Assembly: GCA_018401755.1 (NCBI GenBank)
Contig: JAGYKJ010000007.1
Coordinates: forward strand, 558,001 to 622,000
Direction of reading: 5' to 3'
DNA from: Litorivicinus sp.
GTDB lineage: Bacteria > Pseudomonadota > Gammaproteobacteria > Pseudomonadales > Litorivicinaceae
Length of the DNA: 64,000 bases
The translations under genes were made by a program, and so were the position numbers. Below the pieces are notes generated by a model. It ran no database searches and was not told the DNA's origin. It saw only the letters and a list, made by a program, of their open reading frames with translations. How positions within the stretch are numbered: the first letter of the stretch is position 1; each line of letters opens with the position of its first letter. This document shows positions 1 through 64,000 of the stretch, in pieces.

Positions 1-776
1 ATATCAAGCCCGCCGCGCCGAACAAATCCTGCCCAAACAATCAGTTCGGTTGGATTTAGAAGATTCTTGAGATCTTGAAAAATGCGCTCAATGCAGGCCT
101 CATGAAAGCCAGTATGATTTCGATAAGAGATCAGATATGCCAACAGGGACGCCGGATGTAACGCGGCATCGGCTGCATATTTCACAACAACGGTGGCCCA
201 ATCGGGTTGTCCGGTGACTGGACAGTTGGATCGAAAAAGATGTGTGTAATACCGAGCTTGTGTCGCGGTTTGCGACAGGATTTGCAATAGCCTCGCATCC
301 GGACCTTCGCTCTGCACATCGACCGAGAGATGATCAATGCACTCTCCTTTTGGTGACTCCACCTGAAATCGCGGGTCATCAATGGCATACAGCTGCCACC
401 TCGGCTCGATGCCAAGACAGCCAGACAAGTCAGCCTGAATCCGCGCGCAGAGATCGCTCTCAGTGAGCCGCTCATTGGCAAAGCTATTGAGATAGAGCTT
501 CAGTGACTTGGACTCACACAAGTTCGGCGAGTTTGCAGGAACAACTAATTGACCGATGCGCGCCTCTGGACGGCCACTTTGATTCAACCAAGACACTTCC
601 CATGCATTCCATAAGTCATGTCCTTGGAACAAGGTCGCATCCACTGACTCAGCATTCCGCGCCAATTGACGCGGAACACCAAAAAGAACGGAAGGATCGT
701 AGGTGGTCGGCTGTTGGCTGATGCGCCCCAAGGGGAGCTGATCTTGCACACCTTCCAATCCAGTTCGTTGTGACAT
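1..776 (-). CDS. queF: NADPH-dependent 7-cyano-7-deazaguanine reductase, 3' end cut by window edge
   Basis: QueF reduces preQ0 to preQ1 in queuosine biosynthesis for tRNA wobble modification, in the cytoplasm. The 258 codons visible match the long, bimodular E. coli type (about 280 residues), so roughly 20 C-terminal residues lie off the left edge. Visible motifs are ESKSLKLYLN at about residues 87-96, the catalytic Cys184 in RSNCPVTGQPDW with the partner Asp191, HEACIERIF, and RRGGLDI at the cut end. The start ATG overlaps the stop of the upstream permease gene as TGATG, which suggests translational coupling to yadGH. The function call is firm; the link to the exporter is only positional. 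Confidence 0.95.
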   Translation of the reverse strand, partial: MSQRTGLEGVQDQLPLGRISQQPTTYDPSVLFGVPRQLARNAESVDATLFQGHDLWNAWEVSWLNQSGRPEARIGQLVVPANSPNLCESKSLKLYLNSFANERLTESDLCARIQADLSGCLGIEPRWQLYAIDDPRFQVESPKGECIDHLSVDVQSEGPDARLLQILSQTATQARYYTHLFRSNCPVTGQPDWATVVVKYAADAALHPASLLAYLISYRNHTGFHEACIERIFQDLKNLLNPTELIVWAGFVRRGGLD

Positions 777-1585
777 CAGGAGCGCACTCCAGCGCCATTT
801 TGCAACAATCGGAGCGCCATCATGTAGCTCACCAAGGTCAACGAGATCAGGATTCCATACGCCCAAACCAATGAAATATCCGATACCCCCAAAATCCCGA
901 AGCGAAACGCATTGACCACATACAAAATTGGATTGAGCTGAGCAATACTTGCCCAAAAACTTGGCAACAATTCGATGCTGAAAAATACCCCGCCCAGATA
1001 TGTCAACGGGGTTAGAACAAAGGTGGGTACGATCGAGACATCGTCAAACCGCTTGGCGTAAATCCCATTAATCAATCCCAAAATGGAAAATAGGACTGCA
1101 GTGAGCACAGCAATCGAGATGACCGCAAACACGTTATGCACTCTTAAATCGGTAAAAAAGAGTGACAATCCAGTCACGATAACGGCAACGGCAAGCGCTC
1201 GGGCAACTCCGCCGACAATATACCCCACCAAGATCGTCTGATTGGAAATGGGCGAGACCAACATCTCTTCAATGAATTTACCAAACTTAGCCCCGAAAAA
1301 TGAACTGGACACATTTGCATACGCATTGGTAATCACAGACATCATGATTAGACCAGGGACAATGTAGGCCATGTAATCAAAGCCGTTCATCGACCCAATA
1401 CGCTGACCAATCAGACTGCCAAAAATAATAAAGTACAAGGTCATGGTGATTGCTGGTGGGATCAAGGTCTGCACCCAGATCCGAGTAAAACGACGGATTT
1501 CCGTGCGCACAATCGTTTGCAACGCGACCCAATTCGGATTCCCAAAATCAGTTGCTTGCGCTTCATAGTTTCTCAGTTGTGTCAT
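776..1585 (-). CDS. yadH: ABC-2 type transporter permease, YadH-like
   Basis: Inner-membrane permease subunit of an ABC exporter. The 269-residue protein has six likely membrane segments and family-typical stretches such as WVQTLIPPAITMTLYFIIFG, NAYANVSSSFFGAKF and VPTFVLTPLTYLGGVFFS, all very close to what I recall of E. coli YadH (256 aa). It is about 13 residues longer at the N terminus. The ATG lies in an ATGA overlap with the yadG stop, so the pair is translationally coupled. The substrate of YadGH is not established; nothing here reveals it. Confidence 0.92.
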   Translation of the reverse strand: MTQLRNYEAQATDFGNPNWVALQTIVRTEIRRFTRIWVQTLIPPAITMTLYFIIFGSLIGQRIGSMNGFDYMAYIVPGLIMMSVITNAYANVSSSFFGAKFGKFIEEMLVSPISNQTILVGYIVGGVARALAVAVIVTGLSLFFTDLRVHNVFAVISIAVLTAVLFSILGLINGIYAKRFDDVSIVPTFVLTPLTYLGGVFFSIELLPSFWASIAQLNPILYVVNAFRFGILGVSDISLVWAYGILISLTLVSYMMALRLLQNGAGVRS

Positions 1586-2508
1586 GCGGCATCCTTGGAC
1601 GACGTCAATGTCACAAACAGTTCTTCAAGCCGATTGGTTTTGGTGCGCATGCTGGTTACCGCGACATTGTTGGCAGATAAGGCCACAAATACGGCATTCA
1701 ATGATTGGCCTCGATCCACTTCAACCTCTAGCGATAGCGCATCGGTGAGTGTGCATTCGTAACCATCAATGACTGGCACCGCCGACAGCGGCTTTTCTAA
1801 ATCACAAACAAAGGTCACTGTATGCAAGGTCGCCAACAAGTCTTTAATTGACGACCGCGCAATGATTTCTCCATGATTAATAATTGCCACATTCCGACAG
1901 AGTGCTTCAGCCTCTTCAAGATAATGCGTCGTCAGAATAATGGTGGTTCCTTGCTGATTAATCTCCGAGAGAAAGTCCCACATGCCTCGGCGAAGCTCAA
2001 TGTCTACCCCTGCTGTGGGCTCATCAAGAATCAGCAAATCTGGTTGGTGCACCAGTGCGCGCGCAATTAATAACCGCCGCTTCATCCCACCTGATAATGC
2101 GCGAGACATCACATCACGCTTGTCCCACAACCCCAGTTTCTTGAGATAGTGATGGATCCGCGGAATCGCTTCACTTCTCGGGATTCCATGATAACCCGCT
2201 GTATTAATTAATATATTTTCAACTTTCTCAAACTGATTAAAATTAAATTCTTGAGGAACCACTCCCAGATGACGTTTCGCCATCCCGAAATCTCGATCAA
2301 TGTTAAACCCCATCACCGAAACATCGCCGGATGACTTCGTGACAAGTGAGCATAAGATACCGATGGTTGTGCTTTTACCTGCGCCATTCGGGCCAAGGAG
2401 CGCGAAAAAATCGCCTCGCTCAACCGTCAAATCAATACCCTTTAGCGCCACAAATCCGTTGTCATAGATTTTGCTCAATTGCTGGATAGAAAGCGCCGGT
2501 GTCGACAC
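1582..2508 (-). CDS. yadG: ABC transporter ATP-binding protein, YadG-like
   Basis: Cytoplasmic ATPase partner of YadH. From the chosen GTG start the protein has 308 residues, the same as E. coli YadG. Walker A GPNGAGKST lies at about residues 39-47, followed by the signature LSGGMKRR, Walker B LLILDEPTAGVD and the switch His in TTHYLEEAE. The GTG at 2508 is preferred over an upstream start at 2574 because GAGGAA sits six bases before it and homology begins there (TPALSIQQLSKIY). The gene ends in an ATGA overlap with yadH. Confidence 0.92.
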   Translation of the reverse strand: MSTPALSIQQLSKIYDNGFVALKGIDLTVERGDFFALLGPNGAGKSTTIGILCSLVTKSSGDVSVMGFNIDRDFGMAKRHLGVVPQEFNFNQFEKVENILINTAGYHGIPRSEAIPRIHHYLKKLGLWDKRDVMSRALSGGMKRRLLIARALVHQPDLLILDEPTAGVDIELRRGMWDFLSEINQQGTTIILTTHYLEEAEALCRNVAIINHGEIIARSSIKDLLATLHTVTFVCDLEKPLSAVPVIDGYECTLTDALSLEVEVDRGQSLNAVFVALSANNVAVTSMRTKTNRLEELFVTLTSSKDAA

Positions 2509-2795
2509 AGTAAATTCCTCAGATCGGTTGGAAAAAGACGCACGATGATAGCAGGTCTGGCCGCACGCCTGCACGATAGAGACGCCACGCAGACGGTCGA
2601 ATGTAGAACCGCAACTAGTAACACCGAATCCAGCAACACACGTCGCCTGTCAACCAAAAATGACACGCCTGATCGCGCGGAGGATTGGCGAGTCGGTAGC
2701 TTACTAAGCACACAATAACCACGCCAAGCGCGACTCCAACTCGCCACCAATCACCGAAGCCCTTACGCACTCAAGCGCCTTAAGACGCTGGCAAG
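2509..2795. other. intergenic region upstream of yadG
   Basis: This 287-base stretch holds no open frame I can support. On the minus strand there is an exact TTGACA at 2648-2653, but no good -10 box at a proper distance, so a yadG promoter is only possible. A 91-codon minus-strand frame that starts at 2750 overlaps the yadG start and looks like chance. Confidence 0.4.
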
Positions 2796-2966
2796 TTATT
2801 CATTTGGCGACTGATCATTCTCGCCTGCAGCACTGTCCGTTGTTTGAACATCGTGATACTCAGCCAGCTTCACTTGATAGTCCTCTTCCGACAGCTTATG
2901 CCAGCCAATGCAATCTCCAGTTGGTGAACGCCCGCATCCACACGTTCCTGTCTTTTCGGTCATCAT
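2796..2966 (-). CDS. small cysteine-rich protein, CDGSH-like motif
   Basis: A 56-residue protein, MMTEKTG followed by CGCGRSPTGDCIGWH and then KLSEEDYQVKLAEY and an acidic tail. The spacing C-x-C-x7-C-x3-H resembles the iron-sulfur binding CDGSH motif (C-x-C-x8-C-D-G-S-H) but is one residue shorter and has I-G-W in place of D-G-S. It may bind iron-sulfur or zinc; no function is assigned. GGAG lies six bases before the first of two adjacent ATG codons. It stands alone between yadG and the tRNA genes and reads on the same strand. Confidence 0.7.
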   Translation of the reverse strand: MMTEKTGTCGCGRSPTGDCIGWHKLSEEDYQVKLAEYHDVQTTDSAAGENDQSPNE

Positions 2967-3071
2967 GATTCTCCGTTTATTTGTTTAACGCCCGCTCGGA
3001 TACTGCGGGCAAATGCTGAATTCCCAAGTCATCAAGAGACAGATCAGCACGCATCGTCATCGACAGACACA

Positions 3072-3098
3072 AAAACGCCCGAGTAAATCGGGCGTTTT
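3072..3098 (-). terminator. rho-independent terminator after tRNA-Gly
   Basis: An 11-base-pair stem AAAACGCCCGA / TCGGGCGTTTT with a five-base loop. On the minus strand the stem is followed by a T run, and it lies six bases after the tRNA-Gly 3' end. It is the natural end of the tRNA-Glu-tRNA-Gly transcript. Confidence 0.88.
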
Positions 3099-3104
3099 AA
3101 GAAT

Positions 3105-3180
<76 letters not shown>

Positions 3181-3183
3181 AAG

Positions 3184-3259
3184 TGGCGTCCCGTAGGGGA
3201 TTCGAACCCCTGTTACCGCCGTGAAAGGGCGGTGTCCTAGGCCTCTAGACGAACGGGAC
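3184..3259 (-). tRNA. tRNA-Glu(TTC)
   Basis: A 76-base cloverleaf with encoded CCA. The acceptor stem GTCCCGT pairs with ACGGGAC, the anticodon arm is CCGCCCTTTCACGGCGG with anticodon TTC, and the T loop contains GGTTCGAATCC. It is the first gene of the two-tRNA unit. Confidence 0.97.
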
Positions 3260-3314
3260 ATCCGGGTATGATTCCTCCCCCTGGCCTAGAAGGGTTCAAC
3301 GGAAACAGGCGCGC

Positions 3315-3342
3315 ATTATGCCAGCCGATTTCCGAAGTGCAA
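3315..3342 (-). promoter_or_regulatory. sigma-70 promoter for the tRNA-Glu/Gly unit
   Basis: Minus-strand TTGCAC (3337-3342), a 16-base spacer and CATAAT (3315-3320), followed by a GC-rich discriminator GCGCGCC, the usual sign of stringent control at stable-RNA promoters. The boxes lie in the last codons of the HDAC-like gene, about 55 bases before the tRNA-Glu 5' end. Confidence 0.7.
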
Positions 3343-4269
3343 GTGCTTATCCATGGTTTTGTGTGCGGTCAAGGCATCCATCGCGGCTTGGACGACAATT
3401 CCATGCCGCCGCGCCAGTCGTTCGACATCACGGTCATATCCCCCACCAATGACAGTGGCCACTGGAACGCGTTGCGAGAGACACGCATCAATCACAAACC
3501 GATCGCGCGCATATATTCCCTGATCAGTGATCGCTAACCGACCCAAGACGTCATCGATGTGAACATCCGCCCCAGCGTCATACAGCACAAAATCAGGCCG
3601 AAATGCCTGGCAGGCTGAAAACCAGGTCTCTTGAACCACAGTTAAGTACTCAGAATCACCCAACCCATCCGGTAAATCGACGTCAAGATCTGAGCGCGCG
3701 CGCCGGACTGGGAAATTATGTTCTGCGTGCAGCGAACAGGTGAAGGTCATGGCATCACCAGCAAGTAATTGAGCAGTACCATCGCCCTGGTGTACATCAC
3801 AATCGAAAATCAGGACCCGACTCGCCACCCCCTGATCTAGAAGACGTCTCGCTGTGATCGCTAAGTCATTGTAAATACAGAAACCAGAGCCGCGATCCGC
3901 ATGCGCATGATGTGTGCCACCGGCCAGATGGCAGGCCACGCCAGACGTAGCGGCCAGTCGTGCGGTGGTCCATGATCCGCTGACTGCTAATGGCGTTCGA
4001 ATGGCTAAGCCATCAGACCAAGGCAGCCCGATTTCGCGCAGTCGACGCGCATCCAAACGACCAGACTGGAATGCATCCACGTACTCGCGCGCGTGTATCC
4101 GATAAATACTTGGCCAATCGATCGAATCAGGAGGATAGAAGTTCGCTGCAGGGATTGACGCACGGACCCAGTCAGCCAAATGCTTAAATTTAGCCATCGG
4201 AAAGCGATGGCCATCAGAAAATGAGGGGCTGTAGGCTGGATCAAAGACAACCGGTAAGCCAGTCGTCAA
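3316..4269 (-). CDS. histone deacetylase-family (arginase-like fold) deacetylase
   Basis: A zinc-dependent amidohydrolase of the bacterial HDAC superfamily, 317 residues, closest in feel to the class IV type. It shows the N-terminal HRFPMAKF, the paired histidines THHAHADRGSGFC near residues 120-121, zinc ligands in DCDVHQGDG (Asp158, His160), the later Asp in YDAGADVH and the C-terminal GGGYDRD. The substrate could be an acetylated small amine or protein and cannot be read from sequence. The start is TTG, overlapping the ugd stop as TTGA; the next ATG (4197) would remove conserved residues. Third gene of a galU-ugd operon. Confidence 0.85.
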   Translation of the reverse strand: MTTGLPVVFDPAYSPSFSDGHRFPMAKFKHLADWVRASIPAANFYPPDSIDWPSIYRIHAREYVDAFQSGRLDARRLREIGLPWSDGLAIRTPLAVSGSWTTARLAATSGVACHLAGGTHHAHADRGSGFCIYNDLAITARRLLDQGVASRVLIFDCDVHQGDGTAQLLAGDAMTFTCSLHAEHNFPVRRARSDLDVDLPDGLGDSEYLTVVQETWFSACQAFRPDFVLYDAGADVHIDDVLGRLAITDQGIYARDRFVIDACLSQRVPVATVIGGGYDRDVERLARRHGIVVQAAMDALTAHKTMDKHLHFGNRLA

Positions 4270-5594
4270 CGGCCAATACCGACATACTCCCAGCCTTGCT
4301 CTTTGACACGCTTCGGATCATATTGATTACGCCCATCAAAGATAATCTTTGATCGCATGATCCGCTCCATCGCCAAAAAGTCAGGCTGTCGGAACATATT
4401 CCATTCCGTCATTAAAATCAGAGCATCCACATCGGTCACCGCTGCATATTGGTGATCACACAGCTGTATCGTGCTGCCAAACCAGGTCTCGGGTAATTCG
4501 CGTTGGATGGTCTCCATTGCCACAGGATCGTATGCTCGGATCCGACCACCACGCTCGACCAACTCCCGAATCAACACCACCGATGAGGCTTCTCGGACGT
4601 CATCTGTTCCCGGTTTAAACGCCAATCCCCAGACACCAAATGAGCGCCCAGTCAAATCCTCCCCGAAACGCTCGACGATGCGCTCTACCAGACGATATTT
4701 CTGTCGCTGATTTCGATCTTCCACAGCTTGCAGGACGATTGGATCAAAATCGACCTGTGCTGCCATGCTCAAAATCGCTTTCACATCCTTTGGAAAACAG
4801 CTGCCCCCATACCCTGCACCAGGAAATATGAAGCTAAATCCAATGCGAGGATCTGAGCCAATGCCCTTTCGCACGTTTTCAACATCTGCACCCAGACGTT
4901 CACACAGATTCGCCATCTCATTCATGAACGAAATTTTCGTTGCAAGCATCGCATTGGCTGCGTATTTGGTCATCTCAGCATCGCGCACACCCATGAACAT
5001 CAGTTTGTCGCGTGTTCGACTAAAGGGCTCATAAAGCTCTGCAAGCAGCGCCCGCGCTTGGCTCGACTCGGTCCCAACAACCACACGATCGGGCCGCATA
5101 AAATCATCGACGGCAGCCCCCTCCTTTAAGAATTCTGGATTACTTACCACATCAAAAGGTATTGATGCACCGCGCGCACTCAGCGCTTGTGCCACAGCGG
5201 CCTGCACCTTCTCAGCGGTACCGACGGGCACCGTCGACTTATCAGCGATCACCAGATACTCGGACATCTCCCGACCAATGCCAGTCGCAACTTCCAAGAC
5301 ATACCTTAAATCTGCGGATCCATCTTCACCCGGCGGTGTCCCGACAGCAATGAAAGCAATCTGACATCCCTCGAGTGCACTCGCTAACGAATCGGTGAAT
5401 TCCAGCGCACCACGTGCAAAGTTGCGAGCCACCAACTGGTCAAGGCCCGGTTCATAAATGGGGATCTCCCCTCGATTCAGACGCGCCAGTTTGTCGGTAT
5501 CAATATCCACACAGACCACATGATTGCCCATCTCTGCAAAGCATGCCCCGGTCACAAGACCGACATAGCCCGTCCCTATAACTGCTAACTTCAT
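4266..5594 (-). CDS. ugd: UDP-glucose 6-dehydrogenase
   Basis: Oxidises UDP-glucose to UDP-glucuronate with two NAD+, giving precursor for acidic surface polysaccharides. The 442 residues have the usual length. The N-terminal NAD site VIGTGYVGLVTG begins at residue 5, the catalytic Cys266 lies in GYGGSCFPKD, and FGVWGLAFKPGTDDVREA marks the C-terminal UDP-binding domain. It starts six bases after the galU stop, so substrate supply and use are encoded together. Confidence 0.95.
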   Translation of the reverse strand: MKLAVIGTGYVGLVTGACFAEMGNHVVCVDIDTDKLARLNRGEIPIYEPGLDQLVARNFARGALEFTDSLASALEGCQIAFIAVGTPPGEDGSADLRYVLEVATGIGREMSEYLVIADKSTVPVGTAEKVQAAVAQALSARGASIPFDVVSNPEFLKEGAAVDDFMRPDRVVVGTESSQARALLAELYEPFSRTRDKLMFMGVRDAEMTKYAANAMLATKISFMNEMANLCERLGADVENVRKGIGSDPRIGFSFIFPGAGYGGSCFPKDVKAILSMAAQVDFDPIVLQAVEDRNQRQKYRLVERIVERFGEDLTGRSFGVWGLAFKPGTDDVREASSVVLIRELVERGGRIRAYDPVAMETIQRELPETWFGSTIQLCDHQYAAVTDVDALILMTEWNMFRQPDFLAMERIMRSKIIFDGRNQYDPKRVKEQGWEYVGIGR

Positions 5595-5600
5595 CCTGAT

Positions 5601-6431
5601 TTACTGTCCATTCTTGTAAAAACGCTGGTAGCAAAAATTGGTCGCATCGACGAATCCGTCGATCGATCCACAATCAAACCGTCGGCCGGAAAAGCGATAC
5701 GCCAACACACACCCATCCAGCGCTTGCTGACGCAAGGCATCGGTGATTTGTAATTCACCATTTTTGCCGGGGGATGTATTTCTGAGCACTTCGAAAATAT
5801 CTGGAGTCAGAATATAACGACCAATAATACCCAAATTGCTGGGCGCTTCCTCTCGCGAAGGCTTCTCGATCATTTCAGTAATGCGATAGACACCGTCCTT
5901 GAGCGGCTCGCCAGCAACGACGCCATATCGGTGGATATCGGCATCAGGAACCTCTTCCACGGCAACGATCGAGCAACGAAACTGCTTAAATAACTTCACC
6001 ATCTGCGTCAGCACGCCATCACCCTCTGCAATGCAAAGGTCATCTGCCAGCACCACTGCGAAGGGCTCATCACCAATCAAAGTCTCACCGGTCAAGATGG
6101 CATGCCCAAGACCCATCATTTCTTTTTGACGGGTGTAAGAAAACTCACACTGATCAATCAGTGCACGTGTCCCGCTTATTAAATCCTCTTTACCCGTGCC
6201 GCGGATCTGATCCTCAAGCTCATAGTTCTTATCGAAATGATCTTCAATCGCGCGCTTACCACGCCCGGTCACAAATCCAATGCGTGTCAGCCCTGCCGCA
6301 ACTGCTTCTTCCACACCGTATTCAATCAAAGGTTTATTGACGATCGGAAGCATCTCTTTCGGAGATGACTTGGTCGCCGGCAAAAATCGTGTGCCGTATC
6401 CAGCAACTGGGAACAAGCATTTATGAATCAT
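5601..6431 (-). CDS. galU: UTP-glucose-1-phosphate uridylyltransferase
   Basis: Makes UDP-glucose from UTP and glucose-1-phosphate. The 276 residues carry the nucleotide-binding loop VAGYGTRFLPATKSSPKEML, followed by VVLADDLCI, EMIEKPSREEAPSNLGIIGRY and KNGELQITDALR, all typical of bacterial GalU. AAGGG lies six bases before the ATG. First gene of the galU-ugd-HDAC-like operon; the product feeds Ugd directly. The 121 bases upstream presumably hold the promoter, but no clear boxes are seen. Confidence 0.95.
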   Translation of the reverse strand: MIHKCLFPVAGYGTRFLPATKSSPKEMLPIVNKPLIEYGVEEAVAAGLTRIGFVTGRGKRAIEDHFDKNYELEDQIRGTGKEDLISGTRALIDQCEFSYTRQKEMMGLGHAILTGETLIGDEPFAVVLADDLCIAEGDGVLTQMVKLFKQFRCSIVAVEEVPDADIHRYGVVAGEPLKDGVYRITEMIEKPSREEAPSNLGIIGRYILTPDIFEVLRNTSPGKNGELQITDALRQQALDGCVLAYRFSGRRFDCGSIDGFVDATNFCYQRFYKNGQ

Positions 6432-6552
6432 GGGGCGCCCTTCGTCACCTAATCGTCATTAAAACGTCACACGTTAGCATTGGATTGTGACGACTCGATG
6501 TCGATTGTGGTCCGTTGATGACCCTCTTTGCAATCCAAGGACAGGACAATGT

Positions 6553-7026
6553 CTATACAGCACGCTCGTCATACACAGCTCCACCAACTCGCTGGTATAG
6601 CCAGCTCGATCGAGAAAGATGCCATCCTAACGGAGTCTTCCAGTCAGTTCGACACCCGATATCAACGCTCCCGTCATCATCTTTGAGGGGCATACAGCGC
6701 ATCTGATAATCACCACGCGCAAGAGCCTGATGACGCCATGACGAGGGCGCCGCAGGGAGCAACCATCGCATCGCGCGGACCTGCACTTGTTCGGACACAT
6801 TAAACGCACCCAGTGAATGCATCTGCCCAAGCCCTGGAGGATCGATCACCAACTGGACCAATCCCACTTTCGCCAGAACTTCTCGCTCGAGTTCGCTGTG
6901 CACTAAAGGCATCGCAATCGCCCACCAAGCCATTAACACCGCATGAATGAGCCCGACGCAGGCCGCAAGCATCAATGTCAAGGTCAGGACCGCCTCGATG
7001 ATCGCCTGTCCACTAGCGCGCCGCAT
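6553..7026 (-). CDS. TadE-like pseudopilin of the Tad operon
   Basis: A 157-residue protein with a short basic N terminus, then SGQAIIEAVLTLTLMLAACV, the G-x-x-x-x-E leader and hydrophobic helix of TadE/TadG-type pseudopilins. The rest is a soluble domain with two cysteines (MRCM, IGCR) that could form a disulfide outside the membrane. The ATG at 7026 is chosen because GGAG lies six bases upstream; a longer frame starts at 7056. It overlaps the tadD end by 14 bases and is the last gene of the Tad operon. Confidence 0.72.
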   Translation of the reverse strand: MRRASGQAIIEAVLTLTLMLAACVGLIHAVLMAWWAIAMPLVHSELEREVLAKVGLVQLVIDPPGLGQMHSLGAFNVSEQVQVRAMRWLLPAAPSSWRHQALARGDYQMRCMPLKDDDGSVDIGCRTDWKTPLGWHLSRSSWLYQRVGGAVYDERAV

Positions 7027-7399
7027 CACAGACTCCTGGCGCACCCTGACCGACATAGGCCTCTAAACAGCGCAGCATGGGTGCAATCGGCTCAAGCGCC
7101 GCGGTATTTGGCGCGAGGCCCGCATAGAGCAAAAACTCGCTATGCGCCTGCTTCAGGAGTGCAATGCCCAGGTTATAACGCGCTTCGAAGAGATTCGGTG
7201 TCTCAGCTAAGGCTTTCCGATACGCTGCAATGGCTGTGTCTAAATCATCCCGACGTAAGGCCAAGTTGCCATTCACATAGGCATCTTGCGCACTGGCTTG
7301 CACCGATACCGGCGCAGAAGCTCGTGAGAGGAGATCATTGGGCTGCATCTGTACACAGCCTGTGAGTGCGATCATGCACAGGGTCAGCAAAGGCTTCAT
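7013..7399 (-). CDS. tadD: TadD-like TPR lipoprotein
   Basis: A 128-residue protein with a lipoprotein signal peptide ending in the lipobox LTGC (Cys15) and one to two TPR-like helices around AYVNGNLALRRDDLDTAIAA and NLFEARYNLGIALLKQA. TadD proteins are lipoproteins needed for secretin assembly in the Tad pilus. This one is shorter than usual (about 200-250 aa), so only part of the TPR array is present. Start in an ATGA overlap with the gene before it. Confidence 0.7.
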   Translation of the reverse strand: MKPLLTLCMIALTGCVQMQPNDLLSRASAPVSVQASAQDAYVNGNLALRRDDLDTAIAAYRKALAETPNLFEARYNLGIALLKQAHSEFLLYAGLAPNTAALEPIAPMLRCLEAYVGQGAPGVCDAAR

Positions 7400-7653
7400 C
7401 GATCATTCTCCACTGTTAACACGTAAAGGCTTCCGCGAACCCGCAACCACAGCGTGTCCCTCGGTGACAGTGCAGTCTGCAGGTGTTCCAGTAAAAGCCG
7501 TCTCGCAAAGCGATCTGTTGTGCTCATTGCCGCCCTATACTGGCGCTCCGCCCACGCCACGGATACCGGCGGCTGCTCATCCGCGTAGAGCAGACCGCTC
7601 GCCAGTACCAGGGTGAGAGGTAGCAGGTGGCTACATCTCTTCAGTCTTCGCAT
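7396..7653 (-). CDS. small secreted protein of the Tad operon, unknown
   Basis: An 85-residue protein beginning MRRLKRCSHLLPLTLVLASG, a signal peptide likely cut after YADE or just before it, then an amphipathic segment with many arginines. I do not recognise a family. The ATG at 7653 is supported by GGAGG five bases upstream; a longer frame from 7668 includes that Shine-Dalgarno sequence. It overlaps tadD by ATGA and the DUF192-like gene by 13 bases, so it is expressed with the pilus genes. Confidence 0.6.
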   Translation of the reverse strand: MRRLKRCSHLLPLTLVLASGLLYADEQPPVSVAWAERQYRAAMSTTDRFARRLLLEHLQTALSPRDTLWLRVRGSLYVLTVENDR

Positions 7654-7973
7654 ACCAACCTCCGACATGCCATTAATGAAATCTCAAGTGCGCCGTCTGA
7701 GTGCGGGGGCGCCCAAGCAACCTGCCCTGGATGCAGCCATCGCCATGCCAAGGGATCGCCAGCGTGATCCAGCCAAACCAACCAAAGACTCTCTCGTAAG
7801 GTCCATCCCTGAACCGCCGTCACCTGGGGCAGCCAGATCAGACCATTTGGCACCCCATGAATCCCCCGCAAGCGTCCGATAAAGCCTTTAGCAGCGGGTG
7901 CCGAGACAGCACACATCTGCACACCAAGCACACTGCCATCCAAACTGGGCACTGGAATCACACACTGCTTCAT
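7641..7973 (-). CDS. DUF192-like protein in the Tad operon
   Basis: A 110-residue protein whose middle, GFIGRLRG then WTLRESLWLVWLDHAGDPLAW and LEISLMACR, fits the DUF192 pattern (R-x-x-G-L-M ... V-x-F-L-D-x-x-G ... L-E-L). DUF192 genes are often seen near Tad or type II-like secretion genes, but the role is unknown. No signal peptide is evident. It overlaps tadC by ATGA. The family call rests on pattern only. Confidence 0.55.
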   Translation of the reverse strand: MKQCVIPVPSLDGSVLGVQMCAVSAPAAKGFIGRLRGIHGVPNGLIWLPQVTAVQGWTLRESLWLVWLDHAGDPLAWRWLHPGQVAWAPPHSDGALEISLMACRRLVCED

Positions 7974-8632
7974 GGTGAAAAACGTCCTAGGCTGTGCATG
8001 ATGGAAAAAGCCAACACAAGGAAAAAAGTTGGGAAAAAGCAGATCACAAGTGGAATCAATAATTTTACTGACAACCCATTGGCGGCGCGCTCAAGGCGTC
8101 GCTGGGTCCGTTCGCGAAGCGCTCGCGCTTGTTCAGCCAGTAATGGGGATAAATCAGATCCCTGACGCTCTGATTCCTGCATGGCCAGACCAAGGTCATG
8201 TGCCTCACGAATATTCATTTCTCGAGCAACAGTAAGGATTGCAGCGATACGCTGCTGGCCGGATTCACGGCGACGAAACACAGCCTCACCAAATCGGCCA
8301 ATTGGACTCTCTTTTAACGCGGCTAGCGACTGATCAAACGCAGATCCATGTGCAGCACCACCGGCGATTGCAATACGCATCAAATCAACAAGCCAAGGCC
8401 AGTACATCTGTAGCGCGTATTCTTGACGCCGCCGATCTTGTGATCGCTGGATTTGGCGAATACCTGGAATCAGAATCAAAGGAACAACGGCGGCCAATGG
8501 CCACTGAGGTAGCCAAATCATGGACACGCAGGCGAGACCGATTATGAGGAGCCACGGCGATCGCGCATTTGGCAGCACCAACAGGAGCACCACAACACTC
8601 CACAATCCAGCCATCAAAACATTACTGGACAT
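7970..8632 (-). CDS. tadC: TadC-like inner-membrane platform protein
   Basis: A type II secretion F-domain protein, the inner-membrane platform of the Tad pilus with TadB. Two N-terminal membrane helices, an F domain (MYWPWLVDLMRIAIAGGAAH, EAVFRRRESGQ, LGLAMQESERQGSDLSPLL) and a C-terminal hydrophobic helix LLIPLVICFFPTFFLVLAF are visible. The ATG at 8632 overlaps tadB by 11 bases; a TTG at 8662 is the longer alternative. Confidence 0.85.
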   Translation of the reverse strand: MSSNVLMAGLWSVVVLLLVLPNARSPWLLIIGLACVSMIWLPQWPLAAVVPLILIPGIRQIQRSQDRRRQEYALQMYWPWLVDLMRIAIAGGAAHGSAFDQSLAALKESPIGRFGEAVFRRRESGQQRIAAILTVAREMNIREAHDLGLAMQESERQGSDLSPLLAEQARALRERTQRRLERAANGLSVKLLIPLVICFFPTFFLVLAFSIMHSLGRFSP

Positions 8633-9257
8633 GGCAAAGTCGCCGAACCCACAGGTGGCCAATACTCATCAGACAGCCTGCAATCAGGAGTAATAGATGT
8701 CCGGGCGTGGTCTGTAACACAGCCCAAGTCGCCCCTGGTGTTAATGCAATCGCGCTTGCTGAGAGCAATGGAATCAAGATTGACAGCATGGATGCCTGCA
8801 TCCGGTGGGTCGCGCTCGCTGCCTCAATTTTCAGCCGCAAGCTGCGCGCATCACGGAGTGATCTAGACAGCTCGTCCAGCGTATGTGCCAACGGGCCTCC
8901 GAGCGAGTCCCGCACCACCAAGGTTGCACCAGCAATCTTCAACGCCTCAATCTGAAGGCGCTCACCTCGCTGTAATAGCACTCGGCCAAGACTCAAGGTG
9001 ACCTGACGTTCATGTTGCCATTGCATTAACTCGTCATACACCACCCCTGATTGACTGGCCTGCGCCTCACGGAGCGCTCGGCCCAAGTCATGCCCAGCAC
9101 GCAACTGCCGTGCAAGCACAGCAAAGATGCCGTCGAGTTCCGCATCCAATGCATGACGCAACCGGCTGACACGTCGTCGCTTCTGTACTCCTTGGACGAT
9201 CGAAGGTGCACGCCAGATCAGCATCAAGCACACAAATACCATCACACCGCTGGCCAT
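8622..9257 (-). CDS. tadB: TadB-like inner-membrane platform protein
   Basis: A 211-residue F-domain platform protein. After an N-terminal helix (MVFVCLMLIWR) come FAVLARQLRAGHDLGRALRE, EALKIAGATLVVRDSLGGPL and LDELSRSLRD, then two C-terminal helices. It is expected to work with TadC and the TadA ATPase in pilus assembly. The ATG at 9257 has GGGAGG seven bases upstream and overlaps the tadA end by 16 bases. It is shorter than typical TadB (about 300 aa), lacking part of the N-terminal region. Confidence 0.85.
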   Translation of the reverse strand: MASGVMVFVCLMLIWRAPSIVQGVQKRRRVSRLRHALDAELDGIFAVLARQLRAGHDLGRALREAQASQSGVVYDELMQWQHERQVTLSLGRVLLQRGERLQIEALKIAGATLVVRDSLGGPLAHTLDELSRSLRDARSLRLKIEAASATHRMQASMLSILIPLLSASAIALTPGATWAVLQTTPGHLLLLIAGCLMSIGHLWVRRLCHVQ

Positions 9258-10411
9258 ACAGCAGCCTCCCCCTCTTGACTCCATAGGGTCTCCAGCAGGA
9301 CCTGGTCACCTTCTAATCCAGCGACTCGGGCGATTGCCGTCAACCGACGCTGACCATCCCCTTGTCGACTGACGTGGGCAATGGTATCGATCGCCCCTGC
9401 AATCTGTTCTCGTATGGCGCGAATCGGTATTTCGACTCCAGCCAAGAGGGTTAACATTTCCAGGCGTCTTAGTGCATCGCGAGGTCCATTGGCATGCACG
9501 GTTGTCATGCATCCTCGGTGGCCGGTATTCATCGCCTGCAACATATCAAGCGCTTCTGGCCCTCGACATTCACCCACCACCAAATGATCCGGCCGCATGC
9601 GAAGTGCATTGCGAAGTAAGTCTCGCAAACTCACCGCACCTTGGCCCTCCATATTGGCTGGACGGGTCTCAAGCCGAACCACATGGGGTAAACCAAGCGA
9701 GAGCTCAGCAGCATCCTCAAGCGTGATAATCCGTGCGGACGGCGGCATTGCCTTTGCCAATGCATTGAGGACAGTTGTTTTCCCTGCACCCGTTCCACCA
9801 CAGACCAGAATGTTGTGCTCGGCGTGCACCGCAGATTCGAGAATGCGCTGCGCGACATCGGGAAACATCCCTGTGTCTCGTAGCGCATCCAATGTCTTTA
9901 ACCCCGGTTTGAACTTCCGAATCGTGAGCATCGGACCATCTGGCGAAATGGGAGGAAGCACCGCATTGATCCGACTGCCATCGGCCAACCGGCCATCTGC
10001 TGTTGGCGCTTGCTCGTCCAATCGACGGCCCAAGGGTTCTAGCATCCGTAAAATAGCGCGTCGGCAGAAATCCCCGTCGACAAACTGGTCAGGAACTGCT
10101 TGGATCTGCCCATCGATCTCCACAAAAATCTGGGCATGTCCGACAACCATGACCTCAGAGATATGGGGATTCTCCAAGAGCGGCTGGAGCGGTCCAAAGC
10201 CCAGTAATTCTGACTTTGCCTTCGCTGCAAGCTGTATGTGATCCACGCCTGCATAGCGTGGTAAGCGCATTTGTTCAGATAGAAATCCATCAACAAGGAC
10301 ATCCTGGTTCGGACGCAAGTCAGGATCACCCAAACGGGATTGATTGGCTAAGTATAGGTCGAGATCCGATACCAACTGACGACGGAGATCAAGTGCTATT
10401 TGATCGGTCAT
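9242..10411 (-). CDS. tadA: TadA/CpaF-type pilus assembly ATPase
   Basis: Secretion ATPase of the VirB11/GspE superfamily that powers Flp pilus assembly at the inner membrane. In 389 residues it shows LGFGPLQPLLENPHISEVMV, LDEQAPTADGRLADGSRINA, Walker A GGTGAGKT at residues 205-212, the Asp box ITLEDAAEL, and the Walker B region LVVGECRGPEALDMLQAMNTGH with HANGPRDAL. The length is slightly under the usual 420-470 because the N-terminal extension is short. Start in ATGA overlap with rcpA. Confidence 0.93.
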   Translation of the reverse strand: MTDQIALDLRRQLVSDLDLYLANQSRLGDPDLRPNQDVLVDGFLSEQMRLPRYAGVDHIQLAAKAKSELLGFGPLQPLLENPHISEVMVVGHAQIFVEIDGQIQAVPDQFVDGDFCRRAILRMLEPLGRRLDEQAPTADGRLADGSRINAVLPPISPDGPMLTIRKFKPGLKTLDALRDTGMFPDVAQRILESAVHAEHNILVCGGTGAGKTTVLNALAKAMPPSARIITLEDAAELSLGLPHVVRLETRPANMEGQGAVSLRDLLRNALRMRPDHLVVGECRGPEALDMLQAMNTGHRGCMTTVHANGPRDALRRLEMLTLLAGVEIPIRAIREQIAGAIDTIAHVSRQGDGQRRLTAIARVAGLEGDQVLLETLWSQEGEAAVWPAV

Positions 10412-11375
10412 TGATACACCCCGACCGGGTCTCGCGAGCCGAGCATCGGGGTCACAGAGACCTGTGGTATCTCAATGCGATCGGCCAGTCGTGGGCGCAT
10501 CACCACCCAAAGTTCTCGACGCTCGGTACTTTGCTGTCCCGCTGCAAGTGCGCCAGGTAGACCTTGCCGTGCATGGCCTCGCTCACCTCGCTCAATTCGT
10601 GCCAAAAGGACCGGTAGGCCAAGCGCAAAACGGCGAGTTAATTGAAGCTCTCTCGATGACAAGCCAGGAACCCCATCGAGTTGCACGGCATAGTCCAAGG
10701 CGGTTAACGACAGATCCACATCGAGAGAGACTGCAGTGAGGTCACGCGCTTTCGCAGCCAGCTGAATGTCGAGGCCATAGGGACGAAACTCGGTGGCCGA
10801 CTCCCCTCCGGGAATCGGAATCTCCCCGCCTGCCAAGAGCGTCGTGGTTTCCCCGTCTTCGAGATGCAGCACGCCTTGCGACCAAAGGTTCGCATAGCCA
10901 CGGCGCTCAGCCGCTTGCAATCGACCAAATACGTCCAGATTTAACACGCCCATCGCGTCATCAAACTGTGGATTTAATCCGCGAGAGGTGCCCATGCCTT
11001 GTAACCGAATATCCCCGTTAAGTTGGATATCTAATCCGAACTCCTGGGCAGCTTGTTCACTGACTTCCGTCACGAGCACATCAATTAAATACTGGGAGGG
11101 AACCCCTTCCTCCACGCCAGATACGACAATATCAAAGCGCTGTTGATGCGTACCTCGCAGACACCACAGCACGGTCGCGCCCGGCTGCCGAGCAGACAGC
11201 AGTAACTGCCCTGGCAGGGTTTCTTTCACCGAAATCACCTGCTCATTACCAAGAGCGACATGCTCCACCTTTGGGCACTGCACCAAGGTTGTTCCCCCGG
11301 AGCCAACACGATGCGCTCATTGGCGAACACGTTGGTGCAGCTGCTGACGAAGGCAATCCACAGACACCACTTCAT
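10408..11375 (-). CDS. rcpA: RcpA/CpaC-type pilus secretin, frame-shifted near the N terminus
   Basis: Outer-membrane secretin of the Tad pilus. The long frame (10408-11286) has the pilus N-terminal domain (VALGNEQVISVKETLPGQLL) and the secretin core (VDVLVTEVSEQAAQEFGLDI-like start, EDGETTTLLAGGEIPIPGG, RRELWVVMRPRL). Its signal peptide and first strand (MKWCLWIAFVSSC, ERIVLAPG) lie in another frame from ATG 11375, which overlaps the rcpC stop as ATGA. The two join as APGGTTLVQCP if the G5 run at 11294-11298 had six G. Reconstructed length is about 322 residues, short for the family. A one-base assembly error is the simplest explanation. Confidence 0.82.
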
Positions 11376-12100
11376 GACAGACCCACCGTTACTACTGCGC
11401 GCTTGGGAGCAGCCTGCTTGGGTTGCTGAGCCGGATCAGCAATGGTCTTTAAGGTCACCGACGGACATTGCGAGCGAGCGCACAGTCCAAGGTGCAGGCG
11501 ACCCAAACGCCGGCCGCGCTCGAGCATACGTAACTGCTCCTTCGACAGATGTAGCCAGAGTGTTCGCTGTAACGAATCAGGATCCGTTACGGAGACCGGG
11601 ATGGCTGACAAAATAACTCCATCTTGGTGTCCCGTCTGGCTCTCGAACACGAAGGTTGCATGGGCATCTGGAGGTAACTGCTGGGGGACGCTTTGCGCCA
11701 TCTCAGTTGGCATGCGTAGCATCAGATCTGAGGAGTTTAGCTGTAACGAAATCTGGGCCCGCGGATTGGGGGCGAGCATATGTGCCGCCATCGGAGTCCC
11801 GATTGGGAGCGGTTGCCGAATTAACGGCTGATCGACCCAGATTTCTGTATCGACAGAGACCGCATCGGAGGGCATCCACGCGACCGGATATGCCACCTTC
11901 TGCACCATCTCTGGCGTCAATCGATCACCTGTATTCACGGGCTGCATCAGCACCCATGCCTCGACCAGATCGGGCTCTGGCGCAGGCAATACTGGCCCCT
12001 CAATGACGGTCGGAGTATTCATCATGATTGCAACACCAGAGACTAGAATTGCTGCCGGAATTTGCCAATAGGCTCGTAATACCTCACGCATTGGTGGCAT
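11372..12100 (-). CDS. rcpC: RcpC/CpaB-like Flp pilus assembly protein
   Basis: A 242-residue protein with an N-terminal membrane anchor (IPAAILVSGVAIMM), a SAF-type domain (VLMQPVNTGDRLTPEMVQ, LIRQPLPIGTPMAAHML) and a C-terminal region with SVTLKTI, matching CpaB/RcpC, which binds the secretin in the periplasm. GGAGG lies six bases before ATG 12100. It overlaps its neighbours on both sides. Typical order rcpC-rcpA is kept, but rcpB and tadZ are absent. Confidence 0.83.
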   Translation of the reverse strand: MPPMREVLRAYWQIPAAILVSGVAIMMNTPTVIEGPVLPAPEPDLVEAWVLMQPVNTGDRLTPEMVQKVAYPVAWMPSDAVSVDTEIWVDQPLIRQPLPIGTPMAAHMLAPNPRAQISLQLNSSDLMLRMPTEMAQSVPQQLPPDAHATFVFESQTGHQDGVILSAIPVSVTDPDSLQRTLWLHLSKEQLRMLERGRRLGRLHLGLCARSQCPSVTLKTIADPAQQPKQAAPKRAVVTVGLS

Positions 12101-12434
12101 TGGGAGCCTCCAAAATATTCAACCATGGGCTCATATGTTCTGACCCAATGAGCCAGCCGTGCATCCCGTCGTCGTGTTCAATCACCTGCGCGAGACAGGC
12201 ACCTTTCAGCCAAAAGACATCCCGTTGACTGGTCTCGTCGTGGATACGTAAGCTCTGGAATCCAGAACGCTCTAACCACTCAGTCAACTCATGTGTGGGC
12301 ATCAGAGGCGACCAAGCAATGATGCCAAGGGGACGAATCTGCTCTGTCTGAATACCGGGGTAGTCTTGAAAGCATGCCCAGCTGGCAGAGGGCGAGATCA
12401 ATCCGAGAAGCAAGGCAATGGCAACATTACGCAT
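12084..12434 (-). CDS. small secreted protein of the Tad operon, unknown
   Basis: A 116-residue protein with a clear signal peptide MRNVAIALLLGLISPSASWA, then a soluble domain containing two cysteines (ACFQDYPG, KGACLAQV) that might pair. I do not recognise a family. The start at 12434 is chosen over a 188-codon frame because the signal peptide begins there, AGGA lies nine bases upstream, and it overlaps the previous gene by only eight bases. Position between pseudopilin and rcpC genes suggests an envelope role in pilus biogenesis. Confidence 0.6.
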   Translation of the reverse strand: MRNVAIALLLGLISPSASWACFQDYPGIQTEQIRPLGIIAWSPLMPTHELTEWLERSGFQSLRIHDETSQRDVFWLKGACLAQVIEHDDGMHGWLIGSEHMSPWLNILEAPNATNA

Positions 12435-12897
12435 CGGGACGTATCCTTTTCGGGAGTGGCATATGAAGATCCCCAATGACGCCCACCGCGGTAATGGACG
12501 ATGGGCGAGTTTCAGAGAATGGAGTGGGCGCACCCAACCTCCGGATGAGTTCGACAACAGCCTGCGTCCATTGCAGGTCGCGTGGCTTTGGAATCCAACC
12601 GTCCGCATGGACAGCTGCCAAAAATGGCTCTGTTTCACCGAGGTAGCCATCGCGCGGTAGTAACCGCCCTGACTTCACAATGACTCTGGGAAAATCAGCG
12701 TGTTGCCACTCGATCTGCTGTTCAATTTCAAGCACCGATTGATCATTGAATTGGCCAGACCAAAGGCCCGTTAGAAGGCGATCAAAGGTGCCGTGGGTTT
12801 CTCGCGCCGTCATGGCGAACAATGCGATACAGGTTAGCCCAGTCAGCCAGACAGGAAGCAGTAAAAGGGTCTCGACCAGGGCGGATCCTCGATTCAT
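12427..12897 (-). CDS. TadE/TadF-like pseudopilin
   Basis: A 156-residue protein starting MNRGSALVETLLLLPVWLTG, the short G-x-x-x-x-E leader and hydrophobic helix of Tad minor pseudopilins (TadE/TadF). The remainder is a soluble domain without recognised motifs. Starts in an ATGA overlap with the tadG-like gene. A prepilin peptidase (TadV) would be needed for its processing and is not encoded in this window. Confidence 0.7.
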   Translation of the reverse strand: MNRGSALVETLLLLPVWLTGLTCIALFAMTARETHGTFDRLLTGLWSGQFNDQSVLEIEQQIEWQHADFPRVIVKSGRLLPRDGYLGETEPFLAAVHADGWIPKPRDLQWTQAVVELIRRLGAPTPFSETRPSSITAVGVIGDLHMPLPKRIRPDA

Positions 12898-13898
12898 GGC
12901 CTGGCCCCCACCAGTTCACTGCGCCAGATGGGGCGCCATAAGTCCGCGTCAGCGGACATAAAGCGGGTTCGCGCGACCGAGCTCACTTGCCCAGACTCTG
13001 AGGTACCAACCCCAGCTTCGATTGAGAACAGATTCGGACCGCGCCACTCCAGTACCAAGGGCAGTCCTCGATACACAAACCCATCAAGTAAGGTTGATGC
13101 ATCGCCCTGAGCAATGGTCCGCCAGCGCGTGCCAAACCAGCCCCACCCCAGTTTCAAATCAAGCTCATCCGAGGCCATGAATCCACGTCCGGTCATATCA
13201 GGCATCGTGCGTCCAGATCGACGTGCTTGAAGAATCCCTAGAATCCGGGTTTGCCAGGCTCTTGACTGATGCCAGGCCGCTTGCGGGAGGCCATTTAGTG
13301 CTGCCTCAACAAGCGGAACGTACACCGATGGGTGCGCCTCCATCACTGGCATTGCCATCAACAACATGGCATCAAATGCACTGTCCTGACATAGAGTGGC
13401 AACACACAGCGTCTCAATGGTCAGCGGTGATGCTGCACCCTGTGCAGCCTCTCGAATTCGAGAGCCCCCATCGGTTAGGTGCGCAACCACGTCAAAAGCC
13501 CATTGATGTTGTGTGGCCAATGCCACCCCAATCCCGGCTTGAAGTTGTACCTTGGCAGAACTCACAAGCAGTGATGTACCCCCAGTCACAAGTTGATTGG
13601 CGTAGGGAACAAGGTAGCTTGCACGATCCAAGACATTTTTTAAGTAGCGGGTAAAGCTCAGGTAACTGGTCAAATGGGCCACCATCAGATGGCTCGCTAA
13701 AATACGGCGGTTCAAAACAGCCATCGCGTTGAATTCGGTCGCCAATTGGCTCGCGGCAGCGTAGGCAACCCGGTCAGCCACCTGGTGGCCCTCAAATCGC
13801 GCCATTAAGTGGGTGGATTGCGACAGCCACACCAGCAATGCTGCGATTGCAGGGAGCAGCACCACGCTCAACACCAGTGCGAATCCCTGCTGTCGCAT
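12894..13898 (-). CDS. TadG-like pilus-associated protein
   Basis: A 334-residue protein with the N-terminal helix FALVLSVVLLPAIAALLVWL and the following VADRVAYAAASQLATEFNAM, which matches the TadG/Flp-pilus N-terminal helix and its A-x-x-A-A-x-x-A pattern. TadG anchors or shapes the pilus in the envelope. It lacks a von Willebrand A domain, which some TadG proteins carry. Start overlaps the flp stop as TAATG. Confidence 0.68.
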   Translation of the reverse strand: MRQQGFALVLSVVLLPAIAALLVWLSQSTHLMARFEGHQVADRVAYAAASQLATEFNAMAVLNRRILASHLMVAHLTSYLSFTRYLKNVLDRASYLVPYANQLVTGGTSLLVSSAKVQLQAGIGVALATQHQWAFDVVAHLTDGGSRIREAAQGAASPLTIETLCVATLCQDSAFDAMLLMAMPVMEAHPSVYVPLVEAALNGLPQAAWHQSRAWQTRILGILQARRSGRTMPDMTGRGFMASDELDLKLGWGWFGTRWRTIAQGDASTLLDGFVYRGLPLVLEWRGPNLFSIEAGVGTSESGQVSSVARTRFMSADADLWRPIWRSELVGARP

Positions 13899-14173
13899 TA
13901 GTTACCGCCCAAACGCGCGTTCTGGCCCACATAATTTCCAAGGTGTCGTGATGCAGCCGCCTGGGCCTGGGCTTGTACTGCGTTTCCTTCGGCAATTGCC
14001 ACAGCGGACGATCCGTCTTGACCCGCAATTTCATTGGCCATCGCGGCCACCTGGGAACGGACAGTCCCACCTAGGAAACCCACTGCAGCGATAGACGCAA
14101 CCGCAATGAGTCCCACAATCACCAAATATTCCGACAAACCTTGGCCTGTTTGACGATGACTCCACTTCTTCAT
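13898..14173 (-). CDS. flp: Flp-type pilin
   Basis: The major pilin candidate, 91 residues. It begins MKKWSHRQTGQGLSEYLVIV, with the Flp leader G followed by L-S-E-Y (Glu at +5 after the cut) and a hydrophobic helix ending in a Gly-rich turn, then an Ala/Gln-rich tail. It is longer than the usual 50-70 residue Flp pilin. GGGAG lies six bases before ATG 14173. First gene of the leftward Tad operon; its promoter should lie in 14174-14280, where no clear boxes are seen. Confidence 0.85.
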   Translation of the reverse strand: MKKWSHRQTGQGLSEYLVIVGLIAVASIAAVGFLGGTVRSQVAAMANEIAGQDGSSAVAIAEGNAVQAQAQAAASRHLGNYVGQNARLGGN

Positions 14174-14280
14174 CTGACGCTCCCTATGTGGTCTCATTGG
14201 AAGCCTAGCCAATCCCGTGCGATGATCTGACGACAAGGATGCATGGCATGTCAGTGCAAGCGACTAGGGAATGTCCGTCA

Positions 14281-14880
14281 ATGTGGAATGAGAAATACAA
14301 CCAAACCGACTATGTCTACGGCACCGCCCCCTGCCAATGGCTGCTGATGAACCAACATCGCCTCCCGACTACCGGCCTTGCACTAGCCATCGCTGATGGA
14401 GAAGGACGCAATGGCGTGTTTCTCGCCGAACAGGGATTGCAGGTAACGTCTGTGGATTTATCAGAGGTTGGACTTAGGAAAGCCGAGCGGCTTGCTGCCT
14501 CTCGTGGGGTCGCATTGAACACAGTGCAAAGCGATCTTTCCCGGCATCCTGTCGTACCCGAGTCCTTGGCGATCGCTGTATCCATTTACGCGCATTTACC
14601 CTCCAAAATCCGATCCGACGTTCATCAGAGGATTGGTCAGGGCTTGCAACCGGGCGGGCTCTTTCTCTTGGAAGCATTTCATCCGCGACAACGAGACTAT
14701 ACATCGGGAGGTCCTCGCGATCCGGATCTTCTCTATCAGGTCGAGGATGTGCTGGCAGACTTACCAGATCTGACAATCATCGACGCACTTGAAGGCCAAA
14801 CCTTGCTCGCCGAAGGCTATGGACACGTCGGCTTGGGTTATGTCACACGCCTCGTCTTGCAAAAAGGAGCATCACTATGA
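14281..14880 (+). CDS. class I SAM-dependent methyltransferase
   Basis: A roughly 200-residue Rossmann-fold methyltransferase of the TehB-like group. It begins MWNEKYNQTDYVYGTAPCQW, with motif I as ALAIADGEGRNGVFLAEQG and the acidic end of strand 2 in VTSVDLSEVGL. The normal motif I form is D-x-G-x-G-R; here it reads ADGEGR, which is acceptable. The ATG at 14281 fits homologues; ATGs at 14239 and 14248 in the same frame are alternatives. It overlaps the cytochrome gene by ATGA. Confidence 0.82.
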   Translation: MWNEKYNQTDYVYGTAPCQWLLMNQHRLPTTGLALAIADGEGRNGVFLAEQGLQVTSVDLSEVGLRKAERLAASRGVALNTVQSDLSRHPVVPESLAIAVSIYAHLPSKIRSDVHQRIGQGLQPGGLFLLEAFHPRQRDYTSGGPRDPDLLYQVEDVLADLPDLTIIDALEGQTLLAEGYGHVGLGYVTRLVLQKGASL

Positions 14881-15176
14881 CTCGCCATCTGATCACGACA
14901 GCGACCCTATTGCTGTCCACATTAAGTCTCGCCGACGAGTATCAGCCTGACATTGACAACGGCGCCTTTCTGCATGCGGAGCACTGTAGCGAATGTCACA
15001 GTGTTCCAAACCACGAAGCGCTCTACACACGTGAAAACCGCATCGTACAGGAGCGTATCCGTTTGAATGGTCAGGTCAGCGCGTGTGCACAGGCATTTAG
15101 CCTCGGCTGGTTTCCAGACGAAGAGCAGGATGTGTCAGCGTATTTGAACGAGACCTATTACCGGTTTCCCAAATAG
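14877..15176 (+). CDS. small c-type cytochrome
   Basis: A 99-residue periplasmic protein with signal peptide (LITTATLLLSTLSLA) and one heme-binding motif C37-S-E-C-H41. There is no methionine in the C-terminal half, so the distal ligand would not be the usual Met. It ends WFPDEEQDVSAYLNETYYRF, like the last helix of class I cytochromes. Coupled to the methyltransferase by ATGA overlap; ends eight bases before a convergent gene. The electron partner is unknown. Confidence 0.8.
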   Translation: MTRHLITTATLLLSTLSLADEYQPDIDNGAFLHAEHCSECHSVPNHEALYTRENRIVQERIRLNGQVSACAQAFSLGWFPDEEQDVSAYLNETYYRFPK

Positions 15177-15184
15177 CTCATATG

Positions 15185-16153
15185 CTATTCAAATTCCATC
15201 CGTTCAAACACACGCCCCGCGTTGCGAGCGGCCAGCTCGTCATAGGTATGCCAATGCTTGTACGCCGATTGATCAATCTGGTAGGCATCTTGCAGTGAGC
15301 CCCCTGCATCCAGTACAGACTGCACCGCATCACGAAGAAAGACCAAATAATCCAGAGTTCCTGACGTCACTGTCTCAATATCTGTCGGCCCGCCATGACC
15401 GGGCACAATAATCATATCGGCCGCAAAGTTAGCGAAAACCTGAAAGCTGTCCAGCCAAGCCGCAGTATCTGTCTCATCGAAAATAGGCGGCATCCGCACA
15501 TGAAATGCCATGTCACCCGCTAAAATCACGTTTGCATCAGGAATGACAATTGAAATGTCTCCCGGAGAATGAGCCGGACCAAACACCCTGGCTTCAACAA
15601 TACGTCCACCCAGATCGATCTGAAAGGAATCAGTAAACGTCACATCAAAGGACACCACATCGGTATCCTCAGCAAGTTCCGCATTATATCGCCGCATGCT
15701 GTCAAGCATCTCGAATCCACGAACTTCAATCTCATGCTGCGCATCGACATGACCAATGACGGTCGCGCCCTGACTCTTCCAATAATGATTGCCAAGTACG
15801 GCGTGACTTTGTCCGTTTTCACTGAAGACATAGCGAACTGGACGATCGGTGTGTTTTTGAATCTCAGCGTGCAAAGCGCGGGCAAGTGCATTGGTTGCAC
15901 CGCCATTCACAACCGCTACCGACTCCGCTCCGATAATAAAGGAGAGATTATTGTTATGACCTGCATTCTCATAGGTCCCTGGCTGTGTTGCACCAATTGC
16001 ACTAAACACACCAGGGGCTACTTCGACGGGCCAATCATAGAGGGCTGTTCCAGGCGCTCGATCCAAAGGGCCGTACTCGCCTCGTTCGAGAGCCCCTTCA
16101 GCGAGAGCTAGGCGACTGACCACCCAAATCATCCCAATCAAAATACGCGTCAT
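15185..16153 (-). CDS. secreted metallo-beta-lactamase-fold protein with degenerate metal motif
   Basis: A 322-residue exported protein of the MBL fold, like SoxH or quinoprotein relay system hydrolases. It starts MTRILIGMIWVVSRLALA with GGGAG six bases upstream. Later ligands are intact: FGPAHSPGD, LAGDMAF and VPGHGGP. The first motif, normally H-x-H-x-D-H, reads SENGQSH, so two histidines and the aspartate are missing. It may bind one metal or be a non-enzymatic binding protein. Confidence 0.85.
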   Translation of the reverse strand: MTRILIGMIWVVSRLALAEGALERGEYGPLDRAPGTALYDWPVEVAPGVFSAIGATQPGTYENAGHNNNLSFIIGAESVAVVNGGATNALARALHAEIQKHTDRPVRYVFSENGQSHAVLGNHYWKSQGATVIGHVDAQHEIEVRGFEMLDSMRRYNAELAEDTDVVSFDVTFTDSFQIDLGGRIVEARVFGPAHSPGDISIVIPDANVILAGDMAFHVRMPPIFDETDTAAWLDSFQVFANFAADMIIVPGHGGPTDIETVTSGTLDYLVFLRDAVQSVLDAGGSLQDAYQIDQSAYKHWHTYDELAARNAGRVFERMEFE

Positions 16154-16186
16154 GCCGATCTCCCTGCGTCTCAACGCAGGAATACG

Positions 16187-16879
16187 CTAACGCCTTTTTT
16201 GTTTCTCACCAAACATGTTCTGCCGTTCTTCATCCGTCGGGGGACGACTGGGTCGCATTCCTTCACCGACAGCATAAGCCTTCATCGTTGCGGGTCGAGA
16301 TCCGATCCGAGTAAACCATGCCTTCACGTTTGGAAAATCATCCAAGTTTTGCTGTTGATTTGTATGGGGGACGATCCAGGGGTAGCACGCCATATCCGCG
16401 ACAGAATAACTCCCTGCTAAAAAGTCACGCCCTTCCAATCCCACATCGAGCACATGGTATAGCCGCGCCGTCTCTTTGGTATAGCGCTCTTGCGCATACG
16501 GAATCGGCTCCGGCGCATAGAGATTAAAATGATGATTCTGTCCCGCCATGGGACCCAGGCCACCCATTTGCCACATCAGCCACTGAATGGTTTGGTATCG
16601 GGTACGGAGATCACTTGCTAAGAATTGACCGGTCTTTTCCGCGAAATAAAGCAGAATTGCGCCTGACTCAAATATGCGCACTGGCTCACCGCCATCATTT
16701 GGCGCGTGATCAATGATCGCGGGCATCCGATTGTTGGGGGAAAGTCGTAAAAAATCTGGCTGGAACTGGTCACCAGCACCAATATTGATCGGGTGAATAC
16801 GGTACGCCAGTCCACACTCCTCCAACATCAGGGTAATCTTATGCCCGTTGGGGGTCGGCCAGTAATATAAATCAATCAT
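16187..16879 (-). CDS. glutathione S-transferase family protein
   Basis: A 230-residue thioredoxin-fold plus helical-domain protein of the YfcG/YghU (Nu-class) type. The N-terminal domain carries YWPTPNGHKITLMLEE with the Thr/Asn pair used in disulfide-bond reductase activity in that class, the cis-Pro in NNRMPAIID, and ESGAILLYFAEKTG for glutathione binding. C-terminal domain has AGSYSVADMACYPW. Cytoplasmic; substrate unknown. It reads with the MBL gene 33 bases downstream. Confidence 0.9.
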   Translation of the reverse strand: MIDLYYWPTPNGHKITLMLEECGLAYRIHPINIGAGDQFQPDFLRLSPNNRMPAIIDHAPNDGGEPVRIFESGAILLYFAEKTGQFLASDLRTRYQTIQWLMWQMGGLGPMAGQNHHFNLYAPEPIPYAQERYTKETARLYHVLDVGLEGRDFLAGSYSVADMACYPWIVPHTNQQQNLDDFPNVKAWFTRIGSRPATMKAYAVGEGMRPSRPPTDEERQNMFGEKQKRR

Positions 16880-16951
16880 GTGTCACTCCTTATTGCAAAG
16901 CCACAGTGCCGCTGAACCCACAAAAACTCAACCCATCACGGATTACATTCA

Positions 16952-17827
16952 ATGGATCAGTCAGACCTTCTTAAACCCTTGCTTGCCGCCATCACAACCC
17001 TCGTTCCGACTCCAGTACAGATTGATTGGACAGAATCGCTCGCCGCGCGATGGAGTCGACCACAAACTTGGCTACCTGGATCGCTGCAATCATTTCATGC
17101 CGATCTTGGACTCACCTTTGCGGACCTGTTTGGCATCGAACGTCAGGAAGCACTCTTTCGTGCAAACCTAGAGCAGTTTTTAAGCGGCCAGCCAGCAAAT
17201 GCAGTCCTTCTTTGGGGGGCGCGAGGGACCGGAAAAAGTTCGATGGTGCATGCCGCGCTCGCTGCCTATCACGCGCATGGACTGCGCATCATTGAAGTCG
17301 ATAAGGGGCATTTAGTCGATCTTCCATCCATCGTGCAGGCCATCAAACATCTTCCATATCGATTCGTTGTCTTTTGCGATGATCTGGGCTTCGCCGAGGG
17401 CGAGCGCGCAAGTTCTGCCTTGAAATCTGTGCTTGATGGGACGCTTGAGAACCTGACTGAGAATGTGTTGGTGATCTGCACAAGCAATCGTCGACATCTT
17501 GTTCCCGAGCCTGCAAGTGACAACCTCTCGAGCGCCATCATCGATGGTGAATTACACCATGGTGATGCCGTCGAGGAACGGATTGCCCTCTCCGATCGCT
17601 TTGGACTGTGGTTATCGTTTCCGAGCTATCCCCAAGAAACCTACCTCACCATGTGTCGGCATTGGTATTCCGTGTTAAGCGCAGGACGGGCGCTGCCTCA
17701 CTTCGGGGACACCCAGGCAGTCGCAGCAAATCGGTTTGCAATTGGGCGCGGGGGGCGCAGTGGACGAGTCGCCAAACAGTTTGTCATCGACTGGATTGCA
17801 CGCGAAGAAGCCGGGCTAAATAATTGA
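16952..17827 (+). CDS. DUF815-family AAA+ ATPase
   Basis: A 291-residue ATPase. An N-terminal helical part precedes NAVLLWGARGTGKSSMVHAA (Walker A GARGTGKS), FVVFCDDLGF (Walker B), ICTSNRRHLVP (sensor 1) and an arginine-finger region EERIALSDRFGLWLSFPSY. This is the standard DUF815 layout; the cellular role of the family is unknown. The gene stands alone, divergent from the GST gene. Confidence 0.9.
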   Translation: MDQSDLLKPLLAAITTLVPTPVQIDWTESLAARWSRPQTWLPGSLQSFHADLGLTFADLFGIERQEALFRANLEQFLSGQPANAVLLWGARGTGKSSMVHAALAAYHAHGLRIIEVDKGHLVDLPSIVQAIKHLPYRFVVFCDDLGFAEGERASSALKSVLDGTLENLTENVLVICTSNRRHLVPEPASDNLSSAIIDGELHHGDAVEERIALSDRFGLWLSFPSYPQETYLTMCRHWYSVLSAGRALPHFGDTQAVAANRFAIGRGGRSGRVAKQFVIDWIAREEAGLNN

Positions 17828-17863
17828 TTATGTTATTAATTAAAGAAGTATTATCGGCACAAA

Positions 17864-17881
17864 GGCCCTCAAGAGAGGGCC
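17864..17881. terminator. hairpin between convergent genes
   Basis: Stem GGCCCTC / GAGGGCC, seven pairs, with loop AAGA. It lies 37 bases after the DUF815 gene and 18 bases after the fccB stop. T-runs are short on both sides (TTTGTG on the minus strand, ATTGTTGATTT on the plus strand), so it could serve both genes but weakly. Confidence 0.55.
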
Positions 17882-17899
17882 ATTGTTGATTTGGTAAGA

Positions 17900-19162
17900 T
17901 TAACCAAACATATCGGAGGTAATTCCGTTATACCAACCGATCGACTCTTCATAGGTTTGCTTCCGGAGTTCAGCAGATTCGCCGTTTTTCGAAATAAAGC
18001 CACCTGTCGAGGCGATTTTCTCTGCAGTCGCTTCATACCCAGCGCCAACCTTGACACCGTCGTCTGTTGCAACCAATGACCAGCAGGTATTGGAAAACTT
18101 TGCCGGGAAGGCACGCGAGCCAGTCAGCTCAGCACGAACCACCATGGCCGCTACCTTTGCCTGTGAGTTCGCGGAATAGCCAGATTTCGGCATATCCCCT
18201 GCAATCGTTGAGTCTCCAAGCACATAAACGTTCGGATCCATCTGAGACTGCATTGACGCTGGCACAATCGGGCAGAACCCGCTTGCATTCGTCAAACCAG
18301 CACTGCTCGCGATATGACCAGCACGCTGTCCTGGAATGACGTTGGCCACATCTGCTTTAAATGTATCCAGTTCGGTTTCAATGGTCATTGTGTCAGCATT
18401 AATCGCCTTGATTGCGCCATACATGGAAGCCGGGATCCACTCGACCATGTCGCCGTAATACTTCGTCCAGCCCTCTTGGAATAAACCCTGCTTCGAGAAC
18501 TTCTCTTTGGGATCCAACACGATGATTTTCGCTGTCGGATTTTTCTGACTAAGCAAATGCGCTGCCATTGCGACACGCTCATATGGCCCAGGAGGGCAAC
18601 GGTATGGGTTCGGTGGTGCCAACATCACAAAGGTGCCACCTGGACGCATTGCTTCCAATTGCGCTTTCAGTAGTTGTGTTTGCGAGCCACCTTTCCAAGC
18701 GTGTGGCATTTTTCCCGAAGCCTCTGCGCTGTACCCCGGGGTGGTCTCGTACTTGAAATCAATGCCCGGCGCCACGATGACGCGGTCATAGCCGATTTGC
18801 GTGCCTGAGGCTAGGGCGACAGTCTTTTTGTCGCGATCGATACCGGTTGCCCAATCATGGACGACAGCAATTCCGTAGTCACTCGCAAGCTTGCCATAGG
18901 TGTGACCAATACTCGCGAAATCACGGTACCCACCGATATACAGGTTAGAGAAAAAGCAGGTGTAATAGGTCCGCGTTGGTTCGATCAATACAACATCCAA
19001 CGCCCCCTTTGAGTCTTTCGCAAGATAGCGAGCCGCTGTTGCCCCGCCAGCGCCACCGCCAATGACGACAACCCGTGGTTTTGCGCTCCCCACAACAGCA
19101 GGCGCTGATGATGCGAGTGCAACCCCTGCCGCGGTACCCTTTAAAAATGAACGACGATCCAT
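17900..19162 (-). CDS. fccB: flavocytochrome c sulfide dehydrogenase, flavoprotein subunit
   Basis: Periplasmic FAD protein that oxidises sulfide to sulfur or polysulfide and passes electrons to the cytochrome subunit. The 420 residues start with a Tat signal (DRRSFLKG), GGGAGG at 35-40 binds FAD, and Cys189 (PYRCPPGPYER) and Cys298 (GFCPIVP) match the redox disulfide of the family. GDSTIAGDMPKSGYSANSQA is the C-terminal FAD site. ATG 19162 has AGGAG six bases upstream; a longer frame from 19237 would overlap fccA. It follows fccA by ten bases. Confidence 0.92.
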   Translation of the reverse strand: MDRRSFLKGTAAGVALASSAPAVVGSAKPRVVVIGGGAGGATAARYLAKDSKGALDVVLIEPTRTYYTCFFSNLYIGGYRDFASIGHTYGKLASDYGIAVVHDWATGIDRDKKTVALASGTQIGYDRVIVAPGIDFKYETTPGYSAEASGKMPHAWKGGSQTQLLKAQLEAMRPGGTFVMLAPPNPYRCPPGPYERVAMAAHLLSQKNPTAKIIVLDPKEKFSKQGLFQEGWTKYYGDMVEWIPASMYGAIKAINADTMTIETELDTFKADVANVIPGQRAGHIASSAGLTNASGFCPIVPASMQSQMDPNVYVLGDSTIAGDMPKSGYSANSQAKVAAMVVRAELTGSRAFPAKFSNTCWSLVATDDGVKVGAGYEATAEKIASTGGFISKNGESAELRKQTYEESIGWYNGITSDMFG

Positions 19163-19172
19163 GTGAACTCCT

Positions 19173-19871
19173 CTATTGTTGTTTCTCAAAGTAAGCAGCC
19201 AGGGCCGCAATATCTTCATCTGCCAAATTTGCCGCAATCATTTGCATGACGGGATTTGGACGTGCCGTTGACTTGTACGCATGCATCACAATCACAAACT
19301 GCTTGGTCGGCCATCCCACAATTGAGGGAATACCGCGATCAGCGCCATCCGATTGATGACAGGTCATACATTCGCTTGCCAGGTACTCACCGTATTCGGG
19401 ATCCCCTGTAATGGCAAGAATTTGTGGATCAACATCTGGATCGCGTGGAATTGAAGTTGGCAATGACTCTGGAATATCGCTTGGACCGACACTATTCGCG
19501 CGCAAAAACGCAATCAGGTTGTTGCGATCTTCTGCGCTGGCAAGACCAGCAAAGCGCATACTTGTCTCCCTCACCAAGGCAATTGGATTTTCGATGTACG
19601 CATCAAGATGCTCAGCATCCCAGCTCATGCCATTTGCGCCAGCGGCGCGGAGCCCTGCTGAGTAGTTAAAGTTGTCTAGGCTTCCCGCCACCCGTCCAAA
19701 GAGGTTATTCAAGTGTGGGCCAACCAAGTGATCCGCACCAGCACCGATCGCATGACACGACTGGCAGGCCTGAAACACTTTCGCCCCCTGCTCCGCATTA
19801 CCTGAGTAACTCAACCCAGAACACACAAGCCAAAAACAACCAAGGATCTTCGTGAGCACACGACCTTGCAT
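19173..19871 (-). CDS. fccA: diheme cytochrome c, sulfide dehydrogenase electron acceptor subunit
   Basis: A 232-residue exported cytochrome with two heme motifs, C36-Q-S-C-H40 and C168-M-T-C-H172. The first domain resembles a class I monoheme cytochrome (GPHLNNLFGRVAGS, FNYSAGL, distal Met in ETSMRFAG); the second resembles FccA (SDGADRGIPSIVGWP, YKSTARPNPVMQMIA, DEDIAALAAYFE). It would take electrons from FccB and pass them to the respiratory chain. The unequal domains suggest a fusion of two cytochrome types. Confidence 0.87.
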   Translation of the reverse strand: MQGRVLTKILGCFWLVCSGLSYSGNAEQGAKVFQACQSCHAIGAGADHLVGPHLNNLFGRVAGSLDNFNYSAGLRAAGANGMSWDAEHLDAYIENPIALVRETSMRFAGLASAEDRNNLIAFLRANSVGPSDIPESLPTSIPRDPDVDPQILAITGDPEYGEYLASECMTCHQSDGADRGIPSIVGWPTKQFVIVMHAYKSTARPNPVMQMIAANLADEDIAALAAYFEKQQ

Positions 19872-20012
19872 ACCATGCCCTTTATTCGTTTTTACTTTCT
19901 GTTATAAGAATATGACTGTATCGAATTTACACGATCATGACATATCCCACTAAGGTAGAAGATACCACGCTCTGTGCGTCATGAAACGGTCATCGAACTG
20001 TCATGTCCCCCG

Positions 20013-20018
20013 TATAAT
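20013..20018 (+). promoter_or_regulatory. possible -10 box upstream of arsR
   Basis: An exact TATAAT 32 bases before the arsR ATG. No convincing -35 box lies 16-18 bases upstream, as might be seen at a regulated promoter. A direct repeat TCTTGA-AA-TCTTGA just downstream (20029-20042) could be part of an ArsR operator, but ArsR sites are usually inverted repeats. Confidence 0.4.
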
Positions 20019-20050
20019 ATCAACAATTCTTGAAATCTTGAGGTTTCCGC

Positions 20051-20393
20051 ATGTCTCTCATCTCGATCGGTCAACTCCAAGCACTTGGGCAGTCGACACG
20101 GCTTGATTTGTTCAAAGCACTGGTGCGAGCGGAGCCTCACGGGTTACTCGTTGGAGAACTGGCAGATGCGCTGCATCTGAAAGCCAACACGACCTCAATG
20201 AATCTCAATCGCTTGCTCATCGCAGGACTTGTCAGTAGCACCCGCGAGGGAAAGTCAGTCCGTTATCGCGCCGATCTACATGGTATCGAATCGCTCATCA
20301 GTTATCTCTCTGGAAGATTGCTGTGCCGGAGATCCGACGCTGTGTGCAACCATTCGTTCTCACCTTGATCATGCCTGTCAGGAGGCTTTATGA
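20051..20393 (+). CDS. arsR: ArsR/SmtB-family arsenic-responsive repressor, frame-shifted near C terminus
   Basis: Winged-helix repressor with QLQALGQSTRLDLFKALVRA, the recognition helix TTSMNLNRLLIAGL and the wing REGKSVRYRAD. Read straight, it ends at 20368 with an untypical tail. One frame over, from 20310, the DNA reads LEDCCAGDPTLCATIRSHLD and ends at 20393, the standard C-terminal arsenite site CC-x6-C of this ArsR class. That end also overlaps the arsC ATG as ATGA. The shift lies in the TCTCTCT run at 20305-20311 and is probably an assembly indel. Sensing would be through Cys pair plus Cys in the last helix. Confidence 0.88.
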
Positions 20394-20893
20394 AAAATGT
20401 TTTGTTTCTCTGTACACACAACTCAGCACGCTCCATCTTGGCCGAGGCAATTCTTCAACGCGAAGGCTTTGGGAAATTTCAGGCATTTTCGGCAGGCTCA
20501 TCGCCCAAAGGCGCGGTGCATCCTATGGCACTGCAGACGCTTGAAAAGCTTAACCACGATATCTCCGGCCTACGCTCAAAGAGCTGGGATGAATTTGCGA
20601 CCCCAGATGCGCCAACAATGGACTTTGTATTTACCGTCTGTGATCGTGCGGCTGCCGAAAGCTGTCCATTCTGGCCTGGTCAGCCAATGACCGCCCACTG
20701 GGGAGTTCCTGACCCATCCGAGACTGCTGGCGATGACGCAGCGATGGGGCTTGCATTTTACGACACCTACCGAATGCTCAGAAATCGAATTTCAATTTTC
20801 GTCTCATTGCCGATGGCTGCGCTTGACAGTCTATCGCTTCAACAGCAATTGGAATCGATCGGTCGCAACACAGAGCGCGCGCCTGAGGCATGA
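20390..20893 (+). CDS. arsC: arsenate reductase, low-molecular-weight phosphatase type
   Basis: Reduces arsenate to arsenite. The 167 residues start MKNVLFLCTHNSARS with the phosphatase loop C8-x5-R14. Two more cysteines, Cys84 and Cys92 in VCDRAAAESCP, match the relay pair of thioredoxin-coupled ArsC, with one more residue between them than in S. aureus ArsC. PDPSETAGDD carries the general-acid Asp. GGAGG is four bases before the ATG. Second gene of the ars operon. Confidence 0.92.
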   Translation: MKNVLFLCTHNSARSILAEAILQREGFGKFQAFSAGSSPKGAVHPMALQTLEKLNHDISGLRSKSWDEFATPDAPTMDFVFTVCDRAAAESCPFWPGQPMTAHWGVPDPSETAGDDAAMGLAFYDTYRMLRNRISIFVSLPMAALDSLSLQQQLESIGRNTERAPEA

Positions 20894-20906
20894 TGTGCGC
20901 CCCAGT

Positions 20907-20940
20907 GCTCGGGTGGGCATCCCCTGAGAAGCACCCGAGC
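20907..20940 (+). promoter_or_regulatory. inverted repeat just before the MFS gene
   Basis: Nine-base arms GCTCGGGTG (20907-20915) and CACCCGAGC (20932-20940) with a 16-base loop. The right arm ends four bases before the GTG at 20945, so the hairpin would hold the ribosome-binding region of the transporter gene. It has no T-run, which argues against a terminator. A translational control element is an inference. Confidence 0.5.
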
Positions 20941-20944
20941 CGAG

Positions 20945-22177
20945 GTGCCTGCCGTGCAAGACCCTGAGGCATCCTTGCATGCGCGTGTTCCTGTTCATTT
21001 TTTAGGGTTATCTCAGATTGCGTCCTATGGGCTGCTATTTTATTTATTTGCCCAAATCGCCGAGCCATTAAGCGCGCGTTATCAAGTCACACCCGCCTTT
21101 GTGTTACTTGGGGTGTCGTTTATTCTGGTCATCCAAGCCCCCCTCGCACCGCTGGTTGGAAGCTGGGTGGACCGGTATGGGGCACTGCGTATCTTATCGA
21201 TTGGACTGGCGCTTGGTGGTGTAGGTCTTGCCGCACTCGGTTGGTTTGATCATGTCACCGGATTTTGGCTCTGTATGGGTATCATTGGACTCGGATCAGC
21301 GGCTTCTCAATACGAAGTTGCGTTTGCCGCGGCCGTCCAAATTCAAGATCTCCAATCACGTCACGCCATTTCCGTAATCACCTTTTATGGGGGCGTTGCA
21401 AGTTCAATCGTCTGGCTGAGCGTTGCGCCCCTACTGACTTGGTTTCAACTCGACCTGGTCTTGCTGGTTCTGGCGATCCCTCTTGCCATCCTGAGCCTGA
21501 TTGCGTGGCGGTCTGCGAATCACCGTCAAGCGATTACCTCACGGGAGCGATCAGAAACACCTTGGATCGGCTTTCACTGGCGCCAACTGAGCGCCTATCA
21601 ACAACGTGCACTACAATGGCTCGCGTTATCCGTCAGCCTCGAGGGGTTCGTATTCGCCGCCACCTCACTGATGTGGATTACCTGGTTTACGCGGCAATTT
21701 AACGAGCCAGGGTTGGCGGTCGTTCTCGCCAGTCTCTATGGACCCTTTCAAGTCGTCGGACGCATCCTTGAGATGCGGTATGGACGTCTGTATGACGCAC
21801 GGATGACAGGCCTAGTCGCCTTCCTGTGTCTCCCGGTCTCCCTGTGCTTTGCAATGATCCCATCGGAGATCGCAGCTGTAATCGCGATGATCTTGTTTGG
21901 GATGGGGCATGGCGTGTTGTCAATCACCTTTGGATTTGTGATCAGCCTATTTTTTGAATCAGGTGTGTATGGCCGAGCAAAGGCGATGATAGCTGCTCCT
22001 AAAGCTCTCGCCGCGTCAGCAGGCCCCTTACTCGCCGGGCTTCTCTACACCGCCGCACCAGACTGGTTTTTACCGGCCGCATTGCTCACAATCAGCATTG
22101 CACTGGTTGTCTTCGTGAGAATTCTGAAGTTACCAACCCGTGCCAATCACTCCATCATCATGACCGAGACCCCATGA
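20945..22177 (+). CDS. major facilitator superfamily transporter of the ars operon
   Basis: A 410-residue protein with about 12 membrane segments. The conserved loop 2-3 motif appears as [13 protein letters not shown], and [16 protein letters not shown] lies in the next helix pair. No ArsB or Acr3 arsenite exporter is present in the operon, so this carrier sits where the efflux pump normally is and probably exports arsenite or an organoarsenical. The start is GTG at 20945 or 20954. It overlaps arsH by ATGA. Confidence 0.85.
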
Positions 22178-22890
22178 CCGATTTATCTGATCTTCCACAA
22201 CTAAACGAGCATGCATTTCGCGCCATTGATCCATCTGAGTTTGGATCACCGCCGGGGGCTGCGCCAATTCGTGTTCTCTTGCTGTATGGATCCTTGCGGA
22301 CACGCTCTTTTAGTCGGCTGCTTGCACAGGAAGCAGCCAGAATTCTCAATGCCTATGGGGCACAGACTGAGATCTTCGATCCAAAAGACCTTCCTCTCCC
22401 TGATTCAGTGGAGCCCGACCACCCTCGCGTCGCCGCGCTTCGCGACGCAGCCAATTGGTGTGACGCGATGGTGTGGTGCTCTCCTGAACGGCATGGCGCA
22501 ATGACCGCCATCCTGAAGGCGCAAATCGATTGGATTCCCTTGGCACTTGGGAGTGTTCGTCCCACTCAGGGTAAAACACTCGCCGTGATGCAGGTCAGTG
22601 GCGGCTCCCAGAGTTTCAATACGGTCAATCAATTACGGATTTTAGGTCGCTGGATGCGATTGATCACCATCCCGAATCAATCCTCGGTACCGAAGGCCTT
22701 TTTGGAATTTGATGACGACGATCGCATGAAACCTGGAGCCTTATTCAATCGCGTGGTCGATGTGATGGAAGAACTGGTGCGCTTTACCTATCTGACCAGA
22801 CCTCTGCGCGATGCGCTGGTGGACCGATATAGCGAACGGGTCGAATCGCCCGACGCCCTTTCAGCGCGCGTGAATCAGCGGGCTCTGTGA
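22174..22890 (+). CDS. arsH: ArsH NADPH-dependent FMN reductase
   Basis: A 238-residue flavodoxin-fold oxidoreductase. It shows the FMN phosphate loop [40 protein letters not shown] and [20 protein letters not shown], the family's near-invariant blocks. ArsH oxidises trivalent organoarsenicals or reduces quinones and metals. Last gene of the arsR-arsC-MFS-arsH operon; its 3' end overlaps a convergent gene by 16 bases. Confidence 0.94.
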
Positions 22891-23564
22891 TCCCAGCGTG
22901 TGGCGAGGCCGCCCACGATCGAAAGACCTAACGCGACCGCAGGCCCCACGCCTATGGCGAACATGAGGGTACCCACACCGACGGTCCCTCCTAAGATAAA
23001 ACCCAAGGACACCACCGTCACCTCAATCGCGCCACGGATGGCCGCAACCGGCCAACCAGTGCGTCGCTGAATTCCGGTCATCAATCCATCGCGAGGACCA
23101 GGCCCACAGTTGGCAATCAGATAAAGGCCACTGCCAACGCCGATAATGAGAATCCCCAATGCCGCCATAATAACTCCGCTCCACACCGTATCAGGTCGCG
23201 GTAAATACGGCAGCGCGCCCTCCAGCATGGCGGAAATGATGACCGCATTGCAGAGGGTTCCAATTCCAGGCATCTGTCGCAGCGGAATCCAGATTAAAAG
23301 CACAACCCCACTGATCAGAAGCGACGCCCAGCCGATTGACAAGGTGGTCGTCAAGGCCACACCTTGTGCTAGCACAGTCCACGGACTGACACCAACCCCG
23401 GCAGCCACAAGCATGGCCTCGCCTAAGCCGAATAAGGCCAATCCAAGTAACAGCGGAATCCAGGTCACCCACGGAATTCGGATGGTCAGTGGGTGAGGCG
23501 CGCTCCAAGAGACTTGAGGAATTGCTCGCAGTTTGAAGGCCCGGAAGACCGTCACATTTGACAA
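22875..23564 (-). CDS. YczE/YitT-like membrane protein
   Basis: A 229-residue integral membrane protein with five or more helices. [29 protein letters not shown] and [21 protein letters not shown] are the two repeats typical of the YczE/YyaS/YitT group, whose function is unknown. The listed start is a TTG; a GTG at 23555 is equally plausible and has TTGAG nine bases upstream. It lies 21 bases after the SDR gene on the same strand. Confidence 0.78.
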
Positions 23565-23585
23565 CTCAAGAATTGGACGGCATCG

Positions 23586-24314
23586 CTAGGCGCCATTAAA
23601 GACCAGTCCACCATCCACCACGAGCGCTTGACCCGTCATGAACCGGGCCGCATCCGACGCTAAAAAAGCCACGATCCCTGTCACATCATCCACCCGCTGC
23701 GCACGCGCAATCGAGCGCGCGGAAATCATCGCTTGCATCTGCTCGGGAGAGACCGTCTCACGCTCGATCTCCGTGACGGTCGCACCCGGTAACACTGCAT
23801 TCACGGTGATATTAAATTCACCGAGCTCCCGCGCCATCGCGCGTGTCATCCCGATAATCCCAGCCTTTGAGCTGACATAATGCAAATAGTTTGGTCGCCC
23901 CATCGGCACCACTGCAGATGAAAAATGAATCACTCGCCCCGCCGCTGACGCCTTCAGATAGTCCAATGCAGCAACGGTCACGAAGAAGCTCCCATTCAGA
24001 TTGACGTCCACAACCCGCCGCCACTCTGCCGGCGTAATCTCCCAAAAGGGCTGCATCGTCAGCGTGGAAAAAATCGATGCACAATTCACTAAGACATCGA
24101 TCTGCGGCCAATCTAGGGCCGCAAAGGCCGCTCGGATAGACTCCGGCTCCGTCACATCACAGACAAGGCTTCGAAAGCGCGGATCCGCAGCCAATGCGTC
24201 GTTGGGACCCTCATGGCGATCAAGATTAACAACACAATCACCGTGACTCAGAAAATGGGCGGCCAGTCCACGACCAATCCCTTGGGCAGCCCCAGTAATC
24301 GCGATATACCGCAT
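23586..24314 (-). CDS. short-chain dehydrogenase/reductase
   Basis: A 242-residue classical SDR. NAD(P) site TGAAQGIGRG at residues 7-16, structural NCAS (normally NNAG), catalytic Ser in IHFSSAVVP and Y-x-x-x-K in YVSSK. A short acidic residue after strand 2 (NLDRHEG) favours NAD. GAGGAG lies six bases before the ATG. It is placed right after the TRAP genes, so the imported compound is a candidate substrate, for instance a hydroxylated acid or sulfonate. Confidence 0.9.
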   Translation of the reverse strand: MRYIAITGAAQGIGRGLAAHFLSHGDCVVNLDRHEGPNDALAADPRFRSLVCDVTEPESIRAAFAALDWPQIDVLVNCASIFSTLTMQPFWEITPAEWRRVVDVNLNGSFFVTVAALDYLKASAAGRVIHFSSAVVPMGRPNYLHYVSSKAGIIGMTRAMARELGEFNITVNAVLPGATVTEIERETVSPEQMQAMISARSIARAQRVDDVTGIVAFLASDAARFMTGQALVVDGGLVFNGA

Positions 24315-24324
24315 GCGCCACTCC

Positions 24325-25623
24325 TCACATCCAACTTGGCAAGAACGTCACTAACCCTGGCCACAGCACCACCAGCACCATAAATAAGAGATAGATCCCA
24401 ATGAACGGCCAAACTGCTTGATAAATTTGCGGCATCGAAACCGATTGATTCGCGCCACGCAGTGCAAATAGGGTGTAACCAAAGGGTGGGGTGATCCCGC
24501 CAATGGTGATGTTCACCAACAATAGGAACCAAAATACCAAGGGCTCTACTGGCAGAAAGTCGAGTAATTGCTTGTAAATCGGCACGATAATCAAGAGTAA
24601 GGCGATTTGATCAATCAGCATGCACAACACAAACGGGATCGCCATTAATACAAATAAAATGACATAGGGCTGCTCCGACAATCCAGTGACCGCGCCCGCG
24701 ATCATGCCTGCAACCCCGCTCATTGCAAGCAACTGTGAAAACAGTTTCGAGGTGATCATAATTAACAAAATCATCGAACCCAGCTTGGCAGACTCGATGG
24801 TTGCGTCTTCAATGAGCTTCCAATTCAGTACACCATACAGACGGCAGACCACTAACGCCCCGAACACGCCCGTGGCCGCCGCTTCGGTGGGCGTCGCTAT
24901 CCCGCTTAAAATCGCGCCCAGGACAAACAGAATCAGCAATGTCAGGGGCAACAAGTCCACCAGCGCGGCCGCCATGGTGGTCGGCACTGGCGACTGAGAC
25001 GCATCGGTTGAGGACTCCGTTTCTGGCGGAGATTTCCACACGATATAGCCGATAAACAGCGCTGCGAGCACCAATCCGGGCAAGACCCCAGCAATGAGCA
25101 ACTTCGCGATCGATTCCTCGGCAAGTGTGCCCAGAATGATGACCAAGACAGAGGGTGGCACAATCGGCGCCAAGCTCGCACCCGCTAAAATGGTGCCCGC
25201 GCTGAGTCGAACGGAATGGCCACCCGCAAGCAATGTGGGCAGTACCGTGCGCCCAAGCATTGCGGCCACCGCCATGGACGCACCCGATAATGCACTCAAA
25301 ATGGTCGATAAGACCATGGTGATCACATGCTGGCGTCCACGTACTTGCCCAATCAAAAGCTGAATACTGCTAAACAACTTCTCGACCGCCCCTGCCCGAA
25401 AAATCAGCTCACCCATCAAAATGAACAACGGAATGGTCGATAACGCTTGTGAGCTGGCTGTGTTCACCATGGAGTTCACGAACATTCCGTAGCCCATTGG
25501 GCCAAGAACAACCACCACCAGCACCAGATTCACGACTAAAAACGCAAGGAAGACTGGAAATCCCAACGCAAGTAACGCAATCACAGCAGCCACGCCCATC
25601 AGGATTGCGTCAGCCACAGACAC
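24325..25623 (-). CDS. TRAP transporter large permease (DctM family)
   Basis: A 432-residue membrane protein with about 12 helices. GRTVLPTLLAGGHSVRLSAG, GTILAGASLAPIVPPSVLVI and GGITPPFGYTLFALRG are the family hallmarks. It carries out sodium-coupled uptake of an organic anion delivered by the periplasmic receptor. The start is a GTG at 25623 or 25617; it overlaps dctQ by 14 bases. Confidence 0.94.
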   Translation of the reverse strand: MSVADAILMGVAAVIALLALGFPVFLAFLVVNLVLVVVVLGPMGYGMFVNSMVNTASSQALSTIPLFILMGELIFRAGAVEKLFSSIQLLIGQVRGRQHVITMVLSTILSALSGASMAVAAMLGRTVLPTLLAGGHSVRLSAGTILAGASLAPIVPPSVLVIILGTLAEESIAKLLIAGVLPGLVLAALFIGYIVWKSPPETESSTDASQSPVPTTMAAALVDLLPLTLLILFVLGAILSGIATPTEAAATGVFGALVVCRLYGVLNWKLIEDATIESAKLGSMILLIMITSKLFSQLLAMSGVAGMIAGAVTGLSEQPYVILFVLMAIPFVLCMLIDQIALLLIIVPIYKQLLDFLPVEPLVFWFLLLVNITIGGITPPFGYTLFALRGANQSVSMPQIYQAVWPFIGIYLLFMVLVVLWPGLVTFLPSWM

Positions 25624-26098
25624 CTCGCTGCGCCCACCCCTTCACAGAGGCCAACAAAAACTCGAGCCCACTCACTGCAAGCCCAAGACACATCAACCCC
25701 GTCAACCAGACTTTTGGGATCGGCGTCGCACTGATGGTTTCGATCCCCTGACGCCATTGGTCAATCCCAATCTGGACTGCAAGATACACTGTGACAAACA
25801 GAGATATCGCAGCAATCACCTGCATGATTGAATCGAAATGCAAACGATCCGGGAGATTATCGGATAAAAATGAAATGGCCACATGTCCCCGGCGACGGGT
25901 GATTTCAGGAAGGCTCAGAAAGATCGACGCCAATAACCCGTAGGCCGTGTAGTCGTTGACCCACGCAGTCGGTTGACCGACTGCGCGTGCCACAACTTCA
26001 AAGCAGGTGATCCCAACCAGGACCACCAGTAAAATCCCGCCACACCAGACAAGCCAACGGCTTGTGTGGGCGAGAGATTGATCCAACACATCGATCAA
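25610..26098 (-). CDS. TRAP transporter small permease (DctQ family)
   Basis: A 162-residue protein with four membrane helices, including ILLVVLVGITCFEVVARAVG, WVNDYTAYGLLASIFLSLPE, and the conserved RRRGHVAISFLSD. DctQ binds and stabilises DctM. Start overlaps the dctP stop as ATGA. Confidence 0.9.
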   Translation of the reverse strand: MIDVLDQSLAHTSRWLVWCGGILLVVLVGITCFEVVARAVGQPTAWVNDYTAYGLLASIFLSLPEITRRRGHVAISFLSDNLPDRLHFDSIMQVIAAISLFVTVYLAVQIGIDQWRQGIETISATPIPKVWLTGLMCLGLAVSGLEFLLASVKGWAQRGVCG

Positions 26099-27063
26099 GG
26101 TGCCATTCCAGTTGACCGAGCCAAGTCTGCAAAGGCCTTACCAGCCGCTCCATTCTTTGCCTCGACCAGACCAAAAATCCCGTCAGCCCAAACCTTCGGA
26201 AGTGATGCCTCGATGTCAGGTGCTAACTGTGTCGTTTTCATCCCCAGTTTAGTCAATTCAGCCACTTCCTGTTCGGCCAATTCATAAAACTGCTGATAGG
26301 TCTCGACTTCAAGATCTGATCCAATCTTCAACATAAGCGCCTGATCACTTGCTGATAACGCATTAAATGTATTGAGATTCATCAAGATGAGATGGGATGT
26401 GTCACCAAACCGTGGGCGCATCATGTAGCCCGCAGTTTCATACCACTTAAAGCCCAGCGCACCCAAGACAGGCCAGGCTGCCCCATCGACGGTTCCCTTA
26501 TCCAATGCGGAATAAATTTCAGCCGGTGGTAAGACCACCAAAGATGCGCCGAGATGATCAAGTAATGCCTTGTAGACAGGGGTTCCACGGATCTTCATTC
26601 CGGTAAGTTTGCCGTCAGCACCGACTGGTTTGGTCAATACCATGTGATAGCCATCACCTGAGGTTGGTATTGCAATTAACTTTAATCCCAGCTGTTGATA
26701 GGACGCATCCACTGCATCCCAAATCCCTGTTGTGCGACGCTTCTCTGGATCGCCATCGACAGCATCCATGCCCATGCCTATTCCGGTGGTGCCATAATGA
26801 TACCCGCCATGGGTGTAGAGCACTTGGAACAATCCTGCTCGGACCGGCTCAAGCTGTTCAAACGAGGACACCGTTTCTGGGCCTTTCACGTCAACCTTCA
26901 AGGTCGATGAGCGTTCACCAACCATCTCAGCAAAACGTGTCACGGTATATTTCATGCCCGCATAGTTTTGGTTCCAGCTCGACAACATGTTCAGGGTTTG
27001 CGCGTGAGTGAGTCCAACAACGGAGCTCGCGACGAAACCTACAATTAACTGTTTAATGTTCAT
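26095..27063 (-). CDS. TRAP transporter periplasmic receptor (DctP family)
   Basis: A 322-residue solute receptor with signal peptide MNIKQLIVGFVASSVVGLTHA. The ligand-carboxylate arginine lies in GMKIRGTPVYKALLDHLGAS, followed by PAEIYSALDKGTVDGAAWPV, the standard DctP signature. ATG 27063 is chosen because the signal peptide begins there. The receptor has DctP family form, so the ligand is probably a carboxylate or sulfonate. Confidence 0.92.
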   Translation of the reverse strand: MNIKQLIVGFVASSVVGLTHAQTLNMLSSWNQNYAGMKYTVTRFAEMVGERSSTLKVDVKGPETVSSFEQLEPVRAGLFQVLYTHGGYHYGTTGIGMGMDAVDGDPEKRRTTGIWDAVDASYQQLGLKLIAIPTSGDGYHMVLTKPVGADGKLTGMKIRGTPVYKALLDHLGASLVVLPPAEIYSALDKGTVDGAAWPVLGALGFKWYETAGYMMRPRFGDTSHLILMNLNTFNALSASDQALMLKIGSDLEVETYQQFYELAEQEVAELTKLGMKTTQLAPDIEASLPKVWADGIFGLVEAKNGAAGKAFADLARSTGMAP

Positions 27064-27179
27064 ACTATTTCCGTTTTTATCAGAACAAATGATTGATTCA
27101 TTGCCATATGCAACCGACGGTTCGCAACCAATCTCCAATCCTTAGATTACGAACAACTTTGGGACCGGTCAAATGGAGT

Positions 27180-27950
27180 TCATCCATTCAACGCTTGCCA
27201 TAGACCCACACTACTCACCGCAATCAAACCCCCACCAAGAATTCGATAAAATAGTGGTGTTTCTGCAGCCAAGATCCGCTGATGAAAGCGTTGACCCAGG
27301 ACATGTCCAATCGCCGCACAGGGCAGTAGCCAGAGATGATGAATCAGTTGTAAATCAACACCCACAAGGACAAATGAGATGAGTTTAATGGCGGTCAAAA
27401 TCCACCACAGCACAAACAGCGTGTCGCGCAATTGATGTTTGGAAACGTGATTGGCAAAAACTGGGATGATCAAGGGTGCACCAGTTAATGAGGTCCCTGA
27501 GATATAGGCCCCAGCCGAAAGCAAGATGGTATCAACCGTCTTACTTTGGGTGCGTATTGGCCGGTTGATTAAATAGCCCAGTGCGTAACCAAATACGATC
27601 ACGAAGATGATTGCGCTCATCCATTGCGCGGGCAACGTGAGGAGACCAATCACACCAGCCAACTTGGGCACGATCATGATGGTCATCGCGCGTTTGAGGA
27701 AGCCCCAGTCAATACTCGGACCTGTCGTATTTTGACGCTGCGCATGATGGCTTTGCCACATAATTAGACTGGAAAAAAATAGTAAATGAACTGCGATCAG
27801 TGGCAAAAAGACCAGTGGGTCATTGACGATGAGTAACAGAAACGGCAAGGCGAGCACGGCGCCCCCAAATCCGAGTCCACTGCGAACAAACCCACTCCAG
27901 ACAAACACACATCCAATCAATACATACTGATAGAACGCTAGCTGATCCAT
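27180..27950 (-). CDS. TSUP (TauE/SafE) family anion exporter
   Basis: A 256-residue membrane protein with the twin repeats FVRSGLGFGGAVLALPFLLL and SGTSLTGAPLIIPVFANHV of TauE/SafE proteins, which are linked to sulfite, sulfoacetate or other sulfur-anion export. The start at 27950 has GGAAG five bases upstream; the frame is open to 28013. Genes for a YeiH-type protein upstream and a TRAP system downstream read in the same direction. Confidence 0.86.
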   Translation of the reverse strand: MDQLAFYQYVLIGCVFVWSGFVRSGLGFGGAVLALPFLLLIVNDPLVFLPLIAVHLLFFSSLIMWQSHHAQRQNTTGPSIDWGFLKRAMTIMIVPKLAGVIGLLTLPAQWMSAIIFVIVFGYALGYLINRPIRTQSKTVDTILLSAGAYISGTSLTGAPLIIPVFANHVSKHQLRDTLFVLWWILTAIKLISFVLVGVDLQLIHHLWLLPCAAIGHVLGQRFHQRILAAETPLFYRILGGGLIAVSSVGLWQALNG

Positions 27951-28016
27951 GCCGTCTTCCATCGCTGAGTTCGGAGTGACAAGTCGACTGCGTATCTCTG
28001 CCGGAGAAGGCAATCA

Positions 28017-28992
28017 TTAGAGCCCATAGGCCACCACCACCAACACCAGACCAACCATCAGGAGGGTCTCGATAAGTAACATGGTCATCACCACACCACC
28101 GGAACGGATTAAGGTGGTCATGGACGTCTTCAACCCCAGGGCCGCGATAGCAATAATCAAGCACCATTGCGAGACAGACGATAACAGCCGCACAAGCATG
28201 GCTGGAAGTGGAATCACTGAATTCAACACGACACCGAACGCGAAAGCAATCACAAACCAAGGGAGTCCAATCTGAACGCCTGAGGCGGCGCGACCCACCG
28301 TCACCAAGCAAAATGACCAAGACCACTGGGAGCAACACCACGCGCTGCATTTTTGTGAGCACCGCAACATCACCAGCATCTGGTGACACCGCATAGCCCG
28401 CCCCAACCACTTGAGCCACATCATGAATCGAGGCACCTAATGCAAATCCGATTGTCGCATCAGGCCAACCAAGACTGAGGAACAGCCAGGGGTATACCAG
28501 CATCGCCAGGGTTGAGAGACCCGTGACACCGATGACTGTGAGCAAGATCGTGCGTTCACGATTGGCCACACCAGGAAGCACACTGCCGATTGCAATCGCC
28601 GCTGACGCTCCACAAATTCCGACAGCCCCACCCGTTAAGACACCCAATTGCCATGGACGACCTGTCACGCGAGCGAGCACCACACCGGACAGGATCACTG
28701 CGCCAACCACACCCACCAAGGCGACCGTCGAAGACCACCCGAGCGCCCCCAGATCGGCAAAGGTAATTCGAAAGCCCAACAGTGCCACGGCGATTCTCAA
28801 AATCATCGACGCACTCCAGTCGATACCGGCCTTGTACACCAGTTGCGACTGCATCCATGGGTGACATAGAAATCCGACCAGCAATGCCACCACGATTACG
28901 GGACCACCCAACCAAGCCGTGACAAACATTGCAAAGCCCGCAATCACGACAGAGATCACAATGCCAGGCAAAAACTCTCGAACACGCAACAT
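28017..28992 (-). pseudogene. YeiH-type putative sulfate exporter, split by a frameshift
   Basis: The first part (from ATG 28992) has the YeiH pattern: AWLGGPVIVVALLVGFLCHP, ILRIAVALLGFRITF, GAVGICGASAAIAIGSVL and GASIHDVAQVVGAGYAVS. Near 28285-28310 the reading frame breaks, and the next frame continues the family fold (LPWFVIAFAFGVVLNSVIPL, SQWCLIIAIAALGLKTS, IETLLMVGLVLVV) to the stop at 28017. One extra base, perhaps in the CCC at 28294-28296, explains it. Together the parts give about 325 residues, a normal length. It may be intact in the cell. Confidence 0.8.
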
Positions 28993-29075
28993 TACAATCC
29001 GTCAATCACGAATGATGCAGCGTCAGTGCGCACTATGTCTCTCGATCCAATCAAATTACAGCCGTCGACATTCGA

Positions 29076-30146
29076 TTATGGATGGACATCTTCAGTAAAC
29101 CAGTCGGTCGGTAGTTGATGTCCGATCCCCGCTGCCTCAGCAATTTTGACACAACGCGCCGCAACCACCGCAAATTGCAGCCCAAGGCCAAGATCATTCA
29201 CAAAGCATGTCACATCTGTATCAGCAGTCCGTCCTTGAACCTCGCCCATCACCAGCTCAGGCAAGGTGGGACAGGATTTGAAATCAAAAGCATCCACCAT
29301 TTCCCAGCCAAAGCCTGCACTGTGATCAGGCACATGAAGATCACGCGCCTTCACGAGCACTGGTTTACTGTGCCCCAGATGAACCGCGACGCGATCGGCG
29401 TCCCGCAAGACAGACGGAGCTAACTCAGACATTTTGATTGACCCAAGGTGCTGTCCTGGGCACATCCACTGGGCAAGAAACACGGGTTCAATGGCATTGG
29501 TTGCACAGAGCACAATATCTGCATCAGCCACTGCGGCCTCAGGCGAGGCACAGTCGATACACTCGGCGTTGACTACCGCTTGCATCTCTGCCACGAACTG
29601 AGCACGGCGCTGTGCGTTGGGACTGTAGCACCGAACATGGGTAATTTGACGTACTGCGCATATCGCCATGACTTGTGCGCCCGCTTGCCACCCGGATCCC
29701 AAGACAGCCACCGTTGAGGCATTTTCACGAGCCATATACCGCGCACCGAGGGCACTCGTCGCCCCCACGCGCATCCGCTGGATCACCCCATCGGGCATGA
29801 TTGCGAGCGGCTCGCCCGTCTCAGTCGAAAAGACCAACACCAACCCTGTGTAGCGTTGGTTGGGTGCAGCAGGCACCTTCACCCGTCGACGGGTCCCTGC
29901 GATCAGCGGCCAACTGACAATATCGGAGTTTATCCGAACTGCTGACATCCCCAGTCGCGGTGCAATCCCATCCATGGTTTTCAACCCATAGATCCGATCC
30001 TCGGTCGTTGGCACCAAGGTATCGGAGCGCTGACGTGTCACCGCCGTACCGGCATGAAGATCCCGATAACTCTGTTCAAGATCTGCAATGCAGTCATCGA
30101 TGGACAGAAACTGTGCAATGTCTTCGTTGGATAAAATCCGCGTCAT
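29076..30146 (-). CDS. ornithine cyclodeaminase/mu-crystallin family protein
   Basis: A 356-residue NAD(P)-binding enzyme. PDGVIQRMRVGATSALGARY and the Rossmann loop AVLGSGWQAGAQV are the family marks; KMSELAPSVLRDADRVAVH follows. Members include ornithine cyclodeaminase, alanine and tauropine-like dehydrogenases, and ketimine reductases, so the exact reaction is open. It leads the leftward run to YeiH-like, TSUP and TRAP genes, which suggests a role in metabolism of an imported amino compound. Confidence 0.85.
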   Translation of the reverse strand: MTRILSNEDIAQFLSIDDCIADLEQSYRDLHAGTAVTRQRSDTLVPTTEDRIYGLKTMDGIAPRLGMSAVRINSDIVSWPLIAGTRRRVKVPAAPNQRYTGLVLVFSTETGEPLAIMPDGVIQRMRVGATSALGARYMARENASTVAVLGSGWQAGAQVMAICAVRQITHVRCYSPNAQRRAQFVAEMQAVVNAECIDCASPEAAVADADIVLCATNAIEPVFLAQWMCPGQHLGSIKMSELAPSVLRDADRVAVHLGHSKPVLVKARDLHVPDHSAGFGWEMVDAFDFKSCPTLPELVMGEVQGRTADTDVTCFVNDLGLGLQFAVVAARCVKIAEAAGIGHQLPTDWFTEDVHP

Positions 30147-30301
30147 TATTCACTCCTACTCGTGCCTTCTTGCATGGTACTGAGTCATACCGGCGATGAC
30201 CGGACTCGATTTCAGCTTTCCGCGAGCATGAACGCAAATCGCTGCAAACTCCTCGCTTTGCTAGACTTCCACCACGTAATGTCTTAGAGGAGTCGAGTGC
30301 C

Positions 30302-30727
30302 ATGACAATTGCCGTGTATCACAATCCCAACTGCACAACCTCATGCGATGTTGTTCGCTTTGTCTCCGAGTCTAATCAGCCACATGTGATCATTCCCTAC
30401 CTGGAAGCCGGATGGACCCGCGCGCAGTTACTGGGCCTCTTTGCTGCAGCAGATGTCACGCCGCGCCAAGCATTACGAATGACGAACTCACCTGCTGAAT
30501 CCTTAGGACTTACCGATCCTTCGATCACCGATGACGCGCTGATTGACGCGATGATCCAAGATCCAATTTTGGTTGAGCGACCCTTTGTGTGTTCGCCCAA
30601 AGGGGTCCGCCTATGCCGGCCCATGCAACGCGTCCTCGATCTCTTAGAGAGTTGGCCCGCCGGGTCCTGGTCGACCACCAAAGGCACCGAAATTTTAAAT
30701 GCCATGGGGCAACGTCTAGTCGACTAG
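30302..30727 (+). CDS. arsC: glutaredoxin-coupled arsenate reductase family protein
   Basis: A 141-residue thioredoxin-fold protein close to E. coli ArsC in length and layout: VYHNPNCTTSCDV with the nucleophile Cys11, ITDDALIDAMIQDPILVERP and GVRLCRPMQRVLDLL with the arsenate-binding arginines. A second cysteine at residue 15 gives C-x3-C, where E. coli has Arg. GAGGAG lies nine bases before the ATG. It lies apart from the ars operon, between two catabolic blocks. Confidence 0.87.
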   Translation: MTIAVYHNPNCTTSCDVVRFVSESNQPHVIIPYLEAGWTRAQLLGLFAAADVTPRQALRMTNSPAESLGLTDPSITDDALIDAMIQDPILVERPFVCSPKGVRLCRPMQRVLDLLESWPAGSWSTTKGTEILNAMGQRLVD

Positions 30728-30730
30728 CCC

Positions 30731-32389
30731 CTAGAATCCCTCTGTTTTTTCCACCAATACCCGAATCAGTGCCTGATGACCGGTCGCTTCAATATGGCGT
30801 AGGGCGGCATCCAAAGCCAAGGCAAAGCCTGCCTCATCCGGAGCCGTCCAGCTGGCTGCGCGCGACGCTGCGGCAATCATTGCAAAATCAGGCGAGGGCT
30901 CCAAATCTGTCAATACAGGCTTATCTTGCCGTGCCGCGGCTCCATCGGGATACATATTCAAGGCCGCCCGACGCGTGGCATTCCAGCACCCGTTGTCTAA
31001 GACAATCACTAGGATCCCGAGTGACAGAGCCTCTGCGACCTGGTGACAGGCCACCGGGTTCGCAAAAATGTACGACCCATCACCGACGGCTGCGACGACG
31101 GTTCTCCGAGGATCTGCCAGTTTCGCGCCCAACGCCGCTGGCACTCCAAACCCGAGACCTCCCGAAAACGGAGGCGTCATCCAGGTATTCGGGTGCGGTG
31201 GCGCCCCAGATCCAATCGGGGGGCCGAGCTCTGAGACCACCAGGGCATCATCAGGAAGCGCGCGACGGAGTAATTCTCCAACCCGCACGGGATGCACGGG
31301 CTGACCGTTCGAGGATGCAACCGGTGCGATCGTGCGCGCTGCTTTGCCTGGGCTCTGTCGTGGTACAGCCCCTTCAAAATGCGGGATCAGTTGCTCAAAC
31401 ACGCTGGCTGGATCAGCGCTGAGCATCCAATCCGCGCGATGGCTCCGCATCGGCAGATGACGACGGCTTGGATCGAGACCAAGATGCACAATAAAGGCAG
31501 CTTCATTTGGCTTCCGAAAACGTGGGATCCATGGGACCGGTGCATCGACGACCAAAATCAGATCAGCATCTTCGAACACCGCGGGCAGTGCGTACCCCAG
31601 ATGCCAGGGGTGGGTCGCGGGTAACACATTTCGAATTGCGAAAGGCTCAGCCACAGGACATCCAGCCCGTTCTGCAAACATTGACAAGGCGGCCGCGAGC
31701 CGACCCTCAACATCTCCGCCTTGGACGATGCAAAGCGGATTGTGGGCTGACTTTATCCGATCCGCCAACTGCGCCACGGTCTCCGGATCAAGTGCACGAC
31801 GCCCCGGACGTTGAGGTAACGCCCTGCTGAGATCAACGCCGCCATCAATTGATTCAGCAAGCGCTTCGCGTGGCAAGGTCAATAATACAGGCGCATGCGG
31901 GGTATCCATTGCCTGCATCAAGGCGCGATCTACCGCGTCCACCACCTGTTCACCATAGCGTAACTCATAATCCCAGCGAACGGCTTCGCGCACCAAACCG
32001 TTCTGATCAAACATTTCTTGGCTGTATTGAATCGGCGTCATACGCGCACCCGGGCGGGCGTACTCGGTCACGGGGGTGCGGCCTGCCAAGCCAATAATTG
32101 GCACATGGTCACTCTGCGCATTCAAAAAACCCATGACAGTATTCGCCAGTCCAACATTGACATGAACCATGACTGCAAGCGGACGACCGCTGGCAAGGTA
32201 ATATCCGTGAGCCATTCCCATTGCCACAGACTCATGAGGAATCACCACAGGGATTGGCAGCCCTGACCAATCAGCACGGGTCTGCTCGTAAACCTCAATG
32301 ATCGGCGCAAAATCCGTTCCCGCATTGGCGAGCAGGTAGGTCACACCATGTTGATGCAGTCGTCTGAGGAGTGCCTCGGCAGCCAGCAT
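30731..32389 (-). CDS. thiamine-diphosphate-dependent decarboxylase or acetolactate synthase-like enzyme
   Basis: A 552-residue enzyme with three-domain layout. The N-terminal domain has the cofactor-activating Glu in VVIPHESVAMGMAHGYY, the C-terminal domain the ThDP/Mg motif VGDGSYIFANPVACHQVAEA ... VLDN, ending in DN where NN is typical. It belongs to the broad acetolactate synthase/benzoylformate decarboxylase group; a sulfopyruvate decarboxylase or oxo-acid lyase role is possible. The start ATG overlaps the TRAP permease stop as TGATG. Confidence 0.82.
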   Translation of the reverse strand: MLAAEALLRRLHQHGVTYLLANAGTDFAPIIEVYEQTRADWSGLPIPVVIPHESVAMGMAHGYYLASGRPLAVMVHVNVGLANTVMGFLNAQSDHVPIIGLAGRTPVTEYARPGARMTPIQYSQEMFDQNGLVREAVRWDYELRYGEQVVDAVDRALMQAMDTPHAPVLLTLPREALAESIDGGVDLSRALPQRPGRRALDPETVAQLADRIKSAHNPLCIVQGGDVEGRLAAALSMFAERAGCPVAEPFAIRNVLPATHPWHLGYALPAVFEDADLILVVDAPVPWIPRFRKPNEAAFIVHLGLDPSRRHLPMRSHRADWMLSADPASVFEQLIPHFEGAVPRQSPGKAARTIAPVASSNGQPVHPVRVGELLRRALPDDALVVSELGPPIGSGAPPHPNTWMTPPFSGGLGFGVPAALGAKLADPRRTVVAAVGDGSYIFANPVACHQVAEALSLGILVIVLDNGCWNATRRAALNMYPDGAAARQDKPVLTDLEPSPDFAMIAAASRAASWTAPDEAGFALALDAALRHIEATGHQALIRVLVEKTEGF

Positions 32390-34308
32390 CAGGCGACCCG
32401 ACTTGGTTTCATGAGCCTTGCCGGACGCCAACACCAGAATGTGGCAAAGACACCGATCAGGTACACAGGCCATTGCCATTGACTGCTAAGACAGGCAGTT
32501 AGGACCAGCAATGCGATAAGACCGAAAAACACCCGCTCACCAGGACGTAGTGCTCGGTTCGAGAATCCGGATAACACACCACTCATTAAGGCCAGCACTA
32601 GCAACGTTGCGGTAATGACCTCAATCTCTCCAGGGAGGTTCGATAGTGGATGACCAATCAAAAACTCGGGCCGGAACACAAACACGAATGGAATTAGATA
32701 GGCTAACCAGGCATAACGCATCGCCTGGACCGAAACCCCGAGGGGTGACTCCTTCGCCAGGGATGCGGCCGCATAGGCAGCGATTGCAATCGGCGGCGTG
32801 ATCATCGACATCATCCCAAAATACAGTACGAAGAAATGGGCTGCCATTTTATCCACGCCGGCAGTAATCAACGCAGGCACGATCAATGCTGCCAGGAGCA
32901 CATAGACAGCCACAGTGGGCATGCCCATCCCAAGCACAATACTGACCAAGGCAGTCATCACCAGCAACACAAATAGGTTTCCGGCCGCGACGTCCACCAC
33001 CACCATGGCCAAATTAAATACCAGACCGGTGGCGTTGAGCACACCAATCACAAAACCTGCCGCCGCAACAATAACTACAATTTCCACGGATTGACGCCCG
33101 GCATCAATCAAGGCTTGCACACAGCCCGTCATCGATAGCCGAATCCCACCATATCCACGAATAAACCCAAGCAGAATAATCGTCGCAGTGGCAGCAAGCG
33201 CTGAGGCTTGTGGTGATCGATTCATCCAAAACAGCAGTCCGATCAGCACCACGAATGGCAACAAAAAGTGCCATCCATCCGCTAACACCTGCCGGGTTTG
33301 TTTTCGCTGCTCTGGCGGTATCGCGGCAATCTTTAAGCGCACCGCATCGGAATCCGATTGTAAAAAGACGGCAACGAAGAAAAACAACGCCGGAAGGATT
33401 GCAGCCAACGCAATCGCTTGATAGGGCGTCTGCGAGATTTCTGCCATCAAAAACGCCGCGGCACCCATCACGGGTGGCATAAACTGCCCCCCGGTTGATG
33501 CGACGCACTCAGTCGCTGCAGCCAAGCGCGCCGGGAAGCCAGAGCGCTTCATTAAGGGGATCGAAATCACCCCTGTTGAGGCCACATTCGAGACTGCACT
33601 GCCAGAAATTGTGCCGAATAAAGCAGACGCAACAATCGCAATCTTGGCTGCGCCACCGCGCAGCCCACCCATTGTGGCGATCGCTAAATCCGAGAAAAAC
33701 TCACCACCTCCCGCTCGATTCAGCACCACACCAAATACGATAAAAGGAATCACCACGGTGGTACCGATACTAAGGGGTAACCCAACCATCGCGGTCGTAT
33801 CCCAGACCAGATGTGTTGCCAAATCTGCAGGCGCCCAAGGCCTTGCGGTCAAGGGTGCGGGGACTAAATCTCCCACCAAGCCATACGCAGAAAACAACAA
33901 TACGATGATCACCAGTGGCCAGCCGACCAGTCGTCGCAGACTCTCAATAACCAGCGGAAACAAGATCAGCGCAACGATGCCAGATTCCAAGGGGTGGTAA
34001 TACAACGCTTCCGACATCACCCGATAGCGACTCGCGGCATAGAGGGCAGTCCCAATCGCCAAAATTCCGATGGCCACCGACAGTAAATCGACGGTCGCTT
34101 TTGGTGTGCCAGACCAGGATCGGGTCAGGAAGGTTAACGCAATGCAAAGACCCAGAACGACCAGTGAGAACTCTTGCACCAAAAGTGGCTGATTAAAGAG
34201 CACCCGAGGCAAGTCGGCTGTCCATGCAATCGCGATCAAGGTAATCAGAAGTGCGAGCCAACGATCAATCGCCCAGCCAGCTGGCATTGCGCTCCCGGTC
34301 TCTTTCAC
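32389..34308 (-). CDS. TRAP transporter fused permease (4TM/12TM)
   Basis: A 639-residue fusion of a DctQ-like N-terminal part with a DctM-like part, the form that pairs with TAXI receptors. Typical blocks are FGTISGSAVSNVASTGVISI, GFPARLAAATECVASTGGQF, MPPVMGAAAFLMAEI and SIVLGMGMPTVAVYVLLAAL. About 17 or more helices. It lies downstream of the receptor gene with a stable hairpin between them. Confidence 0.93.
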   Translation of the reverse strand: MKETGSAMPAGWAIDRWLALLITLIAIAWTADLPRVLFNQPLLVQEFSLVVLGLCIALTFLTRSWSGTPKATVDLLSVAIGILAIGTALYAASRYRVMSEALYYHPLESGIVALILFPLVIESLRRLVGWPLVIIVLLFSAYGLVGDLVPAPLTARPWAPADLATHLVWDTTAMVGLPLSIGTTVVIPFIVFGVVLNRAGGGEFFSDLAIATMGGLRGGAAKIAIVASALFGTISGSAVSNVASTGVISIPLMKRSGFPARLAAATECVASTGGQFMPPVMGAAAFLMAEISQTPYQAIALAAILPALFFFVAVFLQSDSDAVRLKIAAIPPEQRKQTRQVLADGWHFLLPFVVLIGLLFWMNRSPQASALAATATIILLGFIRGYGGIRLSMTGCVQALIDAGRQSVEIVVIVAAAGFVIGVLNATGLVFNLAMVVVDVAAGNLFVLLVMTALVSIVLGMGMPTVAVYVLLAALIVPALITAGVDKMAAHFFVLYFGMMSMITPPIAIAAYAAASLAKESPLGVSVQAMRYAWLAYLIPFVFVFRPEFLIGHPLSNLPGEIEVITATLLVLALMSGVLSGFSNRALRPGERVFFGLIALLVLTACLSSQWQWPVYLIGVFATFWCWRPARLMKPSRVA

Positions 34309-34329
34309 AGAATTACAAATCCACTGCAG

Positions 34330-34351
34330 AAGGCCCGCTTTCGCGGGCCTT
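34330..34351 (-). promoter_or_regulatory. stable intercistronic hairpin with GAAA tetraloop
   Basis: Arms AAGGCCCGC / GCGGGCCTT, nine perfect pairs, with a GAAA loop on the minus-strand transcript. It lies seven bases after the TAXI receptor stop and 22 bases before the permease start. With no T-run it is more likely an mRNA-stabilising or partial-termination element that gives more receptor than permease. Confidence 0.7.
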
Positions 34352-34357
34352 GTTCAA

Positions 34358-35317
34358 TCAGTTTTTCCACAACCCTTGCGCACGGTAAAACTTCTCCGCC
34401 CCAGGATGATATGGAATAGCTAACTTTTTGTGCATTGTTTGAGGATCCATGCCGCCAAGCGATGGATAGTTACTGGCAAGTGCATCACGATTCTTGATCA
34501 TTGCCGCAAGCAGACGCTCAATCGCATCGTCTGAGACATGAGCCCCAGCGTAGAGCAAATAGTCATAGGCCATCAGCGATGTCTCAGCAACAACACCTGC
34601 GAGATCAGCCCGTGGCTTGGTCATTGTGACATAGGACTGTGGAACCACGGCCTGCATCCGCTTTTCAGCATCCGCATCGCGATTGACTGCCAAGAAACGA
34701 ATCCCGCCGACAGATGCGTCAACTTCGCTCACCTTTCCAGCACCCACTGCAAAAAAGCCCACATCGACCTTTCCTGCCGCAAAGTCATCTGCGTTACCGA
34801 CAATGTTGGCAACGGGTACCGCTTGCATATCCGCCATGCTTAAATTGGCATTCGCAAGCACTGCATTCACGAGCGTTCCAATGATCCGCTGACCACTGTA
34901 TTCGCTTGAGATACGGAGACCTTTAATATCATTCACAGTTTGTGCGGGAGAGTCCTTCTTCACAAACAAACCGACCTCAAATGGGTACACCACTGCCACC
35001 ACACGGAGATTTGGGTTTGGGCGATCTTTAAAGGGCCCAACGCCTTTGTAGGCGGTGGTGACTTCAAGGATGTTGGCTAGACTGAAGTCGACTCGGCCGG
35101 TCTCGACCAAAGGAACAATTTTCCCAGTCCCGCCATAGGGTTGTACGACATATTGATCACCCGTGTCATTCGCAACAACACTTGCGATCGCAGAGCCAAT
35201 ACCGTAGGTCGCAGTTCCCTGCCCCGATGTTCCAATTCCGAATTGAGCGGCCTGTGCAGTCAAGCCAACAGCCAGTCCGGCTGCCAAAGTCAGCATCTGC
35301 ATGGATTGTTTAATCAT
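34358..35317 (-). CDS. TAXI-family TRAP solute receptor
   Basis: A 319-residue periplasmic receptor with signal peptide ending AQAAQ, then FGIGTSGQGTATYGIGSAIA, VQPYGGTGKIVPLVETGRVD and LRISSEYSGQRIIGTLVNAV, which are TAXI hallmarks. GGAGGAG stands before the ATG. It is the first gene of the TAXI-permease-ThDP enzyme operon, with a good promoter at 35345-35373. Confidence 0.93.
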   Translation of the reverse strand: MIKQSMQMLTLAAGLAVGLTAQAAQFGIGTSGQGTATYGIGSAIASVVANDTGDQYVVQPYGGTGKIVPLVETGRVDFSLANILEVTTAYKGVGPFKDRPNPNLRVVAVVYPFEVGLFVKKDSPAQTVNDIKGLRISSEYSGQRIIGTLVNAVLANANLSMADMQAVPVANIVGNADDFAAGKVDVGFFAVGAGKVSEVDASVGGIRFLAVNRDADAEKRMQAVVPQSYVTMTKPRADLAGVVAETSLMAYDYLLYAGAHVSDDAIERLLAAMIKNRDALASNYPSLGGMDPQTMHKKLAIPYHPGAEKFYRAQGLWKN

Positions 35318-35344
35318 TATGGTTCTCCTCCATTACGACTCATG

Positions 35345-35373
35345 AGTATCCTACGACCCATCGGGAATTTCAA
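35345..35373 (-). promoter_or_regulatory. sigma-70 promoter of the TAXI-TRAP operon
   Basis: Minus-strand TTGAAA (35368-35373), exactly 17 bases, then GATACT (35345-35350), ending 27 bases before the receptor ATG. Four to five of six bases match the consensus in each box. Confidence 0.6.
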
Positions 35374-35502
35374 AGCTGTTCATGCGCTTGCGGCTTGTGG
35401 GCGTCCAAAATGGACAAGGTAAAACATCGCCTGCGACTTTTCTTTTGGCTCGTATTCAGACATAACTCGGACCTCGAACAATAACAGTGAGGGATTGGCG
35501 CG

Positions 35503-36465
35503 ATGACTGACCAAGCAGTACTGTCAAACAACGACGGCAAAACTCTGAAGATAAAGCACGTTGGAGTCTTTCTCGGCGCTGAGGTCACAGGCGTTGACCT
35601 CAGCCAACCACTGACGACCGAGCAGATCCATGCAGTAAAGCAGGCGCATGCGGATCATGGTGTCCTGGTTTTTCCAAACCAAGTTATCACCTCGGAGGAC
35701 TTAAAACGGTTTGGCCGATACTTCGGCGAGCTCACTGTGCATCCATTTTCCACGAGCACACAGGACGCTCCAGAGTTAATCGTGTACGACAATAAAGAGG
35801 GAAACCCACCTGCACCAACCGATATCTGGCACACCGATGAAACCTTTCGGGAGTGCCCACCCATGGGAACCATGTTGTGCTCAAAAATTATCCCAGAAGT
35901 GGGCGGCGACACCGCGTTTGCATCGATGTGTGCGGTCTGGGATGGACTCTCCGATCGCTGGCAACACTTCCTGTCGGGGCTCGAAGCGATTCATGACTTC
36001 AAACCCTTTCGGATGCTCTTTGACGAAACCGCAGAAGGCAAGGCGAAGCTTCGCCACTATGAAGACGTGTATCCCCAAGTGACTCACCCGATAGTCCGCA
36101 TTCATCCAGTGACAGGGCGCAAGGCGATTTTCGTCAATCCACAGTTCACTCTCGGCATTAAGGACATGGACCCTGCCGAGAGCACGCTCATACTCAATAT
36201 GCTCTATGCGAAAACCCAACGGCATGAATATCATTATCGGCATCGCTGGCAGGCTAATATGGTGGTGTTCTGGGATAATCGTTGGACTCAACATTCCGCG
36301 TTACATGATTATTACCCAGCGCGTCGTTTAATGGAGCGAGTCACGATTCAGGGTGACCGGCCGATCGCGGATGCGCCACCTCCACCGGCTGACAGCCTTC
36401 GCAAGTATTTAATGCCACCGGTCTCTGCCTTTAAATCCCGACACAAGCGCCAACACGAGATCTGA
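35503..36465 (+). CDS. TauD/TfdA-family Fe(II)/2-oxoglutarate dioxygenase
   Basis: A 320-residue dioxygenase. Iron ligands H110-x-D112 in IWHTDETF and the distal His in NRWTQHSALHDY are intact, as is the 2-oxoglutarate arginine in RRLMERVTIQGD. The family includes taurine and 2,4-D dioxygenases and the fungal xanthine hydroxylase XanA. It lies directly before xdhABC and after the TAXI operon, so either a sulfonate or a purine could be its substrate. The sequence alone does not decide. Confidence 0.9.
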   Translation: MTDQAVLSNNDGKTLKIKHVGVFLGAEVTGVDLSQPLTTEQIHAVKQAHADHGVLVFPNQVITSEDLKRFGRYFGELTVHPFSTSTQDAPELIVYDNKEGNPPAPTDIWHTDETFRECPPMGTMLCSKIIPEVGGDTAFASMCAVWDGLSDRWQHFLSGLEAIHDFKPFRMLFDETAEGKAKLRHYEDVYPQVTHPIVRIHPVTGRKAIFVNPQFTLGIKDMDPAESTLILNMLYAKTQRHEYHYRHRWQANMVVFWDNRWTQHSALHDYYPARRLMERVTIQGDRPIADAPPPPADSLRKYLMPPVSAFKSRHKRQHEI

Positions 36466-36532
36466 CCATGATAGGGCTTGCCGGCAGGACGGGTTTCATG
36501 AGAAGAATGGAGGCTTCGGTAGGGAGACTGAC

Positions 36533-37882
36533 GTGCGGACGACAATTCGTTTTTGGTTTCGTGATCAATGGCATGAGCTTACGCCAGTCAGTCCGACCGA
36601 TCTCGTGTTGCCCTTTCTGCGCGAGCAGTGCCGCCTCGTCGGCAGTAAAGAAGGATGTAATGAGGGCGACTGTGGCGCATGCACTGCGATCCTCGCCCGT
36701 CATACCGGCAAAGGTCTAGAGTTCCAACCTGTCAACACTTGCATCCTTCCGGTGGCCGCACTCGATCATGCGTGGCTTCTGACCATTGAGGACATTGGTG
36801 ATCATCACCAATTACATCCAGTTCAAGACGCCACCGTCAAAGCGAACGGGACACAATGCGGGTTTTGCACACCCGGTTTTGTGATGAGCCTGGTTGCTGG
36901 GCATCTGCAACCGACCCTCGCTGAACCACTCCAATTATTGGCGGGCAATCTCTGCCGATGTACCGGCTATGGCGGTCTGATTGATGTCGCACGCCAACTG
37001 CACACGCTGCCACAGGACCCACACCTTCAAGCAAAGGTAGAGCGTGCCGAAGCAGCTCTGAAAGCGACGGACTCTGAGGGACTCGCAATGATCACGCCTG
37101 AGGGACGTATTGATGCCCCGACGCAGCTAAGTGATCTGCTCGAATTACGACGTATCTACCCTGACGCGACACTGGTTGGTGGCGCGACAGATGTTGGGCT
37201 CTGGATTACCAAACGGTTAGACCAACTCGCGCATGTGATCTTCACCGGGTGGTGTCCTGAGTTGACGGCTGTAGAGGTCCGTGACAGGACCTTACACATC
37301 GGCGCTGCAGCGACATATCAGGCATTTCGCGATCCTCTGTTAGAGCAATACCCAGAGCTCACCGAATGGCTCGATCGGTTGGGTTCCGTGCAGGTTCGTG
37401 GGCGTGGAACTTTGGGAGGAAATTTTGCAAACGGCTCACCCATTGGCGACAGTCCTCCGGTATTGATGGCCTTGGACGCGACCATGACCCTACTGTCATA
37501 TAGGGGTGAGCGCACACTGCCTGTGGATGCATTTTTTAAGGATTATCGGATAACCGACCTCGGTCCAGATGAAGTGATTGGTTGGTTTACGGTCCCGCGA
37601 CGAACGCCTGGGATGCGGCTGCAAGTGGACAAGGTCTCACGACGGATTGATCAGGACATTTCCACAGCCTTGATCGCCTGCGCGCTCCGTGGTGATGCTC
37701 TACGGATCGGACTCGGCGGGCTCGCCGCTACCCCCCGATTAGCCAATCATGTGATGCATAGCCGGAACCTTCGCGATCTTTCGCTCGATATCACCCCCCT
37801 CTCCGATCTCCGTGCATCGAGTCACTATCGTTATCAGGTGACCGAAGGACTGATCCGATCCTTTATGGAGGAACACGGATGA
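36533..37882 (+). CDS. xdhA: xanthine dehydrogenase small subunit (2Fe-2S and FAD)
   Basis: A 449-residue subunit carrying the plant-type cluster (GCNEGDCGACTAIL), the second cluster (GTQCGFCTPGFVMS and NLCRCTGYGGLID) and the FAD domain (TLVGGATDVGLWI, GRGTLGGNFANGSPIGDSPP). It transfers electrons from the molybdenum site to NAD+. GTG 36533 is the start, with GGGAG six bases before it. Overlaps xdhB by ATGA. Confidence 0.95.
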   Translation: MRTTIRFWFRDQWHELTPVSPTDLVLPFLREQCRLVGSKEGCNEGDCGACTAILARHTGKGLEFQPVNTCILPVAALDHAWLLTIEDIGDHHQLHPVQDATVKANGTQCGFCTPGFVMSLVAGHLQPTLAEPLQLLAGNLCRCTGYGGLIDVARQLHTLPQDPHLQAKVERAEAALKATDSEGLAMITPEGRIDAPTQLSDLLELRRIYPDATLVGGATDVGLWITKRLDQLAHVIFTGWCPELTAVEVRDRTLHIGAAATYQAFRDPLLEQYPELTEWLDRLGSVQVRGRGTLGGNFANGSPIGDSPPVLMALDATMTLLSYRGERTLPVDAFFKDYRITDLGPDEVIGWFTVPRRTPGMRLQVDKVSRRIDQDISTALIACALRGDALRIGLGGLAATPRLANHVMHSRNLRDLSLDITPLSDLRASSHYRYQVTEGLIRSFMEEHG

Positions 37883-40176
37883 GACCGCTGAATACAGCAT
37901 CCAGCCCACTTGGCCAAGCGCTACCTCAGGACAGCGCGCGACGCCATGTGACCGGCCAGGCCGACTATTGTGATGATCTCCCCGAACCCGCGGACTGCCT
38001 TCACGGCGTCCCTGTGTTGGGCCCACCTGTCAAAGCCAAGATCGATCAAATCGATTGGGCGAATGTTCTGGCGTATCCCGGAGTCATTGCAGTGATCACG
38101 GCTGCCGATATTCCAGGCGAGAATAACGCAGGCGGTGTTGTGCACGACGAACCCATTCTTCCCAAAGAAGCAACCGGCTACGCCGAACAACCGATCGGTC
38201 TCGTGGTTGCCCGCACTCGGCTTGCCGCGCGGCGGGCAGCCAAACGCGTCTCGATCGACTATACCGCTGAACCCGGCCCAGTCAGTCTTGAGGAAACCAT
38301 TGCCGCCGAGGACAGACTGCACGAGGACTTGCATCTCATTCAAGGAGACCCTGATGGCGAGCTCGACCGTGCCCTGTTCGTGACATCGGGTCACATTGAG
38401 ATTGGTGGACAGGATCACGTCTACCTGGAAGGTCAGATCGCCCTTGCCATCCCAAGCCATGATGGCATGCATGTGGTGAGTTCCACTCAACACCCAACCG
38501 AAGTGCAGGATCTCATCGCGCAGATGCTCTTAACCCCAGCCGCATCAATCAGCGTTGAGGTGCGTCGCATGGGTGGTGCCTTTGGCGGAAAAGAAAGCCA
38601 AGCAGCACATATCGCCCTCTGGGCAGCCCTGGGTGCCCACACCACAGGTAAAGCGGTCAAAGTCCGATTGGATCGCGATGACGATATGCGGATTACCGGG
38701 AAACGGCATGAGTTTTGGGTAAAATACCAGCTAGGCCACGATGTACAGGGTCAACTGATCAGTGCCAGCTTTGAGATGGCTTCACGCTGTGGCTTTAGTC
38801 ATGACCTCAGTCGATCAGTCAATGATCGGGCTGTCTTTCATGCGGACAATGCTTACTTCCTACCTCACGCCCGAATTCAGTCAAAGCGGCTTCGCTCGGC
38901 CACGGTCTCGAATACCGCGTTTCGTGGATTTGGTGGACCACAAGGCATGATGGCGATCGAGCGCGGTTTGGATCAGATTGCAGCGCGATTGGCGATGGAT
39001 CCTCTGGATATCCGCTTAGCCAATGCGTACGGCGCACGCGGCCGCACCACACCCTATGGCATGCAGATCGAGGAAGATACATTGATCCCTCTGATGCAGA
39101 CCCTCGCGCACCAATCAGACTATCGCTCACGCCGCCAAGAGATCATTGCACATAACTTGACACGCCCCCGGCTGCGTCGCGGCATTGCCCTGACGCCAGT
39201 AAAATTTGGAATTTCGTTCACTGCGTCCTTCTTGAATCAAGCCGGGGCATTGATTCATGTCTATAAGGATGGCTCCATTGCCCTGAATCATGGCGGCACC
39301 GAGATGGGTCAAGGACTCTATCAAAAGGTGGCACAGGTGGTTGCCCATGTCTTGGGAGTCAGCCTGGCTCGCATTCAGCCAACTGCGACACGAACGGACA
39401 AGGTACCGAATACTTCGCCAACTGCAGCATCCAGTGGATCCGATCTAAACGGCATGGCCGCGCGGGCAGCCGCGGAGATCATTCGAGAACGGCTGACTGG
39501 TTACCTCCAAGCACGATGGAATACCACCATCGAGCCGCACTTTGCGAACGACGAAATTACCGCCGGGCCCCACCGAATCAGCTTTGCCGACGCGGCACGA
39601 TCGGCTTGGTTTGCGCGCATTCCACTGAGTGCAACAGGGCATTGGGCCACACCCGAGATCGGCTGGGATGCGCGCACCGGGAAAGGTCGTCCATTTTACT
39701 ATTTTGCCTACGGCGCCGCAGTCAGTGAGGTCGAAATTGATTGCATCACTGGCATGCCACGCGTGGTGCGGGCCGATCTCCTGCACGATGTCGGTGAAAG
39801 TCTTAATCCAATGCTTGATTATGGACAAATTGAAGGGGGCTATATTCAAGGCATGGGCTGGCTCACCATGGAGCAATTGGTCTATTCAACCCAGGGTGTT
39901 CTGAACACCCATGGACTAAGCACCTATAAGATCCCGACGGCATCCGATCGCCCGGCGGATTTACGTATTGCACTGTGGCCCAATCAAAATCCTGAACAGA
40001 TGGTCTATCACTCAAAAGCTGTCGGTGAACCGCCGCTGATGCTGGCAATCTCCGTGCATTCCGCCATCGCGCATGCGATCTCCAGCCAAGGTCCTGCCGG
40101 TTGGTGGCCACCGCTGAATGCGCCAGCAACGGCCGAGGAGGTGCTCAGATGTCTGACACTCGGCGCATCCGAGTAA
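37879..40176 (+). CDS. xdhB: xanthine dehydrogenase large, molybdopterin-binding subunit
   Basis: A 765-residue subunit that hydroxylates hypoxanthine and xanthine to urate. It shows YLEGQIALAIP, RRMGGAFGGKESQAAHIALW, AFRGFGGPQGMMAIE, HGGTEMGQGLYQKVAQVVAH and, near the end, the catalytic-Glu region AVGEPPLMLAISVHSAI. The length is standard for the two-subunit bacterial type. Its 3' end overlaps the xdhC start by 28 bases. Confidence 0.96.
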   Translation: MRPLNTASSPLGQALPQDSARRHVTGQADYCDDLPEPADCLHGVPVLGPPVKAKIDQIDWANVLAYPGVIAVITAADIPGENNAGGVVHDEPILPKEATGYAEQPIGLVVARTRLAARRAAKRVSIDYTAEPGPVSLEETIAAEDRLHEDLHLIQGDPDGELDRALFVTSGHIEIGGQDHVYLEGQIALAIPSHDGMHVVSSTQHPTEVQDLIAQMLLTPAASISVEVRRMGGAFGGKESQAAHIALWAALGAHTTGKAVKVRLDRDDDMRITGKRHEFWVKYQLGHDVQGQLISASFEMASRCGFSHDLSRSVNDRAVFHADNAYFLPHARIQSKRLRSATVSNTAFRGFGGPQGMMAIERGLDQIAARLAMDPLDIRLANAYGARGRTTPYGMQIEEDTLIPLMQTLAHQSDYRSRRQEIIAHNLTRPRLRRGIALTPVKFGISFTASFLNQAGALIHVYKDGSIALNHGGTEMGQGLYQKVAQVVAHVLGVSLARIQPTATRTDKVPNTSPTAASSGSDLNGMAARAAAEIIRERLTGYLQARWNTTIEPHFANDEITAGPHRISFADAARSAWFARIPLSATGHWATPEIGWDARTGKGRPFYYFAYGAAVSEVEIDCITGMPRVVRADLLHDVGESLNPMLDYGQIEGGYIQGMGWLTMEQLVYSTQGVLNTHGLSTYKIPTASDRPADLRIALWPNQNPEQMVYHSKAVGEPPLMLAISVHSAIAHAISSQGPAGWWPPLNAPATAEEVLRCLTLGASE

Positions 40177-40897
40177 CCATCACCGACGCGTCGGGAAGTA
40201 CTCCTCGCGATGCGGGGACGCAAATGCTCGTGTCGGAAACTAGAAGCATTGGATCAATTGGTGGCGGCCGCCTAGAATGGCGCGCAATCGACATCGCGCG
40301 GGAGATGCTCGCCTATGGGCATACGCACTCGACCCATGATTTTATTCTCGGGACGTCATTGCAACAATGCTGTGGGGGGCGAGTCACTCTCCAATTTGAC
40401 GTGAGCGATGGCTTGGATCATGACCCTGCACCACGGGGATGCCGATCTATCTGTATGGCTTAGGCCATGTGGGCGACGCAGTCATGCAAGCCTTCCAGCC
40501 ATTGCCAGTGAGTTTAGTCACCGCAGATTCCCGACTTGATCGTGACGCGGATTGGCACGATCCAGTCGCACTTGCGACGGCCGCGCTGCCTCACAGCTTT
40601 CATCTCATCATGACACACGATCATGGGCTTGACTTACGACTGTGTGAAACCCTGTTAGCGCGGAATGACAGCCGCTACATTGGCCTAATCGGCTCAAAAT
40701 CTAAACGCGCCCGCTTTGCCCGACAATTGCGAGCACAGGCACTGGATCCCGGCCAACTCACCTGCCCCATTGGACTGCCGGGATTGCGTGGGAAAGAACC
40801 CGCAGTGATTGCGGCCTCGGTAGTTGCCGAAGTACTGTTACGTCAATCGGCAAGCGCTTCGCTAGAAACAACAGAAAAAAAATCTCGATGCTCCTGA
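40149..40897 (+). CDS. xdhC: XdhC molybdenum cofactor insertion/sulfuration factor, frame-shifted
   Basis: XdhC binds Mo cofactor and delivers the sulfurated form to XdhB. The N-terminal part (SDTRRIRVTITDASGSTPRD, GSIGGGRLEWRAI, CCGGRVTLQF) is in one frame; the Rossmann part (IYLYGLGHVGDAVMQAFQPL, GLIGSKSKRARFARQL, GKEPAVIAASVVAEVL) is in another. They join if the G4 run at 40435-40438 had five G. AGGAGG is seven bases before ATG 40149. The stop overlaps the next start by ten bases. Likely an assembly indel. Confidence 0.85.
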
Positions 40898-42380
40898 AAT
40901 TAAAAGAAATTACTAAAAATATCCTGGGGTGACTGCGAATGATGCGGTCAGCCTAGAGCTCAACTCGGGACAAATTCTTGCGCTACTTGGTGAAAATGGC
41001 GCCGGAAAATCGACCCTCATGAAAATTTTAGCAGGCCTTACTCAGCCAGATCAGGGCACAATCGAGATCCAAGGCGTTGATGTCGTGATCCGCTCACCCA
41101 ACCAAAGCCGCCAACTCGGAATCGGCATGGTCCAGCAGCACTTCGCGCTCTTTGATGGACTCAGCGTACTTGACAATATCGCCCTCGGACTTCCGAAGAT
41201 TGCGCGATCTGAACTGCGTGAGCGTGCGATGCAACTTGCGACGACCTATGGTTTTCAGTTAGACCTCGATGACACCGTATTCAGTCTGTCCGCTGGCGAA
41301 AAGCAGCGCATTGAGATTGTGCGAACGCTACTTAGCGAACCGAAGATCTTGATTCTGGATGAACCGACATCAGTCTTAACGCCTCAGGAAGCAGATCAAC
41401 TGTTTGACGCGATTCGGCGGCTGGCCGATCGTGGTCACGGCATTATTTTCATCAGTCACAAGCTCGATGAAGTGGCTCGATTGTGCGATTCCGCCGTTAT
41501 TCTGCGGCGAGGCCGGGTGGTAGGCACCTGCGATCCTCGCGGCGGCGCACAATCTGAGATGGCGGCGATGATGTTGGGATCTCAACTGCCGGATCGTACC
41601 CAGCGCGGTACGCGCACCTTGGGCGCACCACAGCTTGTGATCCATGACGCGCAGTCGACCCAAGGCGACGCGGCCATTAAGTCGCTGACTCTGCACGCAG
41701 GCGAGATTCTGGGCATTGCCGGCGTGGCTGGGAACGGACAGGACGCTCTATTCGCGCTACTCAGTGGTGAGTCTTCAATGACCCAGGAGCGAGCCCTTAA
41801 ATGGCTCGACCAGCCCGTTGGCGGGCTTGATCCCAATGCACGTCGAAGTCAACTGGGTTGGGCCTTTGTCCCTGAAGAGCGCCTCGGACATGGCGCCGTG
41901 CCTCACCTGAGCTTGACCGAAAATGCGTTACTGACGAATCTGGCAGACCCTACATTTGCATCCAACCGGTTGATTCATTGGTCACACGTGACACAAACCG
42001 CAGAGTCGATTGCCACCCAATTTGACGTGCGTCATGCTGGATTGCATCGTCAGGCGCGGAGTCTCTCAGGCGGTAATTTGCAAAAATTTGTCGTTGGGCG
42101 AGAACTCATTAAGAACCCCACACTCTTGATCATCAATCAACCGACCTGGGGCGTTGACATGGGCGCAGCACGCCACATCCGAGACGCCATCAATACGCTG
42201 GCAGAGGCTGGGGGATCGGTCATTGTGATCTCTCAAGATCTTGATGAATTATTTGAACTCTGCGACACGCTCTGTGTGATCAATCACGGGACGCTCTCAC
42301 CACCCCGCTTGATTGATGATTGGACGCTGGTCGAGCTTGGGTTAGCGATGGGTGGCCAAACCACGGAGACGATCTCATGA
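40888..42380 (+). CDS. BMP-type nucleoside/purine ABC importer ATPase, frame-shifted at the N terminus
   Basis: A tandem two-domain ATPase. Domain 1 has GENGAGKST, LSAGEKQR and ILILDEPTSVLTP; domain 2 has a weak P-loop GVAGNGQD, FVPEERLGHG and signature LSGGNLQK, as in YufO or sugar-type importers. The main open frame begins only at 40929, without the first strand. ATG 40888 opens MLLKLKEITK, which joins to YPGVTANDAVSLELNSGQI if the A5 run at 40915-40919 had six A. The end overlaps the first permease by ATGA. Confidence 0.88.
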
Positions 42381-43477
42381 TTCGCTTGATTCGTCGTGCC
42401 GACGTCACGGCGATACATTCCCTGATTTCCATCGCCGTCGCAGCTGTGCTGACCCTCGTGATATCAACGATCGTGCTCTTTCTCACCGCAAAAGCGCCAG
42501 TAGATGCCCTCATGCAGTTACTGACCTATCCCTATCAGGGCGGGACGGTCATCGTGCAGTGGTCGAAAGCTCTGAATATGGCCGCGTATCTCGGGGTCAT
42601 TGGCTTGGGTCTCTCGATCTGCTATCGCGCCAACGTCTGGAATATTGGCGCAGAAGGCCAATTCGCAATGGGCGGTATTGGTGCGTTTGGAACCTGGTTA
42701 TTGCTCGGGAGTCCGACAGCCTGGTGGGCGATTCCATGTCTGATCATGGGGGGTGCATTTGCAGGGCTTCTCTGGGCAAGTATTCCCGCGCTGCTCAAAA
42801 CACAAGCAAACACTAACGAGTTATTGACCAGTTTAATGTTGGTCTATGTCGCGGCACAAACTCTCTTTTTTGTCAGTAATGGTCCCTGGCAAGCACCGGT
42901 CCGTTACAGTCCTTCGCAGACCGTCTTTTTGCCGGAGTCGGTACAACTCAATGCCATTATCCCCGGCGTTCCCACGTTTCACATGGGGTTACCCATCGCA
43001 CTTGGGCTGTTCATCGTGATCGCCTTGGTGGTGCTCTATACCCCGTTCGGCTACCGATTGAAAGTGACCGAAACAACGCCTCGCGCAGCGCGATTCGCGG
43101 GTTACTCGCCACGAGTCACAGTCTGGGCGGTATTTCTGTTATCAGGCGCCATGGCTGGAGCGATGGGAGCGATTTATTTAATGGGTGATATTGGCTACGT
43201 CACCGAAGAATCTAACTTCCTTCGCGGGTTTGGATTTTCCGCCATTGTCGTGGCGTTTCTTGGTCGCCTACATCCAGTCGGAATCCTCCTGGCCGCGCTG
43301 TTGCTCGGCTATGTCGCTGGAGGCGCGTCTTGGATTCAAGCCAATCTTCGGGAAGATGACAGCATTGCAGGATTTATCGAGGTGATCGCACTGATGAGTA
43401 CCCTTGCATCGGCACTGTTTTTGCAATACCGCGTTCAATGGCGCGGATTTGCGACTCAACCACAGGAAAATCGGTAA
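42377..43477 (+). CDS. ABC importer permease 1 (BMP/purine-nucleoside type)
   Basis: A 366-residue membrane protein with about ten helices of the branched/sugar permease superfamily (YufP-like): LGLSICYRANVWNIGAEGQF, TNELLTSLMLVYVA, FAGYSPRVTVWAVFLLSGAM and FSAIVVAFLGRLHPVGILLA. The start lies in an ATGA overlap with the ATPase stop and the end forms a TAATG overlap with permease 2. Confidence 0.92.
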   Translation: MIRLIRRADVTAIHSLISIAVAAVLTLVISTIVLFLTAKAPVDALMQLLTYPYQGGTVIVQWSKALNMAAYLGVIGLGLSICYRANVWNIGAEGQFAMGGIGAFGTWLLLGSPTAWWAIPCLIMGGAFAGLLWASIPALLKTQANTNELLTSLMLVYVAAQTLFFVSNGPWQAPVRYSPSQTVFLPESVQLNAIIPGVPTFHMGLPIALGLFIVIALVVLYTPFGYRLKVTETTPRAARFAGYSPRVTVWAVFLLSGAMAGAMGAIYLMGDIGYVTEESNFLRGFGFSAIVVAFLGRLHPVGILLAALLLGYVAGGASWIQANLREDDSIAGFIEVIALMSTLASALFLQYRVQWRGFATQPQENR

Positions 43478-44487
43478 TGGAATGGGCCTATTTGGTGCTC
43501 ACCCTAGTCTCAGTGCTCAATTTTGCGACACCACTCCTTCTTGCTGCCACGGGAGAGCTCGTCGTAGAAAAGTCAGGGGTCCTAAATCTCGGGGTAGAGG
43601 GCATGATGATTGTCGGCGCAATGACCGCCTACTTCGTTGGTGCGCACATCGATCTGGAAGTCTGCACCGTGCCACATTTTAGCGGGGTGGGATGTCTTGT
43701 CGGAACATCGAGTATCCCAATGGAGCGGTTTGCGATCGTCGTGCTCACCGGAGGCCTCGCGGGAATGGCCTTATCATTCTTGTTTGCCTTGCTGGTCTTG
43801 GGTTTTCGAAGTAACCAGGTGGCAACTGGGCTGGGGTTGACGCTGTTGGGACTGACACTGACCAACGCACTTGGTTCAGGCTCTGGTGATTTAAAAGTTG
43901 GGCGAGTCGACACGCTGCTTGGCACGCAAGCGAGTGACTGGGGTATCTGGGGGCCACTTTTGAATATGAATCCGATGGTGTGGCTCACCATTATCCTATG
44001 TCTGACAGTCGGCTGGGTCCTGACACACACCCGACTTGGATTGATCATCCGCGCGGTTGGTGAGAACCATGACAGTGCGCATACCTTAGGCTTGCCGGTG
44101 CAGTGGGTTCGACTCGGCGCCATCGCATTTGGTGGACTCTGTGCTGGCATGGCAGGAGCCTATATCTCGATGATCCAAATTGGTGCGCCACTTTGGAAGG
44201 AAGGCATTACTGCTGGCGCAGGCTGGCTGGCATTAGCGCTTATCTTATTTGCCACCTGGCGCGCCGAACGGGTGGTGCTTGGTGCACTGATTTTTGGCTT
44301 CACCTTGGCCTTGGAGTTGCGTTTGCAAACGTTGGCGGGTTTACCGAGTTGGTTCGTCCCTTGGTTACTCCCCAGCCTCCCTTATTTGATTCCAATCATT
44401 GTGTTGACTCTAATTTCGTTGGATGCTCGTGTGATCCGACGTAATGCGCCTGCTTCATTGGGCAAACTGTTTGAACCAATAAGCTAG
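43477..44487 (+). CDS. ABC importer permease 2 (BMP/purine-nucleoside type)
   Basis: A 336-residue membrane protein of the YufQ type: PLLLAATGELVVEKSGVLNL, GVEGMMIVGAMTAYF, SNQVATGLGLTLLGLTLTNA, LIIRAVGENHDSAHTLGLPV. Pairs with permease 1. ATG 43477 is chosen at the TAATG junction; a 39-base longer frame exists. Confidence 0.92.
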   Translation: MEWAYLVLTLVSVLNFATPLLLAATGELVVEKSGVLNLGVEGMMIVGAMTAYFVGAHIDLEVCTVPHFSGVGCLVGTSSIPMERFAIVVLTGGLAGMALSFLFALLVLGFRSNQVATGLGLTLLGLTLTNALGSGSGDLKVGRVDTLLGTQASDWGIWGPLLNMNPMVWLTIILCLTVGWVLTHTRLGLIIRAVGENHDSAHTLGLPVQWVRLGAIAFGGLCAGMAGAYISMIQIGAPLWKEGITAGAGWLALALILFATWRAERVVLGALIFGFTLALELRLQTLAGLPSWFVPWLLPSLPYLIPIIVLTLISLDARVIRRNAPASLGKLFEPIS

Positions 44488-44518
44488 GGAATTTTCACTC
44501 ATGCATAAGGACCTAACC

Positions 44519-45637
44519 ATGAAACGTGTGTCTTCTCTCCTTGCCGCCGCAGCCCTCAGTCTCGGGTTTGCAAGTGGCGCATCTGCCGAATTAAAAATCG
44601 GTTTTATCTATGTCGGCCCCGTGGAAGACTTGGGCTGGACGTTCCGTCATGACGAAGGACGTAAAGCAATCGAGCAGCACTTTGGTAACAAGGTCTCGAC
44701 GACCTTTATCGAAAACGTGCCAGAAGGGCCTGCGGCGGTCGATGCCATCACCGACTTAGCAGAAACTGGGCATGGCCTCATTTTTACCACCAGCTTTGGT
44801 TTTATGAACCCAACCAACACCGTGGCAGCAAATTACCCAAAGGTGAAGTTTGAGCATGCCACTGGTTTCACTCGCAATACCGATAATATGGCCACCTTCT
44901 CTGCGCGATTCTATGAGGGTCGGGTGATCCAAGGTCTGATCGCATCGAAGATGACCAAGACCAACAAAATTGGCTACATCGCATCCTTCCCAATTCCCGA
45001 AGTCATTCGCGGGATTAACGCGTTTACTTTCGAAGCGAGAAAGCATAATCCCAACATTGAAGTGGATATCCGCTGGGTCTTTAGTTGGTTTGATCCTGCC
45101 AAAGAAGCGGAAGCAGCCACGGCTCTAATTGATGCTGGCGCCGACATCATTGTGCAACATACGGACTCACCAGCCCCCGTCCAGGTCGCTGAATCTCGCG
45201 GAGTTTATGCATTTGGACAAGCCTCTGATATGTCGCGCTTTGGACCAAACGCCCATTTGGTGTCAATCGTCGATAATTGGGATTCCTACTACATCGATCG
45301 TGTTCAGGCTGCGCTCGATGGGACTTGGAATGGTGGCGCGGCAGCTGACGTCTGGTGGGGACTCTCCAAAGATGGCAAGGGCAATGGCATCGGCATGGTC
45401 GAAATGGCCTCATATAACGAAAAGGCACTGGGACCAGACCTCTATGCCGAGGCAATCGCACTCGAGAAAGCATTGTTCAGTGGTGCGCGGCATGCATTCC
45501 CCTGTGCTGGCTTGAAGAAGCAAGACGGCTCAATCCCTGAAGAATGTGCGTCTGGTGCGCCGCATCTTGTCGATTTTCCGACCTTGGTGACTAAAGACTG
45601 GTACATCGAAGGGATCGCCCAATCAATCCCCAAATAA
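44519..45637 (+). CDS. BMP-family periplasmic substrate-binding protein
   Basis: A 372-residue receptor of the basic membrane protein family. Signal peptide MKRVSSLLAAAALSLGFASG-ASA, then LKIGFIYVGPVEDLGWTFRH, ITDLAETGHGLIFTTSFGFM and GADIIVQHTDSPAPVQVAES. It has no lipobox cysteine, so it is soluble rather than a lipoprotein. AAGGA lies seven bases before ATG 44519. BMP proteins bind purine nucleosides or bases, which fits the enzymes around it. Confidence 0.92.
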   Translation: MKRVSSLLAAAALSLGFASGASAELKIGFIYVGPVEDLGWTFRHDEGRKAIEQHFGNKVSTTFIENVPEGPAAVDAITDLAETGHGLIFTTSFGFMNPTNTVAANYPKVKFEHATGFTRNTDNMATFSARFYEGRVIQGLIASKMTKTNKIGYIASFPIPEVIRGINAFTFEARKHNPNIEVDIRWVFSWFDPAKEAEAATALIDAGADIIVQHTDSPAPVQVAESRGVYAFGQASDMSRFGPNAHLVSIVDNWDSYYIDRVQAALDGTWNGGAAADVWWGLSKDGKGNGIGMVEMASYNEKALGPDLYAEAIALEKALFSGARHAFPCAGLKKQDGSIPEECASGAPHLVDFPTLVTKDWYIEGIAQSIPK

Positions 45638-45645
45638 GCTCTGGA

Positions 45646-45669
45646 GACTGGGGTCGCAAGACCCCAGTC
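45646..45669 (+). promoter_or_regulatory. stable intercistronic hairpin with GCAA tetraloop
   Basis: Arms GACTGGGGTC / GACCCCAGTC, ten perfect pairs, with a GCAA loop. It starts nine bases after the BMP receptor stop and ends eight bases before the guanine deaminase start. No T-run follows. It probably protects the upstream receptor mRNA or limits downstream readthrough. Confidence 0.7.
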
Positions 45670-45677
45670 ATGCGTTG

Positions 45678-46979
45678 ATGCAGCTCAAACCGCCTTACAT
45701 CCTGCGGGGACACATCCTCTCGCCAATTGCTGATGCTGACCTTGGCTGGCGACTCTTGCATGAGCCTGAGGGTGCATTGGCAGTGGATCACAATGGCTTG
45801 ATTGTCTGGAGTGGCTCTGCGAAAGACTGCCCAATGACATTACTTGGTTGGCCCATCCAGGACACTTCGCATCTGATTTTTCCGGGGTTCATCGACAGTC
45901 ATATTCATTATCCGCAGTATCACGTGCGCGCAGCCTTTGGCGCAGATCTTCTCGATTGGCTTGAACGCTATACCTTTCCGGAAGAGGCCCGCTTCCACGC
46001 ATTGGATTACGCGCGGGGTGTCGCACATGAATTCACTGAGACCGTCCTTGCGCATGGTGTCACAACAGCGCTGACGTTTTCGACCAGTCACACGGAGGCC
46101 TTTCTCGCACTCACTGAGACAGCGCATCGCCGTGGACTGAGTGTGATCACAGGGATCACTGCGATGGACCGCAACGCGCCTGACACGGTCACCCGCGACC
46201 TGGGCTATTTTCGGGAAGCCAACGCGATGGCCTTTGCACACCTTCAACACTTTCCGCGCCTTGGCTATGCCATCACGCCACGGTTTGCATTGAGCTGTAC
46301 AGAGGATCTGCTCGATTCCTGCGGAACCTTTGTTGCCGCCCATCCAGATATCTGGGTGCAAAGTCATGTGAACGAGAATCCTGACGAAATCGCAATGACT
46401 CAGGCATTGTTCCCAAGTGCTGATAGCTATGTTGATGTGTATGCTCGGCACGGCTTACTGACGCCAAAAACAGTCTTGGCACACAGTCTTTTCAGCCAGG
46501 ATCATGAGCTCGAGCAAATGGCAATCGCCGGTACCAGCGTGGCGCATTGTCCGACCAGCAACACCTTTCTCGGATCAGGATTATTTCGGGCTGATCGTCA
46601 TCTCCATGCGGATATTGGCATCACCCTTGGCAGCGATATTGGTGGCGGCACCAGTTACTCGCCGTTCGCCACAATGGCTGAGGCCTATAAGGTCGGTCGA
46701 CTCAACGGACAATCCATTGCACCGGATCAATTACTGTATTGGCATACCTTGGGCAGCGCCCAGGCACTGAAGCTCGATCGCGTCGGCACTCTAACAGCTG
46801 GCTATTGGGCTGATTTTTGTCTCATTGATCCGACATGCTCGCCATTATCGGAGGTGCGATGGAATGACCGAAAGGATCTTTTGGATGGTCTGTTTGGATT
46901 GATGTTTACCTTACCGGAAAGTGGCGGCGGCGTGGTCGCCACCATGACCGCAGGACAGACACGATGGAGTCAGTTATGA
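45678..46979 (+). CDS. guaD: guanine deaminase
   Basis: Zinc amidohydrolase converting guanine to xanthine. The 433 residues show PGFIDSHIHYPQYHVRAAFG with two His ligands, TFSTSHTEAFLALTE, VQSHVNENPDEI, AHSLFSQDHELEQMA and CPTSNTFLGSGLFRADRHLH with TLGSDIGGGTSYSP near the end, all GuaD features. ATG 45678 follows a TTG in the same frame. It overlaps the next gene by ATGA. Its product feeds XdhAB. Confidence 0.93.
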   Translation: MQLKPPYILRGHILSPIADADLGWRLLHEPEGALAVDHNGLIVWSGSAKDCPMTLLGWPIQDTSHLIFPGFIDSHIHYPQYHVRAAFGADLLDWLERYTFPEEARFHALDYARGVAHEFTETVLAHGVTTALTFSTSHTEAFLALTETAHRRGLSVITGITAMDRNAPDTVTRDLGYFREANAMAFAHLQHFPRLGYAITPRFALSCTEDLLDSCGTFVAAHPDIWVQSHVNENPDEIAMTQALFPSADSYVDVYARHGLLTPKTVLAHSLFSQDHELEQMAIAGTSVAHCPTSNTFLGSGLFRADRHLHADIGITLGSDIGGGTSYSPFATMAEAYKVGRLNGQSIAPDQLLYWHTLGSAQALKLDRVGTLTAGYWADFCLIDPTCSPLSEVRWNDRKDLLDGLFGLMFTLPESGGGVVATMTAGQTRWSQL

Positions 46980-48319
46980 CGCGGCTTTGGATCGCAAATC
47001 CTCTCGCAGTTTTTGCGGAAAATGCCGAGGGCGGGATTGTCATTGAAGACGGCAGAATCAAATCGCTGGTGCAGCGAGGCGATAGACCACCGCACGATGA
47101 AATCTTCGATGCCAGTGCGCATGTCGTCATCCCAGGCTTAATCAATACCCATCATCACATGTACCAAACCTTGACCCGTGCCATGACAGGGGCCTACTCC
47201 CATGAGCTATTTGACTGGCTCAAAGCGCTCTATCCCGTTTGGGCAGGGCTGACTCCAGAGATGGTCTCTGCAGCATCAGAGCTCGCCATGGCGGAGCTTC
47301 TTTTATCAGGATGCACCACCACGACGGATCACCACTACGTATTCCCCAGCGGTCACGAAGACGCCATTGATCGGCAGGTAGAGGCCGCAACATGCCTTGG
47401 AATACGGGTCATTCTCACCCGTGGATGCATGAGTTTATCGGAGGACGACGGTGGACTGCCGCCCGCTTCAGTGTGCCAATCCGAGGAACATATTCTCAAT
47501 GATTGCGAACGGCTGATCAGTGCATACCATGATCCAAATCCCTTCGCCATGACGCAAATTGCTTTTGCACCCTGCTCGCCATTTTCCGTGACAACACAAT
47601 TAATGCGCGATGCCGTGACGCTGGCAAAACGACATCGAATTTTATTGCATACCCATTTGGCAGAAACAGAGGATGAAAATCAATTTTGCCTCGACACCTT
47701 TGGCGCAAGACCGCTTGCCTATGTCGGAGAATGTGGTTGGCTCGACGTGCCGGCATGGTATGCCCATGGTGTCCACTTTGCGGCCGACGAATGGCAACTG
47801 TTAGCGGCCGCCAAAGCAGGGGTCGCCAGCTGTTCCTGCTCAAACATGTATCTGGCCAGTGGGATTTGCCCTGTCTGTGAGATGGAAAATGCAGGTGTCG
47901 CCATTGGTCTTGGTGTTGATGGATCCGCGTCGAATGACGGCAGCAATATGATTCAAGAAGTGCGTCAAGCGATGTTGCTTCAGCGACTGCGCTATGGCGC
48001 AGCCCGGGTCAGTTGGGCGGATGCGTTACGCTGGGGGACCGCTGGATCAGCCGCTGTCTTACATCGCCCAGAACTTGGGCGTCTAGCGCCCAATCTAGCC
48101 GCTGACTTGGCACTATTTAAACTCGATGAATTGCAATTTTCGGGCGCACAAGACCCATTGGCTGCACTCATTATTTGCGGCGCACACCGCGCGGACCGAG
48201 TGATGGTCAACGGGCAATGGCGAGTCATTGATGGCGACTTGGTGCAATTTGATCTGGATAGAGCACGTCGGACACATCAACAGCTGGCCCGCACGCTTCA
48301 GACTGCGATTCATTCATAA
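46976..48319 (+). CDS. 8-oxoguanine deaminase-like amidohydrolase
   Basis: A 447-residue amidohydrolase of the TrzN/AtzB and 8-oxoguanine deaminase group. Metal ligands appear in GLINTHHHMYQTLTRAM, LLHTHLAETEDEN, WYAHGVHFAADEW and GLGVDGSASNDGSNM. Deaminating 8-oxoguanine would give urate. Next to guaD and xdh this is the favoured activity, but substrate was not shown here. ATG 46976 overlaps the guaD stop. Confidence 0.87.
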   Translation: MTRLWIANPLAVFAENAEGGIVIEDGRIKSLVQRGDRPPHDEIFDASAHVVIPGLINTHHHMYQTLTRAMTGAYSHELFDWLKALYPVWAGLTPEMVSAASELAMAELLLSGCTTTTDHHYVFPSGHEDAIDRQVEAATCLGIRVILTRGCMSLSEDDGGLPPASVCQSEEHILNDCERLISAYHDPNPFAMTQIAFAPCSPFSVTTQLMRDAVTLAKRHRILLHTHLAETEDENQFCLDTFGARPLAYVGECGWLDVPAWYAHGVHFAADEWQLLAAAKAGVASCSCSNMYLASGICPVCEMENAGVAIGLGVDGSASNDGSNMIQEVRQAMLLQRLRYGAARVSWADALRWGTAGSAAVLHRPELGRLAPNLAADLALFKLDELQFSGAQDPLAALIICGAHRADRVMVNGQWRVIDGDLVQFDLDRARRTHQQLARTLQTAIHS

Positions 48320-48323
48320 CGGT

Positions 48324-49190
48324 CTAACGCAGCAACAAAACGGGTGTTGTGGAAACACGCAGTAACTCAGAGGTATGACTCCCCAAGAGCCAATGCCGAA
48401 CTCGTGAATGGCCATAAGCACCCATCACAGTCAGGCCAATCGAGTGCGCGGATTGATAGGTACAAATCGCCGCTGCGATTTCCCCCACACTATTTGCTCC
48501 TCGCGCATTAAATCCAGCGTCTTGAAAGCGATTCACACAGGCATGCACAATGCGCTCGCGCTCCGAAGTGATCTCACCAATCATGACGACATGAATGGTC
48601 AGACCCGTCAATAATGGAGACTCCATCATGCGCTCGGCTGCCTGCTCGGCCGTCGGTGAGCCATCATAGGCCAGCATGACCTGATCGGGCGGACTGAACC
48701 CGTCACGAATAATCAGAAGTGGTTGCTTAAGCCCGCGCGCCACATGTTCGACGTGGACGCCAAGACGATCCTCACTGTCTCGATGCGCATCCCCTTGGCG
48801 CCCCATCACCACCAGTCGAGTCACATCGGACAATTCTGTCAACGCATCCAACAACGGACTGTGTCGCTGTAGTGTCGTTACCTGTCCTGCAAACGATGCC
48901 TCTGCATAGGCTTCCGCCTCCGACAAGACTGCTCGGCCGTGCGCAAGGGCCACACGACTGCGCGTTGCATCCGCGTCAGCGAGCGCTTGCAGTAACTCGG
49001 TCCTCGCGCCAAACCCCAACTGGCCCGTTAAATCGGCGGCACCATAGGGATCTCGCTCAATTGCGTTGAGGAGTAAAAGAGGCGTCTCGAGTCGCTGCGC
49101 ACACCAAGCGGCTGCATCACAGACCGCTCGAGAGACCTGAGACCCGTCTAAACAGGCAATGGTTTGTTGCGTCTGGTTGTCAATGACCAC
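48324..49190 (-). CDS. tandem universal stress protein
   Basis: A 288-residue protein with two UspA domains. The first begins [20 protein letters not shown] and includes [10 protein letters not shown]; the second begins [20 protein letters not shown] and ends [24 protein letters not shown], with the G-x2-G-x9-G-S ATP motif. The start is a GTG overlapping the SulP stop. Its stop is five bases from the convergent deaminase stop. Confidence 0.9.
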
Positions 49191-50673
49191 CTAAGATTGC
49201 CTCCACGTCAGATTTGTCATGCACAGCATAGCGATCCACCATAGTACGACTGGCGGCATTCAGCCCGACCAAGTCAACGACCGCTCCATCACGTCGAAAC
49301 TTGAGCACAACTTTATCCAGGGCCGCAATTGCGGTGACATCCCAAAAATGGGCCTGTGTCAGGTCAATGACAACCCGATCAATCGCCTCACGGAAGTCAA
49401 AAGACGCGACAAACCGCTCTGCGGAGACAAAAAATACCTGGCCAACCACCTGATAGGTTCGCTCCACAGTCCCATCATGCTCGATCCGACTCGAACTGAG
49501 CAGTAAAAAGCGGCCCACTTTGGATGCGAAATTCAGGGACGCGAGGAGTACCCCGATAAAGACCCCAATCGCCAAGTTATGGGTTGTCACAACCACCACA
49601 ACAGTGACAAAGGTCACCATCGATGACGACTTTGGATATTGACGAATCTGGGTAATGGATTCCCAGGCAAAGGTGCCAATCGAGACCATAATCATAATGG
49701 CGACAAGGGCTGCCATTGGCACCAGGCCGATCCATGCATCAAGAAAGACCACCATCACAATCAAAATGACCCCTGCCATGAGGGTAGACAACCGCCCTCT
49801 TCCACCGGACTTCACGTTAATCACAGATTGGCCAATCATGGCGCATCCTGCCATGCCGCCAAAGAATCCCGAGACGATGTTTGCAACACCTTGCCCTTTA
49901 CACTCGCGATTTTTGTCACTGTCGGTGTCAGTGAGCTCGTCCACAATAGTCGCCGTCATGAGACTCTCCAATAAGCCAACAATGGCCAATGAGACTGCAT
50001 AGGGCGCGATGATATAGAGCGTCTCCAGAGTCAATGGGACCTCAGGCCATAAAAATAGTGGCAGCGAGTCAGGTAACTGGCCCAAATCTGCGACCGTTCT
50101 TACATCCATCGGGACCCACAGCGAGAATAGCGTCAAGAGCACAATGCAGACCAACGGTGACGGCAGCACAGTGCCGATCCGAGGAATCCGTGGAAACCCA
50201 TAAATAATAACCAAGCCCGCTGCAGTGAGCGCATACACCGGCCAACTGACATCGGTCAACTCGGGCAGTTGGGCCATAAAAATGAGAATCGCTAAGGCAT
50301 TCACAAACCCAGTCACCACGGAGCGTGACACAAATCGCATCAGTGCACCCAAACGGCAATACCCGAAAATGATTTGCAACACGCCAGTCAGTACACTGGC
50401 TGCTAAGAGGTACTGAAGCCCATGCTCCTTCACCAGAGTCACCATCAGCAGCGCCATCGCGCCAGTGGCTGCCGAGATCATGCCAGGCCGTCCACCGGTG
50501 AAGGCGATGACCACCGCAATACAGAAGGAAGCATAGAGGCCCACTTTCGGGTCAACACCGGCAATGATGGAAAATGCAATCGCCTCTGGAATCAGCGCCA
50601 GCGCCACCACGGCCCCCGCTAACACGTCGCCTTTGACGGAACCCAGCCAGTCCTGGCGAGTCGAATACAACAC
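49180..50673 (-). CDS. SulP-family anion transporter with STAS domain
   Basis: A 497-residue carrier with about 12 helices ([40 protein letters not shown]) and a C-terminal STAS domain ([20 protein letters not shown]). The substrate may be sulfate or bicarbonate. The start is GTG 50673. Coupled to the USP gene by an 11-base overlap, a pairing that suggests regulation of transport by the USP. Confidence 0.92.
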
Positions 50674-50894
50674 GGTTAAAACTCTCTATTTTCGAGCGAA
50701 ATGCGCTCGTCGCAAAGGGCCGCGAGCCTAGCAGAATGCCTGAGCCCTGTCTTGTTCACAGGTCAGCGGTACCGAACCTGACGCCTGGCTTTCCGCCGAA
50801 TCGAAATCAGATGTCTGTTCACATCATCTCGATCGGCAGATGCGGATCTTCGCCCGCGCATCGATTATGCTAAGCCAGGTAATGAGGACTATGT
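50674..50894. other. divergent intergenic region
   Basis: Some 221 bases between the SulP and QuiC-like genes. It must carry promoters for both directions, but I see no convincing boxes or operators; TATGCT at 50866-50871 is a weak plus-strand -10 candidate. Confidence 0.35.
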
Positions 50895-52784
50895 ATGACA
50901 CCATCGATCGCAACCGTCTCAATCAGCGGCACGTTGCCAGAGAAACTCGAGGCAATTGCACAGGCGGGCTATCAGGCCGTTGAGCTGTTTGAAAATGACC
51001 TACTCAGCTTTTCCGGGACGGTGCGCGAGGCAGGCGCACTGGCAAGCTCACTCGGGCTGACGATTGTCACGTTACAGCCATTTCGAGACTTTGAAGGGCT
51101 CGAAGGACTCCAGCGGCAACGCGTGATGGATTATGCAGAGCGAAAATTCGACTTGATGGAAGAACTCAACACGTCACTCCTGATGGTCTGCAGTAGCATC
51201 CATCCCGACGCACAGCCAGGCCTCTCACGGACCGTCAATGACTTTGTTGAACTGGCAGAGCGTGCCCGCAAGCGAGGCCTCAAAGTTGCCTATGAAGCGC
51301 TTGCGTGGGGCCGTCATGTCAATGATTATCGCGATGCTTGGGAGATCGTACGCACCGCCAATCAACCCAATCTCGGACTCGTTCTCGACACCTTTCATAT
51401 TTTTTCACGGGGCTCTGATTTAGAGGTGATTCCGTATATCCCCGGTGATCAGATTTTTCTTGTACAGACAGCAGATGCACCACACCTCTCCATGGACCAC
51501 TTGTCTTGGAGTCGCCATTACCGATGCTTCCCTGGCCAAGGACAGATGGATATTGCGCGCTTTATGGCGGCGGTTGAAGCGACCGGATACGCAGGCTACA
51601 TCTCCCATGAGATTTTCAATGATACCTTCCGTATGGCGAATCCACGACAAATTGCTCAAGATGGCTATCGCTCAAGCCTCTACCTTGCATCGATGCATCA
51701 ACAGAGCTCTGTGCCGTTAAAACAGGCCATTGAGTCCATTGCATTCATTGAGTTATCCGCGCCGGCCGAGCACTACGCATCGACCAAACAAACCCTGGCT
51801 GCTCTTGGCTTTGCACAGATTGGACACCATCCCAACAAACCCGTTGAGCGATGGGCGCAAGGTGGCATCAATATTTTGGTGAATCGTGATCCGAGCTTCG
51901 CCAAACAATGGCTCGGCCATGATGGTCTATCAGTCTCCGCACTTGGCGTTCTGGTGCACGATGCCAACGCCGCAGAGCGTCGTGCCAGTGCGCTTGGATT
52001 TAAGGTCATTCGCCCCGAGGCCTGTGATGCCAGTCATCAAATGACGGCAATGCAGGGTGTGGACGGCACCTTAACCTACCTTCTCGACATCCCCGGCATC
52101 GAGGCCCTGTGGTCAACCGAGTTCCCCAACAGCACAGTGCCCATCGCTGACGGAACTCTCGAGACCGTGGATCACATCAGCGTCTCCATTCCCTATGAAG
52201 ACTATCTATCAGTGGTTTTGCAATATCGCGCTGTGTTCGACCTTGACCTGTCACCGGCATTTGATATCACAGATCCACGGGGGCTCATTCAAAGTCAGGT
52301 ACTGAGCGGCCCCACACCAGGGTTTCGATTCGCGATCAACGGCAGCCACTCACCACAAACCACAACGAATCAAGTGATCCGGCGGCGAGGTGGGTCTGGT
52401 GTGCAACATATTGCATTCCATAGTCGCTCGATTGCACACACCGCCGAGCGCGTCGCAGCAGCAGGCGCGGAAGTCCTCGCGATTCCTCAAAACTACTATC
52501 GCGACCTTGCTGGAAAGTTTGGTTTGGCACCTGCAGTGATTGCCGATATGGAACGCCTCCAGATCCTCTTTGACGCGGATTCGTCGGGACAATTTCAGCA
52601 GTTTTACGTCGTTCCTGAGGGCGGTCACTTTTTATTTGAAGTGGTACAACGTGACGGCTATCTCGGTCTTGGTGCGGCAAACGCCTACATTCGTGCCAGT
52701 GCGCAGCAACAGCGCCAACACCACGCAGCGTCAGACATCGTTGAGGATCCGCCGAATCCGATCGAGCACTTGAAATGTCTGTAA
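50895..52784 (+). CDS. quiC: 3-dehydroshikimate dehydratase-like fusion (TIM barrel plus VOC/HPPD-like domain)
   Basis: A 629-residue two-domain protein. Residues 1-270 form a sugar isomerase-type TIM barrel (AIAQAGYQAVELFENDLLSF, KVAYEALAWGRHVNDY, LGLVLDTFHIFSRG, GYISHEIFNDTF with metal Glu and Asp residues). The second part is a vicinal-oxygen-chelate region like 4-hydroxyphenylpyruvate dioxygenase (VDHISVSIPYEDY, GVQHIAFHSRSI, PEGGHFLFEVVQRDGYLGLG). This layout matches QuiC of Pseudomonas, which makes protocatechuate from 3-dehydroshikimate. The gene ends over a decayed reductase. Confidence 0.88.
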   Translation: MTPSIATVSISGTLPEKLEAIAQAGYQAVELFENDLLSFSGTVREAGALASSLGLTIVTLQPFRDFEGLEGLQRQRVMDYAERKFDLMEELNTSLLMVCSSIHPDAQPGLSRTVNDFVELAERARKRGLKVAYEALAWGRHVNDYRDAWEIVRTANQPNLGLVLDTFHIFSRGSDLEVIPYIPGDQIFLVQTADAPHLSMDHLSWSRHYRCFPGQGQMDIARFMAAVEATGYAGYISHEIFNDTFRMANPRQIAQDGYRSSLYLASMHQQSSVPLKQAIESIAFIELSAPAEHYASTKQTLAALGFAQIGHHPNKPVERWAQGGINILVNRDPSFAKQWLGHDGLSVSALGVLVHDANAAERRASALGFKVIRPEACDASHQMTAMQGVDGTLTYLLDIPGIEALWSTEFPNSTVPIADGTLETVDHISVSIPYEDYLSVVLQYRAVFDLDLSPAFDITDPRGLIQSQVLSGPTPGFRFAINGSHSPQTTTNQVIRRRGGSGVQHIAFHSRSIAHTAERVAAAGAEVLAIPQNYYRDLAGKFGLAPAVIADMERLQILFDADSSGQFQQFYVVPEGGHFLFEVVQRDGYLGLGAANAYIRASAQQQRQHHAASDIVEDPPNPIEHLKCL

Positions 52785-53178
52785 CGCATCACTGACGGTG
52801 CAGGATAAGGACTGATTTGGATCAACAAGCATCTCAGTCCAGGCATCCAGTAAGGCGTCTGCCTCAGCGCCAACCGGGGCCTCTACTGGTTTAGGATCCC
52901 GTTGAATGCGTTGAAACCAATCCGGACCGCTTGGTCCATAATGCCAAAGTACGGCATTGGGCATGGTCACTGAACCATGGGTACCGGCGATCCAATAACA
53001 GGACTGATCGGTATGGGAATAGTTTGGGTCATCCCCCGAGGCAAGATGCCTTCACTGTCTGGACAGGCCTCACAATCGATCCCTCCATCGCAAGGCGTGC
53101 TTTCCAAACACAATACTCGCTTCACTCTGCGTTTATTGCGTGATCAAGATGATGTTGTGATGCCGGGGATCCCAACAT
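52731..53178 (-). pseudogene. Gfo/Idh/MocA-family oxidoreductase remnant
   Basis: The minus strand encodes the C-terminal part of a Gfo/Idh/MocA dehydrogenase: RPVQTVKASCLG, then, after a frame break in the G5 run near 53036-53040, DDPNYSHTDQSCYWIAGT, GSVTMPNAVLWHYGPSGPDW and VEAPVGAEADALLDAW. Further upstream EYCVWKARLAMEGSIV follows an in-frame TGA. The NAD-binding N-terminal half is missing. It overlaps the end of the QuiC-like gene by 54 bases. A gene fragment in decay is the best reading. Confidence 0.7.
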
Positions 53179-53188
53179 GCATGGATCG

Positions 53189-53458
53189 TCAGTCGCACGA
53201 GGAGACGCCACGCGCTCGAAGCGCTTGATCAAATACACGCCGATCCTGGCGACGTTGCATTTCGGCGAACTCAGACACACCCAGGGTGATCACGCCAATG
53301 GCGATACGCCCCACTGTGTTGGGTGGTTGAAAATCTTCTTGGCCCTGGCAAAGCTGTATATCACTCATCTCGGTCACCGCTGTCTCAGACACAGTCGTAC
53401 ACCCAGCGACTAACGACATACCAAGGATTCCGAATACTACAAACACATTACGCTTCAT
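53189..53458 (-). CDS. small lipoprotein, unknown
   Basis: An 89-residue protein, MKRNVFVVFGILGMSLVAGC, with a perfect lipobox LVAGC (Cys20). The mature part contains ITLGVSEFAEMQRRQDRRVF and two further cysteines. No family is recognised. It has its own likely promoter at 53491-53520 (minus strand). Confidence 0.72.
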   Translation of the reverse strand: MKRNVFVVFGILGMSLVAGCTTVSETAVTEMSDIQLCQGQEDFQPPNTVGRIAIGVITLGVSEFAEMQRRQDRRVFDQALRARGVSSCD

Positions 53459-53490
53459 TTTCTACCTGCTATGGTCTCAACATGACCCCG

Positions 53491-53520
53491 ACTATATACA
53501 ACCCCAGACCAAGACGTCAT
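53491..53520 (-). promoter_or_regulatory. possible promoter of the small lipoprotein gene
   Basis: Minus-strand ATGACG (53515-53520), 18 bases, then TATAGT (53491-53496), ending 33 bases before the lipoprotein ATG. The -10 box matches five of six consensus bases, the -35 box four of six. The rest of 53459-53693 holds no gene; it contains the short inverted repeat GACCGTC-GGTG-GACGGTC. Confidence 0.5.
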
Positions 53521-53699
53521 TCAGAACCCTTCTGAAGGAGCGCGTCGTCGCTGATCCAGCGCAGTAGATACGCGTTACGCGTTGCCGCTAATTTACACAT
53601 ATTTCAGCGAGACACTGACCGTCGGTGGACGGTCACCTTCAAGGCTCGCAGTCTGTCGCAGCAAGTACCGAATCCGCGTCAACAGGGGACAAGAATAAA

Positions 53700-53725
53700 A
53701 AAACCAACCGAGAGTGGTTGGTTTT
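53700..53725 (-). terminator. rho-independent terminator after tRNA-Ala
   Basis: Arms AAAACCAACC / GGTTGGTTTT, ten pairs, with loop ACTCTC on the minus strand, followed by TTTATTC. It begins nine bases after the tRNA-Ala 3' end. Confidence 0.88.
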
Positions 53726-53733
53726 CTAGAAAG

Positions 53734-53809
<76 letters not shown>

Positions 53810-53827
53810 GTATAAACGAGGACGCGA

Positions 53828-53856
53828 ATCCTAGAGTTGAACGTTCCCAGTGTCAA
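53828..53856 (-). promoter_or_regulatory. sigma-70 promoter of tRNA-Ala
   Basis: Minus-strand TTGACA (53851-53856), exactly 17 bases, then TAGGAT (53828-53833), followed by TCGCGTCC. The -35 box begins three bases after the gltX stop, so the tRNA can be transcribed independently of gltX. Confidence 0.78.
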
Positions 53857-53858
53857 TC

Positions 53859-55349
53859 CTACTGAGCGCTACAGGCCGCTTGGTATGATTTCTCGAGACG
53901 CTTCTGCGCCTTTTTTGACACACCACCCAAGCGCTCCAAGGCCAGACGCAGACGTGCCCTGGTGCGATCGGGCCCAAGTAGTACGGCCAAATCGAAAGCA
54001 CTGATTGCTTGTGTCGAACCGCTCAGTGCGATGAACATGACCGGCATCCACTCCTTCATTTTCAATTGCAGCTGTTGACACACAAACTGCACTGCATCCA
54101 TCACAGACTCTCGACTCCACTGGCGCTCGGAATCCAAGCGCCAAACTAGATATTGGAGACCCTCTACAACCACGTCAGGCTCAAGACCATGACTATGCAG
54201 TGCAATCGCGTCATAGTCCGGCTCCCCGACCCATAGAGGCCTGAGCCACTGCTCGGCGTCCCCAAACGTTGCAATTCGGGTTTTCAAATGTGGCCATGCC
54301 GACTCAAAAAATGATTGCCCAAACCCCCAGGCCATCAAACGCCGCAACGCCTCTTGCTCAGAAAGACCATGCCGCAACCATTCTCCATTGAGCCAATTCA
54401 GCTTCTCGATATCGAAAATCGGCCCACCGAGTGACACACGGTCAATTTCGAACGACGCAATCATCTCATCCAGTGTGAACCGCTCCTGTTCATCAGGCAT
54501 CGACCACCCCATACGACCAAGATAGTTGAGCATTGCCTCTGGGAGATAGCCTTGATCTCGATAAAACAGGACAGACGTCGGATTTTTCCGTTTACTGAGC
54601 TTCGATTGATCCGGATTCCGCAACAACGGCAGGTGGCATAACTCAGGCATGTCCCACCCAAAGTAGCGATATAGCAACTGATGCTTCGGTGCTGAGGGAA
54701 TCCACTCCTCGCCCCGGATCACATGCGTGATCGCCATCAAGTGATCGTCCACCACATTGGCAAGATGATAGGTCGGCATGCCATCAGACTTCATCAAAAC
54801 CTGCATATCCACCTGGGACCAGGGGATTCGAATCTCACCGCGTAATCGATCCACAATCACCGACTCACCGTCAGCGGGGACCATTAAACGAATCACCGAC
54901 CGGTCACCTGCCGCGGATCGCTGCGCCACCTCTTGTGGATCTAAATGCTGGCAACGCCCATCGTATTTCGGACTCAATCCTGCTGCGGCCTGCTCCGCAC
55001 GCATGCCATCCAAAATGTCTGGGGTACAAAAACAATGAAATGCATGGCCTGCGTCAACCAACTGGTTGGCGTGGTCAGCATAGATCGATCCACGTTCACT
55101 CTGGCGATACGGACCGAAGGGGCCACCCACATCAGGACCTTCATCCCAACTCAATCCAAGCCAGCGCAACGCATCCAAAATCGAATCTTCGGATTGGGAG
55201 GTGGATCGCTCACGATCCGTATCCTCAATCCGCAAGATAAACTGCCCCTGATGTGCCTTCGCAAAGGCAAGATTAAATAGAGCGATGTACGCAGTCCCGA
55301 CGTGGGGGTCACCGGTCGGTGAAGGGGCAATACGTGTACGAACAGTCAT
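53859..55349 (-). CDS. gltX: glutamate-tRNA ligase
   Basis: Class I aminoacyl-tRNA synthetase charging tRNA-Glu. The 496 residues are slightly longer than E. coli GltX (471). The HIGH-type motif is [16 protein letters not shown], the KMSKS motif is SKLSKRKNP, and [10 protein letters not shown] and GDRSVIRL lie between. The zinc-site cysteines after CFCTP are reduced, as in many GltX1-type enzymes. TAG stop. A single copy; its substrate tRNA-Glu is also in this window. Confidence 0.96.
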
Positions 55350-55399
55350 GCGAGTTCTCCATAAGCGGGCGAGTATACCCGCTCATGAAGTTGCACACA

Positions 55400-55720
55400 T
55401 TAAATGGTGATTTGCTCGAGTTGACCGCCATGGGCGAGGAAAGATTCAACCCACTTTGGCTTCCGTCCACGACCAGTCCAGGTATTTTCAGCATTATTTG
55501 GATCCCGGTATTTCGGGGCAACCGAACCGCGCTTCGTCGCGACTTTTCCAGACGCTGAAATCTGCTTGAGTTCATCGACAGATAATCCATATTCAGCCGC
55601 AATTGACTTAATTTTTTCCAACCCTTCTTTACGTACTTGTACGCGACGGGCTTCGATTTCCTGGTCCACTCGCGCACGAAGGACTTGAAGCTCGCTTAAA
55701 CTCATGTGATCTAATTGCAT
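55400..55720 (-). CDS. H-NS family nucleoid protein
   Basis: A 106-residue protein. The N-terminal half is a coiled coil (LSELQVLRARVDQEIEARRV) for dimerisation, the C-terminal domain has YRDPNNAENTWTGRGRKPKW, the H-NS DNA-binding loop T-W-T-G-R-G-R-x-P. It should silence AT-rich or foreign DNA. The flanking 55735-55805 is AT-rich, which may reflect autoregulation. Confidence 0.93.
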   Translation of the reverse strand: MQLDHMSLSELQVLRARVDQEIEARRVQVRKEGLEKIKSIAAEYGLSVDELKQISASGKVATKRGSVAPKYRDPNNAENTWTGRGRKPKWVESFLAHGGQLEQITI

Positions 55721-55805
55721 TGAGAACTCCTATAATTGCTCAGCTCGAGGATAATAATTACGATTTAAAAAAAATCAATACACATAGAGTTTATTTATTT
55801 AAATA

Positions 55806-56873
55806 ATGAACTTCAGTCCAATGATGCATTCATCAAATAGTTCGGATACAGTCGCATCTATGACATTTGCTTATCGCTATTCAACAGCGCCCATGATGGA
55901 CTGGACTGATCAACATTGGCGCGTGTTTGCACGGACGCTGACTCGGCGCGCACTTCTGTACACAGAAATGGTAACCGCACCTGCCCTAGTTCATGGGAAT
56001 CTTGAGTATTTAACAGCGCATGATCCGAGTGAATATCCGCTTGCACTGCAGCTCGGCGGATCCAAACCAGAGGAGCTCGCCCTCGCCGTCAAACGTGTTC
56101 GAGATCTTGGATTTTGCGAGATCAATCTGAATTTAGGGTGTCCATCTGACCGCGTGCAAGCTGGCGCATTTGGCGCAGCATTAATGGCAAATCCTGATCA
56201 AGTCGCCCGCTGTTTAATTGCGATGCAAGATGCCTCAGGTGCGCAGGGTCCAGAAATTACAGCCAAAATACGATTAGGGATTAATGATCAAAATGAAGAG
56301 GATTCACTGCCTGAGTTTATTCAGGTTTTGGACCGAATTGGTATTCAGCGAATAATCATTCACGCACGAAAAGCGATTTTAGGTGGACTCAGTCCAAAAC
56401 AGAATCGTGAGATACCGCCATTAAACTATCCACTTGTTTATCAAATTAAGAAAAATTTCCCGCACCTGACGATTATTTTAAATGGTGGATTAAAGTCATC
56501 TGCCTCCTGTCTTGCACAGATGAATCAAGTGGACGGTGTCATGGTTGGACGGTATGCCTATCAAATGCCAAGTTGCTTACTCGAGGTCGATCCCCTCTTC
56601 TTTCAGTCACCACCTCCTCACGCCTCCGTGGAAGACGCTCTAGAAGCCTATCGCCCCTATGTCGAACAAGGTCTGCAAAAAGGGCTTCCGCTAAAGCACT
56701 TCACACGGCACCTTGTGGGTCTATACCATGAGGTGCCAGGGGCTCGTCTATTTCGGCGCGTCCTGAGTGAATCAGCCCATCGACCAGGTGCTGACTGGTC
56801 GGTCGTGGATTCTGCATTAGGTCACATTCGAGAGAGCATGGATTATGTCGAACACTCTGGACTGGCTTCGTAG
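55806..56873 (+). CDS. dusA: tRNA-dihydrouridine(20/20a) synthase
   Basis: FMN enzyme reducing uridines in the tRNA D-loop. Up to 355 residues: YSTAPMMDWTDQHWRVFART, LLYTEMVTAPALVHG, LALQLGGSKPEELALAV, INLNLGCPSDRVQAGAFGAA with the catalytic Cys, IIHARKAILGGLSPKQNREI and VDGVMVGRYAYQMPS are all DusA features. The first 18 residues are unlike homologues and no Shine-Dalgarno site is seen; ATG 55860 is an alternative start. It overlaps tal by 29 bases. Confidence 0.93.
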   Translation: MNFSPMMHSSNSSDTVASMTFAYRYSTAPMMDWTDQHWRVFARTLTRRALLYTEMVTAPALVHGNLEYLTAHDPSEYPLALQLGGSKPEELALAVKRVRDLGFCEINLNLGCPSDRVQAGAFGAALMANPDQVARCLIAMQDASGAQGPEITAKIRLGINDQNEEDSLPEFIQVLDRIGIQRIIIHARKAILGGLSPKQNREIPPLNYPLVYQIKKNFPHLTIILNGGLKSSASCLAQMNQVDGVMVGRYAYQMPSCLLEVDPLFFQSPPPHASVEDALEAYRPYVEQGLQKGLPLKHFTRHLVGLYHEVPGARLFRRVLSESAHRPGADWSVVDSALGHIRESMDYVEHSGLAS

Positions 56874-57778
56874 TCATAGCATCGTTGTCGCCGATACGGC
56901 TGTCCAGCAGGACATCACACGCTATCAACCGATAGACGCCACCACCAATCCATCTCTGGTGTATCAGGCCGTGAAGGATCCTGCGTTAACAACGACTGTC
57001 AGATCAGTTCGAGACGCACTAACGACCGGCGAAATCAAGTCAGTCTCTGAGGCCGCTGAGCGGCTTGCGGTCACTTTGGGTGTCGCCATTGCTGGTCAAA
57101 TTCCCGGGTACATCTCGACCGAAGTGGATGCACGTCTAAGCTTTGATACCGCTGCATCGATTGCGGCCGCTCACCGTATCATGGCGCTGTATGCCGACGC
57201 AGGCGTCCCATCCGAGCGTATTTTGATCAAACTCGCAGCGACCTGGGAGGGCATTGACGCCTGCCGGGAACTCGAGGCAACGGGGATCCATTGTAATCTC
57301 ACACTCGTTTTCAGCGAGGGACAGGCGCTCGCTGCCGCGCACGCCGGTGCCACCTTGATCAGCCCCTTTGTCGGACGTATCTATGATTGGCATGTTGCAC
57401 GCCAACAGGTCCCTTCAGATGCGCAGCATGACCCTGGCGTCCTCTCAGTCAGACGAATCTATCGGCTCTACAAATCACATGGGGTCAAGACCATTATTAT
57501 GGGCGCATCATTCCGTAACGTGGGGCAGATTCTTGCACTCGCTGGCTGTGATCGATTGACGATCAGCCCGAAGTTACTAGGGCGAGCTCGAGCAGATGGA
57601 CCGTCCAGTCCAACCAATGGTGCCGCCAGAGCCGATTCAAGCTCCGCTACCAGAAATCTCGCGGAGTCAGTTTTTGCTTGCGTTAGCCGCGGACCCAATG
57701 GCGACGGAGAAACTCTCAGATGGGATTACTCGGTTCATTGCGGATCAAGAGGCACTTGACGCGTTACTCGAGCGGTGA
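56845..57778 (+). CDS. tal: transaldolase, frame-shifted near the C terminus
   Basis: Pentose-phosphate enzyme moving a dihydroxyacetone unit. YQPIDATTNPSLVYQAV, the Schiff-base Lys129 in ERILIKLAATWEGI, CNLTLVFSEGQA and SPFVGRIYDW fit the E. coli TalB type. The frame runs past to 57759 with an alien tail after ISPKLLG. The next frame gives ELEQMDRPVQ, then FLLALAADPMATEKLSDGI and FIADQEALDALLER, the normal end, stopping at 57778. One extra G in GGG at 57580-57582 explains it. Reconstructed length about 310 residues. Confidence 0.87.
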
Positions 57779-58471
57779 GTCATCAGCGAAGGGGTCGTCC
57801 AAAAACAGATCGACGACGATTCCATCATTGATTTTATAGTCACGCCGTTGTTGATACGCGGAGCGCATCAAGACATATGGATCACCCGCGGTTGCAGGCT
57901 CAAGCCCGAGGAAGCTAGCGCGTCGGTCGACTCCGTTTAAGACGAATAACTCGGTTTGACCCACCTCATCTTGCCAGTCAACTGGATTCAGTGGGCGATC
58001 AATAATCCGACCACTGAGGCCTCTCACATCACTTGGTCCCAAAATAGGAAGCACTAAATAGGGGCCTGAACCAACCCCCCATACGGCCAAAGTCTGTCCA
58101 AAGTCTTCATCATCCCGCTCGAGCCCCATGCCGCCAGCCACATCGAAGAGCCCGTAGAGACCGATGGTCGAATTAAAGACAAATCGTGTCAGCGAACGTG
58201 CTGCCTTCTCTGGCTTGCCTTGCAATAGTGCATTAATGACGGTTACTGGCTCGCCAAGATTGTTAAAAAAGTTACGCACACCCTGTTGAACAGGTTCCGG
58301 CGTAATCGCGTCATATCCCTGAGCGACTGGCTTTAGGACATAACGATCAGCCCGTTCGTTAAACTCAAATATCGAGCGATTCCATGACTCAAACGGATCA
58401 GCTAAGGGTTCGGCCAGCGCAGGCGCGCACATTGCAGCAACGAGAATGCCGCTCATCACTAGTCGCTTCAT
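57764..58471 (-). CDS. mlaA: MlaA/VacJ family outer-membrane lipid asymmetry protein
   Basis: MlaA removes phospholipids from the outer leaflet of the outer membrane and passes them to MlaC. In 235 residues: DPFESWNRSIFEFNERADRY, VRNFFNNLGEPVTVINALLQ, RFVFNSTIGLYGLFDVA, EDFGQTLAVWGVGSGPYLVL, PILGPSDVRG. The signal MKRLVMSGILVAAMCAPALA lacks a standard lipobox (AAMC), so it may be cut after ALA and not lipidated. It starts in an ATGA overlap with hrpA and converges on tal with a 15-base overlap. Confidence 0.9.
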   Translation of the reverse strand: MKRLVMSGILVAAMCAPALAEPLADPFESWNRSIFEFNERADRYVLKPVAQGYDAITPEPVQQGVRNFFNNLGEPVTVINALLQGKPEKAARSLTRFVFNSTIGLYGLFDVAGGMGLERDDEDFGQTLAVWGVGSGPYLVLPILGPSDVRGLSGRIIDRPLNPVDWQDEVGQTELFVLNGVDRRASFLGLEPATAGDPYVLMRSAYQQRRDYKINDGIVVDLFLDDPFADDSPLE

Positions 58472-61400
58472 ACCGTTCGATATTCCTGTAGCTGTTGGCT
58501 TAATCTCTTAAATGAGACTTTCTCGGCTGTCTTCAATGCCTGCGCAAAACAGAGTACGCGAAACTCTTCGATTTGCCAGCGCAGTTGCACTAAAGCGGGA
58601 TCCACATTGGCCCATTGCGTCGGGCAATGTGGCCACAGCTGGCATAGGCTCTCCCAGAGCAGGGTGACCTCGCGCTGCCACTGCGCATCTAAGGCCAACC
58701 TGCCTCCCAATTTATCCAGCCGTATTTCGATCGCTGCAAGATACCGAGCAAGATGGGTCAACTGATGAGGTGGCGTCATCTCGAGCCAGTCATCCCCAAA
58801 CTGCATGAGTTGTCGCTGCATATCACGAATCGCTGGCAACCACGTGGGGGGAATACGTTTTTGCAGTTGGCCTGTTAACGCACGACGGCGTGCGCCTGCA
58901 TCGACAAGAGATAGGCTGACCCGCTCCGCCTCATCGACGATGGTGCCTGCCACATGATCGACGGCCTCACGAAAGGCTGTCACAGTCAATACCTCTGCCA
59001 AAGGCGTCCGGACCAGGCGCATGACGATCGCCCGATGAAATCGAGGTGCATCCTGCTGCGTCAGCCCAAGTCCGATCAATGCTTGCATACACGACGGCAG
59101 CCTCGTCTCGATCCAACGCACTTGCTGACTGAGCCGCTGTAGAATGAGACTCGCAACCGCCTCCGTGTGTGCGCGATCCGCCTCAATCGGGCTTAAGAAT
59201 TGGGCCTCAACCACCTGCTGTTCGAATAACTGTAGCCGTCGGAATATTTTTAAACGCAGACCACCTTGCTCAATCTCTTGTTCGATTTGAAAGTCATAGG
59301 GTGGCCAGTCCAGCAATCTCTGGTGCGTCCGACTCGACCTCGATGACAGCACGGGTTGATCGGGATGCCGCACCCGTAACGCATTCAAATCACGATCACT
59401 GTCAATCACGACCCCATGCGCATCAACCACCTCAATCCGAATCTGCAAGCGCAGTTCGATCTGCTCAGGTGTCCAGTCGGACTGCGTCAGAATCACACCC
59501 GTCTTCTGCCGAATCGCGCGGGAAAGGCCTTCCATTAAACTGTCCTTACTCGAGTCAATATGCGGTAAGACGCGCTCAATAAATTCAGGAATGGGGACTA
59601 ACTGTCGCCGGATACGCTTCGGCAGTGTGCGTAATAGTGCGTCTGCGCGATCACGCATCAATCCGGGAACAGTCCACTCCAACGAGCGCTGATCCACTTG
59701 ATGGAGTGCGGCCAGCGGGACCTTCACAGCCACACCATCCTCAACATGTCCAGGATTGAAGGTGTATTCCGCCGGCAGGGTCAAATGCCCAACCATCACC
59801 TCCTCGGGAAATTGACTCACATCCGGCACCGCCTCAGGTGATTGAATGCATTGCGCGAGGGACAACTGAAGCACCGTTGGACGCCGCTTTTCTTCCTGCT
59901 TCAGCCACGTCTCCAATCGACGCAGATCGGAAATCTCTTCTGGAATTTGTGCATCAAACCAAGGTACCAGTGCGTCAGGATCAACGGTGACATCGGCACG
60001 CCGAGCTTTTGCTTCCAGTGCGCTGGCCGCGTCCAGGATGGCGAGGTTGTGTTTCAAAAACGGACGATGCGTCAACAACTGTCCATGCGCGACCCCTTCC
60101 CGAATAAAGAGTGCGCGCGCAACCGCTGGATCGACTGATGCAAGACCCACGATTTCCCGCTCACGCAGCACCAGACCGAACAATCGGGTCGTGCGAGAAC
60201 AGACCGCCCGACCCTGTTTTTTTGACCATCGAGGCTCACTGTGATCTAGCTTTAGTAACTGTGGCACTGCCTCGATGACCCAGCGAGGATCGATTTGAGC
60301 CACCATGCGCGCAACAACACGATGGGTCTCCACTTGCTCTGCCGCCATCACCCACTCTGGCTTGCCATCGAGTGCACCTTTAGGAATCACAAACCGCCGC
60401 TGTCGAATGCCTTGATAGTCATGTTGATCTCGCCGCCCGACCAATTGCGCAAGACCACTGAGCAAAGCCACATGGAATGCGCGTCGATCGACGACTTCAA
60501 TGGGATCAGCTTGTGTTTGCGGCATCGCTAGTCGAATCTGCCGATGGACCTCACGCCACTCACGGAGCCGATTCCAGTTCAATCCCATCTGCTGCAACCA
60601 CTTCCGATACGCGCTCGATGACAAAGCTTCCCGATTCTCCTCAATCTGCCGCCACAGATTGACAATCGTGACAAACTGGCTCGATGAATCACGGCAATCC
60701 GGCCACTGTGCGTCGCGACTCCAGGGTTCCTGAACTGACAGGGCCGCACAAACCACGCTGACCGAGGCAAACACATGGCGTGACTCAGCAGTCATCAGTA
60801 CCCGGACAACACTCGGATCCAGTGGCAAGCGCGCGGCTCTGCGACCTGCGGTAGTCAATTGCCCTGATGAACTGACGAACCCAAGCTCCTTCAATTGACT
60901 GAACCCGTCTCGCACCACACTGGGCTCGGGGGGATCAATAAACGGAAACGTGAGGGGATCGCCCAAGCGAAGATCCAGGCATTGCAACACCACGGATGCT
61001 AGGTTTGTTCGCTGAATCTCTGGATCGGTAAAGGCTGGGCGCGCGAGAAAATCGGACTCGTCATACAATCGAATACAGATACCGGGTTCAACTCGACCGC
61101 ATCGCCCCGCCCGTTGATTCGCGCTGGCCTGTGCGATCGGCTCAATCGGTAATCGCTGAATCCGGCTTCGCGCAGAATACCTGCTGATCCGAGCAAATCC
61201 CGAGTCAATGACGTAACGAATCCCTGGGACGGTCAGTGAGGTTTCTGCGACATTTGTGGCAAGAATCACCCGCCGACGCCCCTGGCCTTCAGGATGAAAA
61301 ATACGCTGTTGCTCACCCTGACCGAGCCTGGCATAGAGAGGCAGCACATCCAAATCACGAATCACTCCGTGGCGAAGCGCATGAGAGATCTCTCGGATCT

Positions 61401-62172
61401 CCCGTTCGCCTGGCAAAAACACGAGAACATCGCCTGGGAACTTCCCCTCTTGACGTTCTAACGCCGCGAACTCCGACACGCAAGCTTCGATCGTGTGCGC
61501 TAATCGAGGTCCATCCTGCGGTTCATCTGGGAGCCCGGCAGTTGGACGGTAACGTACCTCCACCGGAAAGCTGCGACCAGACACCTGAATCACCGGGGCA
61601 TTGCCAAAGTGCGCACTGAATCGCTCATAATTGATGGTGGCTGAGGTGATGATCAGTTTCAGATCAGGACGTCGAGGGAGTAACCGCTTCAGGATCCCAA
61701 ATAGGAAATCAATATTCAGACTGCGTTCATGTGCTTCGTCGATAATGACTGTATCATATTGACTTAACAGAGGATCGTCTCTTAACTCAGCCAGTAACAA
61801 TCCGTCTGTCACCAACTTGATCACCGTATCGTCACTGACCGACTTTTGAAAGCGCACTTGATAGCCTACCAAGTCTCCCAAGGCTGACTCACACTCCTCA
61901 GCGATACGTTCTGCAACAGCTCGGGCTGCGAGGCGTCGTGGCTGCGTATGCACAATGCCTTGGGTATGGCCACGGCCAAGTGCGAGGCAGAGCTTTGGAA
62001 GTTGAGTCGTTTTACCGCTCCCCGTCTCTCCCACCACAACCACCACCTGATTCGCTAGGATTGCTTGGCTCAACGCCTCCAATGCCTCAGTCACAGGCAG
62101 ATCAGGGAAGCGAATCTCAAGCAGCTGGTCGGGGCGCCGCGGGTGAGGGATACGATGGGATACTTCGGTCAA
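58468..62172 (-). CDS. hrpA: ATP-dependent RNA helicase HrpA
   Basis: DEAH-box helicase involved in mRNA processing and rescue of stalled ribosomes. About 1234 residues from the chosen start (E. coli 1300). Walker A VVGETGSGKTTQLPKL, DEAH in IIDEAHERSLNIDF, ITSATIN, VAETSLTVPGIRYVID and motif VI QRAGRCGRVEPG are all present, followed by the HA2, OB-fold and HrpA C-terminal regions. The start TTG 62172 has GGAG eight bases upstream; the open frame continues to ATG 62286 and 62319, but those would overlap the divergent ppnN start. Confidence 0.93.
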   Translation of the reverse strand: MTEVSHRIPHPRRPDQLLEIRFPDLPVTEALEALSQAILANQVVVVVGETGSGKTTQLPKLCLALGRGHTQGIVHTQPRRLAARAVAERIAEECESALGDLVGYQVRFQKSVSDDTVIKLVTDGLLLAELRDDPLLSQYDTVIIDEAHERSLNIDFLFGILKRLLPRRPDLKLIITSATINYERFSAHFGNAPVIQVSGRSFPVEVRYRPTAGLPDEPQDGPRLAHTIEACVSEFAALERQEGKFPGDVLVFLPGEREIREISHALRHGVIRDLDVLPLYARLGQGEQQRIFHPEGQGRRRVILATNVAETSLTVPGIRYVIDSGFARISRYSARSRIQRLPIEPIAQASANQRAGRCGRVEPGICIRLYDESDFLARPAFTDPEIQRTNLASVVLQCLDLRLGDPLTFPFIDPPEPSVVRDGFSQLKELGFVSSSGQLTTAGRRAARLPLDPSVVRVLMTAESRHVFASVSVVCAALSVQEPWSRDAQWPDCRDSSSQFVTIVNLWRQIEENREALSSSAYRKWLQQMGLNWNRLREWREVHRQIRLAMPQTQADPIEVVDRRAFHVALLSGLAQLVGRRDQHDYQGIRQRRFVIPKGALDGKPEWVMAAEQVETHRVVARMVAQIDPRWVIEAVPQLLKLDHSEPRWSKKQGRAVCSRTTRLFGLVLREREIVGLASVDPAVARALFIREGVAHGQLLTHRPFLKHNLAILDAASALEAKARRADVTVDPDALVPWFDAQIPEEISDLRRLETWLKQEEKRRPTVLQLSLAQCIQSPEAVPDVSQFPEEVMVGHLTLPAEYTFNPGHVEDGVAVKVPLAALHQVDQRSLEWTVPGLMRDRADALLRTLPKRIRRQLVPIPEFIERVLPHIDSSKDSLMEGLSRAIRQKTGVILTQSDWTPEQIELRLQIRIEVVDAHGVVIDSDRDLNALRVRHPDQPVLSSRSSRTHQRLLDWPPYDFQIEQEIEQGGLRLKIFRRLQLFEQQVVEAQFLSPIEADRAHTEAVASLILQRLSQQVRWIETRLPSCMQALIGLGLTQQDAPRFHRAIVMRLVRTPLAEVLTVTAFREAVDHVAGTIVDEAERVSLSLVDAGARRRALTGQLQKRIPPTWLPAIRDMQRQLMQFGDDWLEMTPPHQLTHLARYLAAIEIRLDKLGGRLALDAQWQREVTLLWESLCQLWPHCPTQWANVDPALVQLRWQIEEFRVLCFAQALKTAEKVSFKRLSQQLQEYRTV

Positions 62173-62284
62173 GGGCACGACTCCAAATGGATCGCCAACC
62201 CTACTGAGATTGCACTGAAAATCAAGCGAAACGCTAGCGCGGCGGACACCTGTTGTGTCAGGCTTAAGCGATTGGAGCGCATGC

Positions 62285-63670
62285 ATGACACCCGACCTAT
62301 TGAGTCCGAACCAGCACACGATTCTTGAGACCGCGGTTCATCCCCGTAATCACTTGGCGTTTTTGAGTCAGGCCGAAATCGATCGGCTAATCGACCGAAA
62401 TGCTGATGGTCTCTATCCGCTCATTCGATCCTGTGCGCTTGCGATCCTCAATAGCGGCGTCAATACCGATGATTCGGTCGGGCTGTTTGCAAAACATCAA
62501 GATTTCGATCTCACATTTGCCCGACATCCTCGGGGGCTCCGGATCACCCTACATCACGCGCCCAAGCAGGCCTTCGTCGATGGTGTCTTGATGGAAACCA
62601 TCCATGACATGTTGTTTGCCATGCTACGTGATTTACTGCTCATCCGCGATTTGGTGACGGTACGTCCAGATCAGCCGGGAATTGCAGCAACGGATCTGGT
62701 CTTCCAAGTGCTCCGGAATGCGAAGGTGCTGGATGCAGAACGTGAGCTCAATACCATCGTCTGCTGGGGCGGTCACGCCATTAACAAGGTCGAATACGAC
62801 TACAGTGTTCGGGTTGGTGAAGCACTTGGTCTGCGTCGCTTTGATATTTGTACAGGCTGCGGCCCTGGCGCGATGAAGGGACCCATGCGAGGCGCTGCAC
62901 ATGGGCACCGAAGGCAAAGCTGGCGACATGGCCGTTTCATTGGCATTACCGAACCCGGAATCATTGCGGCTGAGCCACCCAATGGCGTGGTGGGTGATCT
63001 GGTCATCATGCCGGATATTGAAAAGCGACTCGAGGCCTTTGTCAGGATCGCACATGGTCTGATTATTTTTCCTGGAGGGGTGGGTACCTTCGAAGAAATC
63101 CTCTATCTCATGGCCATTCTCAATGCCCCACATAATCATGAAGATCCGCTTCCGGTGGTGCTGACTGGACCCGTCGAATCAACCGACACTCTGCATGCTT
63201 TTCACACTTTTTTGGTGGAGACCCTAGGCAGCAAGGCCACCGGCCGTCTCGAACTCATCATCGATGATCCAGGGGCCGTGGCAGGACGTATGGTTGAGGG
63301 ACGCGAGGCAATTCGGAGACATCGACGCCAGGCCGAGGATGCGTACTTTTTTAACTGGACACTTGCGATTGAGGATCATCTCAAAATTCCCTTTACCCCG
63401 TCCCACGAGGCAATGGCATCCCTCAACTTACATCGGGATCAGCCAGCAACTGATTTGGCGCAGAATCTCCGAGCTTTGTTCTCAGGAATCGTCTCAGGGA
63501 ACGTCAAGCCCGCAATTCAGGCGGCGATTCAGCGTAACGGGCCCTTTATTATTCGAGGGGATCCGACACTTATGCATGCCGTCGATCGCTTATTGGCGCG
63601 TCTGGTTGCCGAACGTCGCATGAAGATGCAAGGTGGATATACACCGTGTTACCGCATCCAAACCGAGTAA
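62285..63670 (+). CDS. ppnN: nucleotide 5'-monophosphate nucleosidase (LOG family)
   Basis: PpnN (YgdH) splits purine and pyrimidine monophosphates to base and ribose-5-phosphate and binds (p)ppGpp in E. coli. The 461 residues have the usual length. The N-terminal regulatory domain is followed by IVCWGGHAINKVEYDYSVRV, FDICTGCGPGAMKGPMRGAA and LIIFPGGVGTFEEILYLMAI, the P-G-G-x-G-T-x-x-E LOG motif. GGAG is seven bases before ATG 62285. Divergent from hrpA. Confidence 0.92.
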   Translation: MTPDLLSPNQHTILETAVHPRNHLAFLSQAEIDRLIDRNADGLYPLIRSCALAILNSGVNTDDSVGLFAKHQDFDLTFARHPRGLRITLHHAPKQAFVDGVLMETIHDMLFAMLRDLLLIRDLVTVRPDQPGIAATDLVFQVLRNAKVLDAERELNTIVCWGGHAINKVEYDYSVRVGEALGLRRFDICTGCGPGAMKGPMRGAAHGHRRQSWRHGRFIGITEPGIIAAEPPNGVVGDLVIMPDIEKRLEAFVRIAHGLIIFPGGVGTFEEILYLMAILNAPHNHEDPLPVVLTGPVESTDTLHAFHTFLVETLGSKATGRLELIIDDPGAVAGRMVEGREAIRRHRRQAEDAYFFNWTLAIEDHLKIPFTPSHEAMASLNLHRDQPATDLAQNLRALFSGIVSGNVKPAIQAAIQRNGPFIIRGDPTLMHAVDRLLARLVAERRMKMQGGYTPCYRIQTE

Positions 63671-63678
63671 AGCGCGCC

Positions 63679-64000
63679 ATGCGCCATGTTGATCGTGTGG
63701 GTGCGGGGCTTCGTGCTGCTGTCCGGATCCTATTGTTGCTCGCGTGGACCTTTCTACTCTTTGTCCAGCAACTGCTTGGTTTGTTGCTTCGTACAGGCGA
63801 CGGACGGCATATCCGCTGCCGGTTCTATCGTGGCGCACTCCGCATTTTAGGTGTTCGAATGATGGTCCGTGGGCAGTTCAGCCCTCGCCGACCACTCCTG
63901 ATTGCATCAAACCACGTCTCCTATCTCGATATTTTTGTACTGGGTAGCCGGATACCTGGCGTATTCATCTCCAAAGACGATGTTCAGCAATGGCCTGTCA
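63679..64000 (+). CDS. PlsC-like 1-acylglycerol-3-phosphate acyltransferase, 3' end cut by window edge
   Basis: The first 107 codons of a lysophosphatidic-acid acyltransferase-family protein. An N-terminal membrane helix (RILLLLAWTFLLFVQQLLGL) precedes LGVRMMVRGQF, LLIASNHVSYLDIFVLGS with the N-H-x4-D catalytic motif, and FISKDDVQQWPV. It probably works in phospholipid or lyso-ornithine lipid synthesis at the inner membrane. Starts nine bases after the ppnN stop. The glycerol-phosphate binding motif lies off the right edge. Confidence 0.85.
   Translation, partial: MRHVDRVGAGLRAAVRILLLLAWTFLLFVQQLLGLLLRTGDGRHIRCRFYRGALRILGVRMMVRGQFSPRRPLLIASNHVSYLDIFVLGSRIPGVFISKDDVQQWPV

Follow-up and report, generated by a model that had tools for sequence, protein, structure and literature searches.

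A Tad pilus operon of a Litorivicinus genome and a putative lineage of Tad loci without TadZ

A 64,000-nucleotide stretch of a Litorivicinus genome (here the window) carries a set of genes that resembles a Tad pilus operon but lacks several of the usual parts. Thirteen genes lie on the minus strand between 6553 and 14173, abutting or overlapping throughout, in the order flp, tadG-like, tadE-like, 116-aa protein, rcpC/cpaB, rcpA, tadA, tadB, tadC, DUF192-like, 85-aa protein, tadD, tadE-like. A preliminary description of this DNA regarded the locus as a streamlined Tad variant that borrows its prepilin peptidase and uses new minor components. This raises the question of whether the machine was pared down in this genome or belongs to a wider type of Tad locus. 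The gene content and the related loci described below make it probable, at a fairly high level of confidence, that the operon encodes a Tad (type IVc, Flp) pilus and belongs to a lineage without TadZ between rcpA and tadA and without its own TadV, which works with a shared PilD.

Tad components and the interrupted secretin gene

The major pilin Flp (91 aa; 13898..14173) was recognized by its prepilin motif G/QGLSEY (cut at /), which is followed by a hydrophobic stretch and conforms to what we take to be the Flp cleavage motif, G/xxxxEY. It is 80% identical to the copy in the related locus L028, and in Idiomarina loci flp is likewise the first gene, with the same motif type. Pfam matches of the flp, tadG and tadE products all stayed below cut-off (Flp_Fap E 0.044 for Flp). 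The tadG-like protein (334 aa; 12894..13898) has an N-terminal pilin-like segment (PilX_N E 0.0018, Tad E 0.15, both below cut-off) and is conserved in L028, where neither family matched, and in L029. The tadE-like pseudopilin upstream of the secretin genes (156 aa; 12427..12897; motif G/SALVE, cut at /) had no Pfam match, and its L028 copy matched TadE below cut-off (E 0.0015). The second tadE-like pseudopilin (157 aa; 6553..7026; motif G/QAIIE, cut at /; TadE E 0.18, below cut-off) is 48-52% identical in L027 and L028, the L028 copy being without a Pfam match.

The TadA/CpaF-type ATPase (389 aa; 9242..10411) matched T2SSE with E 2.5e-51 from residue 71 onwards, and related TadAs sit in Tad loci. 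It was described as short, which holds: 8 of the 12 sister TadAs scanned carry an N-terminal FHA domain that would not fit into it, and FHA was not seen on it among the matches listed (25 of 35 families). The membrane platform is encoded by tadB (8622..9257) and tadC (7970..8632), two single-T2SSF proteins of 211 and 220 aa from ATG, which were scanned as 220 and 230 aa and matched above cut-off (E 4.4e-7 and 5.2e-9; L028 TadB E 1.9e-6). RcpC/CpaB (11372..12100) is present as a SAF domain protein (TIGR03177 E 7e-9, below cut-off), and its L028 copy matched SAF above cut-off (E 3.7e-5). TadD (7013..7399) is a TPR protein with a lipobox-like start (TPR_11 E 1.4e-8, above cut-off; profile against sister TadDs E 9.2e-16). 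At 128 aa it is indeed short, as was claimed, and lacks most of the first TPR of the sister TadDs. It is likely a secretin pilotin, a role ascribed to TadD for RcpA of P. aeruginosa in the available part of PMC10499894.

Syntenic copies in relatives of the genus verified that the 13-gene Tad operon is real. All 13 genes occur in identical order in L027 (genome G006) and L028 (G003), and all of them are open in L028; L029 (G002) carries flp to tadA in the same order up to the contig end within tadA. The operon was found in 4 of 22 genus genomes, many of which are incomplete, and most of its proteins are about 29-80% identical between species with open frames. In L027, flp is frameshifted and tadG is interrupted by several stops; by eye, ORF fragments resembling integrase adjoin these two genes. 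A recent plasmid origin was rejected, as the best plasmid matches lie within tadA, span only about 4% of the operon's length and are annotated as CpaF family.

The secretin gene rcpA is split over two frames. The 5' part (11287..11375) is a signal-peptide-like frame from the ATG at 11375, which overlaps the rcpC stop; it closes after 46 codons, and the frames diverge near a G run at 11294-11298. The main part with the secretin body (10408..11286) lies in a different frame; neither its Secretin match (E 1.3e-4) nor that to the pilus N-terminal domain (E 8.1e-5) reached the cut-off. RcpA was therefore identified through L028, whose copy matched both domains above cut-off, and the genus RcpA profile matched P. 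aeruginosa RcpA (8odn) with E 1.8e-8. Programmed frameshifting was rejected because three relatives (L027, L028 and L029) lack the G run and read uninterrupted across the break point. The intact RcpA of relatives is still only about 313-334 aa long; the shortness that had been remarked upon is thus a feature of the genus protein, although in the window copy it is partly due to the frameshift.

The gene looks broken in the assembly of this particular genome, and the pilus is therefore probably not exported here unless the frameshift is a sequencing error. That the frameshift is an assembly error only, and that this genome makes the normal pilus of the lineage, comes close to an even chance without quite reaching it. 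The break coincides with a homopolymer or lies close to one, homopolymers being frequent sites of sequence errors, and all other operon genes are uninterrupted in the window; on the other hand, ordinary long ORFs fill the remainder of the 64 kb (by eye), so errors are not frequent here. It is less likely, and on balance doubtful, that the inherited locus is a decaying remnant being lost in the genus, some of whose short or broken genes reflect degeneration and not design. The rcpA frameshift, the disrupted flp and tadG of L027 with the integrase-like fragments alongside and the presence in so few genus genomes, even if many are incomplete, are what decay would produce. Nevertheless, the fully open L028 copy and the identity retained between species speak against it, as do a gene order and TadZ absence that extend beyond the genus, and draft assemblies could produce both frameshifts. 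The operon may be decaying patchily within the genus.

Prepilin peptidase, TadZ and related Tad loci

The absence of tadZ, tadV and rcpB from the locus was confirmed. One plausible A24 prepilin peptidase was detected in the genome, the PilD at C2:87640 beside pilC, pilB and pilA, with a Pfam score of 21 bits (below the cut-off of 26.5); a second A24 match (E 0.025) lies within a 665-aa frame. The expectation of a peptidase shared from elsewhere was accordingly supported, and one published Tad model allowed TadV apart from the locus. Among sister genomes outside the genus, 8 of 9 had exactly one A24 match (PF01478), which lay 1.8 Mb away from the Tad locus or on a different contig. A further short A24 match occurs close to tadA in G042, G048 and G046. 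A simple rule based on A24 counts is weakened by G009, where A24 matched twice and Tad not at all, and by an additional weak match in each of G033 and G036. For RcpB/CpaD, the best match of PF09476 (E 0.165, below cut-off) fell outside the operon.

No ORF lies between rcpA and tadA in the window, the position of TadZ. TadZ_N had no match in G000, in a scan whose positive control matched only 2 of 14. A whole-genome TadZ query returned four ParA/MinD-type ORFs (257-301 aa), none near the operon, and no dedicated TadZ; the TadZ profile matched a 275-aa MinD-type ORF of the same genome with E 3e-18. A shared FleN/ParA-type protein may stand in for TadZ. Within this genus the profile scan covered the window, L027-L029, the PilD locus L035 and the four ParA/MinD loci.

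The comparison set consisted of 89 loci, a non-random sample: 77 came from an RcpA search (the best 80 of 515 in order of similarity to the genus RcpA, with the genus copies L038-L040 excluded) and 12 from TadA matches among 57 relatives, the distant match G043 being left out. As L041 and L063 are without TadA, 87 TadA loci were compared. Because a simple ParA motif scan missed the Pseudomonas TadZ, gap size and the TadZ profile were used instead. In this sample, mostly from the best 80 of 515, rcpA abuts tadA in 18 of the 87 loci. Among the loci listed, the TadZ profile matched in none of these 18, 59 of 60 gapped loci have an ORF of TadZ size between rcpA and tadA, and a DUF192 match was present in 13 of 18 abutting loci versus 0 of 60 gapped ones. 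The TadA tree (40 of 90 rows, after the removal of 50 closely similar ones from gapped loci) separated 17 of the 18 abutting loci, together with three genus rows, from the remaining rows by a branch with support of 100/98 for the full protein and 99/96 for the ATPase core, again among the loci listed. TadZ is also missing outside this branch: in L036, which has a short A24 peptidase and a TadA that groups with those of the TadZ type, rcpA abuts tadA too. TadZ/CpaE is usual in Tad pili but absent from the whole branch, and hence was not treated as defining. In the window rcpA abuts tadA, a DUF192-like gene follows tadC and TadA falls in the same branch, and L125 has the same gene order as the operon. 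Judged from sequence, the operon thus appears to be a member of a TadZ-less, DUF192-bearing Tad variant lineage, of which no published description was found.

Canonical TadZ-bearing Tad/Flp loci of the Pseudomonas type (e.g. L043) likewise hold RcpA, a homologous TadA and neighboring Tad genes in one locus. Compared with these, the operon is without TadZ between rcpA and tadA and without TadV and RcpB, and it has DUF192 and the protein encoded between tadE and cpaB (the slot protein). The Caulobacter cpa and Aggregatibacter tad loci also belong to this canonical type. The TadZ-less loci of Idiomarina and Aliidiomarina (L042, L050, L057 and L071) share the order flp, tadG, tadE, slot protein, cpaB, rcpA, tadA, tadB, tadC, DUF192, tadD, with rcpA abutting tadA as in the operon. 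In L042 and L057, as in the window, no FHA was found on TadA and a pilin-like gene follows tadD, but these two loci have an additional small pilin-like gene before cpaB. Their slot protein is longer (170-261 aa in the four loci; without an obvious signal peptide in L042 and L057), the 85-aa gene is missing and TadD retains its first TPR. The Tad-like Kil system of Myxococcus xanthus, compared by description only, has a uniquely short secretin without N0 and pilins possibly cut by PilD, according to the available part of PMC8460266. The same text gives its ATPase KilF an FHA domain, like many sister TadAs, and says that Kil lacks TadG and TadD; the window differs in that T2SSE starts at residue 71 of TadA, without FHA, and both TadD and a TadG-like protein are present.

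The small proteins and the DUF192-like protein

The 116-aa protein (12084..12434) has a signal-peptide-like start (signal peptides were assessed by eye) and two invariant cysteines, C21 and C80. Pfam assigned it to no family, NCBIfam gave a single match at chance level (E 0.025; an unrelated family), no relative was found among PDB sequences, and PHROGs gave one match (E 0.043) to residues 1-26, its signal-peptide-like part. Of 57 relatives, four were found to encode it, and these are also the four with a close TadA; beyond operon-bearing genomes there were three weak matches only. The AlphaFold model (pLDDT 74.9) is mixed alpha/beta. Foldseek found no PDB structure at E<=0.001 (best 0.086), and VIA-align reached a Z of 5.1 at best; the weak fold matches include DcrB, EagT6, PsbP and PA94, which we take to be one fold class, at a level the aligner calls common. 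The slot of this gene is occupied in the 12 sister loci inspected. Homology to the sister slot proteins was not recovered by profile (no match; hhalign probabilities of 0.4 and 0.1%), and a shuffle comparison gave a marginal signal (10 of 300 as high). In L126, the 1.46 kb preceding cpaB contain neither a slot ORF nor tadE. As the slot is filled in 12 sister loci too, the 116-aa protein may, by analogy of position, be a fast-evolving or local version of a lineage part.

The 85-aa protein (7396..7653), with a signal-peptide-like start and predicted to be helical, shares 50% identity with its L027 copy and 44% with that of L028. A search of 57 relatives found it in three, each of which carries the operon, and it was seen in the genus only; PHROGs had no match. 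Its AlphaFold model (pLDDT 77.7) has three main helices. The idea that it is the split-off first TPR of TadD was attractive because TadD is without most of that repeat, the model is helical and some weak Foldseek matches are TPR domains (best E 0.9). It was rejected: hhalign gave E 0.03, 112 of 300 shuffles scored as high and PDB sequence matches were at chance level, and L127 and L128 hold a 560-565-aa protein in this position instead. The 85-aa protein may be a small helical partner of TadD.

The DUF192-like protein (110 aa; 7641..7973) had no Pfam match itself, and the family call made for it holds only through relatives. Its genus profile (A3) matched seven proteins from Tad loci of Idiomarinaceae (E 6e-7 to 2.9e-5) and, at E<=0.05, proteins of L124 and L128, both of which match Pfam DUF192 (E 1.4e-18 and 2.8e-19).

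Both small proteins are conserved genes without a recognised family, as first described, and neither matched RcpB in Pfam or NCBIfam. The label of new minor components suits the genus-only 85-aa gene but may not suit the 116-aa gene, whose slot is filled elsewhere. That this genome dropped TadZ, TadV and RcpB and gained new minor parts is highly improbable, and a loss of TadZ and TadV by this genome alone is largely refuted: the small genomes of the family (1.1-2.3 Mb) and the restriction of both small proteins to the genus, bar three weak matches, would suit local streamlining, but TadZ absence is common to 17 other TadA loci of the branch (among the loci listed), gene order is common to wider Tad loci, 8 of 9 sister genomes also have their A24 peptidase away from the Tad locus, and the 116-aa slot is occupied in 12 sister loci.

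Proposed working and meaning

For an operon of this TadZ-less lineage, the biochemical roles that we infer for all parts would be as follows. PilD, whose gene lies elsewhere among those of the type IVa pilus, would cut Flp and the TadE/TadG-like pseudopilins. A TadA hexamer would power TadB/TadC to extrude the Flp fibre, which would cross the RcpA secretin; the TPR lipoprotein TadD would set RcpA in the outer membrane, and RcpC would form a periplasmic link. The 116-aa protein (possibly a local version of the slot protein) and DUF192 would be lineage accessories, with the 85-aa protein as a small helical TadD partner. The pilus would likely be used for attachment to surfaces or particles. In the genome paper on the neighboring group OM252, the terms pili, pilus and tad appear nowhere in the main text.

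A broader proposal is tentative, and we hold it to be somewhat less probable than not: a distinct Tad class might occur in Idiomarinaceae, in several families of the order to which the window belongs and perhaps in Bdellovibrionota, without TadZ positioning, with a borrowed PilD, often with FHA sensing on the ATPase, and with accessories of its own (the protein between tadE and cpaB, including the 116-aa form, and DUF192) in RcpB-like secretin or fibre-gating duties. In the available part of PMC6668835, TadZ is described as acting as a polar hub and recruiting further Tad components. A well-supported TadZ-less branch would mean that Tad machines can be placed and assembled in another way, and the operon would offer a compact, shared-PilD model for the roles of TadZ, DUF192 and the slot protein. 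For this plankton genus, the operon would mark a patchy surface-attachment trait.

Composition and conservation of the operon

The Tad operon occupies 6553-14173 on the minus strand, where 13 closely packed genes are found; the genome assembly comprises 2.19 Mb in 7 contigs and is 99% complete. TadA matched T2SSE well over the Pfam cut-off (E 2.5e-51), and matches over the cut-off were also obtained for TadB and TadC (T2SSF) and TadD (TPR). RcpA and RcpC of the window scored below it, while the intact copies of both in L028, the operon copy of genus relative G003, scored above. The pilin-like genes had Pfam scores below the cut-offs or no match, and they carry a cleavage motif of the prepilin type; flp, tadE and tadG are therefore named from this motif, from gene position and from weak matches. 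Signal peptides were called by eye. The G+C content of the window, 53.7%, falls between the 58.8% of Litoricola lipolytica and the 47-51% of its neighbour group given in the OM252 paper (PMC8269220); a term search of the main text as available did not return pili, pilus or tad. Among the three relatives that carry the operon, L039 and L040 bear the deposited name Litoricola sp., and L038 is listed as an uncultured gammaproteobacterium.

A close TadA (63-71% identity) was detected in 4 of the 22 genus genomes, namely the window's own genome (G000), G002, G003 and G006, and TadA matches at E<=1e-30 were present in 17 of the 57 relatives. L028 and L027 (the copy in G006) are syntenic with the window across all 13 genes; L028 has open frames for all 13, and galU and ugd follow the operon both there and in the window.

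The short RcpA that the preliminary description counted as a feature of the operon has two sides. The relatives' copies are short too (about 313-334 aa), and part of the shortness in the window comes from a frameshift. The signal-peptide-like frame of rcpA starts at ATG 11375, overlaps the rcpC stop and ends after 46 codons; the secretin part lies in another frame, and the two frames diverge near a G run at 11294-11298. At this point rcpA is uninterrupted in L027, L028 and L029 (the copy in G002), with a short run of N farther along in L029. The break seen in the window assembly may be genuine or an assembly error. In L027 (6648-9900, G006), a frameshift interrupts flp, and several stop codons lie within tadG. 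Together with the window rcpA, these broken genes reflect either an operon decaying in places or draft errors. ORF fragments adjoining flp and tadG of L027 resemble an integrase by eye.

A TadA branch with adjoining rcpA and tadA

Examination of 89 loci, 87 of them with TadA, separated two arrangements. A gap between rcpA and tadA was found in 60 loci, the two genes abut in 18, and an RcpA partner was not found in 9. An ORF of 394-542 aa fills the gap in 59 of the 60 loci, and a profile built from these ORFs matched 69 of the 71 other loci (by construction in its own source loci) and none of the 18 abutting ones. DUF192, scored anywhere in the locus with a genus profile at E<=0.05, was matched in 13 of the 18 abutting loci versus none of the 60 gap loci. 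The five abutting loci without it are L030 and L031, which stop shortly past tadC, L034, which has no DUF192 between tadC and tadD, L036 and L088.

In a TadA tree of 40 rows, a single branch (support 100/98, or 99/96 when only the ATPase core is used) sets apart 17 of the 18 abutting loci together with the three genus rows. The preliminary description had read the operon as a locally streamlined variant; this was not borne out, the TadZ-less arrangement being common to the wider branch. L036 (G046) is the sole abutting locus outside it: rcpA adjoins tadA without TadZ, yet a short A24 peptidase is present and TadA groups with TadZ-type loci, which likely represents a separate loss or relocation of TadZ.

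An FHA domain was detected in 8 of the 12 sister TadAs scanned (L031, L037, L088, L124, L125, L126, L127 and L128); L034 has a related T3SS-type domain only, and L030, L042 and L057 gave no FHA match at threshold. In the window TadA, T2SSE begins at residue 71, and FHA is absent from the 25 of 35 families shown. A term search of the accessible CpaF paper (PMC11300603) gave no mention of FHA; in the available text on the Myxococcus Kil system, the ATPase is described as fused to FHA and the secretin as short (PMC8460266). In L088 (Oligoflexia bacterium, Bdellovibrionota), rcpA adjoins the FHA-fused TadA and a recombinase-like ORF lies nearby; this locus is possibly linked to predatory Tad-like systems.

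TadZ and the prepilin peptidase

Denise et al. (2019, PMC6668835) assign TadZ the role of a polar hub. In the sections available, their initial Tad model allowed tadV to lie apart and to be exchangeable with pilD, and the final model added tadD, rcpB and rcpC as accessory and dropped the TadV exchange.

With the TadZ of L032 as query, four weak matches were obtained in the window's own genome (E 0.002-0.05, ORFs of 257-301 aa), none near the operon; by our reading, one adjoins an FlhF-like and one a ParB-like ORF. A TadZ profile retrieved the same four ORFs (E 3e-18 to 4.7e-6) and no other in the pieces scanned, as expected of MinD/ParA relatives. A shared protein of this type could conceivably stand in for TadZ. 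PF16968 had no match in this genome, in a search whose control was positive in only 2 of 14 genomes, and the best RcpB (PF09476) match had E 0.165.

The proposed sharing of a prepilin peptidase encoded elsewhere is supported. The own genome contains one plausible A24 peptidase, beside pilC, pilB and pilA (21 bits, below the PF01478 cut-off); a second PF01478 match (E 0.025) lies inside a 665-aa frame. The type IVa pilus locus (L035:5548-8949, contig C2) has the order pilA, pilB, pilC, pilD, coaE; the open frame of pilB extends about 290 bases into pilC, and its end may be frameshifted. Exactly one A24 match was found in 8 of 9 sister-lineage genomes outside the genus (G022, G027, G037, G041, G044, G051, G052 and G055), on another contig than the Tad locus or 1.8 Mb away, and none in the ninth, G024 (78% complete). 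Near tadA, a further short A24 match is present in G042, G048 and G046. Within the genus, all 4 operon-bearing genomes have an A24 match, compared with 5 of the 18 that lack the operon (6 including one at E 0.08), many of which are incomplete.

Two small proteins and placement of the operon

The suggestion that two small secreted proteins are new partners proved partly right. The 116-aa protein (12084-12434) was found in 4 of the 57 relatives, the same four with a close TadA; among 390 genomes of the order, it was matched in G000, G002 and G003, plus three weak matches (E 0.007-0.0095), one running through two stops. Its slot between tadE and cpaB holds an ORF of 75-300 aa in the 12 filled sister loci inspected (L030, L031, L034, L037, L124, L125, L127, L128 and, from Idiomarina/Aliidiomarina, L042, L050, L057 and L071), with a signal-peptide-like start in some and not in others. 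Of the six remaining abutting loci, the survey also covered L126, with neither such an ORF within 1.46 kb before cpaB nor a tadE there, L088, where tadE and cpaB were not recognisable, and L036, of the other type; L051, L059 and L066 were left out. Profile comparison of the 116-aa protein with the sister-slot proteins gave no homology. Pooled local alignment scored 417; shuffled sequences averaged 385, and 10 of 300 shuffles reached 417. The strongest contributions came from L031 and L030, two loci of the same family. A counterpart relationship is thus possible, though unproven. The structural model (pLDDT 74.9, mixed alpha/beta) had no convincing match.

The 85-aa protein (7396-7653), between DUF192 and tadD, occurs in 3 of the 57 relatives (G000, G003 and G006); the G002 contig ends inside tadA. 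Three main helices are predicted. Tassinari et al. (2023, PMC10499894) showed TadD to be the RcpA pilotin. Alignment of the genus TadD to its sister counterparts gave E 9e-16, and most of the first TPR of the sister proteins is missing from it. A split-off piece of TadD would fit the helices and the missing TPR; sequence tests gave no support, and L127 and L128 have a larger protein in this slot. These proteins measure 560-565 aa (L127:4895-6592 and L128:13812-15494), the latter FHA-like by eye.

We could not find a description of a Tad branch that lacks TadZ and mostly carries DUF192 in the open-licence literature, as far as its text was available, and one may be in print elsewhere. Confidence in this placement is slightly lowered because L126 breaks the slot pattern and MinD-type proteins of the own genome match the TadZ profile. 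With both taken into account, the Tad operon is real and conserved, and probably belongs to this branch.
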